The notes under the pieces were generated by a model that was not told the DNA's origin, ran no database searches, and worked only from the letters and a program-made list of their open reading frames with translations. From positions 124,001 to 188,000 of the forward strand of contig WYBC01000041.1 in assembly GCA_011526085.1 (NCBI GenBank): a stretch of DNA of 64,000 nucleotides, in the 5' to 3' direction. This document shows, in pieces, positions 1 through 64,000 of the stretch. This stretch comes from Lysobacter sp. (GTDB lineage Bacteria; Pseudomonadota; Gammaproteobacteria; Xanthomonadales; Xanthomonadaceae). Positions within the stretch are counted from its first letter, which is position 1. The number at the start of each line of letters is the position of its first letter. Both the position numbers and the translations under genes were made by a program.

Positions 1-1026
1 GGCGGCGAGGACATTGAACCCGCCCGAAGCCCCCATGGTGTGGCCCAGCGAGCCCTTCGTCGACGTGCACAGCGGGGACTTGTCGCCGAAGACGATCTTC
101 GCGACCGCGGCCTCGGTCTTGTCGTTCTGTCGCGTACCGGTGCCGTGCCAGAAAATGCCCCGCACATCGGGAGGCTGCAGACCCGCCTGCTGGATCGCGG
201 TCTGCACGACGCTGGCCACGCCGACCGGATTCGGTTCGACCATGTGCGCGGCATCGCAGAAGACGGAGGTACCCGTGATCAGCCCGAGGACATCCTGCGC
301 GGCGATCAGGCCGTCGCGCGTCAACAGCATCGCCACCGCGCCTTCGCCGACGGTCGTCCCGTCGCGCTCGAGATCGTAGGGACGGCATCCGTTCCTGGAC
401 ATCGCGCCGATATTGTTGAAACCCACGGACGCGACCCGCGACAGCGTGTCGATGGCGACCAGCAGTACCGCATCGCTCAGCCCGGCATTGATGCGGTCGG
501 CCGCGTAGGACAGCGCGACGAGACAGGAGGCGCACGCCGCGGACGTGGTCGTTCCCGGCAGCGAGCGGCCCAGGCCCGCATTGACTTCCCTGATCAGGTT
601 GTCGACCACCACGCCTTCCCAGGTGGACATGGCGATCGTGTCGTCGGGAATGCGCGCCTGGCGATGATCGACGACCTCGGACAACGGGCCGGGATCGCCG
701 TGCGAGGTCGCGATCATCAGCGACAGCCTGATCTGCGGGTTGCCATCGATCAGATCGTCCACGGCTTGCCGCATCTGCGTGCCGACGATCTTCGCGAGCA
801 CGCTGGTCCGGCAGTTGAACGGCGGCTGCCCATCGATGCCCGGAAAATCGAGAATCGCGGACAACGGCGGACTGTCGGGCCAGTTGGGAATCAGATCCGC
901 CCCGTTCGAGAAGACCCGCTTGCCTTCCAGCAGCGACTGCCAGCATTCATCCCAGCTGCTGCCGATGTTCGCGATCGCGCAGCAGTGCTTCGAGATGGAA
1001 ATCGGTTTCTTGTATGGCTCTATCAT
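1..1026 (-). CDS. Beta-ketoacyl-ACP synthase (KAS II-like), 3' end cut by window edge
   Basis: Condensing enzyme that elongates an acyl chain on an acyl carrier protein. The frame is open from an ATG at 1026 to the left edge, giving 342 residues; the rest lies outside. The thiolase-fold active site is complete: nucleophile Cys165 in SAACASC, His294 in HGTGT, and Lys324/His329 in KGSLGHT. The start lies 23 bp after the stop of the dehydratase gene, so it is probably co-transcribed with it. The neighbours (ketoreductase, ACP, dehydratase) supply the other steps of a type II cycle. The sequence differs from housekeeping FabF (for instance ISISKHCCAIANIG near the start), which suggests a dedicated pathway such as an aryl polyene or pigment. 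Family assignment is firm; the product is inference. Confidence 0.9.
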   Translation of the reverse strand, partial: MIEPYKKPISISKHCCAIANIGSSWDECWQSLLEGKRVFSNGADLIPNWPDSPPLSAILDFPGIDGQPPFNCRTSVLAKIVGTQMRQAVDDLIDGNPQIRLSLMIATSHGDPGPLSEVVDHRQARIPDDTIAMSTWEGVVVDNLIREVNAGLGRSLPGTTTSAACASCLVALSYAADRINAGLSDAVLLVAIDTLSRVASVGFNNIGAMSRNGCRPYDLERDGTTVGEGAVAMLLTRDGLIAAQDVLGLITGTSVFCDAAHMVEPNPVGVASVVQTAIQQAGLQPPDVRGIFWHGTGTRQNDKTEAAVAKIVFGDKSPLCTSTKGSLGHTMGASGGFNVLAA

Positions 1027-1049
1027 GGCACCGTCCGAATGGGATGGAA

Positions 1050-1535
1050 TCAAAGCGCGCCGGAAACGACTGGCGTATTGATCAGCGCGCCCATGCCCGA
1101 GACCCGGCAGATCAGCCGTTCGCCGGCATGCACGACGCCTTCGTAGATGGTCTTCCCGGCGATGACGTCGCTGACGGTGACTTCGGCGGTGATCGTCTCG
1201 CCGATGAACGCGGGAGACACGAATTCGCCCTTGCAGCGCGCCAGAACGCCGACGCCGCCGGAACCTCGCTTGCCGCCGCTGGACAGCACGTCCAACAGCA
1301 TCGTCGCCTGTCCGACGAATTCGATGTAGAGCACGCCCGGCATGATCGACGGGCCGTCGGCGAGATGCGCCGCCATCATCGGGTCGGCGCCGGAGATCGC
1401 CTTCTGCACGACGATGCGTTTCTTGTCCCAGCTGATCACCCTGTCCAGCAACAACCACGGCGAGCGATACGGCACCAACCGGACGATCTGGTGGTAGTCG
1501 AGCGTCTGCGGATATTCGACTTCGGCGTCCGTCAT
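1050..1535 (-). CDS. FabZ/FabA-like 3-hydroxyacyl-ACP dehydratase
   Basis: A 161-residue single hot-dog domain protein, close to the usual FabZ length. It should dehydrate 3-hydroxyacyl-ACP to the enoyl form. Catalytic residues are recognisable: His57 in AAHLADGPSIMPGVL and Glu72 in YIEFVGQA, matching the His...PxMPGV...E pattern of FabZ, although the usual HFPG is replaced by HLAD. The ATG overlaps the stop of the upstream ACP gene by four bases (ATGA), so the two are translationally coupled. With the ketoreductase and ketosynthase on either side it completes a reductive elongation set. A hydroxymyristoyl-type housekeeping role is less likely because no lpx genes are adjacent. Confidence 0.88.
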   Translation of the reverse strand: MTDAEVEYPQTLDYHQIVRLVPYRSPWLLLDRVISWDKKRIVVQKAISGADPMMAAHLADGPSIMPGVLYIEFVGQATMLLDVLSSGGKRGSGGVGVLARCKGEFVSPAFIGETITAEVTVSDVIAGKTIYEGVVHAGERLICRVSGMGALINTPVVSGAL

Positions 1536-1798
1536 GCGGGCACGCTCTCTTCTTCCTTCGCCCGGATCAGCTCGGCGACGATCTTCCTGAGCTGCTCGCC
1601 GGTCCTGACTTCGGGCATCCTTTCGTCCGGGATGCGCACGTCGAAGCGCTTCTGGACTTCCACGACCAGCGCCACGGCGCCGAGGGAGTCCATCGAATAG
1701 GCTTCGTAGAAATTGGCGTCCAGGGAAAACTCGTCGAGTTCCCGGTCCAGGGCGATTTCCACGATTTCCTTGATTTCACCGATGCTGATGTCAGTCAC
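1532..1798 (-). CDS. Acyl carrier protein
   Basis: An 88-residue acidic protein of ACP size. The phosphopantetheine-attachment serine is in the motif SMDSLGAV (residues 36-43). The GTG at 1798 is chosen as start because a good Shine-Dalgarno sequence (GGTGGA) precedes it and the protein then begins with a normal ACP helix; an open frame continues far upstream but only overlaps the ketoreductase gene. It carries the growing chain for the ketosynthase, ketoreductase and dehydratase encoded around it. Its stop overlaps the dehydratase start. It is divergent from the housekeeping AcpP, consistent with a specialised pathway. Confidence 0.88.
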   Translation of the reverse strand: MTDISIGEIKEIVEIALDRELDEFSLDANFYEAYSMDSLGAVALVVEVQKRFDVRIPDERMPEVRTGEQLRKIVAELIRAKEEESVPA

Positions 1799-1824
1799 GA
1801 TCTTCCACCTTTCCTTGTCAGAGT

Positions 1825-2553
1825 TCAGAGTGCGGTCATGCCGCCGTCGATTTGAAGCGTTTGTCCCGTGATGTAGCGTCCTTCCGATCCGAGCAGGAAA
1901 GCGACCAGACCCGCCACGTCGGACGGCTTTCCGAGGGATCGCAGCGGCGTGCTCTTCAAGAGCCGCTGGACCGCCGGCGCCGGCGTTTCCTCGATCATCC
2001 GGCTTTCGATGACGCCCGGAGACACGACGTTGCAGGTCACGCCGAACCTGCCCAGTTCCACTGCGATCACCCGGCACATCCCTTCCATGCCGGCTTTCGC
2101 GGCGGCGTAGCTGAGCTGTCCGGGATTGCCCTTCGTCGCGGTCACCGAACCGATCAGGACAATCCGGCCATCGCCCGCGACCATCAGGGATTTCGACAAC
2201 GCCCGCACGAAATTGAATGCGCCGGTGAGATTGGTCTGGATCACCGCATTCCACGCGTCGTCGGTGATCAGCGCGATCGATCCGTCCTTGACGATTCCGG
2301 CGCTGTAGACGAGATCGGGCGCGCTTCCGAAATCCTTTTCCACTGCCTGCACCAGACGCACGACATCCGCGCTGTCGCAGACATCGACGCCATACCAGCG
2401 GACGTTCCCGTCATCCGCGGGAACGCGGTCAGAGGGACGGGATCGCGGCGAATGGGTCAGCGCGACGCGACGTCCATCCTGCAGCAGGCGGATCGCGATG
2501 GCTTCGCCGATGTTTCCGCTTGCGCCGACCACCAGGCAGGGTCGTTTCGACAT
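1825..2553 (-). CDS. FabG-like 3-ketoacyl-ACP reductase (SDR family)
   Basis: A 242-residue classical short-chain dehydrogenase. The cofactor-binding motif GASGNIG is at residues 10-16 and the catalytic set is complete: Asn108, Ser136, Tyr149 and Lys153 (YAAAK). The C-terminal end, with ITGQTLQIDGG, is typical of FabG. The start has a strong Shine-Dalgarno sequence (AAGGAG, 6 bp before the ATG). It is the first gene of the set ketoreductase, ACP, dehydratase, ketosynthase, with 26 bp to the ACP start. The gene-free region upstream presumably holds the promoter. It probably reduces the 3-keto group of the chain bound to the neighbouring ACP. Confidence 0.9.
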   Translation of the reverse strand: MSKRPCLVVGASGNIGEAIAIRLLQDGRRVALTHSPRSRPSDRVPADDGNVRWYGVDVCDSADVVRLVQAVEKDFGSAPDLVYSAGIVKDGSIALITDDAWNAVIQTNLTGAFNFVRALSKSLMVAGDGRIVLIGSVTATKGNPGQLSYAAAKAGMEGMCRVIAVELGRFGVTCNVVSPGVIESRMIEETPAPAVQRLLKSTPLRSLGKPSDVAGLVAFLLGSEGRYITGQTLQIDGGMTAL

Positions 2554-3923
2554 TCACTTCTCCTTCGTTCGAAAATTGTTTCCGTTCCTGCGTCGATCGT
2601 TCCGCCACGATTGATGACGAAGACCGCCACGCGATCCCCCATCGACGATCGTTCCCATGGACAGCCGTCGTCGCCGCGACACGCGGGCTCGCATCGCGCG
2701 CGACATCATCGGGACCCGCCCACGACGACACGCGACACCGTCGACCCGGCATCGAAGCCGAGTCGAATCATCGAAATGCAAAACCCCGTCGATTCGCGCG
2801 CGGGCGTGCGAGGCTCACTCCACGCGAACGCGCGTCATTGTCGTTGTCGTGCGTGACAGCGCCGTGTCGTCGGATGCCTGTCCATCCGCAGAGCGATCCG
2901 CCATCCATCGTGCGGTGAATCCTGATGTCCCGTGCGGGATGGACGTGTGCCCCTTCGGCGGGACAAGGACGATGCGATATTCAACTTCTCCATTTCCCCT
3001 GCGCATTCCTTTATTGGCGACGATCCTGGCAGGCATGAGCGCGCAGCCATTCGACGCCGGGTCGAAAAATCACTCGAAATCCATTGCCTTGCAAGATACT
3101 GCGGCGTACTGCACGCGCATTTCGACACGCAGCCGTCGATTCGCGATCTTCGACGGCCGACCGATCATACGGCACACGATGCCGGGCGCACTTTGATCTG
3201 GATCAACGCCGAGAGCTTTGCGGCCCGATGCGTTCGCACCCCGGGCGACCCCCGCAAACATGATGGGGGGCTGCTCCCGACGCACCCATTTCCGTCGCGC
3301 GAACCGCACGCGCCAAGTGCACACATGTATATACGGTCTTATATTTCCCGAGATATCCGCGCTCTGTGCTTTGCAATCATCGGGATGTCGACTCGCTCCG
3401 ACTATAATCACGAAATTGCGCGAATGCAAATCGAAACAATCGTCCTCTTGCGTGCCTCGACAGACGCCGAAGCAGGCACGAATTCGACGCGAAGCCGCTG
3501 CATGCGCAAGGAACAAATTGTTTGCAATCAAGCGCATTGTTCGCGCCGGATCATTCCCGGATTCACCGAAAACAGCCGTCAATCGCACGCCTTTTCGTCT
3601 GTCGACACAAAGCGGTCGCACCACGGGATCGACGACTTTCCGATCGACAACACATGCACTTTGAATCGTCGCCAATGCGCGCGGAAGCTGCGACTCCACT
3701 TCGGGATTGGACGAAAGTACGATCCCTGTGCCATGTCATTTCTTCATGAGGACATGCAGTCCGGCGACATCGACGCATGCCTCCGGAAGTCGATGCCCCA
3801 TCGCGAGCTTCGTTTCGGAACCGTCATTTTCCATACGCATCCGCACGGCCAGCGACGCAAGCGGAGAAACCGTCTCCAACGTGTGACCCGACGCCGATCG
3901 GATCGTTCGTCGCGGCGTGCGCC
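2554..3923. other. Gene-free, lower-GC region upstream of the type II FAS-like set
   Basis: About 1.37 kb without a convincing gene. The middle part (about 3000-3720) is visibly richer in A+T than its surroundings, with runs such as TGTATATACGG near 3326 and a TATAAT near 3402. Open frames here on either strand show no recognisable family and no normal codon pattern. It lies between the convergent end of the FAD protein gene and the first gene of the fatty-acid-like set, so it probably contains that set's promoter and possibly decayed sequence. No transcription-factor site could be assigned with confidence. Confidence 0.6.
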
Positions 3924-5141
3924 TTATGCGACCGAACCGGCCGCGTGTCCCGAAGCCCAGGCCCACTGGAAGTTGTAACCGCCGAGCCAACCGGTGACGT
4001 CGACGACTTCGCCGATGAAGTACAGACCGGAGACGCGTTTCGACTGCATGGTCGACGAGGACAACTCGTCGGTGTCGACGCCGCCGAGGGTGACTTCGGC
4101 GGTGCGGTAGCCTTCGGTGCCGCTGGCGACCAGCGGAAAGCGCTGCAGCTGCGCGGCGATGGTGCGCAATTCGGGATCGTTGAACTGGCGCATCGGGCGA
4201 CTGGGAAACCACAGGTCGCACAGCCGCTCGGCGAAGCGCTTCGGAAACAGGTCGCCGAGCATGGTGCGCAGTTCCGCCGCCGGGCGACGCGCGCGCAACG
4301 CCTTCAGCTGTTCGAACGCATCGCCCTGCGGCAACAGGTCGAGATGCAGCGCATCGCCGACGTTCCAGTACGACGAGATCTGCAGGATCGCCGGACCGCT
4401 GACGCCGCGATGGGTGATCAGCATGGAATTGCTGAAACGGCGTCCGTTGCATTCCGCGGTGACCGGAAACGCGACGCCGCTGAGATCGGCCAGCCGTTCC
4501 TGGTGTTTGCCGGTCAGGGTCAACGGCACCAGGCCGGCGCGGGTCGGCAGAACGGCGTGGCCGAAGCTGCGCGCGAGTTCGTAGCCGAAGCCGGTGGCGC
4601 CCATGCTCGGAATCGACAGCCCGCCGGTGGCCACCACCAGCGACGCCGCCTGCAGCGTGCCCTGCGTGGTGCGCACGCGGAAGCCCTCGTCGATCTTCTC
4701 CACGGCCTCGACGCTGCACCCGGTGTCGATGCGCACGCCGGCGTCGGCGCATTCGTCGAGCAGCATCTTCACGATCAACTTCGACGAGTCGTCGCAGAAC
4801 AGCTGGCCGAGTTCCTTTTCGTGATACGCGATGCCGTGGCGCTCGACCAGATCGATGAAGTGCTGCGGGGTGAACCGCGCCAGCGCCGATTTGCAGAAAT
4901 GCGGGTTGCGCGAAATGAAATTGGCGGCGGTGGTACCGGTGTTGGTGAAATTGCAGCGACCGCCGCCGGACATCAGGATCTTCTTGCCGCAGCGGTTGGC
5001 GTGCTCGATCACGCGCACGCGGCGTCCGCGCAGACCCGCGACCCGGGCGCACATCAGGCCCGCGGCGCCGCCGCCGATGACGACGACATCGACCCGGGTA
5101 TCGGTGCGGGCATCCGTCGATGGGGATTGCGCGGGAGGCAT
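3924..5141 (-). CDS. HI0933/BaiN-family NAD(P)/FAD-dependent oxidoreductase
   Basis: A flavoprotein of the HI0933 family, about 405 residues from the ATG at 5141, the usual length. The Rossmann FAD motif VVVIGGGAAGLM is at residues 19-30, followed by the family signature GKKILMSGGGRCNFTN and a C-terminal FAD motif near GLYFIGEVVDVTGWLGGYNFQWA. An earlier in-frame start would add about 70 low-complexity residues before the FAD motif and reach into the start of the divergent neighbour, so the shorter form is preferred. The physiological substrate of most family members is unknown; the name BaiN refers to a bile-acid enzyme and should not be read as function here. It is divergent from the next FAD protein, 100 bp away. 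Confidence 0.88.
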   Translation of the reverse strand: MPPAQSPSTDARTDTRVDVVVIGGGAAGLMCARVAGLRGRRVRVIEHANRCGKKILMSGGGRCNFTNTGTTAANFISRNPHFCKSALARFTPQHFIDLVERHGIAYHEKELGQLFCDDSSKLIVKMLLDECADAGVRIDTGCSVEAVEKIDEGFRVRTTQGTLQAASLVVATGGLSIPSMGATGFGYELARSFGHAVLPTRAGLVPLTLTGKHQERLADLSGVAFPVTAECNGRRFSNSMLITHRGVSGPAILQISSYWNVGDALHLDLLPQGDAFEQLKALRARRPAAELRTMLGDLFPKRFAERLCDLWFPSRPMRQFNDPELRTIAAQLQRFPLVASGTEGYRTAEVTLGGVDTDELSSSTMQSKRVSGLYFIGEVVDVTGWLGGYNFQWAWASGHAAGSVA

Positions 5142-5241
5142 GGGGCTCGGGCGGGTGGCGGCCGGCCATTGTAGGCGGCGCCGCTTGCGCCCGCCCGCGA
5201 CCTCGCCGAGCATGTGCGGTCTTCCCGATCCGAGCCCGCGG

Positions 5242-6846
5242 ATGCTGCGCCTGACCGAACTGAAACTGCCGCTGGACCACCCCGAGGCCGATCTGCCGAA
5301 GGCGATCGCGCAGCGGCTGGGGGTGGATGCGGACGACATCGCCGGGTTCACGGTGCACAAGCGCAGTTACGACGCGCGCAAACGCGGCGTCATCACCCTG
5401 ATCTATACGGTCGACGTCGCCCTGCGCGACGCGGCCGAGCCGGCGGTCATGGCCCGCGCCATCGCCCATGTCGCGCCCAGCCCGGACATGCGCTACCGCT
5501 TCGTCGCCCGGGCGCCGGCCACGCTGTCGTCGCGCCCGGTGGTGATCGGTTTCGGCCCCTGCGGGCTGTTCGCCGCCCTGATCCTGGCGCAGATGGGCTT
5601 CCGCCCGATCGTGCTGGAACGCGGCAGGGCGGTGCGCGAGCGCACCCGCGACACCTGGGGCCTGTGGCGCGGCAGCGTGCTGGATCCGGAATCGAACGTG
5701 CAGTTCGGCGAAGGCGGCGCCGGCACCTTCTCCGACGGCAAGCTGTGGAGCCAGATCAAGGATCCGCTGCACTACGGCCGCAAGGTGCTGGAGGAATTCG
5801 TGCAGGCCGGCGCGCCGGAGGAAATCCTGTACGTCAGCAAGCCGCACATCGGCACCTTCCGCCTGGTGAGCATGATCGAGAAGATGCGCGGCACGATCGA
5901 GTCGCTGGGCGGCGAGATCCGCTTCGGCGCGCGGGTCGAAGACGTGCGCATCGTCGATGGCCGCCTGCGCGGGCTGGTGCTGGCCGATGGCGAGGAGCTG
6001 CCGTGCGAGCATGTCGTGCTCGCCATCGGCCACAGCGCCCGCGACACCTTCCGCATGCTGCACGCGCGCGGCGTGCACATCGAGGCCAAGCCCTTCTCGA
6101 TCGGTTTCCGCATCGAGCATCCGCAGTCGCTGATCGACCAGGCGCGCTTCGGCCCCTTCGCGGGCCATCCGCTGCTCGGCGCGGCGGACTACCGCCTCGT
6201 GCATCACGCCGGCAACGGCCGCGGCGTCTACAGTTTCTGCATGTGCCCCGGCGGCACGGTGGTCGCGGCGACCTCGGAACCGGGCCAGGTCGTCACCAAC
6301 GGCATGAGCCAGTATTCGCGCAACGAACGCAACGCCAATGCGGGTCTGGTGGTCGGCATCAGCCCGGCGGACTATCCGGGCGGGCCGCTGGCCGGGCTCG
6401 ATTTCCAGCGCGCGCTCGAACGCCATGCGTTCGAACTGGGCGGCGGCGACTACTGGGCACCGGGGCAACGGGTCGGCGATTTCCTGCGCGGCCGGCCGTC
6501 GAAGGATTTCGGCGAGGTATCACCATCGTACAAGCCCGGCGTGCGTCCCGGCGATCTGTCCACCGCCCTGCCCGACTACGCCATCGCCGCGATCCGCGAA
6601 GCGATTCCCGCGCTGGATCGCCAGCTGAAGGGCTTCGCGATGCACGACGCGGTGCTGACCGGCGTCGAGACGCGCACGTCCTCGCCGATCCGCATCACCC
6701 GCGGCGCCGATTACCAGAGCGTCAACACCCGCGGCCTGTATCCGGCCGGCGAAGGCGCGAGCTACGCGGGCGGCATCTATTCCGCGGCGATCGACGGCAT
6801 CGAAGTGGCGCAGGCGGTGGCGCTGGCGATGACCGGCAAGACCTGA
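5242..6846 (+). CDS. FAD-dependent dehydrogenase, COG2509-type
   Basis: A 534-residue flavoprotein. After an N-terminal domain of about 95 residues comes the FAD-binding motif VVIGFGPCGLFAAL, then QFGEGGAGTFSDGKL and, near the C-terminus, YPAGEGASYAGGI, which are hallmarks of the COG2509 group of uncharacterised FAD dehydrogenases. The ATG at 5242 begins MLRLTELKLPL, typical of the family; an ATG at 5212 is also in frame. It is transcribed divergently from the HI0933-type flavoprotein, with the two starts about 100 bp apart. The reaction is unknown. A palindromic repeat begins just after its stop codon and probably closes the transcript. Confidence 0.85.
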   Translation: MLRLTELKLPLDHPEADLPKAIAQRLGVDADDIAGFTVHKRSYDARKRGVITLIYTVDVALRDAAEPAVMARAIAHVAPSPDMRYRFVARAPATLSSRPVVIGFGPCGLFAALILAQMGFRPIVLERGRAVRERTRDTWGLWRGSVLDPESNVQFGEGGAGTFSDGKLWSQIKDPLHYGRKVLEEFVQAGAPEEILYVSKPHIGTFRLVSMIEKMRGTIESLGGEIRFGARVEDVRIVDGRLRGLVLADGEELPCEHVVLAIGHSARDTFRMLHARGVHIEAKPFSIGFRIEHPQSLIDQARFGPFAGHPLLGAADYRLVHHAGNGRGVYSFCMCPGGTVVAATSEPGQVVTNGMSQYSRNERNANAGLVVGISPADYPGGPLAGLDFQRALERHAFELGGGDYWAPGQRVGDFLRGRPSKDFGEVSPSYKPGVRPGDLSTALPDYAIAAIREAIPALDRQLKGFAMHDAVLTGVETRTSSPIRITRGADYQSVNTRGLYPAGEGASYAGGIYSAAIDGIEVAQAVALAMTGKT

Positions 6847-6848
6847 AC

Positions 6849-6938
6849 CCGGTAGAGCGGCCTTCAGGCCGCTGCCCTCTCCAAAAAGCAGCGGTCTGGT
6901 TTTCAACAGTCGAATGACTGATCAGGCCGCTCTACCGG
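6849..6938. repeat. REPIN-like palindromic repeat, copy A of family 1
   Basis: A 90-bp element whose ends are inverted: it opens CCGGTAGAGCGGCCT and closes AGGCCGCTCTACCGG. The interior carries TTTTCAACAGTCGAATGACTG, which recurs almost unchanged in the copy at 46940. A shorter copy lies at 26457. The element sits between two convergent genes and overlaps the last seven bases of the exonuclease gene, supplying its TAG stop. It can fold into a long hairpin and may act as a bidirectional terminator. Confidence 0.85.
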
Positions 6939-7795
6939 TCATTTCCCGGAATGCCCTCGCCCGCCAGCGTCGCGAGCAACACCGACAACGACACCAGATC
7001 CTGACGGTTGTGATCCGCCACGCGCCGCAGATTGCGCGCCGAACCGCCGCGCAGATAACCGAGCCACGCCGCGGGCGCTTCGCTGCCGGGAAGATCGTCT
7101 TCGCGGACGATGCCGAGCGCGCGGCGTTCGATGGTGGCGAGACGGCAGTTCTCCCAGCGTCCGCGCCAGCGGCGGCGGGTCGGATACAACAGGTCGACAT
7201 GGTCGCGGCCGGCCAGCGGATTCGTCATCCGCGCGAGGCGATAGCGCGTCGCCAGCAGCGGCGCGTCGTAGCTCTTGCCGTTGTAGCTGACGAGCACGGC
7301 GTCCGGCGACACCACCCCGGCGAAGGCCGCGAGCAGATCGCGTTCCGCCGAGAGCGTGGTGATCAGCCATTGCCGCAGATGCAGGCCGGCGGCGCACCAC
7401 TGCGCGGCGCCGATCATGAAGGCGCGGGTGCCGGTGCCGCCGGCGAGGCCGGTGGTCTCGGTATCGAAGAACAGCAGATCGCTTGTCGCGATTGGCGCGT
7501 CGCGGCGATCGAACGCGGCGCAGAAGGCGTGCGGCACGGGCTCGCGCGGCAGCCAGGTTTCGATCAGGCGCAGGCCCGGCGCGATGTCCTCGCCCGGCAA
7601 CGTGCGATCCGCGGCGACGTGCGCCTGCGCCGCGCGTTCGGGCGCACGCACGCGCAAGAGGCGGCGCAGATCGTCGACGGTCTGCGCCGCGGGTCGTACC
7701 GGCATCGATGTCGCCGCCGGCAACGCCGCAGGCGACGCGGCGCCCTGCCCGGCCTGTCGACGCAGCGTGCGCAGGCGTTCGATGGCGAGGGTCAT
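6932..7795 (-). CDS. YprB/MrfB-like 3'-5' exonuclease (DEDD, RNase H-like)
   Basis: A 287-residue predicted exonuclease. The DEDD catalytic pattern is visible: Asp111 and Glu113 in FFDTETTGL, Asp177 in YNGKSYDAP and the His262/Asp266 pair in DHNRQDL. The first 100 residues are less conserved. Its ATG overlaps the stop of the helicase gene by four bases, so both proteins are made from one transcript. In Bacillus subtilis the corresponding pair YprA/YprB (MrfA/MrfB) acts in excision repair of mitomycin C damage; a similar role here is inferred from domain content and pairing. The stop codon lies inside the end of a palindromic repeat, so the last residues may have been set by that insertion. 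Confidence 0.85.
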   Translation of the reverse strand: MTLAIERLRTLRRQAGQGAASPAALPAATSMPVRPAAQTVDDLRRLLRVRAPERAAQAHVAADRTLPGEDIAPGLRLIETWLPREPVPHAFCAAFDRRDAPIATSDLLFFDTETTGLAGGTGTRAFMIGAAQWCAAGLHLRQWLITTLSAERDLLAAFAGVVSPDAVLVSYNGKSYDAPLLATRYRLARMTNPLAGRDHVDLLYPTRRRWRGRWENCRLATIERRALGIVREDDLPGSEAPAAWLGYLRGGSARNLRRVADHNRQDLVSLSVLLATLAGEGIPGNDR

Positions 7796-10236
7796 GCAGG
7801 CTCCGGCGCGGCCGACAGCGCCACCAGCACGCGGCGCGCGTGCGTCTTCGCCGACGCTTCGCGCGTCGGCTCGATCAGCGGCGACACCGGGCCGACGCAG
7901 GCCGGGCAGCCGCCGCTGCAGTCGCAGCCGTCGATCAGCGCGGTCGCGCGAAGCACCAGTTCGGCCTGTCGCGTCCACAGCGGTTCGGCCAGACCCACGC
8001 CGCCCGGGAAATTGTCGTAGAGGAAGATGGTCGGCGTGAACGCGGCGATGTCGTCGGGATGCTCGCCGGCACGTCCGGCGGCGTCTTCGCCGCGTCGCAG
8101 TTGCCCGCGTCCGCGCGCATCCGCGACCGCGAACCACGCGCCGTCTCCGCTGCCGACCGCTTTCTGCAGATCGCTGCCGTCGGCCATCACCGCGATCCGC
8201 GCGACCACGTGCAGCGCGTACGCCGCGCCGAGGAAGCCGTCGAGCGCGTCCTGCTTCGATGCGAACAGGCCGTCGAGCACCGGCTGCGACAACTGCCACC
8301 ACACCGAGGTGGTGTGCATTTCGAGGTCGGGCAGGCTCACCGGCCCGTAGCCGATGTTCTCGTGGGTGTAATAGCGGATCTTCTTGTAACCGGCGACGCG
8401 GCGCACGACGTGGACCTCGCCGTGATGACTGGCGCCGGTGCCGGCGACCGCGCCATCGAACTGCTCCAGCACCTTCAGCCGCGTGTAGTCGATGGCGTCG
8501 GTGTAGTAATCGACGTGGGTGCGGGTCACGTAGGCCTTGCGTCCGTCCCAGTCCAGCCGTTCGATCTGATAGGGCGTGGACTGGACCATGTGGATCGCGC
8601 CTTCGTACAGCATCAGCGGCGCCGAGCTGAAATCGACTTCGGCGATGATGGTCTGGCGGCCGTCGCTTCGGTCGACGACCACGAAATTGCCGTCCGCGAC
8701 CGATCGCAGGCTCACCGCGTTGGCGGGATAGCTGTCGGCGATCCATTCCCACACCGCGCCTTCGGCGTGCAGCACGCCGTCCTCGGTCAGCAGGTCGAGA
8801 TACGTGCGCGGCTCGATCGGGCCGAAGCCATCGCCTTCGCGGAACGGCAGCTCGAACGCGGCGCAGCGGATGTGGTCGAGCAGGATCACCGGCTGGTCCG
8901 GCGCGATCCGCGCGTGCTCGGGCGATGCGCCGGTGAAGAACTCCGGATGGCGGACGACGTACTGGTCGAGCGGATCGGAGCTGGCGATCAGCACGCCGAG
9001 CGACGGCTGTTGCCGGCGGCCGGCGCGGCCGATGCGCTGCCAGGTGGCCGCGATGCTGCCCGGATAGCCGTTGAGGACGACCACATCGAGGCTGCCGATG
9101 TCGACGCCGAGTTCCAGCGCGGAGGTGGAGACGATGCCGTCGATGCGGCCCGCGCGCATCGCGCGCTCGGCGTCGCGGCGCTCGGTCGGCAGATAACCGC
9201 CGCGATAGGCGCGGATGCGCGGCGGTTTGCGCGGATCGTGATCGAACACGTCCTTGAGATATTTGGTGAGCACTTCGACCATCGTCCGCGACTGCGCGAA
9301 GATCAGCGTCTTCAGGCCGGCCTTGATCGCCATGCGCGCGATCCGCGTGCTCTGCGAGCGTGCGGAGGCGCGCAGGCCGAGATCGGGATTGGTCACCGGC
9401 GGATTCCACAGCAGCACGTGCTTGTCGCCGGTGGGCGCGCCGGACTCGGTGATCGCGACGACCTCGCGTTCGATCAGCGCTTCGGCGTGCTGCTTCGGAT
9501 TGCCGATGGTGGCCGAGCAGAGGATGAACTGCGGGTGCGCGCCGTAGAACGCGCAGACCCGCTTCAACCGCCGCAACAGGTTCGCCAGATGCGAACCGAA
9601 CACGCCGCGATAGCTGTGGATCTCGTCGATGACGACGTAGCGCAGGTTCTCGAACAACTGCGCCCATTTCGTGTGGTGCGGCAGGATGCCCTGGTGCAGC
9701 ATGTCGGGATTGGTGACGACGATGTCGCCGTTGAGCCGGATCGCCTGGCGCTGGTCGCCGGGCGTGTCGCCATCGAAGGTCGCGGCGCGGATGCCGAGTT
9801 CGCCGGCCCTGGTCAGCTCCAGCAGTTCGGCCACCTGATCCTGCGCCAGCGCCTTGGTCGGAAACAGATAGAGCGCCCTGGCGCGATCGTTCAACGCCGC
9901 CGCGATCACCGGCAGCGTGTAGCACAGGGTCTTGCCCGAGGCGGTGGGCGTGACCACCACGACATCCTCACCGCGCTGCGCCGCCGCCCAGGCTTCGGCC
10001 TGATGGCTGTAGAGGCGGGTCAGCCCGCGCGCGCGCAGCGCATCGGCCAGACGCGGCGGCAGATCGTCGGGGAATCCGGCGTAACGCCCGGCCCGCCCGG
10101 GAATCTTCAGCGCCCCGGTGATGCGGTCGGGGTATTTGGCGGAGAGACGTGCGGCGAGCCCGGCGCCGGCGTGCGCGGACGGCCTGACGGCGGATGCGCG
10201 GGCGTCATCCTGCGCATGGGGAACGGGAAGCGACAT
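7792..10236 (-). CDS. YprA/MrfA-like DEAD/DEAH-box helicase with C-terminal Cys cluster
   Basis: An 814-residue superfamily 2 helicase. Motif I is TPTASGKT with Lys102, motif II is DEIH at 204-207, SAT follows, and motif VI is QRIGRAGR. The C-terminal part is the DUF1998-type domain and ends in a four-cysteine cluster, CDCSGGCPACVG (771-782), a likely metal site also present in MrfA. It is the first gene of a two-gene unit with the exonuclease, sharing ATGA. Bacillus MrfA is a DNA-dependent ATPase needed for mitomycin repair; here that role is an inference. It is distinct from RecQ and from the RNA helicases because of the DUF1998 tail. Confidence 0.88.
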   Translation of the reverse strand: MSLPVPHAQDDARASAVRPSAHAGAGLAARLSAKYPDRITGALKIPGRAGRYAGFPDDLPPRLADALRARGLTRLYSHQAEAWAAAQRGEDVVVVTPTASGKTLCYTLPVIAAALNDRARALYLFPTKALAQDQVAELLELTRAGELGIRAATFDGDTPGDQRQAIRLNGDIVVTNPDMLHQGILPHHTKWAQLFENLRYVVIDEIHSYRGVFGSHLANLLRRLKRVCAFYGAHPQFILCSATIGNPKQHAEALIEREVVAITESGAPTGDKHVLLWNPPVTNPDLGLRASARSQSTRIARMAIKAGLKTLIFAQSRTMVEVLTKYLKDVFDHDPRKPPRIRAYRGGYLPTERRDAERAMRAGRIDGIVSTSALELGVDIGSLDVVVLNGYPGSIAATWQRIGRAGRRQQPSLGVLIASSDPLDQYVVRHPEFFTGASPEHARIAPDQPVILLDHIRCAAFELPFREGDGFGPIEPRTYLDLLTEDGVLHAEGAVWEWIADSYPANAVSLRSVADGNFVVVDRSDGRQTIIAEVDFSSAPLMLYEGAIHMVQSTPYQIERLDWDGRKAYVTRTHVDYYTDAIDYTRLKVLEQFDGAVAGTGASHHGEVHVVRRVAGYKKIRYYTHENIGYGPVSLPDLEMHTTSVWWQLSQPVLDGLFASKQDALDGFLGAAYALHVVARIAVMADGSDLQKAVGSGDGAWFAVADARGRGQLRRGEDAAGRAGEHPDDIAAFTPTIFLYDNFPGGVGLAEPLWTRQAELVLRATALIDGCDCSGGCPACVGPVSPLIEPTREASAKTHARRVLVALSAAPEPA

Positions 10237-10307
10237 GGGCGCGGCCTGCGGACGGGGCCGCAGGTGTACGCGGGCGCCGTCTCATCCGCTGAGACTGACG
10301 GCATGCG

Positions 10308-10339
10308 AAAACGGAAACGCCCGGGACCGGCCCGAGCGT
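10308..10339 (-). terminator. Rho-independent terminator after the OmpA-type lipoprotein gene
   Basis: On the minus strand ACGCTCGGG and CCCGGGCGT form a nine-pair stem with one G-U pair and a five-base loop, followed by a T-rich run (TTTCCGTTTT). It starts 21 bp after the stop of the lipoprotein gene and precedes the helicase start. Confidence 0.75.
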
Positions 10340-10360
10340 CTCCGAATGTCACGCGGCGTA

Positions 10361-11047
10361 TCAACCGCCCTGTTGCGTCAACGGCACCACGCGGATCTCG
10401 ACGCGACGGTTCATCGCGCGGCCGCTGTCGGTGTCGTTGCTGGCGACCGGGAAGCGTTCGCCCATGCCAACGACTTCAAAGCGTTCGCGGACGAGGCCCT
10501 TGCCGACGAGATAGTTCGAGACCGAATTCGCGCGCTGCACCGAGAGCGCCTGATTGGCCTGATCGCTGCCGACGCTGTCGGTATGGCCGCTGACCTCGAC
10601 GATGGTCTGGTTGTATTCGGCCATGGTCGCCGCAACCTGATCCAGCGCCGGATAGAACTGCGGCTTGAGGTTGGACTTGCCGAAATCGAAGGTCACGCCG
10701 TCGGGCAGGTTGAGCTTGATGACGTCGCCGTCGCGGCTGACCTCGATGCCGGTGCCCGCGGTGCGGCGGCGCAGTTCGGCTTCCTGACGGTCCTGGTAGA
10801 CGCCGACGGCGCCGCCGGCGACCGCGCCGACGCCGGCACCGACCAGCGCGCGCTGGCGACGTTCGGTGGCGTCGTCGCCGCTGAGCAGGCCGGCGACCGC
10901 GCCGACCGCGGCGCCGATCAGCGCGCCCCGCTGCGTGCGGTTGGGATCGTCGGGCGCGTCGGTCTGTCCGGTGTAGGTGGCGCAGCCGCCGATGAGCAGG
11001 CTGGCGGCGACGGCGAGTGCGATGGGGGCTTGCGATGCGATGCGCAT
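10361..11047 (-). CDS. OmpA-family outer-membrane lipoprotein with glycine zipper
   Basis: A 228-residue lipoprotein. The signal peptide ends in a lipobox LIGGC with the lipidated Cys at 22. Residues about 40-85 contain two glycine-zipper stretches (GALIGAAVGAVAGLL and GAGVGAVAGGAVG), which pack against or cross membranes. The C-terminal OmpA domain (from about 120) carries the peptidoglycan-binding signature SGHTDSVG...NQALSVQRA...NRRVEI. This is the layout of YiaD/YfiB-type proteins that tie the outer membrane to the cell wall. The ATG is preceded by GAGGAG six bases upstream. The gene is monocistronic, with its own terminator. Confidence 0.92.
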   Translation of the reverse strand: MRIASQAPIALAVAASLLIGGCATYTGQTDAPDDPNRTQRGALIGAAVGAVAGLLSGDDATERRQRALVGAGVGAVAGGAVGVYQDRQEAELRRRTAGTGIEVSRDGDVIKLNLPDGVTFDFGKSNLKPQFYPALDQVAATMAEYNQTIVEVSGHTDSVGSDQANQALSVQRANSVSNYLVGKGLVRERFEVVGMGERFPVASNDTDSGRAMNRRVEIRVVPLTQQGG

Positions 11048-11241
11048 GATGAACTCCTCGGATGCCGGCGGGGGGGCCGGTGAACGCGCTCACCCTAGGC
11101 CGCGCAAGCTGACAGCCCGCTGTCCGGGCGGGCTGCGCTGCGATCGTGCGGAATGCGCGATTCAGGTGTCTGCGACGATGCCTGCCTGGATGCCTGCCCC
11201 GCTGTATGCCTTCCGCCCCTCGGGACGGACGGCTGCGGGCA

Positions 11242-12705
11242 TCAGGCGAGCAACGCTTCCGCCGCCACCGAATCCATCGGCTGTTCCCAGTTGCCCATCA
11301 GCGTGAGGTACAGCAGCTTCTCGAATTCGACGGCGAAACGGCGGATGACGCCGTCGGGGTCGGGCACCAGCTTGGCGTCGGAGATCAGGCCGAAGTGGAC
11401 CTTGCCGTTGTAGCTCAGGATCGACATGCCGATGCCGATGGAGCCGGTCTGCGGCACCCAGAACATCATTTCGCGGATCTTGCCGCCGGCCAGATACAGC
11501 GGTTGCTGCGGGCCGGGGACATTGGTGGCCACGGTCGTCGCCTTGCGGCTGAACAGGTCGAGCGCGAGTTCCTGCACCGCCGCCGGCGCCATGCCCAACG
11601 CCGCCAGCAGGCCGTAGGCGACGATCGCCTGCCGCGAATTCTTCAGCTGGTGCATGCACTCGGCGACATGTTCCAGGCGGCGGATCGGATTGCTGATGCC
11701 CACCGGCAGATCGAGGAAGACGAGGCCGAAGTGATTGCCCAGCTTGCGCGCGTGTTCGAGCGGACGCAGGTTCACCGGCACGGTCGCGCGCAGGGTCATG
11801 CCTTCGACGTGCTCGCCGCGTTCGATCATGTAATCGCGCAGCGCGCCCGCGGCGGTGGCCATCAGCACATCGTTGACGGTGCAGTCGCAGGCGCGGCCCA
11901 CCGCCTTGACTTCCTCCAGGTCGAGCGGCGGCGCCCAGGCCACGCGTTTGCTCACGCCGAGTTTGCCGCGCAGCAGCGAGGGCGGGTCGTCCGGCAGCGC
12001 GAGCGCCTGGACCAGTTCGCGGGCGATGTCGCCGCCCTCTTTCGCCAGCACGCCGGCGAGGGTCGGGTCGCGGTACATGTCCATGCCCTTCTCGAGCATC
12101 TTCGTGCCGAGCTTGGCGTAGCGCTCGACCGCGCCGACGCGGCGGGCGACCTTGGCGCCGTCCTGCTTCAGCCAGGCCTCCGCCAGCGGCGCGCCCTTCT
12201 CGGGATGGGCGCTGGTGTCGGTCAGCGACAGCAGCACCTGCACGAGGGCGATGCCGTCGGCATAGCTGTGATGGATGCGCGACACCAGCGCGGAGCCGCC
12301 GTGATATTTCTCGACCAGATGGAACTGCCAGAGCGGCTTGGTCTTGTCGAGCGGGCTGGACGCGAGATTGCTGACGAAACGCTCCAGCGCCTTCTGGTCG
12401 GCGCGGCCGGGCAGCGCCGACAGCCGCACGTGCCAGTCGAGATCGAAATCCTCGTCGTCCTGCCACGACATGCCGCCGGGCGTCTCCACCGGTTTCATCC
12501 GGAAGCGGGTATAGGCGAGGAAGCGTTTCTCGATCACCTTCCTGAGTTTCGCGAGCGAGATCGGCTCGTCGAACATCAGCACGCCGGTGATCATCATCGG
12601 ATTGGTCGGCCGTTCCATCCGCAGCCAGGCGGTGTCGACCCGCGACATCGATTCGCGGCGCGGGCGCTTGAACGCGGGCTTTTTTGCGGATGCTTCGTCG
12701 GCCAT
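11242..12705 (-). CDS. Wax ester synthase/diacylglycerol acyltransferase (WS/DGAT) family protein
   Basis: A 487-residue acyltransferase with the catalytic motif HHSYADG at residues 145-151, the HHxxxDG signature of bacterial wax ester synthase/DGAT enzymes that join acyl-CoA to a fatty alcohol or diacylglycerol. Conserved later blocks such as NVPGP and GIGMSILSYNGK are also present. The ATG at 12705 is preferred over one further upstream because GGGAGG lies five bases before it. The first 15 residues are lysine- and arginine-rich. Wax or triglyceride storage is possible, but some members have other acceptors. No lipid-storage partner gene is adjacent. Confidence 0.9.
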   Translation of the reverse strand: MADEASAKKPAFKRPRRESMSRVDTAWLRMERPTNPMMITGVLMFDEPISLAKLRKVIEKRFLAYTRFRMKPVETPGGMSWQDDEDFDLDWHVRLSALPGRADQKALERFVSNLASSPLDKTKPLWQFHLVEKYHGGSALVSRIHHSYADGIALVQVLLSLTDTSAHPEKGAPLAEAWLKQDGAKVARRVGAVERYAKLGTKMLEKGMDMYRDPTLAGVLAKEGGDIARELVQALALPDDPPSLLRGKLGVSKRVAWAPPLDLEEVKAVGRACDCTVNDVLMATAAGALRDYMIERGEHVEGMTLRATVPVNLRPLEHARKLGNHFGLVFLDLPVGISNPIRRLEHVAECMHQLKNSRQAIVAYGLLAALGMAPAAVQELALDLFSRKATTVATNVPGPQQPLYLAGGKIREMMFWVPQTGSIGIGMSILSYNGKVHFGLISDAKLVPDPDGVIRRFAVEFEKLLYLTLMGNWEQPMDSVAAEALLA

Positions 12706-12773
12706 GGTGTCCTCCCTACCTGCCCGGGAGTGAATCACGGGCCCGGGCCGCGGTCAACGCGAGCCGCATCGCC

Positions 12774-14201
12774 TCATTCGCGCTCGCCGCCGATCCGCTT
12801 GTACGCGGCCAGCGCGGCTTCGCGGCCCTGCGCGAGATCGACCACCGGCCGGCGCGGGTAGTCCGGCGCCAGCCGCGCCAGCGTGGACGGCTGGGCCCAC
12901 GGGGCGTGGCGCAGGTCTTTCGGCAACCGCGCCAGCTCCGGCAGCCAGCGACCGAGATACGCGGCGTCGGGATCGAATTTCTCCGACTGCGTCACCGGGT
13001 TGAAGATGCGGAAATACGGCGCGGCGTCGGCGCCGGTGCCGCCGATCCACTGCCAGCCGAGGGTGTTGTTGGCGAGATCGGCATCCACCAGCGTGTCCCA
13101 GAACCAGCGCGCGCCCTCGCGCCAGTGGTAACGGATGTGTTTGCACAGATAACTGCCGACGATCATGCGCACGCGGTTGTGCATCCAGCCGGTGCGCCAC
13201 AGCTCGCGCATGCCGGCGTCGACGATCGGCACGCCGGTGCGACCGTGGCGCCAGGCCTCGCGCAGGCGTTCGTCCACCCGCGCCCACGGGAAATCCGCGA
13301 AGCGCGGATTGAGGTTCTGCTCGGGCGTATGCGGGAAGTGATGCAGCAGGTGATACGCGAACTCGCGCCAGCCGAGCTGGCGGACGTAGCCGTCGATCTG
13401 CGCCTGCGGCGCGTCGGGCGGCAGCGCCCGCAGCGTGGCGGCGATGCGCCAGGGCGCGATCTCGCCGTGATGCAGATGCGGCGAAAGACGCGAGGTGCCG
13501 GCATGGTCCGGCCGATCGCGTTCGTCGAGATACTCGCCGACCGCGCCCGCGGCGAACGCCTGCAACGCAGCCTGCGCACCGGCCTCACCGGGTTCGAAGC
13601 GTTCCCAGAAGCCCGCGTCCCAGCCCAGCGCCGGCGCCAGTCCCAGTGCGTCCAGCGGCAGGCCTTGCGGGCCGTCGTCGACCCGCGGCAGCGTCGCCGG
13701 GGCGTCGCGCAGGGACGGCAGCGACAGTTGCGCCGCGGCGGTGCGCCAGAACGGCGTGAACACCTTGTAGGGATCGCCCTGTTTGTTGAGCAGCTTCCAC
13801 GGCTCGATCAACAGCGCGCCGTTGAAGCTTTCCGCGCGCAGCCCCTGGCGCCGGAGCGCGGCCTTGACCGCGGTGTCGCGCTTCTCGATCGCGGGTTCGT
13901 AACGACGGTTCCAGAACACCGCTTCCGCATCGCAGGCGGCGGCGAGCGTCTGCAGGGTCTGCAGGCTCGGGGCATGGAAGATGCGCAGGCGCGAACCGCG
14001 ACGCCGCAATTCGGCGTCCAGCGCCGCCAGCGACCGGTGTCGCCATGCGAGCACCGCGGCACCGGGGGCCCAGTCGCCCTCCTCTTCCGGTGCGTGGATG
14101 TAGAGCGGGATCGGCGCATAACCGCCGTCGAGCGCGGCCTGCAGCGCCGGATGATCGGCAAGCCGCAGGTCGTTGCGGAACCAGACGATCGCGTTGGCCA
14201 T
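12774..14201 (-). CDS. phrB: Deoxyribodipyrimidine photolyase (CPD class I type)
   Basis: A 475-residue photolyase that uses blue light to split cyclobutane pyrimidine dimers. The N-terminal antenna domain opens IVWFRNDLRLADHPAL. The FAD domain carries TSRLSPHLHHGEI, QLGWREFAYHLL, WMHNRVRMIV and NNTLGWQWIGGTG, all class I signatures. The ATG shares one base with the stop of the upstream SDR gene (TGATG), so it is the last gene of a coupled unit with alr, an iron-sulfur photolyase and the SDR. Length and motifs are complete and nothing suggests inactivation. Confidence 0.95.
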   Translation of the reverse strand: MANAIVWFRNDLRLADHPALQAALDGGYAPIPLYIHAPEEEGDWAPGAAVLAWRHRSLAALDAELRRRGSRLRIFHAPSLQTLQTLAAACDAEAVFWNRRYEPAIEKRDTAVKAALRRQGLRAESFNGALLIEPWKLLNKQGDPYKVFTPFWRTAAAQLSLPSLRDAPATLPRVDDGPQGLPLDALGLAPALGWDAGFWERFEPGEAGAQAALQAFAAGAVGEYLDERDRPDHAGTSRLSPHLHHGEIAPWRIAATLRALPPDAPQAQIDGYVRQLGWREFAYHLLHHFPHTPEQNLNPRFADFPWARVDERLREAWRHGRTGVPIVDAGMRELWRTGWMHNRVRMIVGSYLCKHIRYHWREGARWFWDTLVDADLANNTLGWQWIGGTGADAAPYFRIFNPVTQSEKFDPDAAYLGRWLPELARLPKDLRHAPWAQPSTLARLAPDYPRRPVVDLAQGREAALAAYKRIGGERE

Positions 14202-14962
14202 CAACTCACCTTGACTGCGGGCCTCACGCCCAGGAAGCCGCCGTCGACCGCGATGATCTGGCCGCTGATCCAGCCGGCCCGCGGCGACACCAGGAACGCG
14301 GCCAGCGCCGCGGCATCGTCCGCGGTGCCGTGCCGGCCCAGCGGATACTGCGCCGACACCGCCCGGCGCGCCAGATCGCCGGACACGAATTTCGCGGTGG
14401 CGGGCGTGTCCATCAGGCCCGGCGCGATCGCGTTCACCCGCAGGCCGAGGCCGGACGCATCGGCCGCGAGCGCGCGGGTCAGCGCTTCCACGCCGCCCTT
14501 GGCCGCGGCGATGGCGGGATGGTTGCCCACGCCCACGCCGGCCGCCACCGAACTGAAGAACACCAGGGCGCCGCCGCGCTTTTCGGCCTGCAGCGCGGCG
14601 ACATAGGCCCTGGAAACGAAGAACGCGGTATCGAGATTGGCCGACAGGCAGTCGCGGTACTGCGCCTCGCTGGTGCGGCCGATCGGCGCGATCAGCACCG
14701 CGCCGGCGCAGTTGACCACCGCATCCGGGGCATGGCCGAAAGCGGCCTTGGCGGCGTCGAAGGCATCGCGCGCGCCGGCTTCGGTGGACACGTCCGCCTC
14801 GATGGCGACATCGCTTTCGGCGGGTGCGAGACGACCGCGGTCGCGGCCGACCAGCGCCAGACGCCAGCCCTCCGCGCGCAGCATGGCGGCCAGGGCCGTG
14901 GCGACGCCGCCGGAGGCGCCGGTGATGAGACAGGTTCGGGAAACGTCGGGAGATGTGTTCAT
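14201..14962 (-). CDS. SDR-family oxidoreductase lacking the catalytic tyrosine
   Basis: A 253-residue Rossmann protein. The cofactor motif GASGGVA (15-21) and the NCAG block are intact, and Ser137/138 is at the active-site position. The YxxxK motif reads IAAAK, so the catalytic Tyr is Ile151 while Lys155 is kept. The C-terminus ISGQIIAVDGG is normal. The gene sits between an iron-sulfur photolyase (8 bp gap) and the classical photolyase (overlapping), so it belongs to a light-repair unit. It may bind a nucleotide without acting as a usual dehydrogenase, or use another acid. The substrate is unknown. Confidence 0.87.
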   Translation of the reverse strand: MNTSPDVSRTCLITGASGGVATALAAMLRAEGWRLALVGRDRGRLAPAESDVAIEADVSTEAGARDAFDAAKAAFGHAPDAVVNCAGAVLIAPIGRTSEAQYRDCLSANLDTAFFVSRAYVAALQAEKRGGALVFFSSVAAGVGVGNHPAIAAAKGGVEALTRALAADASGLGLRVNAIAPGLMDTPATAKFVSGDLARRAVSAQYPLGRHGTADDAAALAAFLVSPRAGWISGQIIAVDGGFLGVRPAVKVS

Positions 14963-14970
14963 GCCCTGCA

Positions 14971-16539
14971 CTACGGGTCCGACGGCGGAATGGTTGCAGT
15001 CTCCGCCAGCGCGCGTCGCAGCGCCTCGGCGCGGGCCCGGATCGCCTCCAGGCGCTCGGGCGCCAGACGGTCCAGATTGCGCCACTGCATGCCCGCGCGC
15101 GGGTGGTCGCGGAAACGCGCGGCGTGGCGATCGAGGAAATCCCAGTACAGCGTGGTGAACGGGCAGGCCTTCGGGCCCAGCGCCTCGGCCGGATCGAAGG
15201 GACAGCCGGCGCAGTGATTGGACATGCGCTGGATGTATTTGCCCGACGCGGCATACGGCTTCGAGACCATCCGCCCGCCGTCGGCGTACTGGCTCATGCC
15301 CAGCACGTTCGGCAATTCCACCCACTCCACCGCATCGACATAGACCGCGAGATACCAGGCGTGGATCTCGCGTGGGCGCACGCCCAGCAGCAGCGCGAAC
15401 AGGCCGGTCACCATCAACCGCTGGATATGGTGCGCGTAGCCGAGATCCAGCGTCTGCCGCAGCGCGTCGCGCATGCACGCCATCCGCGTCTCGCCGGTCC
15501 AGAACAGCGCCGGCAGCGGCTGGTCGGCGCCGAGGGCGTTGTCGTCGAGGAACCCGGGCATCCGCAGCCAGTACACGCCGCGCACGTATTCGCGCCAGCC
15601 GAGGATCTGGCGGACGAAGCCTTCGACCGCTTCGATCGGCGCCCGCCCTTCGCGCCACGCCGCCACCGCCGCGTCGACCGCGCGGCGCGGCGACAGCAGC
15701 TTGAGATTCATCGCCGCCGACAGCCGCGAGTGATACAGCCAAGGCTCGCCCGCCCAGATCGCATCCTGGTAACGGCCGAACAGCGGCAGGCGACGGTCGA
15801 TGAAGTCCTGCAGCGCGTCTTCCGCCTGCGCCGCGGTCAGCGGCCAATCGAACTCGTCGAGCCGGCCCGGGTGATCGGCGAAACGCGCGTTCACCAGATC
15901 GACGACGGCGCGGGTCGTGGCGTCGATCCCGAACGCGCGCGGCGCGGGCACACGTCCGGGGCCCTTCTTGCCGAAGGTCTCGCGATTCTCGCTGTCGAAA
16001 TTCCAGCGTCCGCCGACCGGCTGTCCATCGTCCATCAGCACGTCTTCGCGCTTGCGCAGCCAGCGGTAGAAGAACTCCAGGCGCAGTTCCTTTCTGCCCT
16101 TCGCCCAGTCGGCGAAGTCTTCCGGCGTGGCGTAGAAGTGCAGATCCTGGCGTTCGACCCAATCCACGCCGGCCGCGCGGCACACCTGCGGCAGCGACTG
16201 CGTGAGCCGCCAGTCCCCGGGTTTCACCGCGAGCACGCGCGCCGGTTTCAACCGCGCGAGATCGGCGGCGAGCGCATCGTCCAGCGACGCGTGGTCGTGG
16301 GCGTCGAGCGCGCCGTATTCGACCCGGAATCCACGGGCGAGCAGCGCATCGCGGAAATGACGCATCGCCGCGAGGAACATCGCGATCCGCGCCTTCGTGC
16401 TCCAGACCTGGGTCGCCTCGTGCGCGACTTCCGCCATCCACACCGCGTCGCGCGCGGGATCGAAATCGTCGAAGACCGCGGACGCGACGTCGAGCTGATC
16501 GCCGAGCACGACCACCAGATCGCGCACGCCGGCGGTCAC
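14971..16539 (-). CDS. Iron-sulfur bacterial cryptochrome/(6-4) photolyase (FeS-BCP)
   Basis: A 522-residue member of the FeS-BCP group, whose type enzyme is Agrobacterium PhrB, a (6-4) photolyase with a 4Fe-4S cluster and a lumazine antenna. It opens with LVVVLGDQLD. Four cysteines, 355, 443, 446 and 459 (MACMRD, NHCAGCP, KACP), have the spacing expected for the cluster. The GTG start at 16539 overlaps the alr stop by four bases (GTGA), so it is coupled to alr. It is followed after 8 bp by the SDR gene and then by the classical photolyase, giving repair of both major UV lesions from one transcript. Repair activity is inferred from the family. Confidence 0.92.
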   Translation of the reverse strand: MTAGVRDLVVVLGDQLDVASAVFDDFDPARDAVWMAEVAHEATQVWSTKARIAMFLAAMRHFRDALLARGFRVEYGALDAHDHASLDDALAADLARLKPARVLAVKPGDWRLTQSLPQVCRAAGVDWVERQDLHFYATPEDFADWAKGRKELRLEFFYRWLRKREDVLMDDGQPVGGRWNFDSENRETFGKKGPGRVPAPRAFGIDATTRAVVDLVNARFADHPGRLDEFDWPLTAAQAEDALQDFIDRRLPLFGRYQDAIWAGEPWLYHSRLSAAMNLKLLSPRRAVDAAVAAWREGRAPIEAVEGFVRQILGWREYVRGVYWLRMPGFLDDNALGADQPLPALFWTGETRMACMRDALRQTLDLGYAHHIQRLMVTGLFALLLGVRPREIHAWYLAVYVDAVEWVELPNVLGMSQYADGGRMVSKPYAASGKYIQRMSNHCAGCPFDPAEALGPKACPFTTLYWDFLDRHAARFRDHPRAGMQWRNLDRLAPERLEAIRARAEALRRALAETATIPPSDP

Positions 16540-17753
16540 CGGTCCGACACCGCGCCGCCGCGGTATTCGCGCGGAATGCGGTCGTTGAGGCCGACCAGGA
16601 TTTCGTATGGAATGGTGCCTGCGGCGCGCGCGACCGCTTCGCAGTCGATGCCGGCATCGCCCTGCCGGCCGATCAGCACCACTTCGTCTTCGTTGTACGC
16701 CGTGCCCTGCGGGCCGATGTCGACCATGAACTGGTCCATGCAGATCCGGCCGACGATGGGATGGCGCTGCCCGCGGATCAGCACGTCGCCGCGCGACGAC
16801 AGCGCGCGCGGATAGCCGTCGCCGTAACCGATGGGAACGGTGACCACGCGGGTATCGCGCGGCGCCGTCCACGTCGCGCCGTAGCTGACGCTGTGGCCGG
16901 CCTTCACCACCTTGAAGTACACCACCTGCGAGACCAGCGACAGCGCGGGCCTGAGATCGACCGTACGCCGCGACGCGGGATCCGGCAGCACGCCGTACAG
17001 CGCGATCCCGGGACGCACCATGTCGAGGCAGGTCTCCGGGAAATGCAGCACGCCGCCGGAATTCGCGAGATGCCGCAGCGGCATCGGCGCGCCGATGCGT
17101 TCGAAATGCGCGCAGGCGTCCAGGAAGCGTTCGAGCTGGGCCGCGGTCATCGGCGATGCGGGGTCGTCGGCGCAGGCCAAGTGCGAATACACGCCCTTCA
17201 CCTCGCACCACGACGAAGCGACCGCGGCTTCGATGAAGGGACCGGCGTTGTAGCTGTGCACACCGATGCGTTCCATGCCGGTGTCGAGCTTGAGATGGAT
17301 CGTGGCCCTGCGGCCCAGCGCTTCGGCCGCGGCCTCGACCTGGCGCAGCTTGTCCAGCGACGACACCGTGATCTCGAGATCGTGGACGATGAACTGCGCG
17401 ACCTGCGGCCCGAAGATGCCGCCGAGGACGAGGATCGGCACGCGCACGCCGGCCTGGCGCAGGGCGATGCCCTCTTCGAGGAAGGCGACGCCCAGCTGTT
17501 CGACGCCCTGCGCCTGCAGATGCCGCGCGACCGTCACCAGACCGTGGCCGTAGGCGTTGGCCTTGACGATGCCCATCACCGGCGTGCCGGCCTTCGCGCG
17601 CAGCGCGTGCAGATTGTGGGTGAGCGCGTCGAGATCGACCCGGATGCGGGTCGGACGGTCGCTGGCCTCGGCATGGCGATGGCGCAGCGCGTCGATGTCG
17701 TCGGAGGCCGCGGGAGCGGCGGAAGCGGCGGAATATGAGTTCGGTACGGCCAT
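16536..17753 (-). CDS. alr: Alanine racemase
   Basis: A PLP enzyme that makes D-alanine for peptidoglycan. At 405 residues it is slightly long because of about 34 extra N-terminal residues before the conserved RIRVDLDALTHNL. The PLP lysine is Lys64 in VKANAYGHG and the second catalytic base is Tyr290 in VSYGATW; RICMDQFMVD is also conserved. It is the first gene of a coupled set with two photolyases and an SDR. In related genomes alr commonly lies near dnaB; here about 4 kb with a lipase, a propeller and a small unknown gene intervene. A start closer to residue 35 cannot be excluded. Confidence 0.96.
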   Translation of the reverse strand: MAVPNSYSAASAAPAASDDIDALRHRHAEASDRPTRIRVDLDALTHNLHALRAKAGTPVMGIVKANAYGHGLVTVARHLQAQGVEQLGVAFLEEGIALRQAGVRVPILVLGGIFGPQVAQFIVHDLEITVSSLDKLRQVEAAAEALGRRATIHLKLDTGMERIGVHSYNAGPFIEAAVASSWCEVKGVYSHLACADDPASPMTAAQLERFLDACAHFERIGAPMPLRHLANSGGVLHFPETCLDMVRPGIALYGVLPDPASRRTVDLRPALSLVSQVVYFKVVKAGHSVSYGATWTAPRDTRVVTVPIGYGDGYPRALSSRGDVLIRGQRHPIVGRICMDQFMVDIGPQGTAYNEDEVVLIGRQGDAGIDCEAVARAAGTIPYEILVGLNDRIPREYRGGAVSDR

Positions 17754-17820
17754 GCGCCAGTGTAGAGCGCGGCCTGCGTTTTTTCATGCGCGGCGCGCGC
17801 GTCGCGCCGACGTCGCCGAA

Positions 17821-17850
17821 CGATGCCGCCGGCAGGCGCCGGCGGCATCG
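17821..17850 (-). terminator. Strong hairpin after the beta-propeller gene, probable terminator
   Basis: A perfect 13-bp stem (CGATGCCGCCGGC and its complement) with a four-base loop, 13 bp beyond the stop of the propeller gene and about 70 bp before the alr start. No clear T-run follows, so intrinsic termination may be incomplete. Confidence 0.55.
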
Positions 17851-17863
17851 GGAATGGCGCGGA

Positions 17864-19426
17864 TCAGAAGCGGTACACGGTCACCGTGGCGGCGTCCGTA
17901 CCGCCGCGACCGTCGGACACGGTGTAGACGAAGTTCACCGAGCCCGACCAGCTGCGCGGCGGCGTGTAGCGGATCTTGCCGGCCTCGATCGTCGCCGTGC
18001 CCACGCGCGGCGCGGTGACGCCGGTGATCGTCAGCGGGTCGCCGTCCGGGTCGCTGTCGTTGGCCAGCACCGGGATCAGGATCGCGGTGCGACGCGCGAA
18101 CGCGGTGTCGTTGGTGGCCTGCGGCGCGGCGTTCGGCACGGTCACCGCGATCTGCACCTCGGCCTCGCGCACCGCACCGCCGTAGCGGACGCGGTAGCGG
18201 AAGCTGTCGCCGCCCGCGTAGCCCGGCTGCGCGACGTAGCTCGCGACCGCGCCGGCCAGCGACACGCTGCCGTGCGCCGGTGCGCGCACGATCGCGTATT
18301 CCAGCGCGCCGCCGTTGCCGATCGAGCCCTGCAGCGGAATCGAGACCGGCACCCCGGCCACCGCGTTCGCGGAGACCGGCGCCGCCGCCAACGGCGCGTA
18401 GGTCTGCAGATAGCGCACGCCGCCGGTCACCGAGACCATCAGCAGCGAGCCGTCGCGCGACAACCGCGTGCGCCCCTGCACGAAGGCGTGATTGCCGGTG
18501 CTGGCGAAGCTGTCCTCGAAATCGTGGCTCGCGATCTGGCTGAAGGTGTTCATGTCGTACACCCGCACCGAGCCGCCGCCCGACCACGGGAAATACGCGG
18601 TGCGTTCCACCGGGTGGTAGGCCACGCCGATCGGCTGCGGCCCCGCGTACTGGCCCAGGGTCGCGACCTTCCGGAACGCGTCGTCGTAGACGAAGGTGCC
18701 GCCGTAGGTCGGAATCGCGAACTGGCTGCCGAGCCGGTCGCTGCCGATCTCGTAGTTGAACCAGCTCGTGCCGTCGGTATAGCCCTGACGCCGCACGATG
18801 CCGCCGCTGGGCACGTCGATCAGGCCCCAGCGGCCGTCGGAGATGTTCGATTCCGCGAACGCGATGCTGTCACCGTCGCCGCTGGGCGACAACATCGTCG
18901 CCTGCTGCACCGACGCCAGCGTCGTCCAGGCCTGCGTCGCCGGGTCGTAACGACGCAGGCCGACCCAACCCGAGCCCCAGAAATCGTTGGTGGCGTAGAG
19001 CTTGCCGTCGGCGGCGTAACGCACCGAGAAAGTGCCGCTTTCGTAGGTGCTCTGCTTGGCGAACGACGCCTTCGCGACGCTCAGGTCGTCCAGCGACACG
19101 AGGTGCACCCAGGCGTTGGCGCTGTCGGACACGTCGTCGGCGACCGCCAGGGTGGCGTTGTCGTTCGAGAGATCCAGGCCCTTCAGCGCGCCGCCGAGCA
19201 CGATCGGCGACAGGAACTCGCCGGTGGCGATGCGGTAGCGCAGCACTTCGCCGCCCTGGGTGATGTAGAGGATGCCGCGGCTGTCGTCGTGGACCATGTC
19301 CACGCGCTGCGGGGCCGGCACCAGCGTGCCCTCGGCCGATGCCGGCGCAATGGCGACGGTCGACGCGAGCGCGGCGAGTACGACCGCGGCGCGCCACGCG
19401 CGTCGCGGGGTGTTTCGAATGTTCAT
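17864..19426 (-). CDS. Secreted beta-propeller protein with C-terminal cadherin-like domain
   Basis: A 520-residue exported protein. A signal peptide (RAWRAAVVLAALASTVAIAPASA) covers the first 31 residues. The middle, to about residue 330, reads as YVTN/WD-type propeller blades, with repeats such as DMVHDDSRGILYITQGG and GVAYHPVERTAYFP. Two Ig/cadherin-like stretches follow; the last has NDSDPDGDPLTI and SWSGSVNFVYTVSDGRGG, typical of tandem-95 or VCBS-type calcium-binding repeats. The ATG has CAGGAG five bases upstream. A strong hairpin follows the stop. No enzymatic function can be assigned; surface binding or adhesion is plausible. It lies next to a lipase gene in the same direction. Confidence 0.8.
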   Translation of the reverse strand: MNIRNTPRRAWRAAVVLAALASTVAIAPASAEGTLVPAPQRVDMVHDDSRGILYITQGGEVLRYRIATGEFLSPIVLGGALKGLDLSNDNATLAVADDVSDSANAWVHLVSLDDLSVAKASFAKQSTYESGTFSVRYAADGKLYATNDFWGSGWVGLRRYDPATQAWTTLASVQQATMLSPSGDGDSIAFAESNISDGRWGLIDVPSGGIVRRQGYTDGTSWFNYEIGSDRLGSQFAIPTYGGTFVYDDAFRKVATLGQYAGPQPIGVAYHPVERTAYFPWSGGGSVRVYDMNTFSQIASHDFEDSFASTGNHAFVQGRTRLSRDGSLLMVSVTGGVRYLQTYAPLAAAPVSANAVAGVPVSIPLQGSIGNGGALEYAIVRAPAHGSVSLAGAVASYVAQPGYAGGDSFRYRVRYGGAVREAEVQIAVTVPNAAPQATNDTAFARRTAILIPVLANDSDPDGDPLTITGVTAPRVGTATIEAGKIRYTPPRSWSGSVNFVYTVSDGRGGTDAATVTVYRF

Positions 19427-19590
19427 GCGATCTCCTGTCCGTAGGGGTTCCAAGTCCCGGAACACGGCGGGAGGCGTCCTGCCGGAACCCGCCGGAACCG
19501 GAAGGAAATCATGCACTTGGGCTCTCTCACGGATTGAGAACGACGCGTCCCTGCATCGTCCGCGCAGGCCGTCGCGGGGCCCGCGACACC

Positions 19591-20538
19591 TCAGCCGCGG
19601 TTCGGGAACCGGTTCGCCACCAGGCCCTGGTACGTCGCCGGATGATGCTGCTGCAGCGCCTGCGCGGCCCAGATGTCGCCATCGATGATGCCGTGGACGA
19701 AGGCACCGGGCAGTTGCAGACCCGCCTGCGGATGCGCGTAGCCGATGCCCGCCTTCGCCGCATCGTGGAAGAGATCCGCGACCAGATCCTTGTCGATGAA
19801 ATCCCAGTGCAGACCGTAGGGCACGTAGACCTGCTGGATGCCCGCGAACGACCACCAGCAGAACGGCGCGATGTCCAGGCTGTTGTGGATGCGCCACTGG
19901 AAGCCCTGCGCGTTCGGCAGCACGGTGTTGAAGTAGGCGTTGAAGCCGGTGCCGCCCGGCGTCAGCCCGGCGAACGACCACAGCGCCATGTTGGTGACCG
20001 GCCCGCCGCCGTACAGCATCGCGTTGAGATAGGCGAACAGCGTCGGCGTGAGCGTACCGCCGAGGCTGTGCCCGGTGACGTACAGGAATCGGGGCTTCAG
20101 CGCCGACAGGAATTCAAGCATCGAGGTGCGGGTATTCGGATCGCGCAGGCGGATCAGGTCGGCCATGCCGTTGAAGCTGCCCTTCGCGATCAGCGCATCA
20201 GCCGGCACCCGCGGCGGCGCGCCCGGCAACTCGCCGAAGGGCACGGCCTTGTCCAGATCGAAATCCTGTTTCAGCCAGCTGCTCAGGCTCTCGAAATTGG
20301 TGCCGCGGATGACCACGAAATATTCGCCGGTCGCGGCGTTTCCGGCGACGAACGCACGGCTGTAGGAAATGCCATCCCAGCCCGCCAGCTCCGCCGGCCC
20401 CCAGACCACCTGCAACCCGGTCTGCGTCGCGACTTCACGCGGAATCGCGCCCATGTCGTCGTAGGAAATCGCGCACAGCGCGATCGCGGTGTTCGGATAC
20501 CAGTCGTAATTGCGGCCGATCTGATCGAATACGTCCAT
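19591..20538 (-). CDS. Lipase class 3-like alpha/beta hydrolase
   Basis: A 315-residue hydrolase. The nucleophile elbow is GHSLGG with Ser158, preceded by YVTGHS, and RGTNFESLSSWLKQDFD matches the conserved RGT block of class 3 lipases. The ATG at 20538 has AAGGGAGG a few bases before it. No signal peptide is seen, so the protein is either cytoplasmic or exported by a non-Sec route. The substrate is unknown. Just downstream is a short GTCGCG/CGCGAC hairpin (19571-19587) and then the propeller gene. The gene is one of those separating dnaB from alr. Confidence 0.82.
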   Translation of the reverse strand: MDVFDQIGRNYDWYPNTAIALCAISYDDMGAIPREVATQTGLQVVWGPAELAGWDGISYSRAFVAGNAATGEYFVVIRGTNFESLSSWLKQDFDLDKAVPFGELPGAPPRVPADALIAKGSFNGMADLIRLRDPNTRTSMLEFLSALKPRFLYVTGHSLGGTLTPTLFAYLNAMLYGGGPVTNMALWSFAGLTPGGTGFNAYFNTVLPNAQGFQWRIHNSLDIAPFCWWSFAGIQQVYVPYGLHWDFIDKDLVADLFHDAAKAGIGYAHPQAGLQLPGAFVHGIIDGDIWAAQALQQHHPATYQGLVANRFPNRG

Positions 20539-20836
20539 GCGCGCCTCCCTTGGCGTCGAGCTGCAGATGCGTTGCGGTCGGATTGCCCCTTGCCTCACGG
20601 GCGAATGCCCTGCCCCGTTGCGGGGCTTCCGGAGTCTGCACCCGCCCCGCGGCGGCGGTCAAATGCCCGAAGACTCAACGGTGACCCGGGTACACGCGGC
20701 AACTCCATGCAGGCGAGGCGGCTTTCAACTGTGGCGCTTCGCAGGCCGCACTCACAGCACCGGCGATAACAGCGCCATTCGTTCCGACAATCGAGTAGCG
20801 ACGATGCCCCTTTCAGGAATCGCAGACCCGGAGGGC

Positions 20837-20890
20837 GGCAGACAGGATGTCTGCCGTTTTTCGACAAGGCAGGGATGCCTTGTCGAAAAA
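20837..20890. repeat. Two adjacent perfect hairpins
   Basis: The first is GGCAGACA-GGA-TGTCTGCC (20837-20855). The second has 15-bp arms, TTTTTCGACAAGGCA and its exact complement, around GGGA (20857-20890). They abut with one base between them. The layout resembles a dispersed intergenic repeat rather than a single terminator, because T or A runs lie on both outer sides of the second stem. Confidence 0.8.
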
Positions 20891-20945
20891 TCCCGGCCAT
20901 GCTGCAGCCGGCAGATTTGAATCGGACCTGAGTGTTTCTTTGGTT

Positions 20946-20968
20946 ACTTTCTTTGCGCCAAAGAAAGT
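20946..20968. repeat. Perfect 10-bp inverted repeat
   Basis: ACTTTCTTTG and its complement around CGC. It lies 55 bp beyond the hairpin pair and is probably part of the same intergenic repeat block. Confidence 0.7.
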
Positions 20969-21289
20969 GACCCGCGCCCCAGCGCGGAAAAGATTCCGGG
21001 CATTACATGAAGAAAATGACTCGCCAATCGCGAGAAGACGATGAATCAGCAACGCAAGGTGGGCTGATTGCAGCGAAGCCCCCCATTGCGATGCTGCAGC
21101 CGCACCGCGCATCAAGCGAAGCGGATGGCGGCGTTGCGCGCTCTCGTTCGATCGTCTCCGAACGGAGGCTTTTCACTGCGTTGAAGGCCCACTCCGTCGG
21201 CGATCTCGAATAGTGGGTTGTTGGCTGTGCGCACCCCACCCTACTCAGTACTCGCTCTTGCACTGCCGAGCTAGCAATGCTGAACCTGC

Positions 21290-21694
21290 TTAGGCACTAC
21301 CTTCTGAATCAGCCAGTTCCAGAACTCTATCGACAAACCGTCTCTCATCAAATCTTGCCTCATATTTTCCGAGTATTAGAGGCTCGCTGGCTGCTGCAAT
21401 CCAAACCGGTTCCGCAACCCTTATGCTGCCATCCTCTTTTTTCGGAGTGGTCCAACCTGGCAACTTATTTGATTCAAGCATTGCCCCCATAGCTTCAAGT
21501 CGCACTATGACTGCATGCGCCTTGCCTGGCATGCCAAGAAATACCTTGGCGATAGCAATTGATCGCCCCTCAAAATCCCTATCCTCTTCAGGCAACGAAT
21601 GCAGCGCATCGCTAGCCAGCAAGAGATCAGCCAAAGAAACTGGAACCGCATTTAACTCTGTTTGCAACTTCTTGACTGTCACGCATAACCTCAC
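21290..21694 (-). CDS. Hypothetical protein translationally coupled to dnaB, low GC
   Basis: A predicted protein of 134 residues that I do not recognise. No membrane segment, signal peptide or metal motif is seen; it is mixed charged and helical, with EEDRDFEGRSIAIAKVFLG and FDERRFVDRVLELAD. The GTG at 21694 overlaps the dnaB stop (GTGA), so it should be translated by coupling from the dnaB message; a second GTG at 21682 is possible. Its DNA is clearly richer in A+T than dnaB, which suggests later acquisition. It sits at the edge of a repeat-rich gap. It could be a cargo gene with no link to replication. Confidence 0.65.
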   Translation of the reverse strand: MRLCVTVKKLQTELNAVPVSLADLLLASDALHSLPEEDRDFEGRSIAIAKVFLGMPGKAHAVIVRLEAMGAMLESNKLPGWTTPKKEDGSIRVAEPVWIAAASEPLILGKYEARFDERRFVDRVLELADSEGSA

Positions 21695-23181
21695 TCGAAG
21701 CTGCCCACCGAATCGAACGCCAGATTGTCGAACCGCGTGTACTCGCCGAAGAACTTCAGCTTGAACGAACCCGTCGGACCCGAACGCTGCTTGCCGATGA
21801 TGATCTCGGCGAGCCCCTTGTCCGGCGAATTTTCCTTGTTGTAGTAATCGTCGCGGTAGATGAAGACGATCATGTCGGCGTCCTGCTCGATCGCGCCGGA
21901 CTCACGGAGGTCGGCCATCACCGGGCGCTTGTCGGCGCGGGTTTCCAGCGAACGGTTGAGCTGCGACAGCGCGATCACCGGCACGTTGAGCTCCTTCGCG
22001 AGACCCTTGAGCGAGCGCGAGATCTCGGAGATCTCGGTCGCGCGGTTCTCGGTGTTGCCCGGCACCGCCATCAGCTGCAGGTAGTCGATGACGATCAGGC
22101 CGAGGCCGTGTTCGCGCTTGAGCCGACGCGCCTTCGCGCGGAGCGATTCGGGCGACAGGCCGGGCGTGTCGTCGATGAAGATCTTGGTTTCCTTGATCAT
22201 GCGGATCGCTCCGCTGACCCGGCTCCAGTCCTCGTCTTCCAGCTGGCCGGTGCGCAGGCGGGTGGCGTTGATGCGGCCGTTGGCCGAGATCAGGCGCAGC
22301 GCCAGCTGCGAGGCCGACATTTCCATCGAGAACACCGCGACCGCCTTCTTGGTCTTGATCGCGGCGTGCTCGGCGATGTTCAGCGCGAACGTGGTCTTGC
22401 CCATCGCCGGACGCGCGGCGAGGATCACGAGGTCGGTCGGCTGCAGGCCGGCGGTCATCTCGTCGAATTCGGTGTAGCCGGTCGGCAGACCGGTGACGCC
22501 GCCACCGTTCTGGTAGCGCGTCTGCAGCACGTCGAAGGCCTCGGCCATGGCCTTGTTGATCGCGACAAAATCGGTGCGGCCCTGGGCGCGCGCTTCTGAG
22601 ATCGCGAACACTTCCTGCTCGGCGCGGGACAGGATCTCGTCGCTGTCGCGGCCGTCGGGCTGGAAGGCGTCGTTGACGATGCCGGTGCCGGCCTCGATCA
22701 ACTGCCGCAGGATCGATTTGTCGCGCACGATCTCCGCGTAGGCGCCGATGTTCGCGGCCGACGGCGTGGTGCTGGCGAGTTCGATGAGGTAGGCGCCGCC
22801 GGCGACCTGTTCGGCGAACCCGTTGGATTCGAACCACTCGCCGAGGGTCACCGCGTCGTAGGGTTTGCTCTTCTCCGCCAGTTCGCGGATCGCACGGTAG
22901 ATCAACTGGTGGTCGCGACGGTAGAAGTCTTCCTCGTTCAGGCGGTCGGCGACGCGGTCGTAGGCGTCGGGCGCCAGCATGAGGCCGCCGAGCACGGCCT
23001 GCTCGGCCTCGATCGACTGCGGCGGAATGCGCAGTTGCTCGACGCGGGCGTCGCTGAAGCTGTCGCGGCGACGATTGTCGCCATAGGCGTTGGGGCGGAA
23101 GGCCATCGGGTCTGGATGCTCCGGATCGCCGGTCGGGGCGATCGGTGGGGACGCGGGAAGGGGCACGGGTGATGCGGTCAT
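21691..23181 (-). CDS. dnaB: Replicative DNA helicase
   Basis: The hexameric helicase that unwinds DNA at the replication fork. From the ATG at 23181 the protein has 496 residues: an N-terminal domain starting at about residue 43 (RIPPQSIEAEQAVLGGLM) and a RecA-type C-terminal domain with Walker A ARPAMGKTTFALN and Walker B LIVIDYLQLM. A start at the next in-frame ATG, MAFRPN, is possible because the first 25 residues are proline-rich and not conserved. It follows the rpsF-rpsR-rplI genes after a terminator-like hairpin, so it probably also has its own promoter. A DnaA-box consensus lies 39 bp upstream. Confidence 0.97.
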   Translation of the reverse strand: MTASPVPLPASPPIAPTGDPEHPDPMAFRPNAYGDNRRRDSFSDARVEQLRIPPQSIEAEQAVLGGLMLAPDAYDRVADRLNEEDFYRRDHQLIYRAIRELAEKSKPYDAVTLGEWFESNGFAEQVAGGAYLIELASTTPSAANIGAYAEIVRDKSILRQLIEAGTGIVNDAFQPDGRDSDEILSRAEQEVFAISEARAQGRTDFVAINKAMAEAFDVLQTRYQNGGGVTGLPTGYTEFDEMTAGLQPTDLVILAARPAMGKTTFALNIAEHAAIKTKKAVAVFSMEMSASQLALRLISANGRINATRLRTGQLEDEDWSRVSGAIRMIKETKIFIDDTPGLSPESLRAKARRLKREHGLGLIVIDYLQLMAVPGNTENRATEISEISRSLKGLAKELNVPVIALSQLNRSLETRADKRPVMADLRESGAIEQDADMIVFIYRDDYYNKENSPDKGLAEIIIGKQRSGPTGSFKLKFFGEYTRFDNLAFDSVGSFE

Positions 23182-23219
23182 CGTAATGACCCCGGCTGTG
23201 GAGCCGCGATGGAACAAGC

Positions 23220-23228
23220 TGTGGATAA
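23220..23228 (-). promoter_or_regulatory. DnaA-box consensus 9-mer upstream of dnaB
   Basis: The minus strand reads TTATCCACA, an exact match to the DnaA box consensus, 39 bp before the chosen dnaB start. DnaA control of dnaB is possible, but a single 9-mer can also occur by chance. Confidence 0.4.
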
Positions 23229-23280
23229 GTCCACCGCCTGTCCGTCTCACCGGCTGCGACTGTTCGCCGCCTCAAAGCAG

Positions 23281-23304
23281 AACGGGCGCCCTGGGGCGCC
23301 CGTT
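23281..23304 (-). terminator. Hairpin terminator after rplI
   Basis: A perfect 10-bp stem, AACGGGCGCC and its complement, around a four-base loop, 28 bp after the rplI stop. The following T-run is weak (CTGCTTTGAG), so read-through into dnaB is likely. Confidence 0.6.
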
Positions 23305-23332
23305 CCGGTGCTGCGATGCGGCAGGAAGCGGC

Positions 23333-23785
23333 TTACGCGGCTTCCGGCTCCACCACGACCTTGACCGGCACTTCGACGTCGGCGTGCAGATGCACGATGA
23401 CTTCGTGTTCGCCGATGTGGCGCAGCGGGCCTTCGCCCATGACCACTTCCGACTTGCCGACCTTGTGGCCGGCGGCGGTGAGGGCCTCGGCGATGTCGCG
23501 CGGGCCGACCGAGCCGTACAGCTTGCCTTCGGTCGACGCGTTGGCCTTGATGGTGACGCTGACGCCGTCGAGGGCGCTGCGGCGGCTCTCGGCGTCGTCC
23601 GACAGGGCCTTGGCCTTGGCTTCGAAGTCGGCGCGCTTGGCTTCGAACATCGCGACGTTGGCGGCGGTGGCCGGAACGGCCTTGCCCTGCGGCACGAGGT
23701 AATTGCGGCCGTAGCCCGGCTTCACGTTGACGGTGTCGCCGAGGCTGCCGAGGTTGACGACTTTCTGCAGGAGAATCAGTTTCAT
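23333..23785 (-). CDS. rplI: 50S ribosomal protein L9
   Basis: A 150-residue protein that binds 23S rRNA at the base of the L1 stalk region. The N-terminus [36 protein letters not shown] is the L9 signature, followed by the long linking helix and the C-terminal domain. Length is standard. It is the third gene of rpsF-rpsR-rplI, 122 bp after rpsR, with a good ribosome site (GCAGGAGAATC). The hairpin after the stop closes the ribosomal-protein unit. Confidence 0.98.
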
Positions 23786-23907
23786 TGGAAGATTCCGTAT
23801 TCGTTAGCGACGCGATCGCGCCGCAACTGGTGGCTGTCCGAATGGACGGTGGAACGATGCGATCGGAGCGAATCGCACGGCCCGCGCGGGGCGAGCCGGC
23901 GAAGCGA

Positions 23908-24138
23908 TCAGACGTTATGGTTGTCGGTGTACGGAATCAGGGCCAGGAAACGCGCGCGCTTGACGGCGGTGGCGAGCTGGCGCTGGTACTTCGACTTCGT
24001 GCCGGTGATGCGGCTGGGCACGATCTTGCCGTTCTCGGTGAGGTTCTGGCGCAGGGTGTTGAGATCCTTGTAATCGATCTCCTTCACGCCCTCGGCGGTG
24101 AACTTGCAGAACTTGCGGCGGCGGAAAAACTTGGACAT
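23908..24138 (-). CDS. rpsR: 30S ribosomal protein S18
   Basis: A 76-residue basic protein that binds 16S rRNA as a dimer with S6. The sequence [23 protein letters not shown] and [27 protein letters not shown] are diagnostic. It starts 11 bp after rpsF, so there is no priB gene between them, unlike the enterobacterial arrangement. Standard length, nothing odd. Confidence 0.98.
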
Positions 24139-24149
24139 GGTCGGGCTCC

Positions 24150-24572
24150 TCAGGCTTCGGCGGGTTCGGCGGCTTCTTCGCTGTCGGCGATGCCGATGGG
24201 ACCGTCGTCATCGCGGCGGCGGCGATCGCCCTTCTCGGCCTTGTCCTTGTCGTCCTTGTTCTTCATGATCAGGGACTGCTCGGTATCCGGGCCGTCGCGC
24301 TTGATCACGAGGTGACGCAGCACGGCGTCGTTGAAGCGGAAGGTGTCGACCAGTTCGTTGAGAACAGCGAGATCGGTCTCGATGTTCATCAGCACGTAGT
24401 GGGCCTTGACCAGGTTCTGGATGGGATAGGCGAGCTGACGGCGGCCCCAGTCTTCGAGACGGTGGATCTTGCCGCTGCCGGTCTCGACGAGCGACTTGTA
24501 GCGCTCGATCATCGCCGGCACCTGCTCGCTCTGGTCCGGATGGACCATGAAGACGACTTCGTAATGACGCAT
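24150..24572 (-). CDS. rpsF: 30S ribosomal protein S6
   Basis: A 140-residue S6 with the usual N-terminus [25 protein letters not shown] and the core [18 protein letters not shown]. The C-terminal 40 residues are a charged tail (rich in Lys, Asp and Glu) typical of proteobacterial S6, whose end can be glutamylated in E. coli. It is the first gene of the unit. A promoter-like pair and a leader hairpin lie upstream, and the S6-S18 complex is known to bind such leaders in several bacteria. Confidence 0.98.
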
Positions 24573-24617
24573 GGTGGTGTTCCTTGTGGATATCGGCGGC
24601 GGGATTGCCTGCCGAAA

Positions 24618-24650
24618 GCCCCCCGGTCGCCGCGCTGGCGGTGGTGGGGC
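24618..24650 (-). promoter_or_regulatory. Candidate S6:S18 autoregulatory leader hairpin
   Basis: In the rpsF leader the minus strand folds as an outer GCCCC/GGGGGC helix around an inner CGCC-AGCG-CGGCG type hairpin, with unpaired ACCACCG between. Known S6:S18 leaders contain a stem with a CCG in a bulge, which this resembles. The match was made by eye. Confidence 0.35.
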
Positions 24651-24690
24651 AAGGTCTCCGTCGGGCGGACATCGCCATCGGGAGCCGGCC

Positions 24691-24719
24691 AGTATGACGG
24701 ATCAATCACTTGGCCGCAA
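24691..24719 (-). promoter_or_regulatory. Candidate sigma-70 promoter of the rpsF operon
   Basis: On the minus strand TTGCGG (-35) and CATACT (-10) are separated by 17 bases. Transcription would start about 110 bases before rpsF, leaving room for the leader hairpin. Spacing is ideal; hexamer match is moderate. Confidence 0.5.
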
Positions 24720-24778
24720 ACCTCGGCACCCCGGCCCGATCCGGGCATAGTGCCGGCTTTCGACCACGGACCCGCCCC

Positions 24779-26434
24779 ATGCCCGGTTGCCCGCCGCCGC
24801 CCCCTGCCCGCCCACGCCGCTGGCCGGCCCTCTGGCTCGGCGTAGGCTTGGGCCTGCTTGCCGGGCCTGCGCTCTCCGCACCCGGGGAAGCCATGGCGCC
24901 CCCGGCCACGCCGGCCACCGCACCGCTGCCGGTACAACTGGCCGATCTCGACGCCTATGTCGAGGACGTCCGCAAAACCTTCCAGGTGCCGGGGATCGCG
25001 GTGGCCATCGTCAAGGACGGCGAGATCGTCATGGCGAAGGGCTGGGGCGAGCGGGAAATCGGCAAGGGCCCGGTCGACGGGCACACCCTGTTCGCGATCG
25101 CCTCGAACACCAAGGCCTTCACCGCCACCGCGCTGAACATGCTGGCCGAGGAAGGCAAGCTGTCGCTGGACGATCGCGTCGTCGACCGCCTGCCCTGGTT
25201 CCAGATGGCCGACCCCTACGTCACCCGCGAGATGCGCATCCGCGATCTGCTGGCCCATCGCAGCGGCCTGAGCCTGGGTGCGGGCGATCTGCTGTACTGG
25301 CCGACCACCGACTACACCACGCGCGAAGTCGCCGAACGCCTGCGCCACGTGCCGCTGAAGGGCTCGTTCCGCGACCGCTATGCCTACGACAACATCCTGT
25401 ATGCGGTGGCGCAACTGGTGGTCGAACAGGCCAGCGGACAATCGTTCGAGGCCTTCCTGCACAGCCGCATCTTCACGCCGCTGGGGATGGACGAGACCCG
25501 CTACAACAGCGACGCCCTCAAACCCGGCGACCGGGTCGCGACCGGCTACGCGCTCGCCGACTTCAAGGATCTGCAGCCCGCGCCGCGGCTGACCTGGCAC
25601 AACGCCTCCGGCGCGGGCGGGCTCTACGCCAGCGCGCACGACATGGCGACCTGGATGCGGGCACAGCTGGCGGGCGGCGCTTACGTCGATGCACAGGGCA
25701 AGACGCTGCGGTTGTTCGAGGAGAAGACCCAGCAGCAGATGTGGCAGGCGATCACGCCGATTCCGGTGGCGACGCCATCGCTGCCCGCACTGCTGCCTGC
25801 GAAGCCGAACTCGCTCGCCTACGGCCAGGGCTGGATGCTCTCCGACTACCGCGGGCAGAAACTGGTCTGGCACACCGGCGGCTGGCCGGGCATGGTCTCG
25901 CGGCTCACGCTGGTCCCGGACCGCAAGCTCGGCGTGGTGGTGCTGACGAACGCGGAACTCGGCGGCGCCTTCAACGCGATCACGCTGCGCGTGCTCGACG
26001 CCTATCTCGATGCGCCGAAAGCCGACTGGAACGCCGCCTACGGCGCGGCGCTGGCGAAATCGCGGCAGAACGCCGACGACAGCTGGGCGAAGCACGAAGC
26101 CGCGCGCGCGAAACGCTCGACGCCGTCGCTGCCGCCGAGCGCGTATGCGGGCACGTGGCGCGATCCGTGGTACGGCGACATCGCGATCACGCAGGAAGGC
26201 GGACACCTGCGGATGCGCTTCTCGCGCACGGCCTCGCTGGTCGGCACGCTCGAACACTGGCAGCACGACACCTTCCTCGTGCGCTGGGACGAACGCTGGC
26301 TCAACGCCGATGCCTTCGTCACCTTCGCGCTCGACGCCGACGGCAAGCCGCGGGAGGCGCGGATGGAAGCGATCTCGCCGAACACCGATTTCAGCTTCGA
26401 TTTCCAGGATCTGGTGTTGACGCCGCTGCGTTGA
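24779..26434 (+). CDS. Secreted serine hydrolase, class C beta-lactamase-like, with C-terminal DUF3471-type domain
   Basis: A 551-residue member of the serine beta-lactamase-like superfamily. An N-terminal signal segment (WPALWLGVGLGLLAGPALSA) follows a proline-rich start. The catalytic motifs are all visible: SNTK with Ser109 and Lys112, YDN at 203-205, and HTGG in place of KTG. The last 130 residues form a separate beta-rich domain (SAYAGTWRDPWYGDIAITQEGG), as in the DUF3471-containing family. Such proteins are usually esterases or D-aminopeptidases acting in the periplasm, less often resistance enzymes. A palindromic repeat follows 22 bp after the stop. Confidence 0.88.
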   Translation: MPGCPPPPPARPRRWPALWLGVGLGLLAGPALSAPGEAMAPPATPATAPLPVQLADLDAYVEDVRKTFQVPGIAVAIVKDGEIVMAKGWGEREIGKGPVDGHTLFAIASNTKAFTATALNMLAEEGKLSLDDRVVDRLPWFQMADPYVTREMRIRDLLAHRSGLSLGAGDLLYWPTTDYTTREVAERLRHVPLKGSFRDRYAYDNILYAVAQLVVEQASGQSFEAFLHSRIFTPLGMDETRYNSDALKPGDRVATGYALADFKDLQPAPRLTWHNASGAGGLYASAHDMATWMRAQLAGGAYVDAQGKTLRLFEEKTQQQMWQAITPIPVATPSLPALLPAKPNSLAYGQGWMLSDYRGQKLVWHTGGWPGMVSRLTLVPDRKLGVVVLTNAELGGAFNAITLRVLDAYLDAPKADWNAAYGAALAKSRQNADDSWAKHEAARAKRSTPSLPPSAYAGTWRDPWYGDIAITQEGGHLRMRFSRTASLVGTLEHWQHDTFLVRWDERWLNADAFVTFALDADGKPREARMEAISPNTDFSFDFQDLVLTPLR

Positions 26435-26456
26435 ACCAGCGCGCCTGGAATCCCTG

Positions 26457-26521
26457 CGGTAGAGCGGCCTTCAGGCCGCTGCCGTTTACGAAAAGCAGCG
26501 GGCTGAAGCCCGCTCTACCGG
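26457..26521. repeat. REPIN-like palindromic repeat, copy B of family 1 (short form)
   Basis: A 65-bp element with ends CGGTAGAGCGGCCT and GGGCTTCAGCCC...CTCTACCG. It shares its left half with copies at 6849 and 46940 but lacks the TTTTCAACAGTCGAATGACTG block. It lies between two convergent genes and may terminate both. Confidence 0.85.
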
Positions 26522-26541
26522 ATCGGTGACAAGCGACGACA

Positions 26542-28299
26542 TCAACGCCTTGCGGCGATCCACGCGTCGATGTGGCGCTCCAGCGTCTCCAGCGGCACCG
26601 AGCCGGTTTCGAGCACCGCGTCGTTGAAGTCGCGCAGGTCGAACTTCGGGCCCAGCGCCGCGGCGGCGCGGGCGCGCAGTTCGGAGATTTTCAGCTGGCC
26701 GATCTTGTAGGCCAGCGCCTGCCCCGGGGTGCCGATGTAGCGATCGATCTCGTTGACGATGTCGAGCTCGGCCTTCGGCGCGTTGTCCTTGAAATAGGCG
26801 ATGGCGCGCTCGCGGCTCCAGCCCTTGGCGTGCATGCCGGTGTCCACGACCAGGCGCACCGCGCGCCACATTTCGTAGGCGAGCTGGCCCATGCGGTCGT
26901 AGGGATCTTCGTACAGGCCCATTTCATGGCCGAGCTGTTCGGCGTACAGGCCCCAGCCCTCGCCGTAGGCCACGAAATACGCGGTGCGGCGGAACATCGG
27001 CGCGTCGGGCAGTTCGAGGCCGCGCGCGAACTGGAAGTGATGGCCGGGCACCGCTTCGTGCAGCGACAGCGGGATCATTTCCCAGGTCGGGCGCGATTCC
27101 GGCTTGTAGAGATTGACGTAGTAGAACCCTGCGCGGCTGCCGTCGGCCGCGCCCTGCTGGTAATACGCGGTGGTGGTGTCGGGGGCGATGTTGTCGGGAA
27201 TCGGCCGCACGCCGTAGGGCTGGCGCGGGATGGTGCGGAACACCTTCACCAGTTCCGGATCGATCCGTTTGGCGACCGCGCGATAGCGCTGCAGCAGGGC
27301 GTCCGGCGTCTTCTCGAAGAAGCGCGGATCGGTGCGCATGAAGGCGAAGAATTCGCCGAGCGAGCCCTGGAAGCCGACCTCGGCCTTGATCTTCTCCATC
27401 TCCGCGCGGATGCGCGCCACTTCCTTCAGGCCGATGGCGTGGATCTCGTCGGCGGTCAGCGCGGTGGTGGTGTAGTCGGCGGCGAGGAAGTCGTAATAGG
27501 CCTTGCCACCGGGCTGGTCGGACACCGCGATGCCGGTGCGGGTCCGCGGCAGATAGTCCTGCTCGAAGTAGGTCAGCAACTTGCGGTAAGCGGGCACGAT
27601 GCGCTCGGCGATGACCTGCCTCGCTTCCGCCTGCAGCGCGCTGCGATCTGCCTCGGACACGCCGGCGGGGAATGTCGCGAACGGCCGGTAGAACGGGCTG
27701 TTCGCGGGATCGTCGACGATCTGCGCGGCGATCTGCGGCGGCACGCGCTGCATCAACACGCGCGGCGGCAGGTTGCCGGCCTTCACGCCTTCGCGCAGCA
27801 GGGCGATGGTCTGGTCCACGGCGACCGGCAGTGCGCGCATCCGCGCGAGCCAGTCGCGGTAATCCTTGACGCGGGCGAAATTCAGGGCCTCGGCGACGCC
27901 ATCGGCGGTCTGGATGCCGCCCTGGTGGCTGATCGGCTGCAGGTATTCGCGAAACGCCTGCCGCTGCACGGATTTTTCCTGCAGCCACAGCGCGGTGTCG
28001 TAGTTCAGCTGGTCGGCGGGGCTCAACCGGCTGCGGTCGAAGCGCTTGAGCGTCGCCAGCGCCTCGCGGTCGGCGGCTTCGCGGCCGGCGATGGCGGCGA
28101 GACTCTGGTCGGTCCATCGGTCGTTGAAGCGCAGATCGCCCTGGAACGATGCGCCCTCCGGCCGTTCGCGCAGGCCGCGCTCCCACTGTTCGGCGAAGAA
28201 CGCGTGCAGGCGTTGGCCCTCGTCGGACGGCTGTGCGCGGAGACCGCCAGCGAAGGAAAGGAATGCGGCGAGCAGAAGGATCGAAGCGGACTTGAACAT
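26542..28299 (-). CDS. Exported DUF885-family putative metallopeptidase
   Basis: A 585-residue protein of the DUF885 family. A signal peptide (SASILLLAAFLSFAGGLRA) occupies the first 22 residues. The family metal motif is HEAVPGHHFQ at 414-423, followed by ARG and by GEGWGLYAEQL, which supplies the further conserved Glu. These features suggest a zinc carboxypeptidase-like enzyme, but the substrate is unknown for most members. A GTG two codons upstream is also possible. The gene is convergent with the serine hydrolase and divergent from the GGDEF gene. Xanthomonads carry several such DUF885 proteins. Confidence 0.88.
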   Translation of the reverse strand: MFKSASILLLAAFLSFAGGLRAQPSDEGQRLHAFFAEQWERGLRERPEGASFQGDLRFNDRWTDQSLAAIAGREAADREALATLKRFDRSRLSPADQLNYDTALWLQEKSVQRQAFREYLQPISHQGGIQTADGVAEALNFARVKDYRDWLARMRALPVAVDQTIALLREGVKAGNLPPRVLMQRVPPQIAAQIVDDPANSPFYRPFATFPAGVSEADRSALQAEARQVIAERIVPAYRKLLTYFEQDYLPRTRTGIAVSDQPGGKAYYDFLAADYTTTALTADEIHAIGLKEVARIRAEMEKIKAEVGFQGSLGEFFAFMRTDPRFFEKTPDALLQRYRAVAKRIDPELVKVFRTIPRQPYGVRPIPDNIAPDTTTAYYQQGAADGSRAGFYYVNLYKPESRPTWEMIPLSLHEAVPGHHFQFARGLELPDAPMFRRTAYFVAYGEGWGLYAEQLGHEMGLYEDPYDRMGQLAYEMWRAVRLVVDTGMHAKGWSRERAIAYFKDNAPKAELDIVNEIDRYIGTPGQALAYKIGQLKISELRARAAAALGPKFDLRDFNDAVLETGSVPLETLERHIDAWIAARR

Positions 28300-28392
28300 A
28301 TGCACGGTTCCCGCGGAGGTCGCGGGAGTATAGTGCGGCGGCCACGCGCGCCCCCGTGCCGCCCGTCATGCGTCGATCGTGCAAAAAGAGCG

Positions 28393-29451
28393 ATGAATCG
28401 CCCCCTGAAACCCGATAACGAAGCGGAACGACTGGCGGCGCTGCGCGGGTACGAAGTGCTCGACACGCCTCGCGAGGACGCCTTCGACGATCTCGTGATG
28501 ATCGCGTCCGCGATCTGCGGGATGCCGATGGGTTCGGTCAGCCTGATCGACGCCGATCGCCAGTGGTTCAAGGCGCGACTCGGCCTCGCCGACGCGGAGA
28601 CCTCGCGGGACAGCGCCTTCTGCGCCCACGCCATCCTCGATCCGGACGCCGTCATGGTGGTGCCCGATGCCGTCGACGATCCGCGCTTCCGCGACACCCC
28701 CTTCGTGGTGGGCAGTCCGGGCATCCGTTTCTACGCCGGGGCGCCGCTGCTCAGCGCGGAGGGACTGCCGCTGGGCACGCTCTGCGTGATGGACCGCCAG
28801 CCGCGGACGCTGCAGCCGCACCAGGTCGAAGCGCTGAACGCGCTGTCGCGGCAGGTCTCGCAACTGCTGGAGCTTCGCCGCGTCAGCAAGGCGCTGAACC
28901 TGCAGTTGCAGGATCGCGTCTGGTACGAGGACCAATTGCATCGTTATCAGGAGGCGCTGGAAGCGCACAACGCCGACCTGATCGAGCAGACCCGCACCGA
29001 TCCCCTCACCGGCCTCGCGAACCGCCGGGCGTTCTCGGCCGCGCTGGGCAATGTCCTGCAGGCCGGCCAGCCCTGCTGCGTCGCGATCATCGACATCGAC
29101 CATTTCAAGGTGGTGAACGATGTCCATGGGCATCTGGTGGGCGACCGGGTCCTGGCCGAGGTCGCGGGACAACTGCGCGCCGCGAGCGGCGGGCACGGCA
29201 CCATCGCGCGCTACGGCGGCGAGGAATTCGTCTGGCTGCTGCCGGACACGCCGGGCGCGCACGCGGAACTGCAGTGCAACCATCTGCGCGAAGCGGTGCG
29301 GCATGCCTCCGAAGCGCTACCGGTCACGATCAGCGTGGGGCTGGCGGCCGCGATGCCGGGCGAGTCGCTGGCGAGCCTGATGGAACGCGCCGATCAGGCG
29401 CTGTATGCCGCGAAGCGGAACGGGCGGGACCGGGTCGAGATCGCCCGGTGA
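28393..29451 (+). CDS. GAF-GGDEF diguanylate cyclase
   Basis: A 352-residue signalling protein that should make cyclic di-GMP from two GTP. The GAF domain (about 20-165) includes SLIDADRQWFKARLG and FYAGAPLLSAEGLPLGTLCVMD. A short coiled stretch (170-200) links it to a GGDEF domain (about 200-350) with DPLTGLANRRAF, IDIDHFKVVND and an intact active site RYGGEEF. The RxxD inhibitory site expected just before the active site is not seen, so product inhibition may be absent. No signal peptide or membrane segment is present; the GAF ligand is unknown. Two PilZ effector genes lie 5 kb downstream. Confidence 0.92.
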   Translation: MNRPLKPDNEAERLAALRGYEVLDTPREDAFDDLVMIASAICGMPMGSVSLIDADRQWFKARLGLADAETSRDSAFCAHAILDPDAVMVVPDAVDDPRFRDTPFVVGSPGIRFYAGAPLLSAEGLPLGTLCVMDRQPRTLQPHQVEALNALSRQVSQLLELRRVSKALNLQLQDRVWYEDQLHRYQEALEAHNADLIEQTRTDPLTGLANRRAFSAALGNVLQAGQPCCVAIIDIDHFKVVNDVHGHLVGDRVLAEVAGQLRAASGGHGTIARYGGEEFVWLLPDTPGAHAELQCNHLREAVRHASEALPVTISVGLAAAMPGESLASLMERADQALYAAKRNGRDRVEIAR

Positions 29452-29461
29452 GCGAGGCGGC

Positions 29462-29803
29462 TCAGGCCGCCTTGTCCGCGTCGGTCGTGAAGCTCTCGCC
29501 GCAGCCGCATTCGGCCTTGACGTTGGGGTTGCGGAACACGAACTGCTCGTTCAGCCCCTGCTTGAGGAAATCGATCTCGGTGCCGTCGACCAGCGAGAGG
29601 CTGTCCGGGTCGACGAACACCTTCACCCCGTCCTGCTCGCTGACGACATCGCCGTCGCGCGGCTCGCGGGCCAGATCCACCACGTAGCTCCAGCCGGAGC
29701 AGCCGGTGCGCTTGACCCCGAAGCGCAGGCCGAGGGCGCCGGGTGCGGCGTCGAGGTAGCCCCGGATGCGATCGAGGGCGGCGGGTGCGAGGGAAATGGC
29801 CAT
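29462..29803 (-). CDS. iscA: IscA-type iron-sulfur cluster assembly protein
   Basis: A 113-residue A-type carrier that accepts and delivers Fe-S clusters. The three conserved cysteines are present: Cys35 in TGCSGW, and Cys99 and Cys101 in ECGCGESF. The GLRFGVKRTGCSGWSYV block resembles IscA more than ErpA. It stands alone, convergent with the GGDEF gene and divergent from asnS, without other isc or suf genes nearby. Possible clients in this window include the iron-sulfur photolyase and the radical SAM protein, but that is only inference. Confidence 0.9.
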   Translation of the reverse strand: MAISLAPAALDRIRGYLDAAPGALGLRFGVKRTGCSGWSYVVDLAREPRDGDVVSEQDGVKVFVDPDSLSLVDGTEIDFLKQGLNEQFVFRNPNVKAECGCGESFTTDADKAA

Positions 29804-29875
29804 GTCCGGGATTGTAGCCTCAGTTAAACTTGGGGGCTCACCTCATATCGGCGCGTCGGCGCGGGAATTCAAGGC

Positions 29876-31284
<1,409 letters not shown>

Positions 31285-31285
<1 letters not shown>

Positions 31286-31686
31286 TGGACGCCGGCTCCG
31301 GCCTCGTCGAATACGACGGCGACCTGGTGGTGCTGTATCGACCGACCGGGCCCGACGAACTCGCGCTGATCGAAGCTGCGGACTTCAAACGCTGGCCCCC
31401 GCGTTTGCCCGAACAACCGATCTTCTATCCGGTGACCAACGAGCGCTATGCGATGGAAATCGCCACGCGCTGGAACATCCGGGACAGCGGTGTCGGTTAC
31501 GTGACCCGCTTCCGTGTGCCGAAGATCATCATGGACCGCTACCCGGTGCAGAAGGTCGGCGGCGCGCACCATACGGAATGGTGGGTGCCCGCCGAAGAAC
31601 TCGATGCGTTGAACGACGCCATCGTCGGCACCATCGACGTCATCGGCGAATATCGCCACGCCCCCAACGAAGCCGCATCCATATGA
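31285..31686 (+). CDS. Small protein often annotated ADP-ribosylation/crystallin J1-like
   Basis: A 133-residue soluble protein. It starts with a variable stretch followed by VVLYRPTGPDELALIEAADFKRWPPRLPEQPIFYPV, then YAMEIATRWN, GYVTRFRV and HHTEWWVPAEELDALN, a pattern I associate with small proteins annotated as ADP-ribosylation/crystallin J1. That label rests on database habit and does not prove enzymatic activity. The start shares one base with the asnS stop and its own stop overlaps the next start by four bases, so its translation is tied to asnS. A role in handling a modified base or nucleotide is a guess. Confidence 0.75.
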
Positions 31687-31988
31687 TCCTGTTCTTCGCC
31701 CTCGTCTGCCTGTCACTGGCCATCGCCGGCTTCTGCGCGCTGGTCATCTTCTGGCCGCTGACCCTGGTGCATCTGCGCGAACGCCATCCGGCGACGCATG
31801 CCGAACTGGGCCAGATGGCGTTCGCGAACCCGTCGGCGCTGTGGTGGCTGCTCAACGGCGGCTACCGCGCCACCCACGACCGCAACCTCAGCGGACTGGC
31901 GACGCCGGCGCGCGTGTCGCTGAGCGTGATCCTGTTCGGGCTGGCCGGCGCCGGCATCCTCTGGCTGTGGGCGGTGGCCTACCCATGA
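31683..31988 (+). CDS. Small inner-membrane protein, two transmembrane segments
   Basis: A 101-residue hydrophobic protein. Membrane segments lie at about residues 3-25 (FFALVCLSLAIAGFCALVIF) and 78-99 (VSLSVILFGLAGAGILWLWA), joined by a polar loop of about 50 residues. I do not recognise a family. It overlaps the upstream and downstream genes by four bases each (ATGA), so it is part of the asnS-linked chain. Confidence 0.75.
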   Translation: MILFFALVCLSLAIAGFCALVIFWPLTLVHLRERHPATHAELGQMAFANPSALWWLLNGGYRATHDRNLSGLATPARVSLSVILFGLAGAGILWLWAVAYP

Positions 31989-32290
31989 GCGATTCGCGCA
32001 TCGAATGGTGGCTCGCAAGCCTGGGCCTGACGATCGTGTGGGCGCGGCTGCGCGTCCGCGAGGCCGGCACCGCGGAAGTCTTCGACAGCGACGGCAACAC
32101 CCTCGCCTACGACAGCGAGGACAGCGCCCGCGCCGCGCTGATGGACGCCGAATTCGTGTCCTGGGACGGGCTGGACGAGGAAGACGCACTGGAACGCGGC
32201 TTTTCGCTGTCGCAGGTGGCGCCGCCGGACGCGGACGACGATGCGTCGCTGCGCGACCGCATGGTGCTGACGCTCGGCGCGCGTGCTTGA
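31985..32290 (+). CDS. Small acidic hypothetical protein
   Basis: A 101-residue strongly acidic protein (many Asp and Glu, as in FDSDGNTLAYDSEDSARAALMDAEF). It opens with IEWWLASLGLTIVWARLRV and then alternates short strands and helices. I do not recognise it. It overlaps the membrane-protein gene by four bases and ends just before the PaiB start. Conservation of the overlap arrangement suggests a shared transcript with asnS. Confidence 0.72.
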   Translation: MSDSRIEWWLASLGLTIVWARLRVREAGTAEVFDSDGNTLAYDSEDSARAALMDAEFVSWDGLDEEDALERGFSLSQVAPPDADDDASLRDRMVLTLGARA

Positions 32291-32294
32291 CACC

Positions 32295-32960
32295 GTGTAC
32301 CAACCCCGCGCCTTCGTCGAGACCGACCTCGCCGCGCTGGATGCGCTGATCGCCGCGGATCCGTTCGTCACCCTCGTCAGTCTCGGCGACGATGGCCTGC
32401 CCTTCGCCAGCCATCTGCCGGTGCTCTACGCCCGCGACGGCGAAGGCATCCTGATCGAAGGCCACTGGGCGCGCCCGAATCCGCAGGCGGGGCACGTCGG
32501 CAGGGTGCTGATGATCGTCCACGGCCCGCACGCCTACGTGTCGCCCGGCGTGTATCCGGACAAGGAGAACGCGGCGCGGGTGCCGACCTGGAACTATGCG
32601 GTCGCGCATCTGCGCGGCACCCTCGATGTGTTCGAGGACGAAGCCGCGCTGGGCGATCTCGTCGATCGGCTCAGCCGGCGCTTCGAAACCGCGGTCGGCC
32701 GCGACTGGCGTTTCGATCCGGCGCGCGACGATCACCGCAGCCAGTTGCGCGGCATCGTCGGTTTCCGCTTCGTGCCGAGCCGCATCGACCTGAAATTCAA
32801 GCTCAGCCAGAACCATCCGCCGGAAAACCGGCGCGCGGTGCGCGACGATCTGGCTCGTCGCGACGACGCCGGCGCCCGCGCGGTCGCGGCGCTGATGCGC
32901 CTGCGCGACCCCGCGGACGACCCTGCAGACGATCCCCCACACCACACCGACCACGACTGA
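32295..32960 (+). CDS. PaiB-family FMN-binding protein
   Basis: A flavin-reductase-fold protein of 221 residues. MYQPRAF at the start, ASHLPVLY, GHWARPNPQ, PHAYVSPGVY and VPTWNYAVAHLRG are PaiB signatures; the family includes a Bacillus negative regulator of sporulation and protease genes. The GTG at 32295 is preferred because PaiB proteins begin MYxPxxF; a GTG at 32283 would overlap the previous gene by eight bases. The C-terminus is acidic and proline-rich (DPADDPADDP). Whether it regulates genes or acts as an FMN enzyme is open. Confidence 0.88.
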   Translation: MYQPRAFVETDLAALDALIAADPFVTLVSLGDDGLPFASHLPVLYARDGEGILIEGHWARPNPQAGHVGRVLMIVHGPHAYVSPGVYPDKENAARVPTWNYAVAHLRGTLDVFEDEAALGDLVDRLSRRFETAVGRDWRFDPARDDHRSQLRGIVGFRFVPSRIDLKFKLSQNHPPENRRAVRDDLARRDDAGARAVAALMRLRDPADDPADDPPHHTDHD

Positions 32961-32969
32961 GGGCACGCC

Positions 32970-33755
32970 ATGGACCTGGACCTTTCCGGCAGACACGCGC
33001 TGGTCTGCGGCGCTTCCGAAGGCATCGGCCGCGCCGCCGCGCACGAGCTGGCGCTGCTCGGCGCCGACGTCACCGTGCTGTCGCGTCGCGCCGAAGCGCT
33101 GCGCGAGGTCGTCGACGCCCTGCCCCGCTCCGGCGCGCAGCGCCACGGGCTGCTGGCGGCCGATGTCGCCGACACCGACGACCTGCGCGCCGCGATCGAA
33201 TCGCTGGTCGGCGGGCATCCCGTGCACGCGCTGGTGAACAACACCGCCGGTCCGGCCGGCGGTCCGGTGCAGGCCGCGGAGGACGCCGCCTTCCTCGACA
33301 CCTTCCGCCGCCACCTGCTCGCCAATCACGCGCTGGTGCAGGCGGTGCTGCCGGGCATGCGCGCCGCGGGCTGGGGCCGCATCGTCAACGTGATCTCGAC
33401 CTCGGTGCGCGAACCCATCGCCAACCTCGGGGTGTCCAACACCATCCGCGGCGCGGTCGCCGGCTGGGCCAAGACCCTGTCGCGGGAAGTCGCCGCGGAC
33501 GGCATCACCGTCAACAACGTGCTGCCCGGCTATACCGAAACCGCGCGCCTTGCGCAGATCCTGCACGACCGCGCGCGGGCCGCGGGCAAATCCGAGGACG
33601 ACGTGGCCGCCAGCATGCGCCAGACCGTCCCCGCCGGCCGCTTCGCCCAGCCGCGGGAAGTGGCCGCGGCCATCGCCTTCCTGTGCGCGCCGGCGGCCGG
33701 CTACATCAACGGCGTCAGCCTGGCGGTCGACGGCGGCCGCATGCAATCGATCTGA
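32970..33755 (+). CDS. SDR-family protein with substituted catalytic Tyr and Lys
   Basis: A 261-residue short-chain dehydrogenase-like protein. The cofactor motif GASEGIG (14-20) and the NNTAG block are intact, and Ser143 is at the catalytic serine position. The YxxxK motif is replaced by SNTIR, giving Ser156 for Tyr and Arg160 for Lys, so classical chemistry is unlikely. The C-terminus YINGVSLAVDGGRMQSI is normal. Proteins with this GVSNTxR pattern form a recurring subgroup in proteobacteria, often annotated as 3-oxoacyl-ACP reductase, which may be wrong. It ends the asnS-linked cluster. Confidence 0.87.
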   Translation: MDLDLSGRHALVCGASEGIGRAAAHELALLGADVTVLSRRAEALREVVDALPRSGAQRHGLLAADVADTDDLRAAIESLVGGHPVHALVNNTAGPAGGPVQAAEDAAFLDTFRRHLLANHALVQAVLPGMRAAGWGRIVNVISTSVREPIANLGVSNTIRGAVAGWAKTLSREVAADGITVNNVLPGYTETARLAQILHDRARAAGKSEDDVAASMRQTVPAGRFAQPREVAAAIAFLCAPAAGYINGVSLAVDGGRMQSI

Positions 33756-33865
33756 CGGCACTTCAGGACAGTTGCATCGGTCCATCGTCACGCGCCCCCG
33801 AGGCGCCCCTTGCCTGCGCCTCGTGGCCGGCTATGCTGTCGGCAGGCAGTCTCCGGCACTCCCTC

Positions 33866-34147
33866 ATGACCCCTGAAGAACGTCGTCGCGCGACGCGCCA
33901 CGAATACGATTGTCCGGTGCTGATCGCCCGCGATGCCGAGGGGTTTCTGGGCAATATCGACAATGTCTCCGCCAGCGGCTGCTGCATCACCCGTCCCCAC
34001 GACTGGTCGCTGGCCGACGGCACGCAGGTGTGGCTGTACCTGATGATCGACGAGCGCCACGTCTTCGGCGCGCAGGCGCGCGTGGTCTGGACCAGCCCGC
34101 AGTTCGTCGGTTTCGAATATCTGGAGCCGCAGCCGCTGCCGGCCTGA
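33866..34147 (+). CDS. PilZ-domain cyclic di-GMP-binding protein
   Basis: A 93-residue single PilZ domain. The ligand motifs are RRRATRHEYD near the N-terminus (RxxxR) and DNVSASGCC (NxSxxG). The domain ends VVWTSPQFVGFEY, the usual last strand. Start is the ATG at 33866; longer frames upstream have no PilZ sequence. It is followed 181 bp later by a second PilZ gene in the same direction, so the pair probably arose by duplication. It should change a target in response to c-di-GMP, for instance from the GGDEF protein nearby. Confidence 0.85.
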   Translation: MTPEERRRATRHEYDCPVLIARDAEGFLGNIDNVSASGCCITRPHDWSLADGTQVWLYLMIDERHVFGAQARVVWTSPQFVGFEYLEPQPLPA

Positions 34148-34328
34148 TCGCGGATCTTCGGAGATGCGCGTCGCCGAGGGTCGCGTTATGCACGATCGGG
34201 ACGCCATTTCACGGAACGGTTGCCCCGCGGCACCGGGTGCGGCAGCCTATCCCGATCGACATCTGCATCGGCATCGCATCGACATCGGCATCGACCGCCT
34301 GTCGCGGACGGACCGGGGGACCCATCGC

Positions 34329-34628
34329 ATGGAAGACGCACTGCTGAAAGAACGACGCGCCGGGGACCGGGTCCCGTTCGCGATGCGTGTCATGGTGATC
34401 TGCGACGCCTTGGCCTGGGCCGCGGACGTGCTGGATCTGTCCGAGGGCGGCTGCGGCATTTTCCGTCCGCCGGGTTGCCTGTTGCGCGAAGGCAATGTGG
34501 CGCAGTTGTTCTTCTTCCAGGGCCCGGGGCCGGCGGTGCCGGTCTCGGCGCGCATCGCGCGCATCACCGAACGCCACATCGGCTTCGAGTACCACGAGCC
34601 GCAGAACGTCCCGCCCACGCCGCCCTGA
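34329..34628 (+). CDS. PilZ-domain protein, second copy
   Basis: A 99-residue PilZ protein. It keeps ERRAGDRVPF (RxxxR-like) and LDLSEGGCGIF (DxSxxG), and ends ERHIGFEYHEPQ, close to the last strand of the first PilZ protein. The ATG at 34329 is chosen because upstream codons are low-complexity and His/Arg-rich. It lies 16 bp before the DNA glycosylase gene, so they may share a transcript. The ligand motif is a little different from that of its neighbour, suggesting divergence of affinity or partner. Confidence 0.82.
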   Translation: MEDALLKERRAGDRVPFAMRVMVICDALAWAADVLDLSEGGCGIFRPPGCLLREGNVAQLFFFQGPGPAVPVSARIARITERHIGFEYHEPQNVPPTPP

Positions 34629-34644
34629 GTCCTGCCGTCCCGCC

Positions 34645-35457
34645 ATGCCCGAAGGCCCCGAAATCCGCCGTGCCGCCGACCGTCTCGCCGACGCCGTGGT
34701 CGGCGCGCCGCTGCGTTCCGCATGGTTCGCGTTTCCGGCGCTCAAATCGTACGAAGCGGGCCTGATCGGACGGCGGATCGAGGCCATCGTGCCGCACGGC
34801 AAGGCCCTGCTGACGCGTTTCGATCACGGCTGGACGCTCTACAGCCACAACCAGTTGTACGGCGTGTGGAAGATCGCCGCCGCGGGCGAGCGCCCCGACA
34901 GCGGACGCTCGCTGCGGGTCGCGCTGGAAACCGATGCCCGCGCGATCCTGCTGTACTCCGCATCCGACGTGGCGATGTGGCGCAGCGACGAGATCCACGC
35001 GCATCCGTTCCTCGCCAGGCTCGGCCCGGACGTGCTGGATCCCGCATTGAAAGCGGCGACGGTCGTCGCGCGCCTGCGCGACCCGCGCTTCCGCGGGCGC
35101 GCGCTGGGCGCGCTGCTGCTGGACCAGGGATTCCTGGCCGGGATGGGCAACTATCTGCGCTCGGAAGTGCTGTTCGCGGCGAAGCTGCGGCCGGAACGCA
35201 GGCCGCAGGATCTCGACGCCGCGCAGCTGCGCGCGCTCGCGCGGGAACTGCTGGCGATTCCGCGACGCAGTTACGCCACCCGCGGCATCGAGCCCGCACA
35301 GGGCATGCGCGAGGACTATCTCACCGACACGCCCGAGGGTTTCCGCTTCCTCGTGTTCGACCGCGAAGGCCTCCCGTGCCCGGTGTGCGGCGGCACGATC
35401 GAACGCCAGGAGGTCGGCACGCGCCGGCTGTATCTCTGCCGGCGCTGCCAGACCTGA
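34645..35457 (+). CDS. nei: Endonuclease VIII-like DNA glycosylase/AP lyase
   Basis: A 270-residue Fpg/Nei-family enzyme that removes oxidised bases and cuts the resulting abasic site. The catalytic N-terminus MPEGPEIRRAADRL (Pro2, Glu3) matches Nei more than MutM. The helix-two-turns-helix region is near LLLDQGFLAGMGNYLRSEVLF, and the C-terminal zinc finger is CPVCGG...YLCRRC. Length is standard. It lies directly after the second PilZ gene. Target preference (oxidised pyrimidines) is inferred from the family. Confidence 0.92.
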   Translation: MPEGPEIRRAADRLADAVVGAPLRSAWFAFPALKSYEAGLIGRRIEAIVPHGKALLTRFDHGWTLYSHNQLYGVWKIAAAGERPDSGRSLRVALETDARAILLYSASDVAMWRSDEIHAHPFLARLGPDVLDPALKAATVVARLRDPRFRGRALGALLLDQGFLAGMGNYLRSEVLFAAKLRPERRPQDLDAAQLRALARELLAIPRRSYATRGIEPAQGMREDYLTDTPEGFRFLVFDREGLPCPVCGGTIERQEVGTRRLYLCRRCQT

Positions 35458-35538
35458 GATCGACCCTGCGCCGGCGTATCGTGCCGCGCGCGGGCCATGC
35501 GGAGGGACAGCGCGTGGCGCAGCCGGTAAGCTTGCGGG

Positions 35539-36963
35539 ATGCGAACGTTCCTTCATGTCATCGGCGGTGCCGAACGTCCCGCGCGCAGCGGCCGGACGCT
35601 CGATGTCTTCGATCCGGCCAGCGGCCGCGCCTATGCGCAGGTGGCGGCCGGCGAAGCCGCCGACGCCTCCGACGCCATCGCCGCGGCGAACGCCGCGTTT
35701 CCGGCCTGGTCGGCGCTGCCCGCGACCGAACGCGCGCGCTGGATGGAACGCCTGGCCGATGCGGTGGAAGCGCGACTCGACGATTTCGCCCATGCCGAAG
35801 CGCTCGACGGCGGCAAGCCCTATGCCCTCGCGCGCGACGCCGAGATTCCGCGCGCGATTTCGAACCTGCGGTTCTTCGCCCATGCCGCGACCCAGTTCGC
35901 GAGCGAATCGCATCACGGCCAGGCCGGTCTCAACTACACCCTGCGCCAGCCGCTGGGCGCGGTGGCCACGATCTCGCCGTGGAACCTGCCGCTGTATCTG
36001 TTCACCTGGAAGATCGCGCCCGCGCTCGCCGCCGGCAACACCGTGGTCGCCAAACCGTCCGAAGTCACGCCGGCCACCGCGACCATGCTCGGCCGGCTGG
36101 CGAACGAGATCGGTCTGCCCGCGGGCGTGCTCAACGTCGTCCACGGCCTCGGCCCCGCGATCGGCGAAGCGCTGGTCGTCGATCCGGCGATCAGGGCGGT
36201 GTCGTTCACCGGCAGCACCGCGGTCGGCAGGCGCATCGCGATGCTGGCCGCCGAACGGCTCAAGAAAGTCTCACTGGAGCTCGGCGGCAAGAATCCGACC
36301 CTCGTCTTCGCCGACAGCGACTGGCGCGCGCACATGGACGTGATCGTCCGTTCCGCGTTCCAGAACAGCGGCCAGATCTGCCTCTGCGGCTCGCGCCTGC
36401 TCGTCGAACGATCGACCTTCGCCGAATTCCGCGACGCGCTGGTCGAACGCGCGCTGGCGCTGCGGGTCGGCGATCCGATGGACCCGGATGCGTGCATGGG
36501 CCCGCTGGTGTCGCAGGCGCATTTCGACAAGGTCGTGGGTGCCCTGCAGCGCGCGCGCGACGAAGGCGGCCGCATCCTCTGCGGCGGCCGCGCGCTGGAC
36601 CGGCCGGGCTGGTTCGTGGCGCCGACCGTGATCGAAGGCCTCGGCCCCGATTGCGCCACCAACCGCGAGGAGATCTTCGGGCCGGTGGTCACCCTGCAGC
36701 CCTTCGACACCGACGACGAGGCGCTCGCGCTGGCCAATGCGTCGGACTACGGCCTGGCCGCGTCGGTCTGGACCACGCATCTGTCGCGCGCGCACCGCAT
36801 GGCCGCGGAGCTGCGCGTGGGCATGGTCTGGATCAACACCTGGCTGATGCGCGACCTGCGCACGCCGTTCGGCGGCATCGGCCAATCCGGCCTCGGCCGC
36901 GAAGGCGGGCAGGACGCCATGCGGTTCTTCACCGAATCGCGCAACGTCGGGCTCGCGACATGA
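35539..36963 (+). CDS. 2-aminomuconic/2-hydroxymuconic semialdehyde dehydrogenase
   Basis: A 474-residue aldehyde dehydrogenase. The catalytic residues are Glu247 in LELGGKNP and Cys281 in SGQICLCGSR; the latter motif, with a second Cys, is typical of aminomuconate semialdehyde dehydrogenases. In the kynurenine pathway it oxidises 2-aminomuconate 6-semialdehyde, made by ACMSD, to 2-aminomuconate, with NAD. Context supports this: ACMSD, 3-hydroxyanthranilate dioxygenase and a RidA-type deaminase lie within 3 kb downstream on the same strand. A 22-codon frame overlaps its stop but is not credible as a gene. Confidence 0.9.
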   Translation: MRTFLHVIGGAERPARSGRTLDVFDPASGRAYAQVAAGEAADASDAIAAANAAFPAWSALPATERARWMERLADAVEARLDDFAHAEALDGGKPYALARDAEIPRAISNLRFFAHAATQFASESHHGQAGLNYTLRQPLGAVATISPWNLPLYLFTWKIAPALAAGNTVVAKPSEVTPATATMLGRLANEIGLPAGVLNVVHGLGPAIGEALVVDPAIRAVSFTGSTAVGRRIAMLAAERLKKVSLELGGKNPTLVFADSDWRAHMDVIVRSAFQNSGQICLCGSRLLVERSTFAEFRDALVERALALRVGDPMDPDACMGPLVSQAHFDKVVGALQRARDEGGRILCGGRALDRPGWFVAPTVIEGLGPDCATNREEIFGPVVTLQPFDTDDEALALANASDYGLAASVWTTHLSRAHRMAAELRVGMVWINTWLMRDLRTPFGGIGQSGLGREGGQDAMRFFTESRNVGLAT

Positions 36964-37037
36964 AACGCCCCGACCGCATTCCGGACGACGACCGACCCCG
37001 CGTCGCCACCTTACCTTCCTCCCGATAGGACCGTCAC

Positions 37038-37703
37038 GTGAGTACATCGCTGGAAGCGCTGCTGCGCAACAATCAGGCCTGGGCCGAACGCGTCAGCCGC
37101 GAAGACCCCACCTTCTTCGATCGCCTCTCCCGCCAACAGGCGCCGAAATACCTGTGGATCGGCTGTTCGGACTCGCGCGTGCCCGCGAACCAGGTCGTCG
37201 ACCTCGCCCCGGGCGAGGTCTTCGTCCATCGCAACATCGCCAACGTCGTCGTCCATACCGACCTCAACTGCCTGTCGGTGATCCAGTTCGCGGTCGACGT
37301 GCTCCAGGTCGAACACATCCTCGTCGTCGGCCATTACGGCTGCGGCGGCGTGCATGCCGCGCTGACCGGCGCCCGCGTCGGGCTGGCCGACAACTGGATC
37401 CGCCACGTCGGCGACGTGGCGGTGAAGCATGCGACGGTCCTCGCCGACGCCGGAGGCGAACCGCTGCAGCACGATCGTTTGTGCGAACTCAACGCGCTCG
37501 AACAGGTCGCGAACGTCTGCCAGACCACGATCGTCCGCGATGCCTGGGCGCGCGGACAGACGCTGAGCGTCCACGGCTGGGTCTACACCCTGCGCGACGG
37601 CCTGGTCCACGACCTCGGCCTCGATGTCGCCGCGAGCGACCAGCTCGAAGCGCAGTACGCCGCCGCGCTGGCGCGCATCCGCATCGATCGGGAAGACCGC
37701 TGA
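37038..37703 (+). CDS. can: Beta-class carbonic anhydrase
   Basis: A 221-residue enzyme that interconverts CO2 and bicarbonate. The zinc ligands are Cys43 and Asp45 in GCSDSR, His99 and Cys102 in GHYGCGG, with Arg47 of the Asp-Arg dyad present. GTG is the start, with ATAGGA upstream. It is embedded between the semialdehyde dehydrogenase and the aminomuconate deaminase, and its stop shares a base with the next start (TGATG), so it is co-translated with catabolic genes. ACMSD, two genes further on, releases CO2, which may explain the company. Confidence 0.95.
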   Translation: MSTSLEALLRNNQAWAERVSREDPTFFDRLSRQQAPKYLWIGCSDSRVPANQVVDLAPGEVFVHRNIANVVVHTDLNCLSVIQFAVDVLQVEHILVVGHYGCGGVHAALTGARVGLADNWIRHVGDVAVKHATVLADAGGEPLQHDRLCELNALEQVANVCQTTIVRDAWARGQTLSVHGWVYTLRDGLVHDLGLDVAASDQLEAQYAAALARIRIDREDR

Positions 37704-38140
37704 TGTCCGACGCCATCCACGCCGCCCACGCGCCGAAGGCCGTCGGCCACTACCCGCATGCGCGTCGGGTCGGCGAACTGCTGTTCCTTTCCGGCATCGG
37801 TCCGCGCGATCCCGCCAGCAACGGCATCCCGGGCAACGTCCACGACGCCGAGGGCCGCCTGATCGCCTACGACATCGCGGCGCAGACCCATGCGGTGTTC
37901 GCCAACGTGCGCGCGGTGCTCGATGCCAGCGGCGCGCGCTGGGAGGATCTGGTCGACGTGACCGTGTACCTCACCGACATGGCCCGCGACTTCCCCGTCT
38001 ACAACGCGATCTGGGCCGAGTATTTCCCGGATGCGGCCACCGCACCGTGCCGGACCACGCTCGGCATCACCGCGCTGCCGACGCCGATCGCGATCGAACT
38101 CAAATGCATCGCCGTCGCGCCGAAGGACATCGCCGGCTGA
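37703..38140 (+). CDS. RidA-family protein, probable 2-aminomuconate deaminase
   Basis: A 145-residue RidA/YjgF-fold protein. Features include ELLFLSGIGPRDP, NVRAVLDASGARWEDLVDVTVYL and the conserved Arg in APCRTTLGITALP. RidA proteins inside kynurenine clusters are 2-aminomuconate deaminases that give 4-oxalocrotonate and ammonia, unlike the general enamine deaminase RidA. The ATG overlaps the carbonic anhydrase stop by one base. The specific role rests on position between the semialdehyde dehydrogenase and the dioxygenase. Confidence 0.88.
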   Translation: MSDAIHAAHAPKAVGHYPHARRVGELLFLSGIGPRDPASNGIPGNVHDAEGRLIAYDIAAQTHAVFANVRAVLDASGARWEDLVDVTVYLTDMARDFPVYNAIWAEYFPDAATAPCRTTLGITALPTPIAIELKCIAVAPKDIAG

Positions 38141-38158
38141 CGCCACAGGAGACGCGAC

Positions 38159-38686
38159 ATGCTGCCCAACCCCATCAATCTGCAGGCCTGGATCGACGCG
38201 CACCGGCACGAGCTGAAGCCGCCGGTCGGCAACAAGTGCATCGTCGACGGCGAATTCATCGTGATGGTGGTCGGCGGCCCGAACGCGCGCACCGACTACC
38301 ACTGGGACGAAGGTCCGGAGTGGTTTCATCAGCTCGAAGGCGAAATGGTGCTGCGCATCCAGGAGGATGGCGCGCCGCGCGACATCCCGATCAGGGCCGG
38401 CGAAACGTTCTTCCTGCCGCCGCGCGTGCCGCATTCGCCTCAGCGCATGGCCGGCGGCATCGGCCTGGTGATCGAACGCAAGCGGCTGCCGCACGAACTC
38501 GACGGCCTGCAGTGGCACTGCGAACGCTGCAACGAAAAGCTGTACGAGGAATTCTTCCCGCTGGTGAACATCGAAACCGATTTCCCGGCGGTGTTCGAAC
38601 GCTTCTACCGCTCGCACGACCACCGCACCTGCAAGGCCTGCGGCCATTTCAACCCCGCGCCGGCGAAGTACGACCCGCAGACCTGA
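38159..38686 (+). CDS. nbaC: 3-hydroxyanthranilate 3,4-dioxygenase
   Basis: A 175-residue cupin that opens the ring of 3-hydroxyanthranilate to 2-amino-3-carboxymuconate semialdehyde. The catalytic iron ligands are His48, Glu54 and His92 ([15 protein letters not shown] and VPHSPQ). Four more cysteines, 121, 124, 158 and 161 (HCERC and CKACG), form the second, rubredoxin-like iron site seen in bacterial enzymes. The start has AGGAG upstream. It lies 17 bp before the ACMSD gene, which consumes its product. Confidence 0.96.
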
Positions 38687-38703
38687 ACGCCATCGGACGC
38701 CGC

Positions 38704-39714
38704 ATGCTCAAGATCGACACCCACGCCCACTACCTGCCCCGCGACTGGCCCGATCTCGCGGCGAAGTACGGCGACATCCGCTTCCCGGTGATCCATCACG
38801 GCGACGACGGGCGCTCGCGCATCTACAAGGACGGACGGTTCTTCCGCGAGATCTGGCCCAAAACCTGGGACCCGAAGATCCGGATCGAGGAATTCGCCGG
38901 CTTCGGCGTGCAGGTGCAGGTCATCAGCACGGTGCCGGTGATGTTCAGTTATTGGGCGAAGCCGCAGCACGCGCACGATCTGCACCAGGCGCTCAACGAT
39001 CACATGGCCGAGGCGGTGCGCGATTATCCGCGCCATTACGCCGGCATCGGCACGGTGCCGCTGCAGTCGCCGCGGCTCGCGATCCAGGAACTCGAACGCT
39101 GCATCGACCAGCTCGGCCTGCAGGGCGTGCAGATCGGTTCGCACATCAACGACTGGAACCTCGACGCGCCGGAACTGTTCGATTTCTTCCAGGCCGCGGC
39201 CGAACTCGGCGCCGCGATCCTGGTGCATCCCTGGGACATGATGGGCAGCGAATCGATGCCGAAGTACTGGCTGCCGTGGCTGGTGGGCATGCCCGCGGAA
39301 CAGTCGCGCGCGGCCTGCTGCCTGGTGTTCGGCGGCGTGCTCGAACGGCTGCCGCAGCTGAAGGTCTGCCTCGCCCACGGCGGCGGCAGCTTTCCCTACA
39401 CCATCGGCCGCATCGAACACGGTTTCAACATGCGCCCCGACCTCGTGGCCACCGACAACTTCCGCAATCCGCGCGAATATCTGTCGCGGCTGTATTTCGA
39501 TTCCTGGGTGGCCGACCCGCGCGCGCTGCGCTACCTGATCGACACCTGCGGTACCGACCGGATCATGCTCGGCACCGATTATCCGTTCCCGCTCGGCGAA
39601 CAGGAGCCCGGCGCCGGCATCGCCGCGCTCGAATTGTCCGAAACAGAACAGGCGCGGCTGTATCACGGCACGGCGCTGGAATGGCTGGGACTGCCGATGG
39701 CGAGGTTCTCGTGA
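38704..39714 (+). CDS. nbaD: 2-amino-3-carboxymuconate-6-semialdehyde decarboxylase (ACMSD)
   Basis: A 336-residue amidohydrolase-superfamily decarboxylase. The metal ligands start with His7-Ala-His9 in DTHAHYLP and continue with the histidines in LVHPWDMMG and LAHGGGSFPY and the Asp in LGTDYPFPLGEQ. It removes CO2 from the dioxygenase product, diverting it from quinolinate towards 2-aminomuconate. This makes the cluster catabolic rather than NAD-forming. A palindromic repeat of 72 bp follows 14 bp after the stop, between this gene and kynU. Confidence 0.96.
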   Translation: MLKIDTHAHYLPRDWPDLAAKYGDIRFPVIHHGDDGRSRIYKDGRFFREIWPKTWDPKIRIEEFAGFGVQVQVISTVPVMFSYWAKPQHAHDLHQALNDHMAEAVRDYPRHYAGIGTVPLQSPRLAIQELERCIDQLGLQGVQIGSHINDWNLDAPELFDFFQAAAELGAAILVHPWDMMGSESMPKYWLPWLVGMPAEQSRAACCLVFGGVLERLPQLKVCLAHGGGSFPYTIGRIEHGFNMRPDLVATDNFRNPREYLSRLYFDSWVADPRALRYLIDTCGTDRIMLGTDYPFPLGEQEPGAGIAALELSETEQARLYHGTALEWLGLPMARFS

Positions 39715-39728
39715 TGCAACACATCCCT

Positions 39729-39800
39729 ATAGGGTGCGCCCTCGGCGCACCGGCTCTCTCACCGCGGTTTCATGCACGGTGCGCCATGGGCGCACCCTAT
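39729..39800. repeat. REPIN-like palindromic element, family 2
   Basis: Two 24-bp arms, ATAGGGTGCGCCCTCGGCGCAC and its inverse (two mismatches), flank a 24-bp spacer. Each arm is itself partly palindromic (GGTGCGCC/GGCGCACC). It lies between the ACMSD and kynU genes, inside what would otherwise be one operon. A similar half-site occurs near 21226. Confidence 0.85.
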
Positions 39801-39826
39801 GCGAGCATTGCGTGAACGACGTATCG

Positions 39827-41083
39827 ATGACCGACGACTGGGCACGACGACAGGATGCGGAGGATCCGCTGCGCGACTTCCGCGCGCAGTTCCACATTCC
39901 GCGCCACGACGGCCGCGAGATGGCGTATTTCTGCGGCAATTCCCTCGGCCTGCAGCCGAAGGGCGCGCGCGCCTGCGTCGACGAAGTGATGGACAAATGG
40001 GCGCGCGACGCGGTCGAAGGCCATTTCCTCGAACCCGCGCCGTGGATGCCCTATCACGCGCTCGTCCGCGACGGCCTCGCCGAGGTGGTCGGCGCGATGC
40101 CGGAAGAAGTGGTGGCGATGAATTCGCTCACCGCCAACCTGCACCTGATGATGGTCAGTTTCTTCCGCCCCGACGAGCAGCGCAACGCGATCCTGATGGA
40201 AGCCGGCGCGTTTCCGTCCGACCGCCATGCGATGGCCTCGCAGCTGCACTTCCACGGCCTGTCGCCGGACCGGCATCTGATCGAACTGGAACCGGACCGC
40301 GCCGACGGCACCTTCTCGATGGCGGCGATCGAACGCGCCATCGCGGAACACCGCGATCGACTGGCGCTGGTGCTGTGGCCCGGCGTGCAGTACCGCACCG
40401 GCCAGGCCTTCGATCTTCGGGAGATCGCGCGCCTCGGTCACGCCGCTGGCGCGATGGTCGGCTTCGATCTCGCGCATGCGGTCGGCAACCTGCCGCTGCG
40501 CCTGCACGACAGCGGCGCCGATTTCGCGGTGTGGTGCCACTACAAATACATGAACTCGGGTCCGGGCGCGGTCGCCGGCTGTTTCGTGCACGAACGCCAC
40601 GCGCGCAGCGACCGCCCGCGGTTCGCCGGCTGGTGGGGCCACGACCAGGCCACGCGTTTCCGCATGGGTCCGGAGTTCGTGCCCACGCCCGGCGCCGATG
40701 GCTGGCAGTTGAGCAATCCGCCGGTGCTGGGTCTCGCGCCGCTGCGCGCATCGCTGGATCTGTTCGCGCGGGCCGGCATGGCCGCGCTGCGGGCGAAATC
40801 CGAACGGCTGACCGGGCATCTCGAAGCCCTGATCCGCGCGCATCTCGCCGACACCCTGCAGATCGTCACGCCGGCATCGCCGGCCGAACGCGGCTGCCAG
40901 CTGTCGCTGCGCGTGGTCGGCGGTCGCGAGCGTGGCCGAGCGTTGTTCGAATTCCTCGGCGCGCGCGGCGTGCTCGGCGACTGGCGGGAACCCGACGTGA
41001 TCCGCATTTCGCCGGCACCGCTGTACAACACACACGACGATGTCGTGCGCTTCGTGCGCACGACGCAGGAATGGCAGGCATGA
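39827..41083 (+). CDS. kynU: Kynureninase
   Basis: A 418-residue PLP enzyme that splits 3-hydroxykynurenine (or kynurenine) into 3-hydroxyanthranilate (or anthranilate) and alanine. The PLP lysine is Lys240 in CHYKYMNSGPG; FCGNSLGLQPKGA and NSLTANLHL are also diagnostic. The ATG at 39827 is preferred; a GTG five codons upstream is possible, and codons before that come from the palindromic repeat. Its stop overlaps the kmo start (ATGA). It feeds the dioxygenase encoded upstream. Confidence 0.96.
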   Translation: MTDDWARRQDAEDPLRDFRAQFHIPRHDGREMAYFCGNSLGLQPKGARACVDEVMDKWARDAVEGHFLEPAPWMPYHALVRDGLAEVVGAMPEEVVAMNSLTANLHLMMVSFFRPDEQRNAILMEAGAFPSDRHAMASQLHFHGLSPDRHLIELEPDRADGTFSMAAIERAIAEHRDRLALVLWPGVQYRTGQAFDLREIARLGHAAGAMVGFDLAHAVGNLPLRLHDSGADFAVWCHYKYMNSGPGAVAGCFVHERHARSDRPRFAGWWGHDQATRFRMGPEFVPTPGADGWQLSNPPVLGLAPLRASLDLFARAGMAALRAKSERLTGHLEALIRAHLADTLQIVTPASPAERGCQLSLRVVGGRERGRALFEFLGARGVLGDWREPDVIRISPAPLYNTHDDVVRFVRTTQEWQA

Positions 41084-42447
41084 CGGATTCCAGGCATCTC
41101 ACCCTCGTCGGCGCCGGCCTCGCCGGCCCGCTGCTCGCCACTCTGCTGGCGCGGAGCGGCTGGACGGTGGACCTGTTCGAGCGCCGCGGCGATCCGCGCG
41201 TGCACGGCTACGCCGGCGGACGCTCGATCAATCTCGCGCTGGCCGAACGCGGACTCGACGCGCTGCGCACCGCCGGCGTCGACGCCGACGTGCTGGAACA
41301 GGCGGTGATGATGCGCGGGCGGATGGTGCATTTCGCCGACGGTCGCGAACAATTGCAGCGCTACGGCCGCGACGACAGCGAGGTGATCTGGTCGATCAGC
41401 CGCGGCGACCTCAACATCGTGCTGCTGAATGCCGCGGAGGCCGCGGGCGTCAGGCTGCATTTCGATCGTCGCCTGGAACGCGTCGATTTCGACGCCGGTA
41501 TCGCCCATTTCGTCGGCGAGCGCGAGGACATCGCGCACCGGTTCCACGCCCTGATCGGCTGCGACGGCGCCGGGTCGAGCCTGCGCGCCGCGATGCAGCA
41601 GGCCACCGATCTCGGCGAGCGCATCGAAATCATGCCGCACGGCTACAAGGAGCTGGAAATCCCGCCCGGGTTCGACGGCGACTTCCGCATGGAACCGAAC
41701 GCGCTGCACATCTGGCCGCGCGGTGATTACATGAGCATCGCGCTGCCCAACGACGAACGCACCTTCACCGTCACCCTGTTCCTGCCCAGCACCGGCCCGA
41801 CCAGTTTCGAGACGATCCGCACCGGCCTCGACGCGCAGGCGCTCTACGCCCGCGATTTCGCAGACGCACTGCCGCTGATCCCGAACCTCGTGCACGACTA
41901 CGACGCCAACCCGACCGGCATGCTGGCCACGCTCTACCTCGACCGCTGGCATCTCGACGGTCGCGCGGTGCTGCTGGGCGATGCCGCGCACGCGATGGTG
42001 CCGTTCCATGGCCAGGGCATGAACTGCGCGTTCGAGGACTGCGTGGCGCTGGCGCGGCATCTGGCGCGCGATCCGGACAGCGCCGACCCGGACACCGCGA
42101 CCGCGTTCGCCGCGTTCGAGGCGGAGCGCAAACCCGACGCGGCCGCGATCCAGCAGATGGCGCTGGAGAATTACCGCGAGATGAGCGACCGCGTCGACGA
42201 TGCGGATTTCCTGCTGCAGCGCGCACTGGAACGCAGGCTCGCGGAGCGCCATCCCGGCGTGTTCGTGCCGCGCTACGCGATGGTCAGCTTCATGCGCATT
42301 CCATACGCCACCGCGTTCGAGCGCGGGCGCATCCAGCGCGCGCTGCTGGTGGCGGCCACCGCGGGCCGCGACAGTCTCGACGGCCTGGACTGGGACGCGC
42401 TCGACGCCGAGGTGCGCGCGCGGCTGACGCCGCTGGACGCGGGCTGA
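41080..42447 (+). CDS. kmo: Kynurenine 3-monooxygenase
   Basis: A 455-residue FAD monooxygenase that hydroxylates kynurenine using NADPH and O2. The FAD motif VGAGLAGPLLA is near residue 10, then GGRSINLALAERG, the flavin DG motif IGCDGAGS and GDAAHAMVPFHGQGMNCAFED, all matching Kmo. It overlaps kynU by four bases, so the two steps are coupled. No tryptophan dioxygenase or kynurenine formamidase gene is present in the window; these must lie elsewhere or kynurenine is taken up. Confidence 0.96.
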   Translation: MTDSRHLTLVGAGLAGPLLATLLARSGWTVDLFERRGDPRVHGYAGGRSINLALAERGLDALRTAGVDADVLEQAVMMRGRMVHFADGREQLQRYGRDDSEVIWSISRGDLNIVLLNAAEAAGVRLHFDRRLERVDFDAGIAHFVGEREDIAHRFHALIGCDGAGSSLRAAMQQATDLGERIEIMPHGYKELEIPPGFDGDFRMEPNALHIWPRGDYMSIALPNDERTFTVTLFLPSTGPTSFETIRTGLDAQALYARDFADALPLIPNLVHDYDANPTGMLATLYLDRWHLDGRAVLLGDAAHAMVPFHGQGMNCAFEDCVALARHLARDPDSADPDTATAFAAFEAERKPDAAAIQQMALENYREMSDRVDDADFLLQRALERRLAERHPGVFVPRYAMVSFMRIPYATAFERGRIQRALLVAATAGRDSLDGLDWDALDAEVRARLTPLDAG

Positions 42448-42450
42448 GCG

Positions 42451-43893
42451 ATGGCCGCGAGCTTCCTGTTCTACGACCTGGAGACGTTCGGCACCGATCC
42501 GCGCCGGACCCGGATCGCGCAGTTCGCGGCGATCCGCACCGATGCCGATCTGAATCCGGTCGACGAGCCCTGGGACTTCATGGTCAAACCGGCCGACGAT
42601 CTGCTGCCCTCGCCCACCGCCAGCCTGATCACCGGCATCTCGCCGCAGCGCGCGCTGCGCGATGGCGTGCCCGAGGCCGAAGCCTTCGCGCGCATCTTCG
42701 AGGCGATGTCGGTCCCCGAGACCTGCACGCTGGGCTACAACTCGCTGCGCTTCGACGACGAGTTCGTGCGCCACGGGCTGTTCCGCAATTTCTTCGATCC
42801 CTACGAGCGCGAGTGGCGCGGCGGCAATTCGCGCTGGGATCTGCTGGACGTGATGCGCCTGGCCCACGCGCTGCGCCCCGATGGCATCGTCTGGCCGCTG
42901 CGCGAGGACGGCGCACCCTCGTTCAAGCTGGAGCACCTCGCCGAAGCCAACGGCGTGCGCGAGGGCGACGCGCACGAGGCGCTGTCGGACGTGCGCGCGC
43001 TGATCGGCATGGCGCGCAGACTCAAACGCGCGCAGCCGAAGCTGTGGGACTACGCGATGAAGCTGCGCGACAAGAAGTTCGCCGCGCGCATGCTCGACAC
43101 CGTGGCGATGACGCCGGTACTGCACGTCTCGCAGCGGTTTCCGGCCGCGCGGCTGTGCGCGGCGGCGGTGGTGCCGCTGGCGCGGCATCCGAAGATCGAC
43201 AACCGGGTGATCGTGTTCGATCTGCACGAAGCGCCGGACGCGCTGCTGGCGCTGGACGCCGGCGAGATCGCCGACCGCCTGTACACGCCCGCCGCCGACC
43301 TGCCGCCCGGCGAAGCACGCATCCCGCTGAAGGAAGTGCATCTCAACCGCAGTCCGATGCTGATCGAATGGGCGCATCTGCGCGAGGCGGATTTCGAGCG
43401 GCTGCGGATCGATCCGGCGCAGGTCGAGGAACGTGCCGCGCGGCTGCGCGACGCCGGTCCGGCGCTGGCCGAAAAGATCCGCCGCATCTACGCCGACCGC
43501 GCCGGCTTCGAACCCGGCGACGTCGATGCCTCGCTGTACGACGCTTTCCTGCAGGACGCCGATCGCCGCAAATTCCCCGACGTGCGCGGCACGCCGCCGC
43601 CGGCGCTGGCGCAGCGCGACTTCGCGTTCCAGGACGCGCGCCTGCCCGAACTGCTGTTCCGGTATCGCGCGCGCAACTGGCCGGAGACGCTGTCGCCGGC
43701 CGAACGCGATCGCTGGAACGCGTATCGTCATGGCCGCCTGTGCGAAGACCGCGGCCTGTCCGAATTCACCTTCGACAGCCATCGCGCGGAACTCGCCGCG
43801 CTGCGCGCCGCGCACGCCGGCGACGGCCGCGCGCTGGCGCTGCTCGATCAGGCCCAGGCATGGGCCGATGCCCTGGAGACCGAGCTCGCATGA
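42451..43893 (+). CDS. sbcB: Exodeoxyribonuclease I
   Basis: A 480-residue 3'-5' single-strand DNA exonuclease of the DEDD family. The first catalytic motif is FYDLETFGTDP (Asp9, Glu11), followed by GYNSLRFDDEFVRHGLFRNF and HEALSDVRALIG, then the SH3-like and C-terminal helical domains. Length matches E. coli SbcB. It starts 3 bp after kmo and overlaps the DUF2461 gene by four bases, so it is probably read from the catabolic transcript even though its job is DNA repair and recombination. Confidence 0.96.
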   Translation: MAASFLFYDLETFGTDPRRTRIAQFAAIRTDADLNPVDEPWDFMVKPADDLLPSPTASLITGISPQRALRDGVPEAEAFARIFEAMSVPETCTLGYNSLRFDDEFVRHGLFRNFFDPYEREWRGGNSRWDLLDVMRLAHALRPDGIVWPLREDGAPSFKLEHLAEANGVREGDAHEALSDVRALIGMARRLKRAQPKLWDYAMKLRDKKFAARMLDTVAMTPVLHVSQRFPAARLCAAAVVPLARHPKIDNRVIVFDLHEAPDALLALDAGEIADRLYTPAADLPPGEARIPLKEVHLNRSPMLIEWAHLREADFERLRIDPAQVEERAARLRDAGPALAEKIRRIYADRAGFEPGDVDASLYDAFLQDADRRKFPDVRGTPPPALAQRDFAFQDARLPELLFRYRARNWPETLSPAERDRWNAYRHGRLCEDRGLSEFTFDSHRAELAALRAAHAGDGRALALLDQAQAWADALETELA

Positions 43894-44576
43894 CCACGTA
43901 TTTCACCGACCGCAGCCTGAAATTCCTGCGCGCGCTCGCCCGTCACAACGATCGCGAGTGGTTCCATGCGCACAAGCAGGACTACGAACAGCACGTGCGC
44001 GCGCCGTTCCTCGCGCTGATCGCGGATCTGCAGCCGGCGTTGCTGGAAGTGAGCGAACACTATCGCGCCGACCCGAAGACCGTGGGCGGCTCGCTGTTCC
44101 GGATCCACCGCGATACCCGCTTCTCCAACAACAAGGCACCGTACAAGGAATGGCAGGGCGCGCGGCTGTTCCATGCGCGCAGCAGGGAAGTCGAGGCGCC
44201 GTCGTTCTATCTCCATCTGCAGCCGGGCAACTGTTTCATCGGCGCCGGCCTGTGGCATCCGGAACCCGAATCGCTGCGCCGCGTGCGCCACTTCATCGTC
44301 GACAACCCCGGGAGTTGGGCCGCGGCCGCGCACGCGCCCGCGTTCCGCAGGCGCTTCGACCTCGACGACAGCGAAATGCTGGTGCGGCCGCCCCGCGGCT
44401 ATCCGGCCGACTTCGCGCATATCGACGATCTTCGCCGCAAGAACCACGTCGCACTGCGCATGATCGACGACGCTGCGATGACCGGCCCGCGTCTGCTGGC
44501 CACGCTGTCGAAGGACCTGAAACAGCTCGGCCCCTTCATGGACTACCTCTGCGCGGCGCTCGATCTGGAGTTCTGA
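43890..44576 (+). CDS. DUF2461 domain protein
   Basis: A 228-residue protein of the DUF2461 family. Typical blocks are LKFLRALARHNDREWFHAHK, SLFRIHRDTRFSNNKAPYKEW and FYLHLQPGNCFIGAGLWHPEP. Function is unknown across the family. It overlaps sbcB by four bases (ATGA), which hints at a shared process or only shared transcription. No signal peptide or membrane segment is visible. It is the last gene of the run that starts with the semialdehyde dehydrogenase. Confidence 0.9.
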   Translation: MTTYFTDRSLKFLRALARHNDREWFHAHKQDYEQHVRAPFLALIADLQPALLEVSEHYRADPKTVGGSLFRIHRDTRFSNNKAPYKEWQGARLFHARSREVEAPSFYLHLQPGNCFIGAGLWHPEPESLRRVRHFIVDNPGSWAAAAHAPAFRRRFDLDDSEMLVRPPRGYPADFAHIDDLRRKNHVALRMIDDAAMTGPRLLATLSKDLKQLGPFMDYLCAALDLEF

Positions 44577-44641
44577 CGCGCGCGCTGCCCGCAGGTCGTT
44601 CGCCGCCCGTCGCGGCGCGGGCGGATTTGGTGCAGCGCGGG

Positions 44642-44670
44642 GTGACAGGGTCAATACGCTTCCGTATGCT
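44642..44670 (+). promoter_or_regulatory. Candidate sigma-70 promoter for the secreted lipase pair
   Basis: GTGACA (-35) and TATGCT (-10) are separated by exactly 17 bases, 163 bp before the lipase start. The long leader carries no gene. Position and spacing are good; use is not proven. Confidence 0.55.
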
Positions 44671-44832
44671 AGGTCGCAATGCCAACCCCCACAGACTGGC
44701 AGAGCTGGAGCACACGACGCCCCCGCGTCTTCTGCAGCATCCGGGAGCATCGCGTCTCGAATCAAAGGACAAGCGTGGCCCACGGCCGCGTTTTCATGGA
44801 TCCAGAAACACACAACCGAGGGGACAATCAAC

Positions 44833-45690
44833 GTGCGTAGATACCTCAGCGGGCTCCTGCTCGCCTTGGCGGCACCGCTTGCGTTCGCGAATACCGGCGT
44901 GGCGTTCGTCCACGGCACCGGCGCCCAGACCAACGCCTACAACGACTACTGGCAACCGGCCATGGTGGACTCCGTCCGCGGCGGCCTGCCGAATCCGGCG
45001 AATTACGTCGTCATCAACTGCGATTTCGGCCAGTACTGGTGGGACAGCCGCGCCGCGGGCTGCCTGGCCGGCCAGCTGACCAACTTCATCAACAGCAAGG
45101 GCATCACCCGGCTGATCGTGATCACCCATTCCAACGGCGGCAACGTCATGCGTTGGATCCTGTCGAATCCGACCTACGACAGCCGTTATCCGAACATCAT
45201 CAACAAGACCGTGCGCGTGAACGCGCTCGCGCCCTCGTCGACCGGTACGCCGCTGGCGGACGCGGTGATGAACGGCAGCGTGTTCGAAGCCGCGGTGGGC
45301 TGGCTGCTCGGCTACCAGAACGATGGCGTGCGCCAGCAGCAGACCAGCTGGATGGTCTTCTACAACGCCAACTATCTCTACGGCACCGGCGGTCGTCCGG
45401 CGCTGCCGAAGACCTTCCGCAGCGTGGTCGGCACCGACGTCGATTCCTCGCCGTTCGACGGCGACAGCTACTGCGGCGGCTACAGCCAGAACGTCGGTCT
45501 GGAAGTCACCCAGAACTGGCTCGACGGCTGCTCCGACGGCTTCCTCAACTGCAGCAGCCAGAGCGGGGCCGGTTCGGTCTGGTTCTACGACACCTCGCGG
45601 ATGGCCGGCGGCGAACCGCTGTCGCACAACCAGAGCCGTCGGGCCTGCTTCGGCCTGAACAACATTCTCCGCACCGATGCGGGCCAGTGA
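44833..45690 (+). CDS. Secreted lipase-like alpha/beta hydrolase
   Basis: A 285-residue exported hydrolase. A signal peptide (LSGLLLALAAPLAFA) covers the first 19 residues. The oxyanion region is FVHGTG (26-30) and the nucleophile elbow is THSNGG with Ser100. Several cysteines in the C-terminal half (YCGGYS, GCSDGFLNCSS, RRACFG) could form disulfides, as expected outside the cytoplasm. The GTG start has GAGGGG upstream. It is followed 10 bp later by another exported protein, and a terminator closes the pair. The substrate is unknown; it resembles small lipases or polyester hydrolases. Confidence 0.82.
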   Translation: MRRYLSGLLLALAAPLAFANTGVAFVHGTGAQTNAYNDYWQPAMVDSVRGGLPNPANYVVINCDFGQYWWDSRAAGCLAGQLTNFINSKGITRLIVITHSNGGNVMRWILSNPTYDSRYPNIINKTVRVNALAPSSTGTPLADAVMNGSVFEAAVGWLLGYQNDGVRQQQTSWMVFYNANYLYGTGGRPALPKTFRSVVGTDVDSSPFDGDSYCGGYSQNVGLEVTQNWLDGCSDGFLNCSSQSGAGSVWFYDTSRMAGGEPLSHNQSRRACFGLNNILRTDAGQ

Positions 45691-45700
45691 GGACAACGCC

Positions 45701-46867
45701 ATGAGACTTTCCATCGCAATCGCCCTCACCCTCTTCTCCTTCTCCGCCGTCGCCGCGCAGCCGCTGCGTCCCGCCGCCGGCAAGGACCAGGCGCCTTCGC
45801 GCGTCGTCGCCCTGCCCGCGCCGTCCGCGAACATCGAACGCGCCCCGGTCTCCTTCGCATGGAAGCTCGATCCCATGCAGGCCATGCAGGCGCCCGCGCC
45901 GCATGTCGCGCAGAGCCGCGAGTACTGGGAAACCGTCGACGCCGCCGAGCTCGATCGCGGCGTCCAGCTGAAAACCTCCGCGCCGGGCAGCCTGATCCGC
46001 ATCAGCCCGACCACCGGCTCGCGCGGGCTGCGCACCGACGAACTGCAGGTCAACGGCAGCCGCGGCGCCGCGAAGCTGCAGTCGATCGCGTCCGACGCCC
46101 AGTTGGCCAAGGCCGGCATGGACGTGCAGGACGGCACCATCATCGCCAAGCTCGGGATGCAGGAAGGCGCCGACACCTACACCGTCCGCGTCCCCAAGGC
46201 CCAGGGCACCTACCTGGTCCACGTGTACGAGCCGGAAAGCACAGACGTGCTGCGCGCCGGCGCCGACCGTCACCACGCCCTCGCCGGCTCCAGCCTGCGT
46301 TTCGACGTCGACTTCAGCCAGGCCGGCAAGCGTTCGTCGGCACTGCAGGCCGAAGCGCTGCTGGTCGCCCCCGACGGCCGCAGCTGGCCGGTGGCGATGG
46401 CCGCGGACGGCACCGGTGGCCTGACCGCCAAGGTCAAGCTGCCCACGAACGTCGGCACCGCCCCGGGCCTGTGGGAACTGCAGGTGTTCGCCGATGCCGG
46501 CGGCATCCAGCGCGACGCGCGCACCGCGTTCGCGGTGTCGGCGCCGACCGCCCGCTTCAACGGCGTGTTCGCGTTCAACGCCAGGACCATGCGCATGGCG
46601 CTGCCGGTGCAGGCCGGTTCGCCGGGCCGCTACGAAGCCCGTGGCACCCTGTTCGCCACCGCACCGGACGGCGTGCTGCGCCCGGTGTCGGAAGCGCACA
46701 GCGCCGCATGGATGAAGCGCGGCAACGGCATGCTGGTGCTGCAGTTCGATCGCAGCCACCTGCCGCAGGGCTACGGCGCGCCGTTCGAAGTGCGTCAGCT
46801 CGAACTGAACGACCAGTCGCGCATGGCGCCGCTGGAAAGCCGCGAAAGCGCGGGCCGCGCCCGCTGA
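45701..46867 (+). CDS. Exported companion protein with beta-rich domains, DUF4785-like
   Basis: A 388-residue exported protein. The signal peptide is MRLSIAIALTLFSFSAVAA. The rest is beta-rich: a first domain with GVQLKTSAPGSLIRISP and YTVRVPKAQGTYLVHVYEP, then an Ig-like middle (LRFDVDFSQAGKRSSALQAEALLVAP) and another beta domain with APGLWELQVFADAGG and RYEARGTLFATAPDG. The layout recalls the DUF4785 family, but I cannot confirm it. It starts 10 bp after the lipase stop with its own ribosome site, so the two are made together. It may be a chaperone, binding partner or surface anchor for the lipase. Confidence 0.75.
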   Translation: MRLSIAIALTLFSFSAVAAQPLRPAAGKDQAPSRVVALPAPSANIERAPVSFAWKLDPMQAMQAPAPHVAQSREYWETVDAAELDRGVQLKTSAPGSLIRISPTTGSRGLRTDELQVNGSRGAAKLQSIASDAQLAKAGMDVQDGTIIAKLGMQEGADTYTVRVPKAQGTYLVHVYEPESTDVLRAGADRHHALAGSSLRFDVDFSQAGKRSSALQAEALLVAPDGRSWPVAMAADGTGGLTAKVKLPTNVGTAPGLWELQVFADAGGIQRDARTAFAVSAPTARFNGVFAFNARTMRMALPVQAGSPGRYEARGTLFATAPDGVLRPVSEAHSAAWMKRGNGMLVLQFDRSHLPQGYGAPFEVRQLELNDQSRMAPLESRESAGRAR

Positions 46868-46891
46868 GTCGCGGTTCCGATGCAGCAATAC

Positions 46892-46925
46892 CGACAAGGG
46901 GCCGAAAGGCCCCTTGTCGTTTCCG
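46892..46925 (+). terminator. Rho-independent terminator after the lipase pair
   Basis: A perfect 12-bp stem, CGACAAGGGGCC and its complement, with a GAAA tetraloop, followed by TTTCC. It starts 25 bp after the companion gene. Confidence 0.85.
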
Positions 46926-46939
46926 GACGTCTCGTCAGT

Positions 46940-47030
46940 CGGTAGAGCGGCCTTCAGGCCGCTGCTCTGGCTCAACGAAACAGCGGCCTGGTTTTCAACA
47001 GTCGAATGACTGGTCAGGCCGCTCTACCGG
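46940..47030. repeat. REPIN-like palindromic repeat, copy C of family 1
   Basis: Opens CGGTAGAGCGGCCTTCAGG and closes CAGGCCGCTCTACCGG, with the inner block TTTTCAACAGTCGAATGACTG shared with the copy at 6849. It lies between the terminator of the lipase pair and the convergent 5'-nucleotidase gene. Confidence 0.88.
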
Positions 47031-47059
47031 CGCGTTCGCCGGAGATGTCGAACGGCCGC

Positions 47060-48010
47060 TCAGTCGTCCGACGGCGACCGGTTCACGACGCCGTGCGGCA
47101 CATGCCCGGCGGCGACGTGTTCGCGCGCGGAATCGATGTTGTGCGGCGAATCGTCGAAGAAGATGTCGGCGCCGAACGCCTGCAGGAACGGCCCCTTCGG
47201 CCGGCCACCGAGGAACAGCGCCTCGTCGAGGCGGATGCCCCATTCGCGCAGGGTGCGGATCACGCGTTCGTGGGCCGGCGCCGAACGCGCGGTCACCAGC
47301 GCGGTGCGGATCGGACAGGCCTCGATCGGATAGGCCACCTGCAACCGGTGCAGGGCGTCGAGGAAGGCCCGGAACGGCCCGCCCGACAGCGGCTCGTGCG
47401 CGCGCTCGCGCTCGTGCCGGGCGAAGGCTTCCAGCCCGCCCTCGCGCGAGACCCGCTCGCTCTCGTCGCCGAACAGCACGGCGTCGCCGTCGAAGGCGAT
47501 GCGGATCTGCTCGCGCCAGACGCCGTCGCCCGAGGGCACCACCGCGGGCGACGGCAGCAAGGTCGCCGCCGCGATGCCGTGCTCCAGCGCGCGGCGCACG
47601 GCCTCCGCATCCGCCGAGAGGAACAGATGCGCGCCGAACGGCTTGATGTAGGGCCAGGTCGGCGCGCCGGACGTGAACGTCGCGCGCCGGATTTCCAGCC
47701 GGTGATGCTGGATCGAATTGAACACGCGCAGGCCGGTATCGGACGAATTGCGCGACAACAGGATGACTTCCACCCGCGGCACCCGATCCGCCGCCGCGCC
47801 TTCGTCCGCGGCGACGTTCAGCGCCAGCAGCTTGCGCACCAGCGGAAAGGCGATGCCCGGCGCCAGCACTTCGTCCTCGCGGCTGCGCTGATACGCGGCG
47901 AAGGCATCCACGCCTTCGCGCTCGAACAGCGCATGGCTTTCCTCCAGGTCGAACAGGGCGCGCGAGGAGATGGCGATGACGAGGGGCTGGACGGAATCCG
48001 GGGTCTGCAT
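47060..48010 (-). CDS. 5'-nucleotidase (NT5C1-like family)
   Basis: A 316-residue cytosolic 5'-nucleotidase-like protein that should dephosphorylate nucleoside monophosphates. Family blocks include LVIAISSRALFDLEESHALFE, VEVILLSRNSSDTGLRVFNS, IAFDGDAVLFGDESERV and FFDDSPHNIDSAREHVAAGHVPHGV, the last with a HAD-like metal-binding Asp pair. The ATG at 48010 is used; a longer frame upstream is not conserved. It lies 69 bp after the radical SAM gene in the same direction. Preferred nucleotide unknown. Confidence 0.9.
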   Translation of the reverse strand: MQTPDSVQPLVIAISSRALFDLEESHALFEREGVDAFAAYQRSREDEVLAPGIAFPLVRKLLALNVAADEGAAADRVPRVEVILLSRNSSDTGLRVFNSIQHHRLEIRRATFTSGAPTWPYIKPFGAHLFLSADAEAVRRALEHGIAAATLLPSPAVVPSGDGVWREQIRIAFDGDAVLFGDESERVSREGGLEAFARHERERAHEPLSGGPFRAFLDALHRLQVAYPIEACPIRTALVTARSAPAHERVIRTLREWGIRLDEALFLGGRPKGPFLQAFGADIFFDDSPHNIDSAREHVAAGHVPHGVVNRSPSDD

Positions 48011-48079
48011 GCGGTCAGTGTGCAACGAAACGGTCCCGCTTGCCGAGACCACCGTCGCCGACGCGGCGGGCTTCCGCGA

Positions 48080-49609
48080 TCAACCGGCCCGATGCCGGGC
48101 CTGCCGCGGCGGCGTCGCGCTTTTCCGGCGCGGCACGGGCACCGGCAGCGCAGCGTCCTGATCCTCGAACGCCAGCCGCGAACGACCGCCATGGCTGCGG
48201 TAATCGTCGATGAGGGCGCGGTTCGCACGCTCGGCCTCGACGCCGCCCTCGCCGACCAGGAACGCCTGCAGCGCGTGCACCAGGCGTTCGTGGGCGATGG
48301 CATGGGTCTGGCCGGTACGCGCGTACAGCCAGTCGCTGAAGGCGAGGAAGCGCGCGAACGGCGCATCGCCGAGCAGCAGCGGCAGGGTGCGCGGCAGACG
48401 CCCGGAATTCGCGACGATGTCCCAGTAGCGCGAGAACCGCGAGAGCCGCTGCATCGTGGCGAAATCGATGACGTCGGTGCAGAGGATGTTGTACGGCGGA
48501 TCGGGATTGAAACGGAGATCGTGCGCCTGCGTGTGCCGGGCGATCGGTGCGCCGCGCAGTCGCTTGAGGATGCCGAACTGGATCTCGTGCGGCGCCAGCG
48601 CCACCAGCCGGTCGAACCCGCGCGCGAAGCTCTCCACGCTTTCTCCGGGCAGGCCGGCGATCAGGTCCACGTGCAGATGCGCCTTCGAGTGCGCGCGCAG
48701 CCACTGCAGATTCGCGGCGGCCTTGTCGTCGTTCTGGCGGCGCGAGATGCGGGTCTGCACCTCGGGATCGAAGGTCTGGATGCCGATCTCGAACTGCAGT
48801 GTGCCTTCGGGGAATTTGGCGATGGCGCCCTTCAGCCGGTCCGGCAGGTGATCGGGAATCAGCTCGAAATGCACGAACGGCGGATCCTCGGGCGCGGCGG
48901 CGAGCTTGCCGAGGAAGAAATCCAGGATCGCCAACGAGGTGTCGACCTTGAGATTGAAGGTGCGGTCGACGAACTTGAACTGGCGCACGCCGCGCGCGTA
49001 CAGCGCGTCCAGCGATGCGAGGAAACGCGTCAGCTCGAACGGCCAGGCGGTCTTGTCCAGCGACGACAGGCAGAACTCGCACTTGAAGGGACAGCCACGC
49101 GAGGCCTCGACGTAGAGATGCCGCTGGCGCACGTCCTCGTCGGTGTATTCGTCGTAGGGCAGCACCAGATCCTTCAGCTCGGCCTGCCGTCCGGGGATGA
49201 TCCGCGCATGCGGCGTCTCGCCGGCCAGCAATTGCCCCGCCACTTCGGCGAAGGTCACGTCGCCCCAGCCGGTGATCACGTAATCGGCGAGCTTGCAGAT
49301 CCGCTGTTCGCCGACCTCGTAGCTCACTTCCGGGCCGCCGAGCACGATCAGCAGCTCCGGCGCGACCGCCTTCAGCTGCGCCACCAGCCGCGTGCTCTCC
49401 TCCACGTTCCAGATGTAGACCCCGAGCCCGAGAATGCGCGGGCGCCGGGCGAGGATCTTCTCGACGATCTCCTCGGTCTTCTGACCGATCACGAACTCCG
49501 CGATCTCCGAGCGCTCGCGCAGATCGCCCAGATTCGCCCGCAGGTAACGCAACCCGAGCGAGGCGTGCGAATAGCGGGCGTTGAGGGTGGCGAGGAGGAT
49601 GTCGGTCAT
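48080..49609 (-). CDS. B12-binding radical SAM protein
   Basis: A 509-residue radical SAM enzyme. The N-terminal 145 residues are a cobalamin-binding domain (ILLATLNARYSHASLGLRYL, ILGLGVYIWNVEES, VLGGPEVSYE). The cluster motif is RGCPFKCEFC with Cys173, Cys177 and Cys180. A C-terminal DUF4080-type region and a basic tail (RRKSATPPRQARHRAG) follow. Such proteins often methylate unactivated carbons or build cofactors, but the target of this group is unknown. The ATG is immediately preceded by GGAGG, closer than usual for a ribosome site; no better start exists. Confidence 0.87.
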   Translation of the reverse strand: MTDILLATLNARYSHASLGLRYLRANLGDLRERSEIAEFVIGQKTEEIVEKILARRPRILGLGVYIWNVEESTRLVAQLKAVAPELLIVLGGPEVSYEVGEQRICKLADYVITGWGDVTFAEVAGQLLAGETPHARIIPGRQAELKDLVLPYDEYTDEDVRQRHLYVEASRGCPFKCEFCLSSLDKTAWPFELTRFLASLDALYARGVRQFKFVDRTFNLKVDTSLAILDFFLGKLAAAPEDPPFVHFELIPDHLPDRLKGAIAKFPEGTLQFEIGIQTFDPEVQTRISRRQNDDKAAANLQWLRAHSKAHLHVDLIAGLPGESVESFARGFDRLVALAPHEIQFGILKRLRGAPIARHTQAHDLRFNPDPPYNILCTDVIDFATMQRLSRFSRYWDIVANSGRLPRTLPLLLGDAPFARFLAFSDWLYARTGQTHAIAHERLVHALQAFLVGEGGVEAERANRALIDDYRSHGGRSRLAFEDQDAALPVPVPRRKSATPPRQARHRAG

Positions 49610-49706
49610 CCTCCGGATTGTATCCTCAAGCCGACCACTTTGATTCCCTGTGTGGAGGGCAAAAGATGCATGTATTTCATTCGCCCCGTGAAATCCATCG
49701 CCTTCA

Positions 49707-49730
49707 CGCCACCTCGTCGACAAGGTGGCG
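49707..49730 (-). terminator. Hairpin after the RHS/immunity genes, possible terminator
   Basis: CGCCACC and GGTGGCG pair around a short loop, nine bases after the stop of the small zinc-ribbon gene. A T-run lies before the stem rather than after it, so it is a weak terminator candidate. Confidence 0.3.
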
Positions 49731-49738
49731 CAAAAAGC

Positions 49739-49936
49739 CTAGACACCTCTGAATGAAACGCGGAAAACACAATTTTTACACTCGACCAGAAACCCGCTGC
49801 CCCCGTCATGAAATTCAAACTCGCCACCGCACCACGGGCATTTCCTTTCCGTGTGGCCGGCGTCGGCGAAATCAGAAAATGCCTGCTCAGCGTGCAGAAC
49901 ATCCTCTTCAGTCGGATCCCTTTTTTCAATAGCCAT
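49739..49936 (-). CDS. Small zinc-ribbon protein, candidate immunity protein
   Basis: A 65-residue protein. The first 28 residues are charged and helical (RDPTEEDVLHAEQAFSDFAD); the rest is a zinc ribbon with CPWCGG and CKNC, four cysteines in two CxxC pairs. Its ATG lies inside the end of the giant RHS gene: the two overlap by 11 bases, so the small gene is translated with it. Position directly after the toxin-like C-terminus is what is expected of an immunity gene. Its DNA is richer in A+T than the RHS core. I know no family with proven immunity function that matches; a regulatory zinc protein is the alternative. Confidence 0.65.
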   Translation of the reverse strand: MAIEKRDPTEEDVLHAEQAFSDFADAGHTERKCPWCGGEFEFHDGGSGFLVECKNCVFRVSFRGV

Positions 49937-50355
49937 AGAGCATCTCGCGCATGAATTTATTCATCCGAATCGGCGCACCAGCCTCTCTGGCACGCATGAT
50001 TGCATCATTGAGAAGATCGATCCTCTCTGCAAGCGTAAGGCCTGGAGAATTTCTTGCGGCCCAATAGCTCGCCCTGAATTCGTCGTTCCAGGAGCCCGGC
50101 TTGACCGAGGTACCTCGATGAGCCCTGTGCCCAAGCTCATGCGCCAGGGTCGCACGACTGCTCATGCTGGACCTGGGGTGCGCAGCACCTTCGATCGGCA
50201 ATACATCGCCTCGAACTCTTATCACATCGATCTCATCCACATACGAAGTCTGCCGACCTTGATTGAATCTCAGTATTGCGGGATCGCCTCCAACCTCGAT
50301 GAACTCATCGTTCAACTGTCTGATCTGCACGTCGTTCAACACGAGATTGGCGGGA
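49926..50355 (-). other. C-terminal toxin-like domain with HExxH zinc-protease motif
   Basis: The last 142 residues of the RHS protein. The motif AHELGHRAHRG (HExxH encoded at 50127-50141) is typical of zincin metallopeptidases. It is followed by KPGSWNDEFRASYWAARN, whose Glu could be the third ligand, and ends FMREMLYGY. The domain is visibly lower in GC than the RHS core, as is common for exchangeable toxin tips. Confidence 0.65.
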
Positions 50356-53300
50356 CGCCGCAATCCCCCTGTCATTCGCCCGGGGCTGGAAAGACTCGCA
50401 GCATAGCTTGTACGGATCCGCGCGGTCAGCGATGCCAGCGCATCCGAGGCCCGGGAATATCCCCGCGATGCGACCTGCCCGACCCACATTGAGCCCGACC
50501 GCGCCGCCGCACCGACATCGTAGCGCAGGAGCGGCATCGCCTTGAGCCTTCCCAGCATGGCGGTGGATGTTCCGCCACTCATCGCCATGCTCGATGCCAC
50601 CACATATCCGTCCGCAAGCATTTCATCCCAGCGATGGGTTTCGTAGTACTGCGTGGCGGCTTGCCAGACGATTCCCGGATTGGACGCGACATGACGCACG
50701 CCTTCGCCGAGATCGCTGCGCACCTGTCCATCGAGCAACGAGAATGTACCCACGGCTCCCTGGATGAATGCCATGAAGCCTCTCGCGGGTGCGCGAACGA
50801 TGGCAGCCGTCACCGTGGTCCAGTCGCCGTCGCCCGCAACCGCCGCATCGTCGAGATTGTTGACGACCGAGTTCGACCATCCGGCCGCGGTCTCGTTCGC
50901 CCGCTGGCCCCAGCTCAGTTCGCGCGTCGCGGTGACTTCGACCGTATCGAGCACCGGGATGGTGTCGGGGTTGGCATAGGGCGAAAGATACAGCTCATTG
51001 GCACGGGCGATGTCGTAAATGGTTGCGTCGGGCGAAAGAATCGGCAGGTCCGCACCCGGGTTCTTGGAAAGCGCCCACAACGCGAAATCGACGGAATCGT
51101 GGAGCATGTCGGGGTTCATGGCCGCCGCGCCGACGGGGTCGTCGATCGCCTGTTGCATGGTCGCCCAGACATATCCCTTTCCACCGCCGGTCGACTTGGC
51201 ATCGCCGGGAGCACCTCTACGCCTTGCCATCTCGCGGCGCAGGTTTTCGTAGGTCGGCTCGATGCCGCGGTCCCGCAGATCACGGAGCAGATCCTGCGTG
51301 CTTTCCATGCCGGCGATGTTGGCTTCCGCTTCCGCATATCTCCGGTCGATCGCCCGCTCGCGGGTGCGATCCGCGCTGATCGCGTTCGCACGTCGCACGT
51401 AAGCGTTGGCCAGCGCATTGCCGAACGCATCCGCGAGGATGCCGCCGTAGTTGATGCGATCGTCGAAACCGAACGCCCTGCGCGTGTGCAGTCCAACCAC
51501 GCCACCCAGTGCCTGCCCCCCCATGTCGCGCAGGAACGCGCCGTATTCGCTGCTGCCCTGCGATGCATCCAGTCCGAGTTTGCCGCCGAGAACATTGCTG
51601 GCCGCCGCGGCCACCGCGGAAGCGGCGATGTTTCTCCAGCTGAAACTGGCTTCGGCCCCCACCAGTCTGCTGGTGGCATAACTGGTGGCCTGACTCGCGA
51701 TCGCCTGCGCGCCGGCCCGTGCCCAGGACACGTTCTGCAGGGTCGTCCCGAGCGTTCCCGCGCTCGCCAGCGCGCCGAAGCCTGCCGACACCCCTCCCGC
51801 CGCTCCGCTGACCAGGGCGCTGCGCCAGCTGAAACTGCCGATGCCGAGCGCACTGCCGACCGCCTGACTCGCGACACTGCCAACGAGCCCACCGACCGCA
51901 CCGCCCACTACCGCGGCAGCAACCCCGAAAGTGCCGGACAAGGCCGCTGCACCGGTCGCCAGCGTCGCGGCGAAACCACCTGCGGTGGCCGCTGCCGCCG
52001 TTGTCGCTGCCGCTGCCGTGGTGCCGGCACCGATCGTGGCCGTCGCGGTCGCAGAGGTCGCGGTGGCGGCACTGCCCATCGCCCCCGCCGCCGCCCCCGC
52101 CGTATACACCGTCACCACCACCGCGATCACGACGATCAGGATCGTCGCCAGCACGTTGCAGTTCTGCTTCGGCGGCGGGGTGATGAAGGGCAGCCCCGGC
52201 GTAGTCGAGCCGATGGCTTCGGCCGGGTTGTAGGGTTTGAAGGTGCCGGCGTCGTTGGCGTTGACGTTCACCTGCGGCGTGTTGAGCTGGGTGCCCGCGG
52301 TGAGCGGGGCATCCGGGTTCGACAGGCCGTTGGCGTCCGCCAGCACGTACCACAGGCTGCTGTTGCCGTAGACGCGCTGCGCGAGCGATTGCAGGGTCTC
52401 GCCCTGCAGCGCCACCGTGGTGCCGCCGCCCGCGGCGTAGTTGCCGCGACCGTTGAGGGTCTGGATCTGCGGCGTGTTGTAGACGTAGTGGTTGTTGCGG
52501 ATCTGGCCGCCTTCGCGCAGTTCGGCCTGCTGCTGGCCGGCGGCATGCACGAACTGGTAGTTGTCGCGGGCGCCGGTCGCATCCGGGGTCTGCGTGAACA
52601 CGTTGTTGTGGATGGTGCCTTCGCGGCGGGTCTGCACCCGGCCGTCGCCGCTGTAGCTGTAGGCGCGCACGCGGTCGTCGATCGCGGTCTGGTACTCGGT
52701 GTGTTCGACCTGTTTCGTCAGGCGACCGAAGGCATCGTAGGTCAGCGTGTTGGTGGTCGGCTTGTAGCTGGTATTGGTGCTGCTGCCCGCAACCGTCTTC
52801 TCCTGATACGTCCCCCAACCTTCGTAGGTACTGGTGAAGGTGTGCGTCGCCCACTGCATGCTGGGCGCCGAATAACGGTAAAGGCGTACACGCCCCAGTG
52901 CATCGTAGCCGCTGTTGCCGGCGGTATCGGAATACTCCAGCACGCTGTGCGCGGCCAACAGATTCTCATCGGTGCGTTCGGCATGTTCGTCGAAGGTGCC
53001 CGGCTCGCGCCACTGGATGCCTGCCAGTCCGCCTTCCCGTCGGCGCGTCACATGCACCGCGAGGCGACCGTCCTGGTCGTAATGGAAGATTTCGGCATCG
53101 GACAGCCAGCCCGCGACGCTCATCGGCGCGTGCAGCGGGTAGCCTTCGCCATCCAGCGGAGAAGCGACTTCGGTACCGTTCTGGTAGAAGCTGTAGGTCT
53201 TGTCCAGCTGGTTCAGCGCATCGTAGGTGTACAGCTTCGAGATGCCGCCGAACTCGAAATTCACCGGATCCAGGAACTCCGCATGGAACTCGTACTGCTT

Positions 53301-56300
53301 GCGACCGCGCAGGTCGTAGGTGGTGCGATACACGATGTCGTGCTGCGACGTCTTGAGCAACCGCCCGACCACCTGGCCCACGGCGTCGTACATCAAGCCG
53401 TAGGATTCGGCCGGATTGGTCCCCAGGCCGATGTAGGCGCCCGGCGTACCCGGATCGACGAGACGGCCGCCGACCAGCTTCAACCGGTTTTCGGCGTCGT
53501 AGAGGAACCATTCGTCCTTGATCTGGACCGGCACGCTGGTGGTCGCGGCCCCGATCGGCGGAACGGCGATTTCGCCACTGCTCCCGGCCTCACCGGCGCC
53601 ATCGCCGCCCTTGCCGTCGTCGGGGGCTTCCGCGGCCCCCATGTCGAAGCTGTAGGTACCGCCTTCGGATTCGTCGATCAACTGACCACCGCTGTCGCCG
53701 TACTTGGTCAGCGTGAACTCATCGTAGACGGACAGGCCCGCGGGATCCGTCGCGGTCACGCGAATCGTGAAGGTCTGGGTCGCGGCGCCCGTTGGCGTCC
53801 CGGAGAAGGTCCGGCTGGGGCCGTCGAACGTCAACCAGACAGGCATGACACCCGTGCCGCCGATGCGTGTCGCCGTATAGGTCAGCGGATTGTTGTCGGG
53901 ATCGCGGAACGCGTTGGCGAGGAACGTGTATTCGAAATAGAAACCGCTGTCCGCGATCTGGTCCTGCAGCGGGATCTGCAACTCTGGCGCAGAGTTGCCC
54001 GACGAGGTCCCGATGGTGAAGGCGAACGCGACGCTGGCCGCACCCCCGTTGCCGTCGCTGGCGCCGTAGACGACCGTCCACGTGCCCGTCGCCGTCGGCG
54101 TCCCGCTGATGACGCGCGTGGCGGGATCAAAGCCCAGTCCACCCGGCAATCCGCTGACGGAATAGGTCAAAGTGTCGCCCGGATCGGCGTCGGTGAACGC
54201 CGGAAGCGCCAGCGACAGCGGCGTATTCACCGTGCCCGACTGCGCAGCCACGGTCGGAGCCACCGGCACGTTGTTCGCCTGCACATCGAGATTGAATACG
54301 ACGGTCGTCACGCCGCCCTGGTTGTCGTTGGCGGTGTACTGCACGACCGCGTTGCCCGACGATGTCGGCGTGCCGCTGATCGTTCGCGTCGATGCGGTGA
54401 ACGTCAGCCCCGCCGGCAACCCGATGACGGTCAGCGTCAACGACTGCGCGTTGGCATCGACGAACGCCGGCAGCTGATGACTGAACGCGACGTTCTGCCG
54501 CGCGGTCAACGTGTTGACGACCGGTGCGGTCGGCGCGACGTTGGCGATGGTCTCGAAAACACCCTGGACGGCGAGCCCCGCCGGATCGCGCGCGGCGATG
54601 CGCAGGTTGTAGTTGTAGTAGTTCCGATGATTCTGCCGGAGCACGCCTTGCACGACAGTATCGTCCCCTCTCGCATACAACGCCTTGATCGTGCCGCTGA
54701 CGGTGCCGCTGGTGGCGATGGACAGGCCCACGTTGGATGCCGTCGCCGGCACCCAGACCGGATCGATCCAGCGCGATTCCCAGGCGTTGTCCTGTGGATT
54801 CCAATAGAGCTCCTGATACCCGGGCTGCTCGACTTCGAGCGTGTAGGTCAGCGGATCGCCGTTGGCATCGGTGATGGCGCCCGCCGGCAGCGGCCACGAC
54901 ACCGCGGTGTTCAGCGGCGCGATCCGCGTCGGCAGCGGGCCGTTGAGCACCGGCCCGACGTTCGCCGTCGAGATGTTGAAGGTGGCCGATGCAGACGATC
55001 CTCCGTCCGAGGCGGTGACGCGGATCGTCCAGGTCCCGGAGGATGTCGGCGTGCCGGTGAACGCACGGGTCAGCGGATCGAAACTCAACCAGGACGGCAG
55101 CGGGCCATTGTTCCAGCTCGCGCTGTAGGTCAGTGCATCGCCGTTGGGATCGGTGAAGGCGTTCGCGGGCACCGTGTAGTTGAACGGCTGCGACGGCTGC
55201 GCGACCTGGTTCGTCAAGGCGCCTGACGTGTAGGTCGGCGCGCCGTTGGCGATCGACAGTTGCAGGACGGTCGACGACGACAATCCGCTGGGGTCGGTCG
55301 CGGTGATCCGGATCGCATGCGTGGCGAGCGCGGGCCCGGTGCCGCTGAGCACGCCGGCCGTGGTGATCGTGAGCCACGCCGGCAGCGCCGCACCGCTGGT
55401 CAATTGGGCGGTGTAGGTCAGCGTGCCGCCCTCGGGGTCGCTGAAGCCGGGCACGGTGTAGCTGAAGAACTGATTGATCATCGCCTGGTGCGACAGCGAC
55501 ACCGGCGCGATCGGCTTGCGGCTCACGCTGAGCACGAAGGTGCCGCTGGCCATCGCCTGCTGCGGATCGCGCGCCTCGATGCGCACGGTGTAGCTGCCCT
55601 GGCCGAGATTCGTCGGCGTCCCGGTGATGCGTCCGGTCACCGCATCGATGGACAGGCCGATCGTGCCGATGCCGACCCAGTTCGACCCGATCTGCACCAG
55701 CGCGCTGTAGGACAGCGGATCGCCGTCGGGCTCGTGGAATGCATTGGCGGGCAGCGGGAAATCGAGCGGCTGGCCCTCGACGCCGTTGCGCGGCGGCAAC
55801 GACCCGGGCGTATACGACGGCTGGCCGTTGCTCCAGGGCTGGAACGTGATGCGGATGTCCCCGTCGGTGGACACGTTGACGGCACCCACGTGCTGCTGGT
55901 TCGCCGCGCTCTCCAGCATGCGGTCGTCCACGCCGGTGATGCGCAGGATGATCGGCGCCGTCTGATTCGCCGGCACGAGGCCGGTGAAGGTGCGCGTCGC
56001 CGCATCGAACGTCATCCAGGACGGCAATCCCATGGATTCGACGTGGTACGTTCCCGTCTCCGCGTCGTAACCCTGCTCGATCAGGCTCGCGTGCAGCGTG
56101 ACCGGGTCGCCGTCAGGATCCGAGAACAGGCCCGCCGGGAGGGTGTAACTGAAGCTGCGATTGATGGACAACGCATGGTCCGGCAACGGGACCGGCGTGC
56201 GTACGGGAGCGCGGTCGGCGCCAACGGTGAGGGAGAAGGTCTTCGTGCCGGCCAGACCGGCGAGATCGGTCGCGCGCACGCTGAAGGCGAACGTGCCGAC

Positions 56301-59300
56301 CGGCGGCGTCGTACCGCTGATCCTCGAGAAGGTGACGGTTCCCGCCGCGTGATTGACCGTCATCTTCAGCCAGCCCGGAAGCGGCGAGCCCGCCGGCGTC
56401 TGCAGCGTCAGGTCGAGGGCATCCTGCTCGGGGTCGTTGAAGAACGCGGTGATCGGGAAGGTCTGGCTGAAATTGTCGAATTGCCGCAGCGACAGCGGCT
56501 GCGTGCCGGCGGTCGCCGCGGGCGCGCGATTGGCGAATACCCGGATCGCGAGCGTGGTCGCGACGGCAGCGCCGTCCTCATCGGTGGCGGTCAGCCGGAC
56601 GTTGTAGACGCGACCGTCGATTTCGCTGGCCGGCACGTTGCCGTTGAACACGATCTGCGGCGTCGCCTGATCGTGGAGATGCTGGAACGACAGCCAGCCC
56701 GGCAGGGCGCTCCCGTCCACGAGTTCGGCAGCGACCTGCAGGCGATCGCCATCGAGATCGGCGAACACCTGCGGCAGATCGCGGGTCCACTGGAACTGGC
56801 GGCCGAGGATGGCGTCCACCGGCGCCGGCGTCGCCACGACGGTCGGCGCCGAATTCGGCGCATGCGTGATGTTGAACTGCTGGACCGCGGTTGCACCCGA
56901 CTGGTCGGTCGCGCGCAGGCGCAGGACGAACGTGGCCGTGCCCTGCGGCGTGCCGCCGAGGCGGATCACGCCCGGCGTGCCCGTGTCGACGCTCACCCAG
57001 CCCGGGAGTCCGTTCTCGATGAGAAGGCCGAGCACGTCGCCCACGTCGGCATCGCGGAAATGGTCGCTGGCGACGAGATCCATGGCCCACGGTTGCCCGC
57101 TCTTCACCCGCACCGCGATGTCGCCCGATGCGATCGCGACCGGCGCGGTATTGGTGCGCACCCGCACCGTGAAGGTCGTGCTCACGGCGTTGCCGGGATT
57201 GCCGATCTCGGCCGCGGTCAGGCGCACCACGATGTCCTGATCGGCGAGGTTCGCCGGCGGATTGGCGATGAACACGATTTCGCCGGTCACCGGGTCGGGC
57301 GCGGCCTGCAGCCAGCCCGGCAAGCTACTGCCGTCGCCGCGGGCGATGCCGAGATTCAGCGCGTTCTGCTCGGCATCGCGGAAGATGTCGCTGAACAACA
57401 GGCGGAATTCGGATGTCCTGCCCTTGCGGACGGTGCGGTCGTCGACCGGACGGGCCACCACCGGTGCGCTGTTGACGACCGGAATGCCGTCGACGTTCGG
57501 CCCGAAACCGGAGGCCGCGCGCACGTGGCGGCGATTGCCGTTGGCGTCGTATTCGGTGACCAGGTCGAAGATGCGCTTGTTGGCGGACAGATCGTCCTGG
57601 ACGACGCGTTCGACCCGGTTGTGGCTGTCGTAGGTCGTGCGCGTGCGGGTGCGGACCTGCAGCCCGTAGGCGTCGGTGGTGGTCACCTCTTCCACGGTCT
57701 TGTTGCCGGCCGCATCGTATTCGTAGCGGTAGATCGTCGCGCCTTCGACGATTTCGCGGATGCGACCGTTGGCGAAGTAGCTGACCTTGCGATCGGCCGC
57801 GGGCGCGACGATGGATTGTCCACCCGCACCGGTCTCGCGGCGCAACTGGCCGGACTCGCCGTTGTACTCGTAGTCGCTGTCGCGGCCGCTGAGGTTGTTG
57901 TGATCGATCAGGCGACCGAACACATCGTAGTTCCAGCTCGACTCGTCGAGGCGGACGGTTTCGCTCTCGCGATCGAGATACGTCGGCGCATTGGCAGCCA
58001 GCGACAGCGCATTGCGCTCCAGCACTTTCCGCGCGGCGGCGTCGTAGGCGTATTCCATCACCACGCCCATCTGGGTCTCGCTGCGGATCAGCTGGCTGCG
58101 GCTGTCGTAATCGTACTTCGATCCCCAATCGTAGGGATTGAGGACGACGATGCGATCGCCGTTTTCGTTGAGGGTATAGCGCTGCATCGACCACTTGCCG
58201 CGGGTGGTGCCGTCGGCGTTCGGCATGTAGTCGCCGATGGCGACGACTCTCCCCACCTGGTCGTATTCCTTGAAGCTGAGATAGCCCAGCGCGTTCTGGG
58301 TCGCGCGCTGGTTGCCGAGGGCATCGTAGGCGAACCGGGTCGCGTTGCCGTACGCGTCCTTCGACGCCACCATGCGTCCGGTGGCGTCGTATTCGGTGGT
58401 GCGCAGATTGCCGTTGGCGTCGCGGGTCGCGACCAGACGGCCCAGCGCGTCGTAATAGCGCTGGTTCTCTGGACGTCGCCATTCGCTGCCGCCGTTCTCC
58501 CCCACCACCTTCACCAGCGGGCGGATTTCGCGCACCAGCTGATCGAGGCTGTTGTATTCGTAATCGGTCTGGTAACCGCGGGTATCGACGATACGCAGCA
58601 CGTTGCCCCAGCGATCAACGGTCTGAGTCAGGGTGCTGGTGGTCGTGGCCTCGGCGGTGTGCGACGGCAGGATCACCTGCAGCGTGCGGCCGAGCTTGTC
58701 GACCCGGGTGCGCGTGATCGCATCCACCACCATGTCCATGCCGCCCGTGGTCGACAGATAGGCGCGCTGCTTCGCGTAGACCTGGTGCCCGGCGAGGTTG
58801 TAGCCGAACTCGCGCATGGCGCCGCTCTCGTTCGAGCCGGTCATGCGTCCCGCGGCATCGTAGGTGTAGACCAGCGTGCCGGAGAGGCCGTGCAGGGTCT
58901 TGGTGACGATCTCGCCGAAGGCGTTGTAGCTCACGGTCTCGCCGGTATCGACGACGCTGCCCTGCGGATTGCCGTTGAGCAGGAGATCGCGGGTCGTGAG
59001 CGTGGTCTCCTGGCGTCCGGTCTTGTCGTAGGTGTTGACGATCCGCACGAGCGCGCTGCGCCCGCCGTTGCCGGTCAGGGTGTAGCGCACGCCGGTGACG
59101 TTGTCGGCTTCGTCGAAGCTGCGGGTGACCACCGCGCCCTCGCCGTCGCGCATCCACACCGCGCGTCCCTGGCGGTCGTAGCGCATCCGCTGGATCTGGT
59201 CGCGGTCGTCGTCGGCGATCGCGGTCTGTCCATCGGGCTTGCCGTTGGCGAAACGCCGCACTTCGACCGCATTGCCGAAGGCGTCGTACGCCATCGTCGT

Positions 59301-62300
59301 GTAGGGAGAGCGCTGTTCGTACAACAGCGTCGAGGTCAGATCGTGGGTGGTGCTGCTGCCCAGCACCGTATCCATGCCCTGCCCGACGACGTCGCGCAGC
59401 GGCTCCTGCACCGACTTCACGCGACCCAGCGCATCGTAGGCGGTGAGGGTGGTGCCGGTCTCGTCGACGAGCGAGGTCACGCGGCCTTCGCCGTCGTAGC
59501 CGAAGGTCGAGGTCACGTCGCGGCTGCCGGTGCTGCCGTCGGGACGGCGGTACTGGCGGACCGAGGTCTCGGTCTCCTTGCGCCCGACCGCATCGTAGGT
59601 CCAGCGGGTGATGCGGTCGGCGCCGATGGTGGTGTCGCCGGGCGCAGGCACGCCGGGACGCACGGCGACATCCGGCGTCTGGGTCAGCGCACGCGCGTAC
59701 TCGACGGTCTTCGTCGCTTCGCCGGTCGCGTTGTACTCGGTTTCGGTGACGTAACCCAGCGGGTCCACGGTCAGCGTGTTGCGGCCGAGCGCGTCGTAAT
59801 AGCGATACGCCGTCGCCCATTGCTCGCTGCCGCTGCCGGGCACGCCTTCGAGCAGCACCGAAGTCGTCACCTGGTCGCCGTAGGCGTTGTAGGCGTAGGT
59901 GGTGGTCGGCGTGCCGGTGGCGCTCGCGCCGTTGCCGGTGCGATACGCGACCGTGGACAGTTCGACCTTCGTCTTCAGTCCGCGCGGATCGTACTGGGTC
60001 GCGATGCTGCGATCGTCGACGCTCGCGGCCGGTTGCCCGCCCGCCTGCATCTGCGCGAGCGAGATCGCCTGCGGTTCACTCCAGCCGGCGATGTTGCCCA
60101 GCGCGTTGGCGTGACGGCGGACGAGGGTCTGTTCGCCGTAGGTGTTGTAGGCGTACGTGGTGACCTGGCGCTCCTGGTCGATCTCGTGGACCACCCGGCC
60201 CAGCGCGTCGTAGACCCGGTGGCTGTAATGGCCGCGCGCGTCCTTCTGCACCACCGCCTGGCCGAGCGCGTCGTAAACGATCTCGATCGTGGGGCGGCTG
60301 CCGGTGAGCACGATCGCCCCCGTGGACGGGTCGACCGCGCCGGGATCGGCGAACACGATGCGGATCTGGTGGCCGCGGCTGTCGTATTCGTAGTCGGTGG
60401 TGCGCCGGTCGTCCACGATCGGCGCATTGGCGTCTTCGGTTTTCGACAGCAGATTGCCGATGCCGTCGTACGCGTAGAGCGTGGCGATCGAACGGGTTTC
60501 GGTCGAGAGGCTGCCGTCGGCGGCGACCCGCGCGATCTGGACCGGCGGGCTGAATTCGCCGGTGCGGTTGCCGGCGGCGTCGTATGCGTAGGCCCAGATC
60601 CTGTTGTTGCGGTCGGTGCGGCTGGTCATCCGGCCGGCACCGTCGTATCCGTACGATTCGGTCTTGTTGGCCGCATCGATGGACTGGAACAGGCGACCGG
60701 CGGCATCGTGGACGGATTGCGTACGGCGAATGTCGCCCACGGGCTGCGTGCCCGCCCATGCGACGAGACCGGAGAAGGACGTGGTGCCCGCCGAAGGACG
60801 CTGTTCGTAGGCGATGGTGTCCGTGACCCGGCCGGCGCCGTCGTAGCGGGTTTCCGTCAACACACCGGTGGCGTCGAGCACGAAGCGCTGGCGGCCCGCG
60901 CTGTCGTGGACGAAACGCGTGGTGCGCGATTCCACCGAGGACAGCGCTGCGCTCAATTCGCTGTCGGTATCGGTCGGATCGAAGACGACCATGGCCCCGT
61001 ACTGCAGGGTCGAAGTCACGCGACCGGCCGCGTCGTAGCGCATTTCGGCGACCACGCCCGCGCCGGTGGCGGCACGGGTCACGGTGAAGCGCACGCGGCC
61101 GGCCGCATCGTGCACGCGATATTCGCTGCGTGCGGTGCCGCCGTTTGCGGCGACGAAGGTCGAGAAATCCGACTCCAGGGCGGTGCCCGCGAGCAGTTTC
61201 GCGCGCAGCGCGGCGTTCACGCTCATCGTGACCGCGAACGCGCGCGACAGCGACACCCGGCCCGCCGCATCGTAGGTGGTCTGGGCCACCGTACCGGCAC
61301 CGGTGAGCGTGTAGCGCAGACGGCCGGCGGCATCGTGGACGAAGTATTCGATCTGATCGGCGGCGCTGTCGACGAGCAGGGACGCGAGCTGGGTCGTGCT
61401 CGTGGCATCGCCGACCAGGGCCGGGTTCACCGTGGTCGCATGACGGACGCGGGCGACCATGCGCCCGGCCCCGTCGTAATGCATGCGCACGACCGCACCG
61501 ATCCCATCGACGGTGAACACCGCCTGCCCTGCCGCGTCGTACACCTGGCGGACCCGCATGTCCTTCGCGTCCGCCGTCACGGCGACATCGGCCACGGTCG
61601 CCGTGCCCGCACGCAGGCTGTTGCGCAGCGCGGTCGTGAGCGTCGCCTTCAGCGCATGGCGGCGTTCGAGAACCGCGCGGCCCGCACTGTCGTAGGCGTA
61701 CGCGATCACGCCGCCCATGCCGTCGACCGTCATCGCGACGCGCCCGTCGCCGTCGTGGACGGTGTAGACGGTCTCGTCCACCGCATCGTTGCGCAGCGAC
61801 TGCGCGACGATCAGGGCCGAGATGTCCGACTCGGTCGGCGTCGCCGGCAATCCGGCGATGTTCGCCTGTGCGCCGTAGGTGCGCGTCATCGTGGTCCGGC
61901 CGGCGGCATCGTAGGCGAGTTCGGTGATGCCGCCCGCGCCATCGACGCTGAAGCGCAGGCGATTCGCGGCATCGTAGCTGTAGCGGGTGACGCGGCCGCT
62001 GGCGTCGGTCCTGCGCGTGACGTTGTCGTTCGCGTCGTAGGCGTAGGTGGTGACGAGATTCAGCGTATCGGGATCGACCGTTTCGGTGGTGCGCCGGCCC
62101 AGCGCGTCGTAACCGTAGCGCACGGTCCGCGCGGCGGCGGTGCCGGCGCCTTCGGTCATCGTCAGCTGGCGAGCGTCGCGATCCCAGGTCCAGGTGGTGC
62201 GCAGCGCGAGGCCATTCGGATCGACGATCGTCTCGGTCAGGTTGCCCTTGCGGTCGTAGAGCATGCCGGTCGTGCGCCCGCTCGCATCGACAACTTCGGT

Positions 62301-64000
62301 GACGCGACCCTGACCGTCGTAGGTCGTGGTCGTGGTCAGCGCCAGACCGGCCGGATCCTCGATCCGGCGGAGCATGCGGCCCGCGGCATCGTAGCGATAC
62401 TCGACCCGGCGCTGCGAACCGTCGACCGTGGCGACGAGCAGCCCGCGCGCATCGTAGTCGTGATGGTCGATGCGTCCCAGCGGATCGATCACATCGACGA
62501 CCTGACCGTCCTTGTCGTAGGTCGTGGTCGTGGTGGCGGTGCTGCCGTCCGGCAGCGTCTGCGAGACCGTGAAGATCTGACCGAAACGGTTGTGCTTGGT
62601 GGTCACGCGCACATTCTCGGGCGTGATCGTGAGCACGCTGCGCGCGTTGTCGCTGTATTCGTAGCGGGTGGTCCGACCGGTCGCGTCGGTCAGCTCGATC
62701 GTCCGGCCGAAGGCGTCGTAAGCCATCAGAACGGTTTCGTTGCGACCGCTGACGTTGTTCGCGGTCTGCGACACCAGCCGCCCAAGCCGGTCGTAGCCCA
62801 GCGTGACCGTGTTGCCGCGCGCATCGGTTCGGGTCGTGACCCGACCGAAGGCATCGTGGATCGCGCCGATGCTGCGGCTGAGCGCGTTGCCGGACTCGTT
62901 CTGGCCGGTCAGCAGCCCGCGCGTATCGTAGGTATTGGTGACGGTGCGACGGACGCTGCCGTTCGCTTCGAGATCCTGCTGCGTCCACAGCTCACCGAAT
63001 GCGGTGTAGGCGTAGAGCGTGCGGTAGCCCTCGGCATCGGTCCGCTCGCTCAACAGGCCGCGGGTGTCGTAGCGGAACTGCGCGCGGCTGTCGGCGGCGC
63101 CGATCGCCAGCGCCGAGATCGCCGACTGCGCGCTGGCCCGACTGCCGGGAATCGCGAGGGTGATCTTGCCGGTGTAGGCGATGCTGTCGACGACCTCGCC
63201 GAAGACGCTGTAGCGGGTCTCGACGACTTCGCCCCGCGCGTTCTGGAGGTTGTTGGCGTCGTGCATGCCGCGGACCACGAAGGTTTCGCGGCCGGCAGCA
63301 TCGTGGAAATACCAGGTCTTGTTGCCCGCGGCATCGATGCTTTCGATGCGGCGACCGACGAGGTCGTAGCTGTGGCGCACGCCATGCTGCGCGTAGATCG
63401 CATCGATCTCCGCCTCGGTCATGCCCGGTAGCAGATGGGTGGAGCCCTGCCCCGAAAGTTCGCCGATCAGATTGCCGAACACGTCGTAGCGGAGATTCCC
63501 TTCGCGGATCTCGCTGGTGGCGTGCGCCGCCTGCGTCTTCACCAGGCGGCCGGCATCGTCGTAGAAATAACGCGTGGCGGTGCCTTCGTGGTTCAGCTCG
63601 ACCGTCAACTGACCCAAGGCGTTGTAGCTGCGACGGGTGGTGCGATAGGCCTCCGGCGGCGGCTGATCCAGCGCGGCATCGTGCAGGGTCGTCAGGCTTT
63701 CCTCGCCGTTGAGACCGGTGAGCCGCTTGGCGTAGTTCTTCACTTCGCGCAGGTTGTTCGCCTCGTCGTAGGCGAACTCGGTGAGATGGCCTTCCGCGTC
63801 GAGCAGGCCGATCTGCTGGTTGCGCCCGTTGTAGAACAGGCGCGTGACCTGATCCGCCGTCGGGGACGAACCGGGACGCAGATCGTCGAGCGCTCCATTG
63901 GCCCAATACGCCGAAGGCGAGACAGTGGCGTAGCGGATGGTTTCCGCCACGCGCCCGGCGGCATCGTAGACGGTCTCGACCAGATAGCCCGCCGCATCGA
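49926..64000 (-). CDS. Giant RHS/YD-repeat protein with Ig array, LysM and HELGH C-terminal domain (5' end beyond window)
   Basis: The frame is open from the right edge to the stop at 49926, at least 4690 residues; the N-terminus is outside. In order: YD repeats (YDAAGRV and variants) to about 57500, including a ~70-residue super-repeat; about twelve Ig/cadherin-like domains (57490-53700); YD repeats again (53650-52600); a LysM domain (52430-52260); a hydrophobic segment (TILIVVIAVVVTVYTAG) and Gly/Ala-rich stretches with GSFSWRSALVSGAAGG; a spacer with WGQRANETAAGWSNSV; and a C-terminal domain with AHELGHRAHRG. RHS proteins encapsulate and deliver variable toxins. The canonical RYYDP...DPxG end of the RHS shell is not seen. 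A small gene overlaps its stop. Delivery route is unknown; no secretion genes are in the window. Confidence 0.9.
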   Translation of the reverse strand, partial: DAAGYLVETVYDAAGRVAETIRYATVSPSAYWANGALDDLRPGSSPTADQVTRLFYNGRNQQIGLLDAEGHLTEFAYDEANNLREVKNYAKRLTGLNGEESLTTLHDAALDQPPPEAYRTTRRSYNALGQLTVELNHEGTATRYFYDDAGRLVKTQAAHATSEIREGNLRYDVFGNLIGELSGQGSTHLLPGMTEAEIDAIYAQHGVRHSYDLVGRRIESIDAAGNKTWYFHDAAGRETFVVRGMHDANNLQNARGEVVETRYSVFGEVVDSIAYTGKITLAIPGSRASAQSAISALAIGAADSRAQFRYDTRGLLSERTDAEGYRTLYAYTAFGELWTQQDLEANGSVRRTVTNTYDTRGLLTGQNESGNALSRSIGAIHDAFGRVTTRTDARGNTVTLGYDRLGRLVSQTANNVSGRNETVLMAYDAFGRTIELTDATGRTTRYEYSDNARSVLTITPENVRVTTKHNRFGQIFTVSQTLPDGSTATTTTTYDKDGQVVDVIDPLGRIDHHDYDARGLLVATVDGSQRRVEYRYDAAGRMLRRIEDPAGLALTTTTTYDGQGRVTEVVDASGRTTGMLYDRKGNLTETIVDPNGLALRTTWTWDRDARQLTMTEGAGTAAARTVRYGYDALGRRTTETVDPDTLNLVTTYAYDANDNVTRRTDASGRVTRYSYDAANRLRFSVDGAGGITELAYDAAGRTTMTRTYGAQANIAGLPATPTESDISALIVAQSLRNDAVDETVYTVHDGDGRVAMTVDGMGGVIAYAYDSAGRAVLERRHALKATLTTALRNSLRAGTATVADVAVTADAKDMRVRQVYDAAGQAVFTVDGIGAVVRMHYDGAGRMVARVRHATTVNPALVGDATSTTQLASLLVDSAADQIEYFVHDAAGRLRYTLTGAGTVAQTTYDAAGRVSLSRAFAVTMSVNAALRAKLLAGTALESDFSTFVAANGGTARSEYRVHDAAGRVRFTVTRAATGAGVVAEMRYDAAGRVTSTLQYGAMVVFDPTDTDSELSAALSSVESRTTRFVHDSAGRQRFVLDATGVLTETRYDGAGRVTDTIAYEQRPSAGTTSFSGLVAWAGTQPVGDIRRTQSVHDAAGRLFQSIDAANKTESYGYDGAGRMTSRTDRNNRIWAYAYDAAGNRTGEFSPPVQIARVAADGSLSTETRSIATLYAYDGIGNLLSKTEDANAPIVDDRRTTDYEYDSRGHQIRIVFADPGAVDPSTGAIVLTGSRPTIEIVYDALGQAVVQKDARGHYSHRVYDALGRVVHEIDQERQVTTYAYNTYGEQTLVRRHANALGNIAGWSEPQAISLAQMQAGGQPAASVDDRSIATQYDPRGLKTKVELSTVAYRTGNGASATGTPTTTYAYNAYGDQVTTSVLLEGVPGSGSEQWATAYRYYDALGRNTLTVDPLGYVTETEYNATGEATKTVEYARALTQTPDVAVRPGVPAPGDTTIGADRITRWTYDAVGRKETETSVRQYRRPDGSTGSRDVTSTFGYDGEGRVTSLVDETGTTLTAYDALGRVKSVQEPLRDVVGQGMDTVLGSSTTHDLTSTLLYEQRSPYTTMAYDAFGNAVEVRRFANGKPDGQTAIADDDRDQIQRMRYDRQGRAVWMRDGEGAVVTRSFDEADNVTGVRYTLTGNGGRSALVRIVNTYDKTGRQETTLTTRDLLLNGNPQGSVVDTGETVSYNAFGEIVTKTLHGLSGTLVYTYDAAGRMTGSNESGAMREFGYNLAGHQVYAKQRAYLSTTGGMDMVVDAITRTRVDKLGRTLQVILPSHTAEATTTSTLTQTVDRWGNVLRIVDTRGYQTDYEYNSLDQLVREIRPLVKVVGENGGSEWRRPENQRYYDALGRLVATRDANGNLRTTEYDATGRMVASKDAYGNATRFAYDALGNQRATQNALGYLSFKEYDQVGRVVAIGDYMPNADGTTRGKWSMQRYTLNENGDRIVVLNPYDWGSKYDYDSRSQLIRSETQMGVVMEYAYDAAARKVLERNALSLAANAPTYLDRESETVRLDESSWNYDVFGRLIDHNNLSGRDSDYEYNGESGQLRRETGAGGQSIVAPAADRKVSYFANGRIREIVEGATIYRYEYDAAGNKTVEEVTTTDAYGLQVRTRTRTTYDSHNRVERVVQDDLSANKRIFDLVTEYDANGNRRHVRAASGFGPNVDGIPVVNSAPVVARPVDDRTVRKGRTSEFRLLFSDIFRDAEQNALNLGIARGDGSSLPGWLQAAPDPVTGEIVFIANPPANLADQDIVVRLTAAEIGNPGNAVSTTFTVRVRTNTAPVAIASGDIAVRVKSGQPWAMDLVASDHFRDADVGDVLGLLIENGLPGWVSVDTGTPGVIRLGGTPQGTATFVLRLRATDQSGATAVQQFNITHAPNSAPTVVATPAPVDAILGRQFQWTRDLPQVFADLDGDRLQVAAELVDGSALPGWLSFQHLHDQATPQIVFNGNVPASEIDGRVYNVRLTATDEDGAAVATTLAIRVFANRAPAATAGTQPLSLRQFDNFSQTFPITAFFNDPEQDALDLTLQTPAGSPLPGWLKMTVNHAAGTVTFSRISGTTPPVGTFAFSVRATDLAGLAGTKTFSLTVGADRAPVRTPVPLPDHALSINRSFSYTLPAGLFSDPDGDPVTLHASLIEQGYDAETGTYHVESMGLPSWMTFDAATRTFTGLVPANQTAPIILRITGVDDRMLESAANQQHVGAVNVSTDGDIRITFQPWSNGQPSYTPGSLPPRNGVEGQPLDFPLPANAFHEPDGDPLSYSALVQIGSNWVGIGTIGLSIDAVTGRITGTPTNLGQGSYTVRIEARDPQQAMASGTFVLSVSRKPIAPVSLSHQAMINQFFSYTVPGFSDPEGGTLTYTAQLTSGAALPAWLTITTAGVLSGTGPALATHAIRITATDPSGLSSSTVLQLSIANGAPTYTSGALTNQVAQPSQPFNYTVPANAFTDPNGDALTYSASWNNGPLPSWLSFDPLTRAFTGTPTSSGTWTIRVTASDGGSSASATFNISTANVGPVLNGPLPTRIAPLNTAVSWPLPAGAITDANGDPLTYTLEVEQPGYQELYWNPQDNAWESRWIDPVWVPATASNVGLSIATSGTVSGTIKALYARGDDTVVQGVLRQNHRNYYNYNLRIAARDPAGLAVQGVFETIANVAPTAPVVNTLTARQNVAFSHQLPAFVDANAQSLTLTVIGLPAGLTFTASTRTISGTPTSSGNAVVQYTANDNQGGVTTVVFNLDVQANNVPVAPTVAAQSGTVNTPLSLALPAFTDADPGDTLTYSVSGLPGGLGFDPATRVISGTPTATGTWTVVYGASDGNGGAASVAFAFTIGTSSGNSAPELQIPLQDQIADSGFYFEYTFLANAFRDPDNNPLTYTATRIGGTGVMPVWLTFDGPSRTFSGTPTGAATQTFTIRVTATDPAGLSVYDEFTLTKYGDSGGQLIDESEGGTYSFDMGAAEAPDDGKGGDGAGEAGSSGEIAVPPIGAATTSVPVQIKDEWFLYDAENRLKLVGGRLVDPGTPGAYIGLGTNPAESYGLMYDAVGQVVGRLLKTSQHDIVYRTTYDLRGRKQYEFHAEFLDPVNFEFGGISKLYTYDALNQLDKTYSFYQNGTEVASPLDGEGYPLHAPMSVAGWLSDAEIFHYDQDGRLAVHVTRRREGGLAGIQWREPGTFDEHAERTDENLLAAHSVLEYSDTAGNSGYDALGRVRLYRYSAPSMQWATHTFTSTYEGWGTYQEKTVAGSSTNTSYKPTTNTLTYDAFGRLTKQVEHTEYQTAIDDRVRAYSYSGDGRVQTRREGTIHNNVFTQTPDATGARDNYQFVHAAGQQQAELREGGQIRNNHYVYNTPQIQTLNGRGNYAAGGGTTVALQGETLQSLAQRVYGNSSLWYVLADANGLSNPDAPLTAGTQLNTPQVNVNANDAGTFKPYNPAEAIGSTTPGLPFITPPPKQNCNVLATILIVVIAVVVTVYTAGAAAGAMGSAATATSATATATIGAGTTAAAATTAAAATAGGFAATLATGAAALSGTFGVAAAVVGGAVGGLVGSVASQAVGSALGIGSFSWRSALVSGAAGGVSAGFGALASAGTLGTTLQNVSWARAGAQAIASQATSYATSRLVGAEASFSWRNIAASAVAAAASNVLGGKLGLDASQGSSEYGAFLRDMGGQALGGVVGLHTRRAFGFDDRINYGGILADAFGNALANAYVRRANAISADRTRERAIDRRYAEAEANIAGMESTQDLLRDLRDRGIEPTYENLRREMARRRGAPGDAKSTGGGKGYVWATMQQAIDDPVGAAAMNPDMLHDSVDFALWALSKNPGADLPILSPDATIYDIARANELYLSPYANPDTIPVLDTVEVTATRELSWGQRANETAAGWSNSVVNNLDDAAVAGDGDWTTVTAAIVRAPARGFMAFIQGAVGTFSLLDGQVRSDLGEGVRHVASNPGIVWQAATQYYETHRWDEMLADGYVVASSMAMSGGTSTAMLGRLKAMPLLRYDVGAAARSGSMWVGQVASRGYSRASDALASLTARIRTSYAASLSSPGRMTGGLRRPANLVLNDVQIRQLNDEFIEVGGDPAILRFNQGRQTSYVDEIDVIRVRGDVLPIEGAAHPRSSMSSRATLAHELGHRAHRGTSVKPGSWNDEFRASYWAARNSPGLTLAERIDLLNDAIMRAREAGAPIRMNKFMREMLYGY
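52260..52430 (-). other. LysM domain within the RHS protein
   Basis: The encoded stretch GGTTVALQGETLQSLAQRVYG...LWYVLADANGL...LTAGTQLNTP fits a single LysM module, which binds peptidoglycan or other N-acetylglucosamine polymers. It lies between the last YD repeats and the hydrophobic region. Confidence 0.85.
53700..57490 (-). repeat. Array of about twelve Ig/cadherin-like domains inside the RHS core
   Basis: Each unit of roughly 85-125 residues starts with N-x-A-P or a variant and contains D-P/A-D/E-x-D-x-L...LPxWL...GTP. This is the putative Ig (He_PIG) and cadherin-like pattern. YD repeats occur on both sides, so the array interrupts the RHS shell. Confidence 0.8.
60690..61770 (-). repeat. 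About 70-residue super-repeat in the RHS core
   Basis: Six related units begin with a Y/F-x-VHDAAGR motif, then FTVDG-like and YDAAGRV motifs and an Ala/Leu-rich spacer. Spacings counted by hand are about 72, 67, 75 and 68 residues. The units alternate HDAAGR and YDAAGR, unlike simple YD repeats elsewhere in the gene. Confidence 0.75.

Follow-up and report, generated by a model that had tools for sequence, protein, structure and literature searches.

At the end of an RHS gene in the window (the whole stretch of 64,000 nucleotides analysed here), the C-terminal tip of the encoded protein and the small gene overlapping its stop codon very probably form a polymorphic toxin-immunity cassette, in which a cytoplasmic zinc protease would be blocked by a cytosolic zinc-ribbon protein. 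The tip and the small gene together are apparently an undescribed toxin-antidote family common to phages and bacteria. We found the small gene to be specific to this tip family and to lie downstream of it; immunity is its presumed function. The features are as follows.

49926..64000, continuing past the window edge, minus strand: RHS carrier gene with RHS repeats, He_PIG Ig-like repeats, a tail-X/LysM-like stretch, and DUF6531 near the N-terminus
49929..50375, minus strand: mobile toxin tip, a predicted zincin peptidase of about 149 residues, from MTGGLR to YGY
50127..50141, minus strand: HELGH at residues 74-78 of the tip, with the putative catalytic Glu and two of the predicted zinc ligands
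50079..50081, minus strand: Glu94 of the tip, in WNDEFRAS, invariant, predicted third zinc ligand
49926..49936, minus strand: overlap of toxin stop and antidote start, 11 bases (ATGGCTATTGA)
49739..49936, minus strand: small gene of 65 codons with ATG start, predicted cytosolic immunity protein with N-terminal helix and zinc ribbon
49769..49840, minus strand: CPWC...CKNC zinc-ribbon knuckles (C33, C36, C53, C56), coordinates counted from the ORF start

The RHS carrier gene

The RHS gene occupies the right end of the window, with its stop codon at 49926-49928 on the minus strand. Its open frame runs for 5594 residues from stop to stop and extends beyond the window, and the listed ORF (49926-63950) is only part of the gene; the start is likely near contig position C38:190626, at the first plausible Met past the upstream stop. 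Pfam matches are to RHS_repeat (2.5e-104), He_PIG (1.1e-97) and DUF6531 (2.9e-7), with a further match to Phage_tail_X (2.8e-4) below that model's cut-off; the N-terminal part of the protein combines DUF6531 with RHS repeats. A preliminary description of this DNA had remarked that the tip is lower in GC than the RHS core, which measurement bears out: GC is 54.9% in the tip and 51.5% in the small gene but 67.1% in the remaining RHS ORF within the window (50361-63950), and no other of the 284 sliding 432-base windows taken on this ORF is as low as the tip. A single copy each of the tip and of the small gene was found in the window's genome, where the T6SS sheath gene VipB (PF05943) was not found; nor were repeats found flanking the module. 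A second, incomplete RHS-like ORF (C38:193879-195725) lies outside the window at the contig end, and the 134-residue stop-to-stop lipoprotein-like ORF after it could be its partner.

The toxin tip

The RHS C-terminus had been described as carrying an HELGH zinc-protease motif with acidic residues downstream. The motif (50127-50141) stands firm: its H, E, G and H are invariant in all 19 aligned tips, and the pattern HE(x1-2)GH followed by a Glu is kept in all 23 distinct tips compared, the 19 phage members among them having it as HExxxH. The plural of the acidic residues does not stand, as the claim narrows to one invariant Glu (E94), found 15 residues past HELGH in the window tip. This spacing, HE(x1-2)GH-x15-E, recurs in 22 of the 23 tips, the exception (L050) having a loop longer by 14 residues. 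Of 21 tips compared, 18 open with a GLR motif.

An AlphaFold2 model of the tip (50360-49929; 15 homologous sequences) reached a pLDDT of 94.2 and a pTM of 0.89. It has a helix at 10-22, strands at 30-32, 39-41 and 46-49, helices at 68-80 and 91-104, and two further helices; HELGH lies inside helix 68-80 and Glu94 inside helix 91-104. The zincin core has been outlined as a helix, three strands, the HExxH helix and a Glu helix (Iyer and colleagues, PMC5512222), and the order of elements in the model agrees with it, giving a minimal zincin topology. The preliminary description had named a fold lacking a zincin active site as a finding that would speak against it; structure prediction returns the zincin order with high confidence. 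The motif, this order and the confidence of the model together predict a zincin fold for the tip, with a putative zinc site.

No family model claims the tip: among 19 tips scanned, the best weak matches were 0.0037 in Pfam, 0.0096 in NCBIfam and 0.0021 in PADLOC. Pfam holds models for the Tox-MPTase1-5 and PVC-metallopeptidase toxins, and these were matched neither by the 19 tips to E 0.1 nor by the window tip to E 10. The window tip had no convincing match in PHROGs, and sequence searches of the PDB brought up no convincing relative.

The small gene

As first described, the 65-codon gene (49739-49936) and the end of the RHS gene share 11 bases (49926-49936). These bases, ATGGCTATTGA, encode both the GY-stop of the tip and the MAI of the putative antidote, and the identical overlap occurs in 17 of 25 intact pairs by hand count. 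The four-cysteine zinc ribbon originally proposed is likewise upheld, by C33, C36, C53 and C56 and by a model with a helix at 10-26 followed by three strands (pLDDT 84.1, pTM 0.65); two cysteine pairs on a three-stranded sheet make a predicted zinc ribbon. The Pfam zinc-ribbon matches of the protein all fall below cut-offs, a weak match to Lar (0.0014) being among the Pfam matches under cut-off. All four cysteines are present in 22 of 23 small proteins compared. The Dormibacteraeota protein (L013 1520-1714) retains two of the four, so that the antidote may be able to work without zinc; this two-cysteine homologue is a natural test of the antidote's zinc requirement.

Inspection of the 23 small proteins by eye showed no signal peptide, and for this reason we take the antidote to be probably cytosolic and the toxin target likewise. 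A reducing cytoplasm is favourable to cysteine zinc ribbons, which also speaks against the pair working in the same manner but in the periplasm, as VgrG2b and PA0261 do. That variant, which we regard as very unlikely, has a precedent in the C-terminal metallopeptidase of VgrG2b, toxic in the E. coli periplasm and harmless in the cytoplasm (PMC6899460); however, antidotes of the PA0261 type have signal peptides, lipoboxes or membrane helices, and inspection by eye brought up none of these in the small proteins compared.

Relatives and carriers

Bacterial genome contigs were searched in one scan with the window tip as the only query, and IMG/VR in two scans, yielding 22 distinct contigs with the tip. 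Bacterial tips came from Arenimonas sp. at 88% identity, from Roseateles caseinilyticus at 74% and from a Dormibacteraeota MAG at 58%, and in all three records the small gene follows the tip. The phage tips on the 22 IMG/VR contigs have 37-54% identity. The majority of tip copies found are on phage contigs, a proportion to be read with the single scan and single query of the bacterial collection in mind. The tip is rare in sampled genomes: matches at E 0.01 were found in 7 of 198 genomes of the family (2 convincing, the window's genome included), 1 of 369 of the class, 4 of 398 of the order (two of them distant) and 1 of 398 of the phylum, these samples overlapping and each counting the window's own genome. 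Five weak tip matches in the family (L003-L007, E 0.002-0.005) and a weak antidote match (L010) were dropped, as family profiles did not recover them (best 0.34). Tip searches of the phage and plasmid collections gave nothing significant besides two Stanieria plasmids (one further match had E 0.9), and antidote searches of the same collections gave nothing significant (best 0.3).

The viral tip forms the end of ORFs that measure 169 to 841 residues between stops; a contig end cuts three of these frames, and one is broken. Three phage carriers were scanned with Pfam/NCBIfam; two matched minor capsid protein 2 (4.1e-93 and 7.5e-36) and the third an SPP1 gp7 domain (1.8e-10). When the 22 viral carriers were grouped by sequence, ten fell with the two minor capsid carriers, five joined the SPP1 gp7-like carrier loosely (link at 17 bits) and six were left without assignment, with L023 too short. 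A reading of head proteins on all 22 contigs was rejected as too wide, ten being the number that group with minor capsid carriers. The MuF or minor-capsid N-terminus present in the three scanned phage relatives is absent from the window carrier, an RHS protein. The Dormibacteraeota carrier has a WXG100-like N-terminus (WXG100_2, 3.3e-9), and the 455-residue Roseateles carrier has an N-terminal segment in common with the window RHS (46% over 177 positions, E 1.3e-33). In Arenimonas there is an in-frame stop about 14 residues before the tip, the contig ends there, and no carrier was seen.

The RHS segment just before the tip recurs, as a 38- to 66-residue match, with three other tails (L052-L054) in genomes G180 and G065, as is commonly seen where tips are exchanged. 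Since the carriers are unrelated and the tip starts at its GLR motif, the tip of about 150 residues appears as a module joining unrelated proteins. The exchangeable RHS tip of the preliminary description is well matched by this spread over RHS, WXG100, minor capsid and SPP1 gp7-like carriers, and by the other tails on the segment before it.

Linkage of tip and partner

Tip and partner profiles were run over the collected loci, giving 29 distinct tip loci. A same-strand partner stands at the tip end in 27 of them, namely the window, L002, L011, L012, L013 and all 22 viral contigs; the last include copies or near-copies (L028/L029, L045/L046 and L020/L048, with both frames broken in L048). Nine viral partners outside the training set of the partner profile match it at 4e-7 to 5e-20. 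The two exceptions are divergent standalone Stanieria plasmid proteins of 169 residues, each followed by a different gene of 96 residues. A later scan across the order (398 genomes) added distant internal copies of the tip without partner (L109 and L110). Related genes with the same tip and no small gene had been named as a finding that would speak against the pairing; among close relatives none was found, the small gene being there in 27 of the 29 loci.

As a specificity control, the N-terminal parts of two phage carriers were used as queries and gave 52 carrier loci. The two query loci have tip and partner, and the remaining 50 are without the tip. Seven of the 50 were dropped (five open at a contig end, two with too little downstream). 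The partner profile had no same-strand match among these 50 sister carriers with other or no tips, 43 of them readable downstream; at L083 it matched on the opposite strand. A looser four-Cys pattern was met by a small ORF in 3 of the 43 readable controls (L066, identical in sequence to L074, and L105) and in none of six sister carriers with other HExxH tips. The contrast of 27/29 with 0/43 indicates that the partner goes with the tip, and not with the carrier or with metallopeptidase tips generally. The small gene is very likely the antidote of the tip, judging from these comparisons, and the toxin-plus-immunity-gene reading first given to this locus gains support from both the exchange of carriers and the 27/29 linkage.

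The six sister phage head proteins with other HExxH tips (L076-L079, L085 and L090; HELFH, HEHGH or HELGH) fall outside the family profile, have no four-Cys small ORF and represent further metallopeptidase tips. At L105 a phage head-protein tail is followed by a Cys-rich ORF of 84 residues (CPVC...CTVC), whose product is a candidate for another kind of zinc-binding antidote.

Many zinc ribbons bind nucleic acids, and weak similarity links the small protein to Lar, as given above, and to other zinc ribbons. It might then have a function of its own, for instance in DNA or RNA binding or in Lar-like anti-restriction, and merely hitch-hike beside the tip. We consider this most improbable, as the small gene follows the tip on RHS, WXG100 and phage carriers alike and is missing, by same-strand profile, from all of the readable sister carriers.

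Distances among tips and among partners rise together (Mantel r 0.72 over 23 pairs, a value reached in 0 of 5000 permutations), a correlation that shows co-inheritance only and does not separate it from co-evolution. Rows left out of this comparison were L029 and L046 (pairs the same as L028 and L045), L048 (frames broken), L002 (remnant) and Stanieria (no partner).

In genome G138 (L002) the toxin is a truncated remnant that matches only from just before HELGH and has an internal stop. The small gene there survives as an intact ORF of 65 codons, 60% identical to that of the window. A broken toxin beside an intact small gene is the pattern expected of an antidote still worth keeping, in this one case. 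It bears also on the suggestion that the tip serves as a peptidase for trimming its carrier protein, kept inactive by the small protein, as regulator or chaperone, until export or packaging. Zincins of polyvalent proteins, HExxxH ones included, have indeed been proposed for processing (PMC5512222), and distant relatives of the tip are standalone proteins or internal domains. We nevertheless find such a role unlikely: the tip is the very end of the protein, where no sequence follows that a cut could free, it occurs on unrelated carriers, and a dedicated chaperone would not be expected to stay intact beside a broken toxin, though G138 is a single case. An antidote remains the preferred reading of the small gene.

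A motif of two lengths

The motif is HELGH or HEVGH in the window, Arenimonas, Roseateles and Dormibacteraeota tips and in the G138 remnant, and HEYYGH, one residue longer, in 22 of 22 phage tips. The longer form is found in outliers also, as HELVGH in Stanieria and as HEAIGH and HEVIGH in L109 and L110, which suggests that the HELGH of the window is the shortened form; it was probably derived from the longer one. A single change of motif length was recovered in 20% of 200 bootstrap trees, so that the tree does not establish a single origin. The partner's second cysteine pair reads CxxC, in place of CxxxxC, in the window, L011 and L012. A shortened motif and a shortened cysteine pair in one lineage may be a coincidence or a matched change. 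For the HExxxH zincins of polyvalent proteins a helix bend has been proposed to accommodate the extra residue (PMC5512222), and in dipeptidyl peptidase III a shortened HEXXH form, a natural variation, keeps the zinc site (PMC5805324).

The Stanieria relative with HELVGH (4947-5453 in both L014 and L015) is a standalone protein encoded between a relaxase gene and a conserved gene of 96 residues, on plasmids typed as conjugative; the 96-residue protein might be its own partner. In L109 and L110 (match at 1501 onwards) a distant HExxGH zincin domain lies mid-frame in open frames of 1452 and 1742 residues; beyond it each frame has a stretch rich in Pro and Ala and then a C-terminal region that is similar in the two. 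The examined parts of these two frames had no Pfam family match, and they are possibly another delivery or conflict system. As the distant relatives are standalone or internal, all without the small gene, the fold by itself does not imply a toxin.

Proposed mechanism

We infer protease activity and toxicity of the tip, a cytoplasmic target, binding by the partner, and delivery, and would put these together as follows. The two His of HELGH and Glu94 would hold zinc, and Glu75 would activate water. The RHS shell would bring the tip into a competing cell, where the tip would cut an essential cytoplasmic protein. In the producer cell the 65-residue helix-plus-zinc-ribbon protein would bind and block the tip, so that producer and kin would survive. 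The cassette travels as a unit among carriers: in phages it sits at the end of proteins, many of them head proteins that would enter the host with the DNA, and the phage-borne antidote would protect lysogens; in bacteria it rides on RHS and WXG100 carriers.

A further proposal, conceivable though doubtful, is that the antidote mimics the substrate. The tip would then attack a conserved cytoplasmic zinc-ribbon protein, such as one of the transcription, translation or topoisomerase machinery, and an uncleavable ribbon would protect phages and bacteria alike. If this were so, the changes from HEYYGH to HELGH and from CxxxxC to CxxC would be matched lock-and-key changes in the same bacterial lineage.

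Whatever the substrate, the cassette provides a testable pair whose toxin has no convincing Pfam, NCBIfam or PADLOC match, and it connects toxins of phage head proteins with RHS and WXG100 proteins of bacteria. The partner would be a small, naturally occurring inhibitor of a zinc protease. HExxxH and HExxH forms within one family are a natural pair that lets the role of the extra residue be asked, a question already put for dipeptidyl peptidase III (PMC5805324). Finding the substrate could expose a weak point in the cytoplasm that is common to very different bacteria.

Comparison with known systems

We found no description of the tip with its zinc-ribbon partner in the literature searched, mainly the main texts of openly available papers. 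In the portions consulted of papers that name immunity proteins, zinc ribbons and toxins together, the ribbons are not antidotes.

Dipeptidyl peptidase III (M49) resembles the tip in that HEXXGH is shortened to HEXXH in natural members, and its EECKA/EECRA-type Glu motif resembles the DEFRA of the tip; it differs as a large two-domain exopeptidase (PMC5805324). Kinship was set aside and the likeness taken as convergence, as 19 tips had no M49 match in Pfam or NCBIfam to E 0.1. The HEXXXH zincins of polyvalent proteins (Iyer et al., 2017; PMC5512222) have the same longer motif and occur in phages and on conjugative elements, a setting echoed by the Stanieria plasmid relatives beside their relaxase gene. 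They differ in being one domain among several, proposed for processing, and are likened to the tip by description only; the account given of them there describes no dedicated zinc-ribbon partner.

The Tox-MPTase1-5 and PVC-metallopeptidase toxins (Zhang et al., 2012; PMC3482391) are, like the tip, small zincins, many of them with RHS repeats. The conserved residues of Tox-MPTase1-5 differ from those of the tip, and the family table lists no immunity partner for them, unlike the tip here; the sole ribbon mention found in that paper concerns another domain. MuF toxins of temperate phages (Jamet et al., 2017; PMC5576092) resemble our phage copies in having tips on head proteins together with small ORFs, and differ from the window copy, which is on an RHS and not a head protein. 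That study reported 191 putative MuF toxins, 20% of them with metallopeptidase domains, and small ORFs following 89.4%, and the word zinc is absent from the main text; the tip family may be present, unnamed, among the MuF metallopeptidases of the supplementary tables of that study.

The closest experimentally tested case that we encountered is the C-terminal domain of VgrG2b with PA0261 (Tpe-Tpi, PMC6899460), a zinc metallopeptidase effector followed by a small cognate antidote that binds it, as is predicted for the present pair. It differs in its VgrG carrier, T6SS delivery, periplasmic action and an antidote in the cell envelope, and PA0261 is not described there as a zinc ribbon, the fold predicted for the small protein here. 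Set beside these systems, and with strong comparative support, the tip and its partner are apparently an undescribed family within a known kind, that of polymorphic toxins and their immunity proteins.
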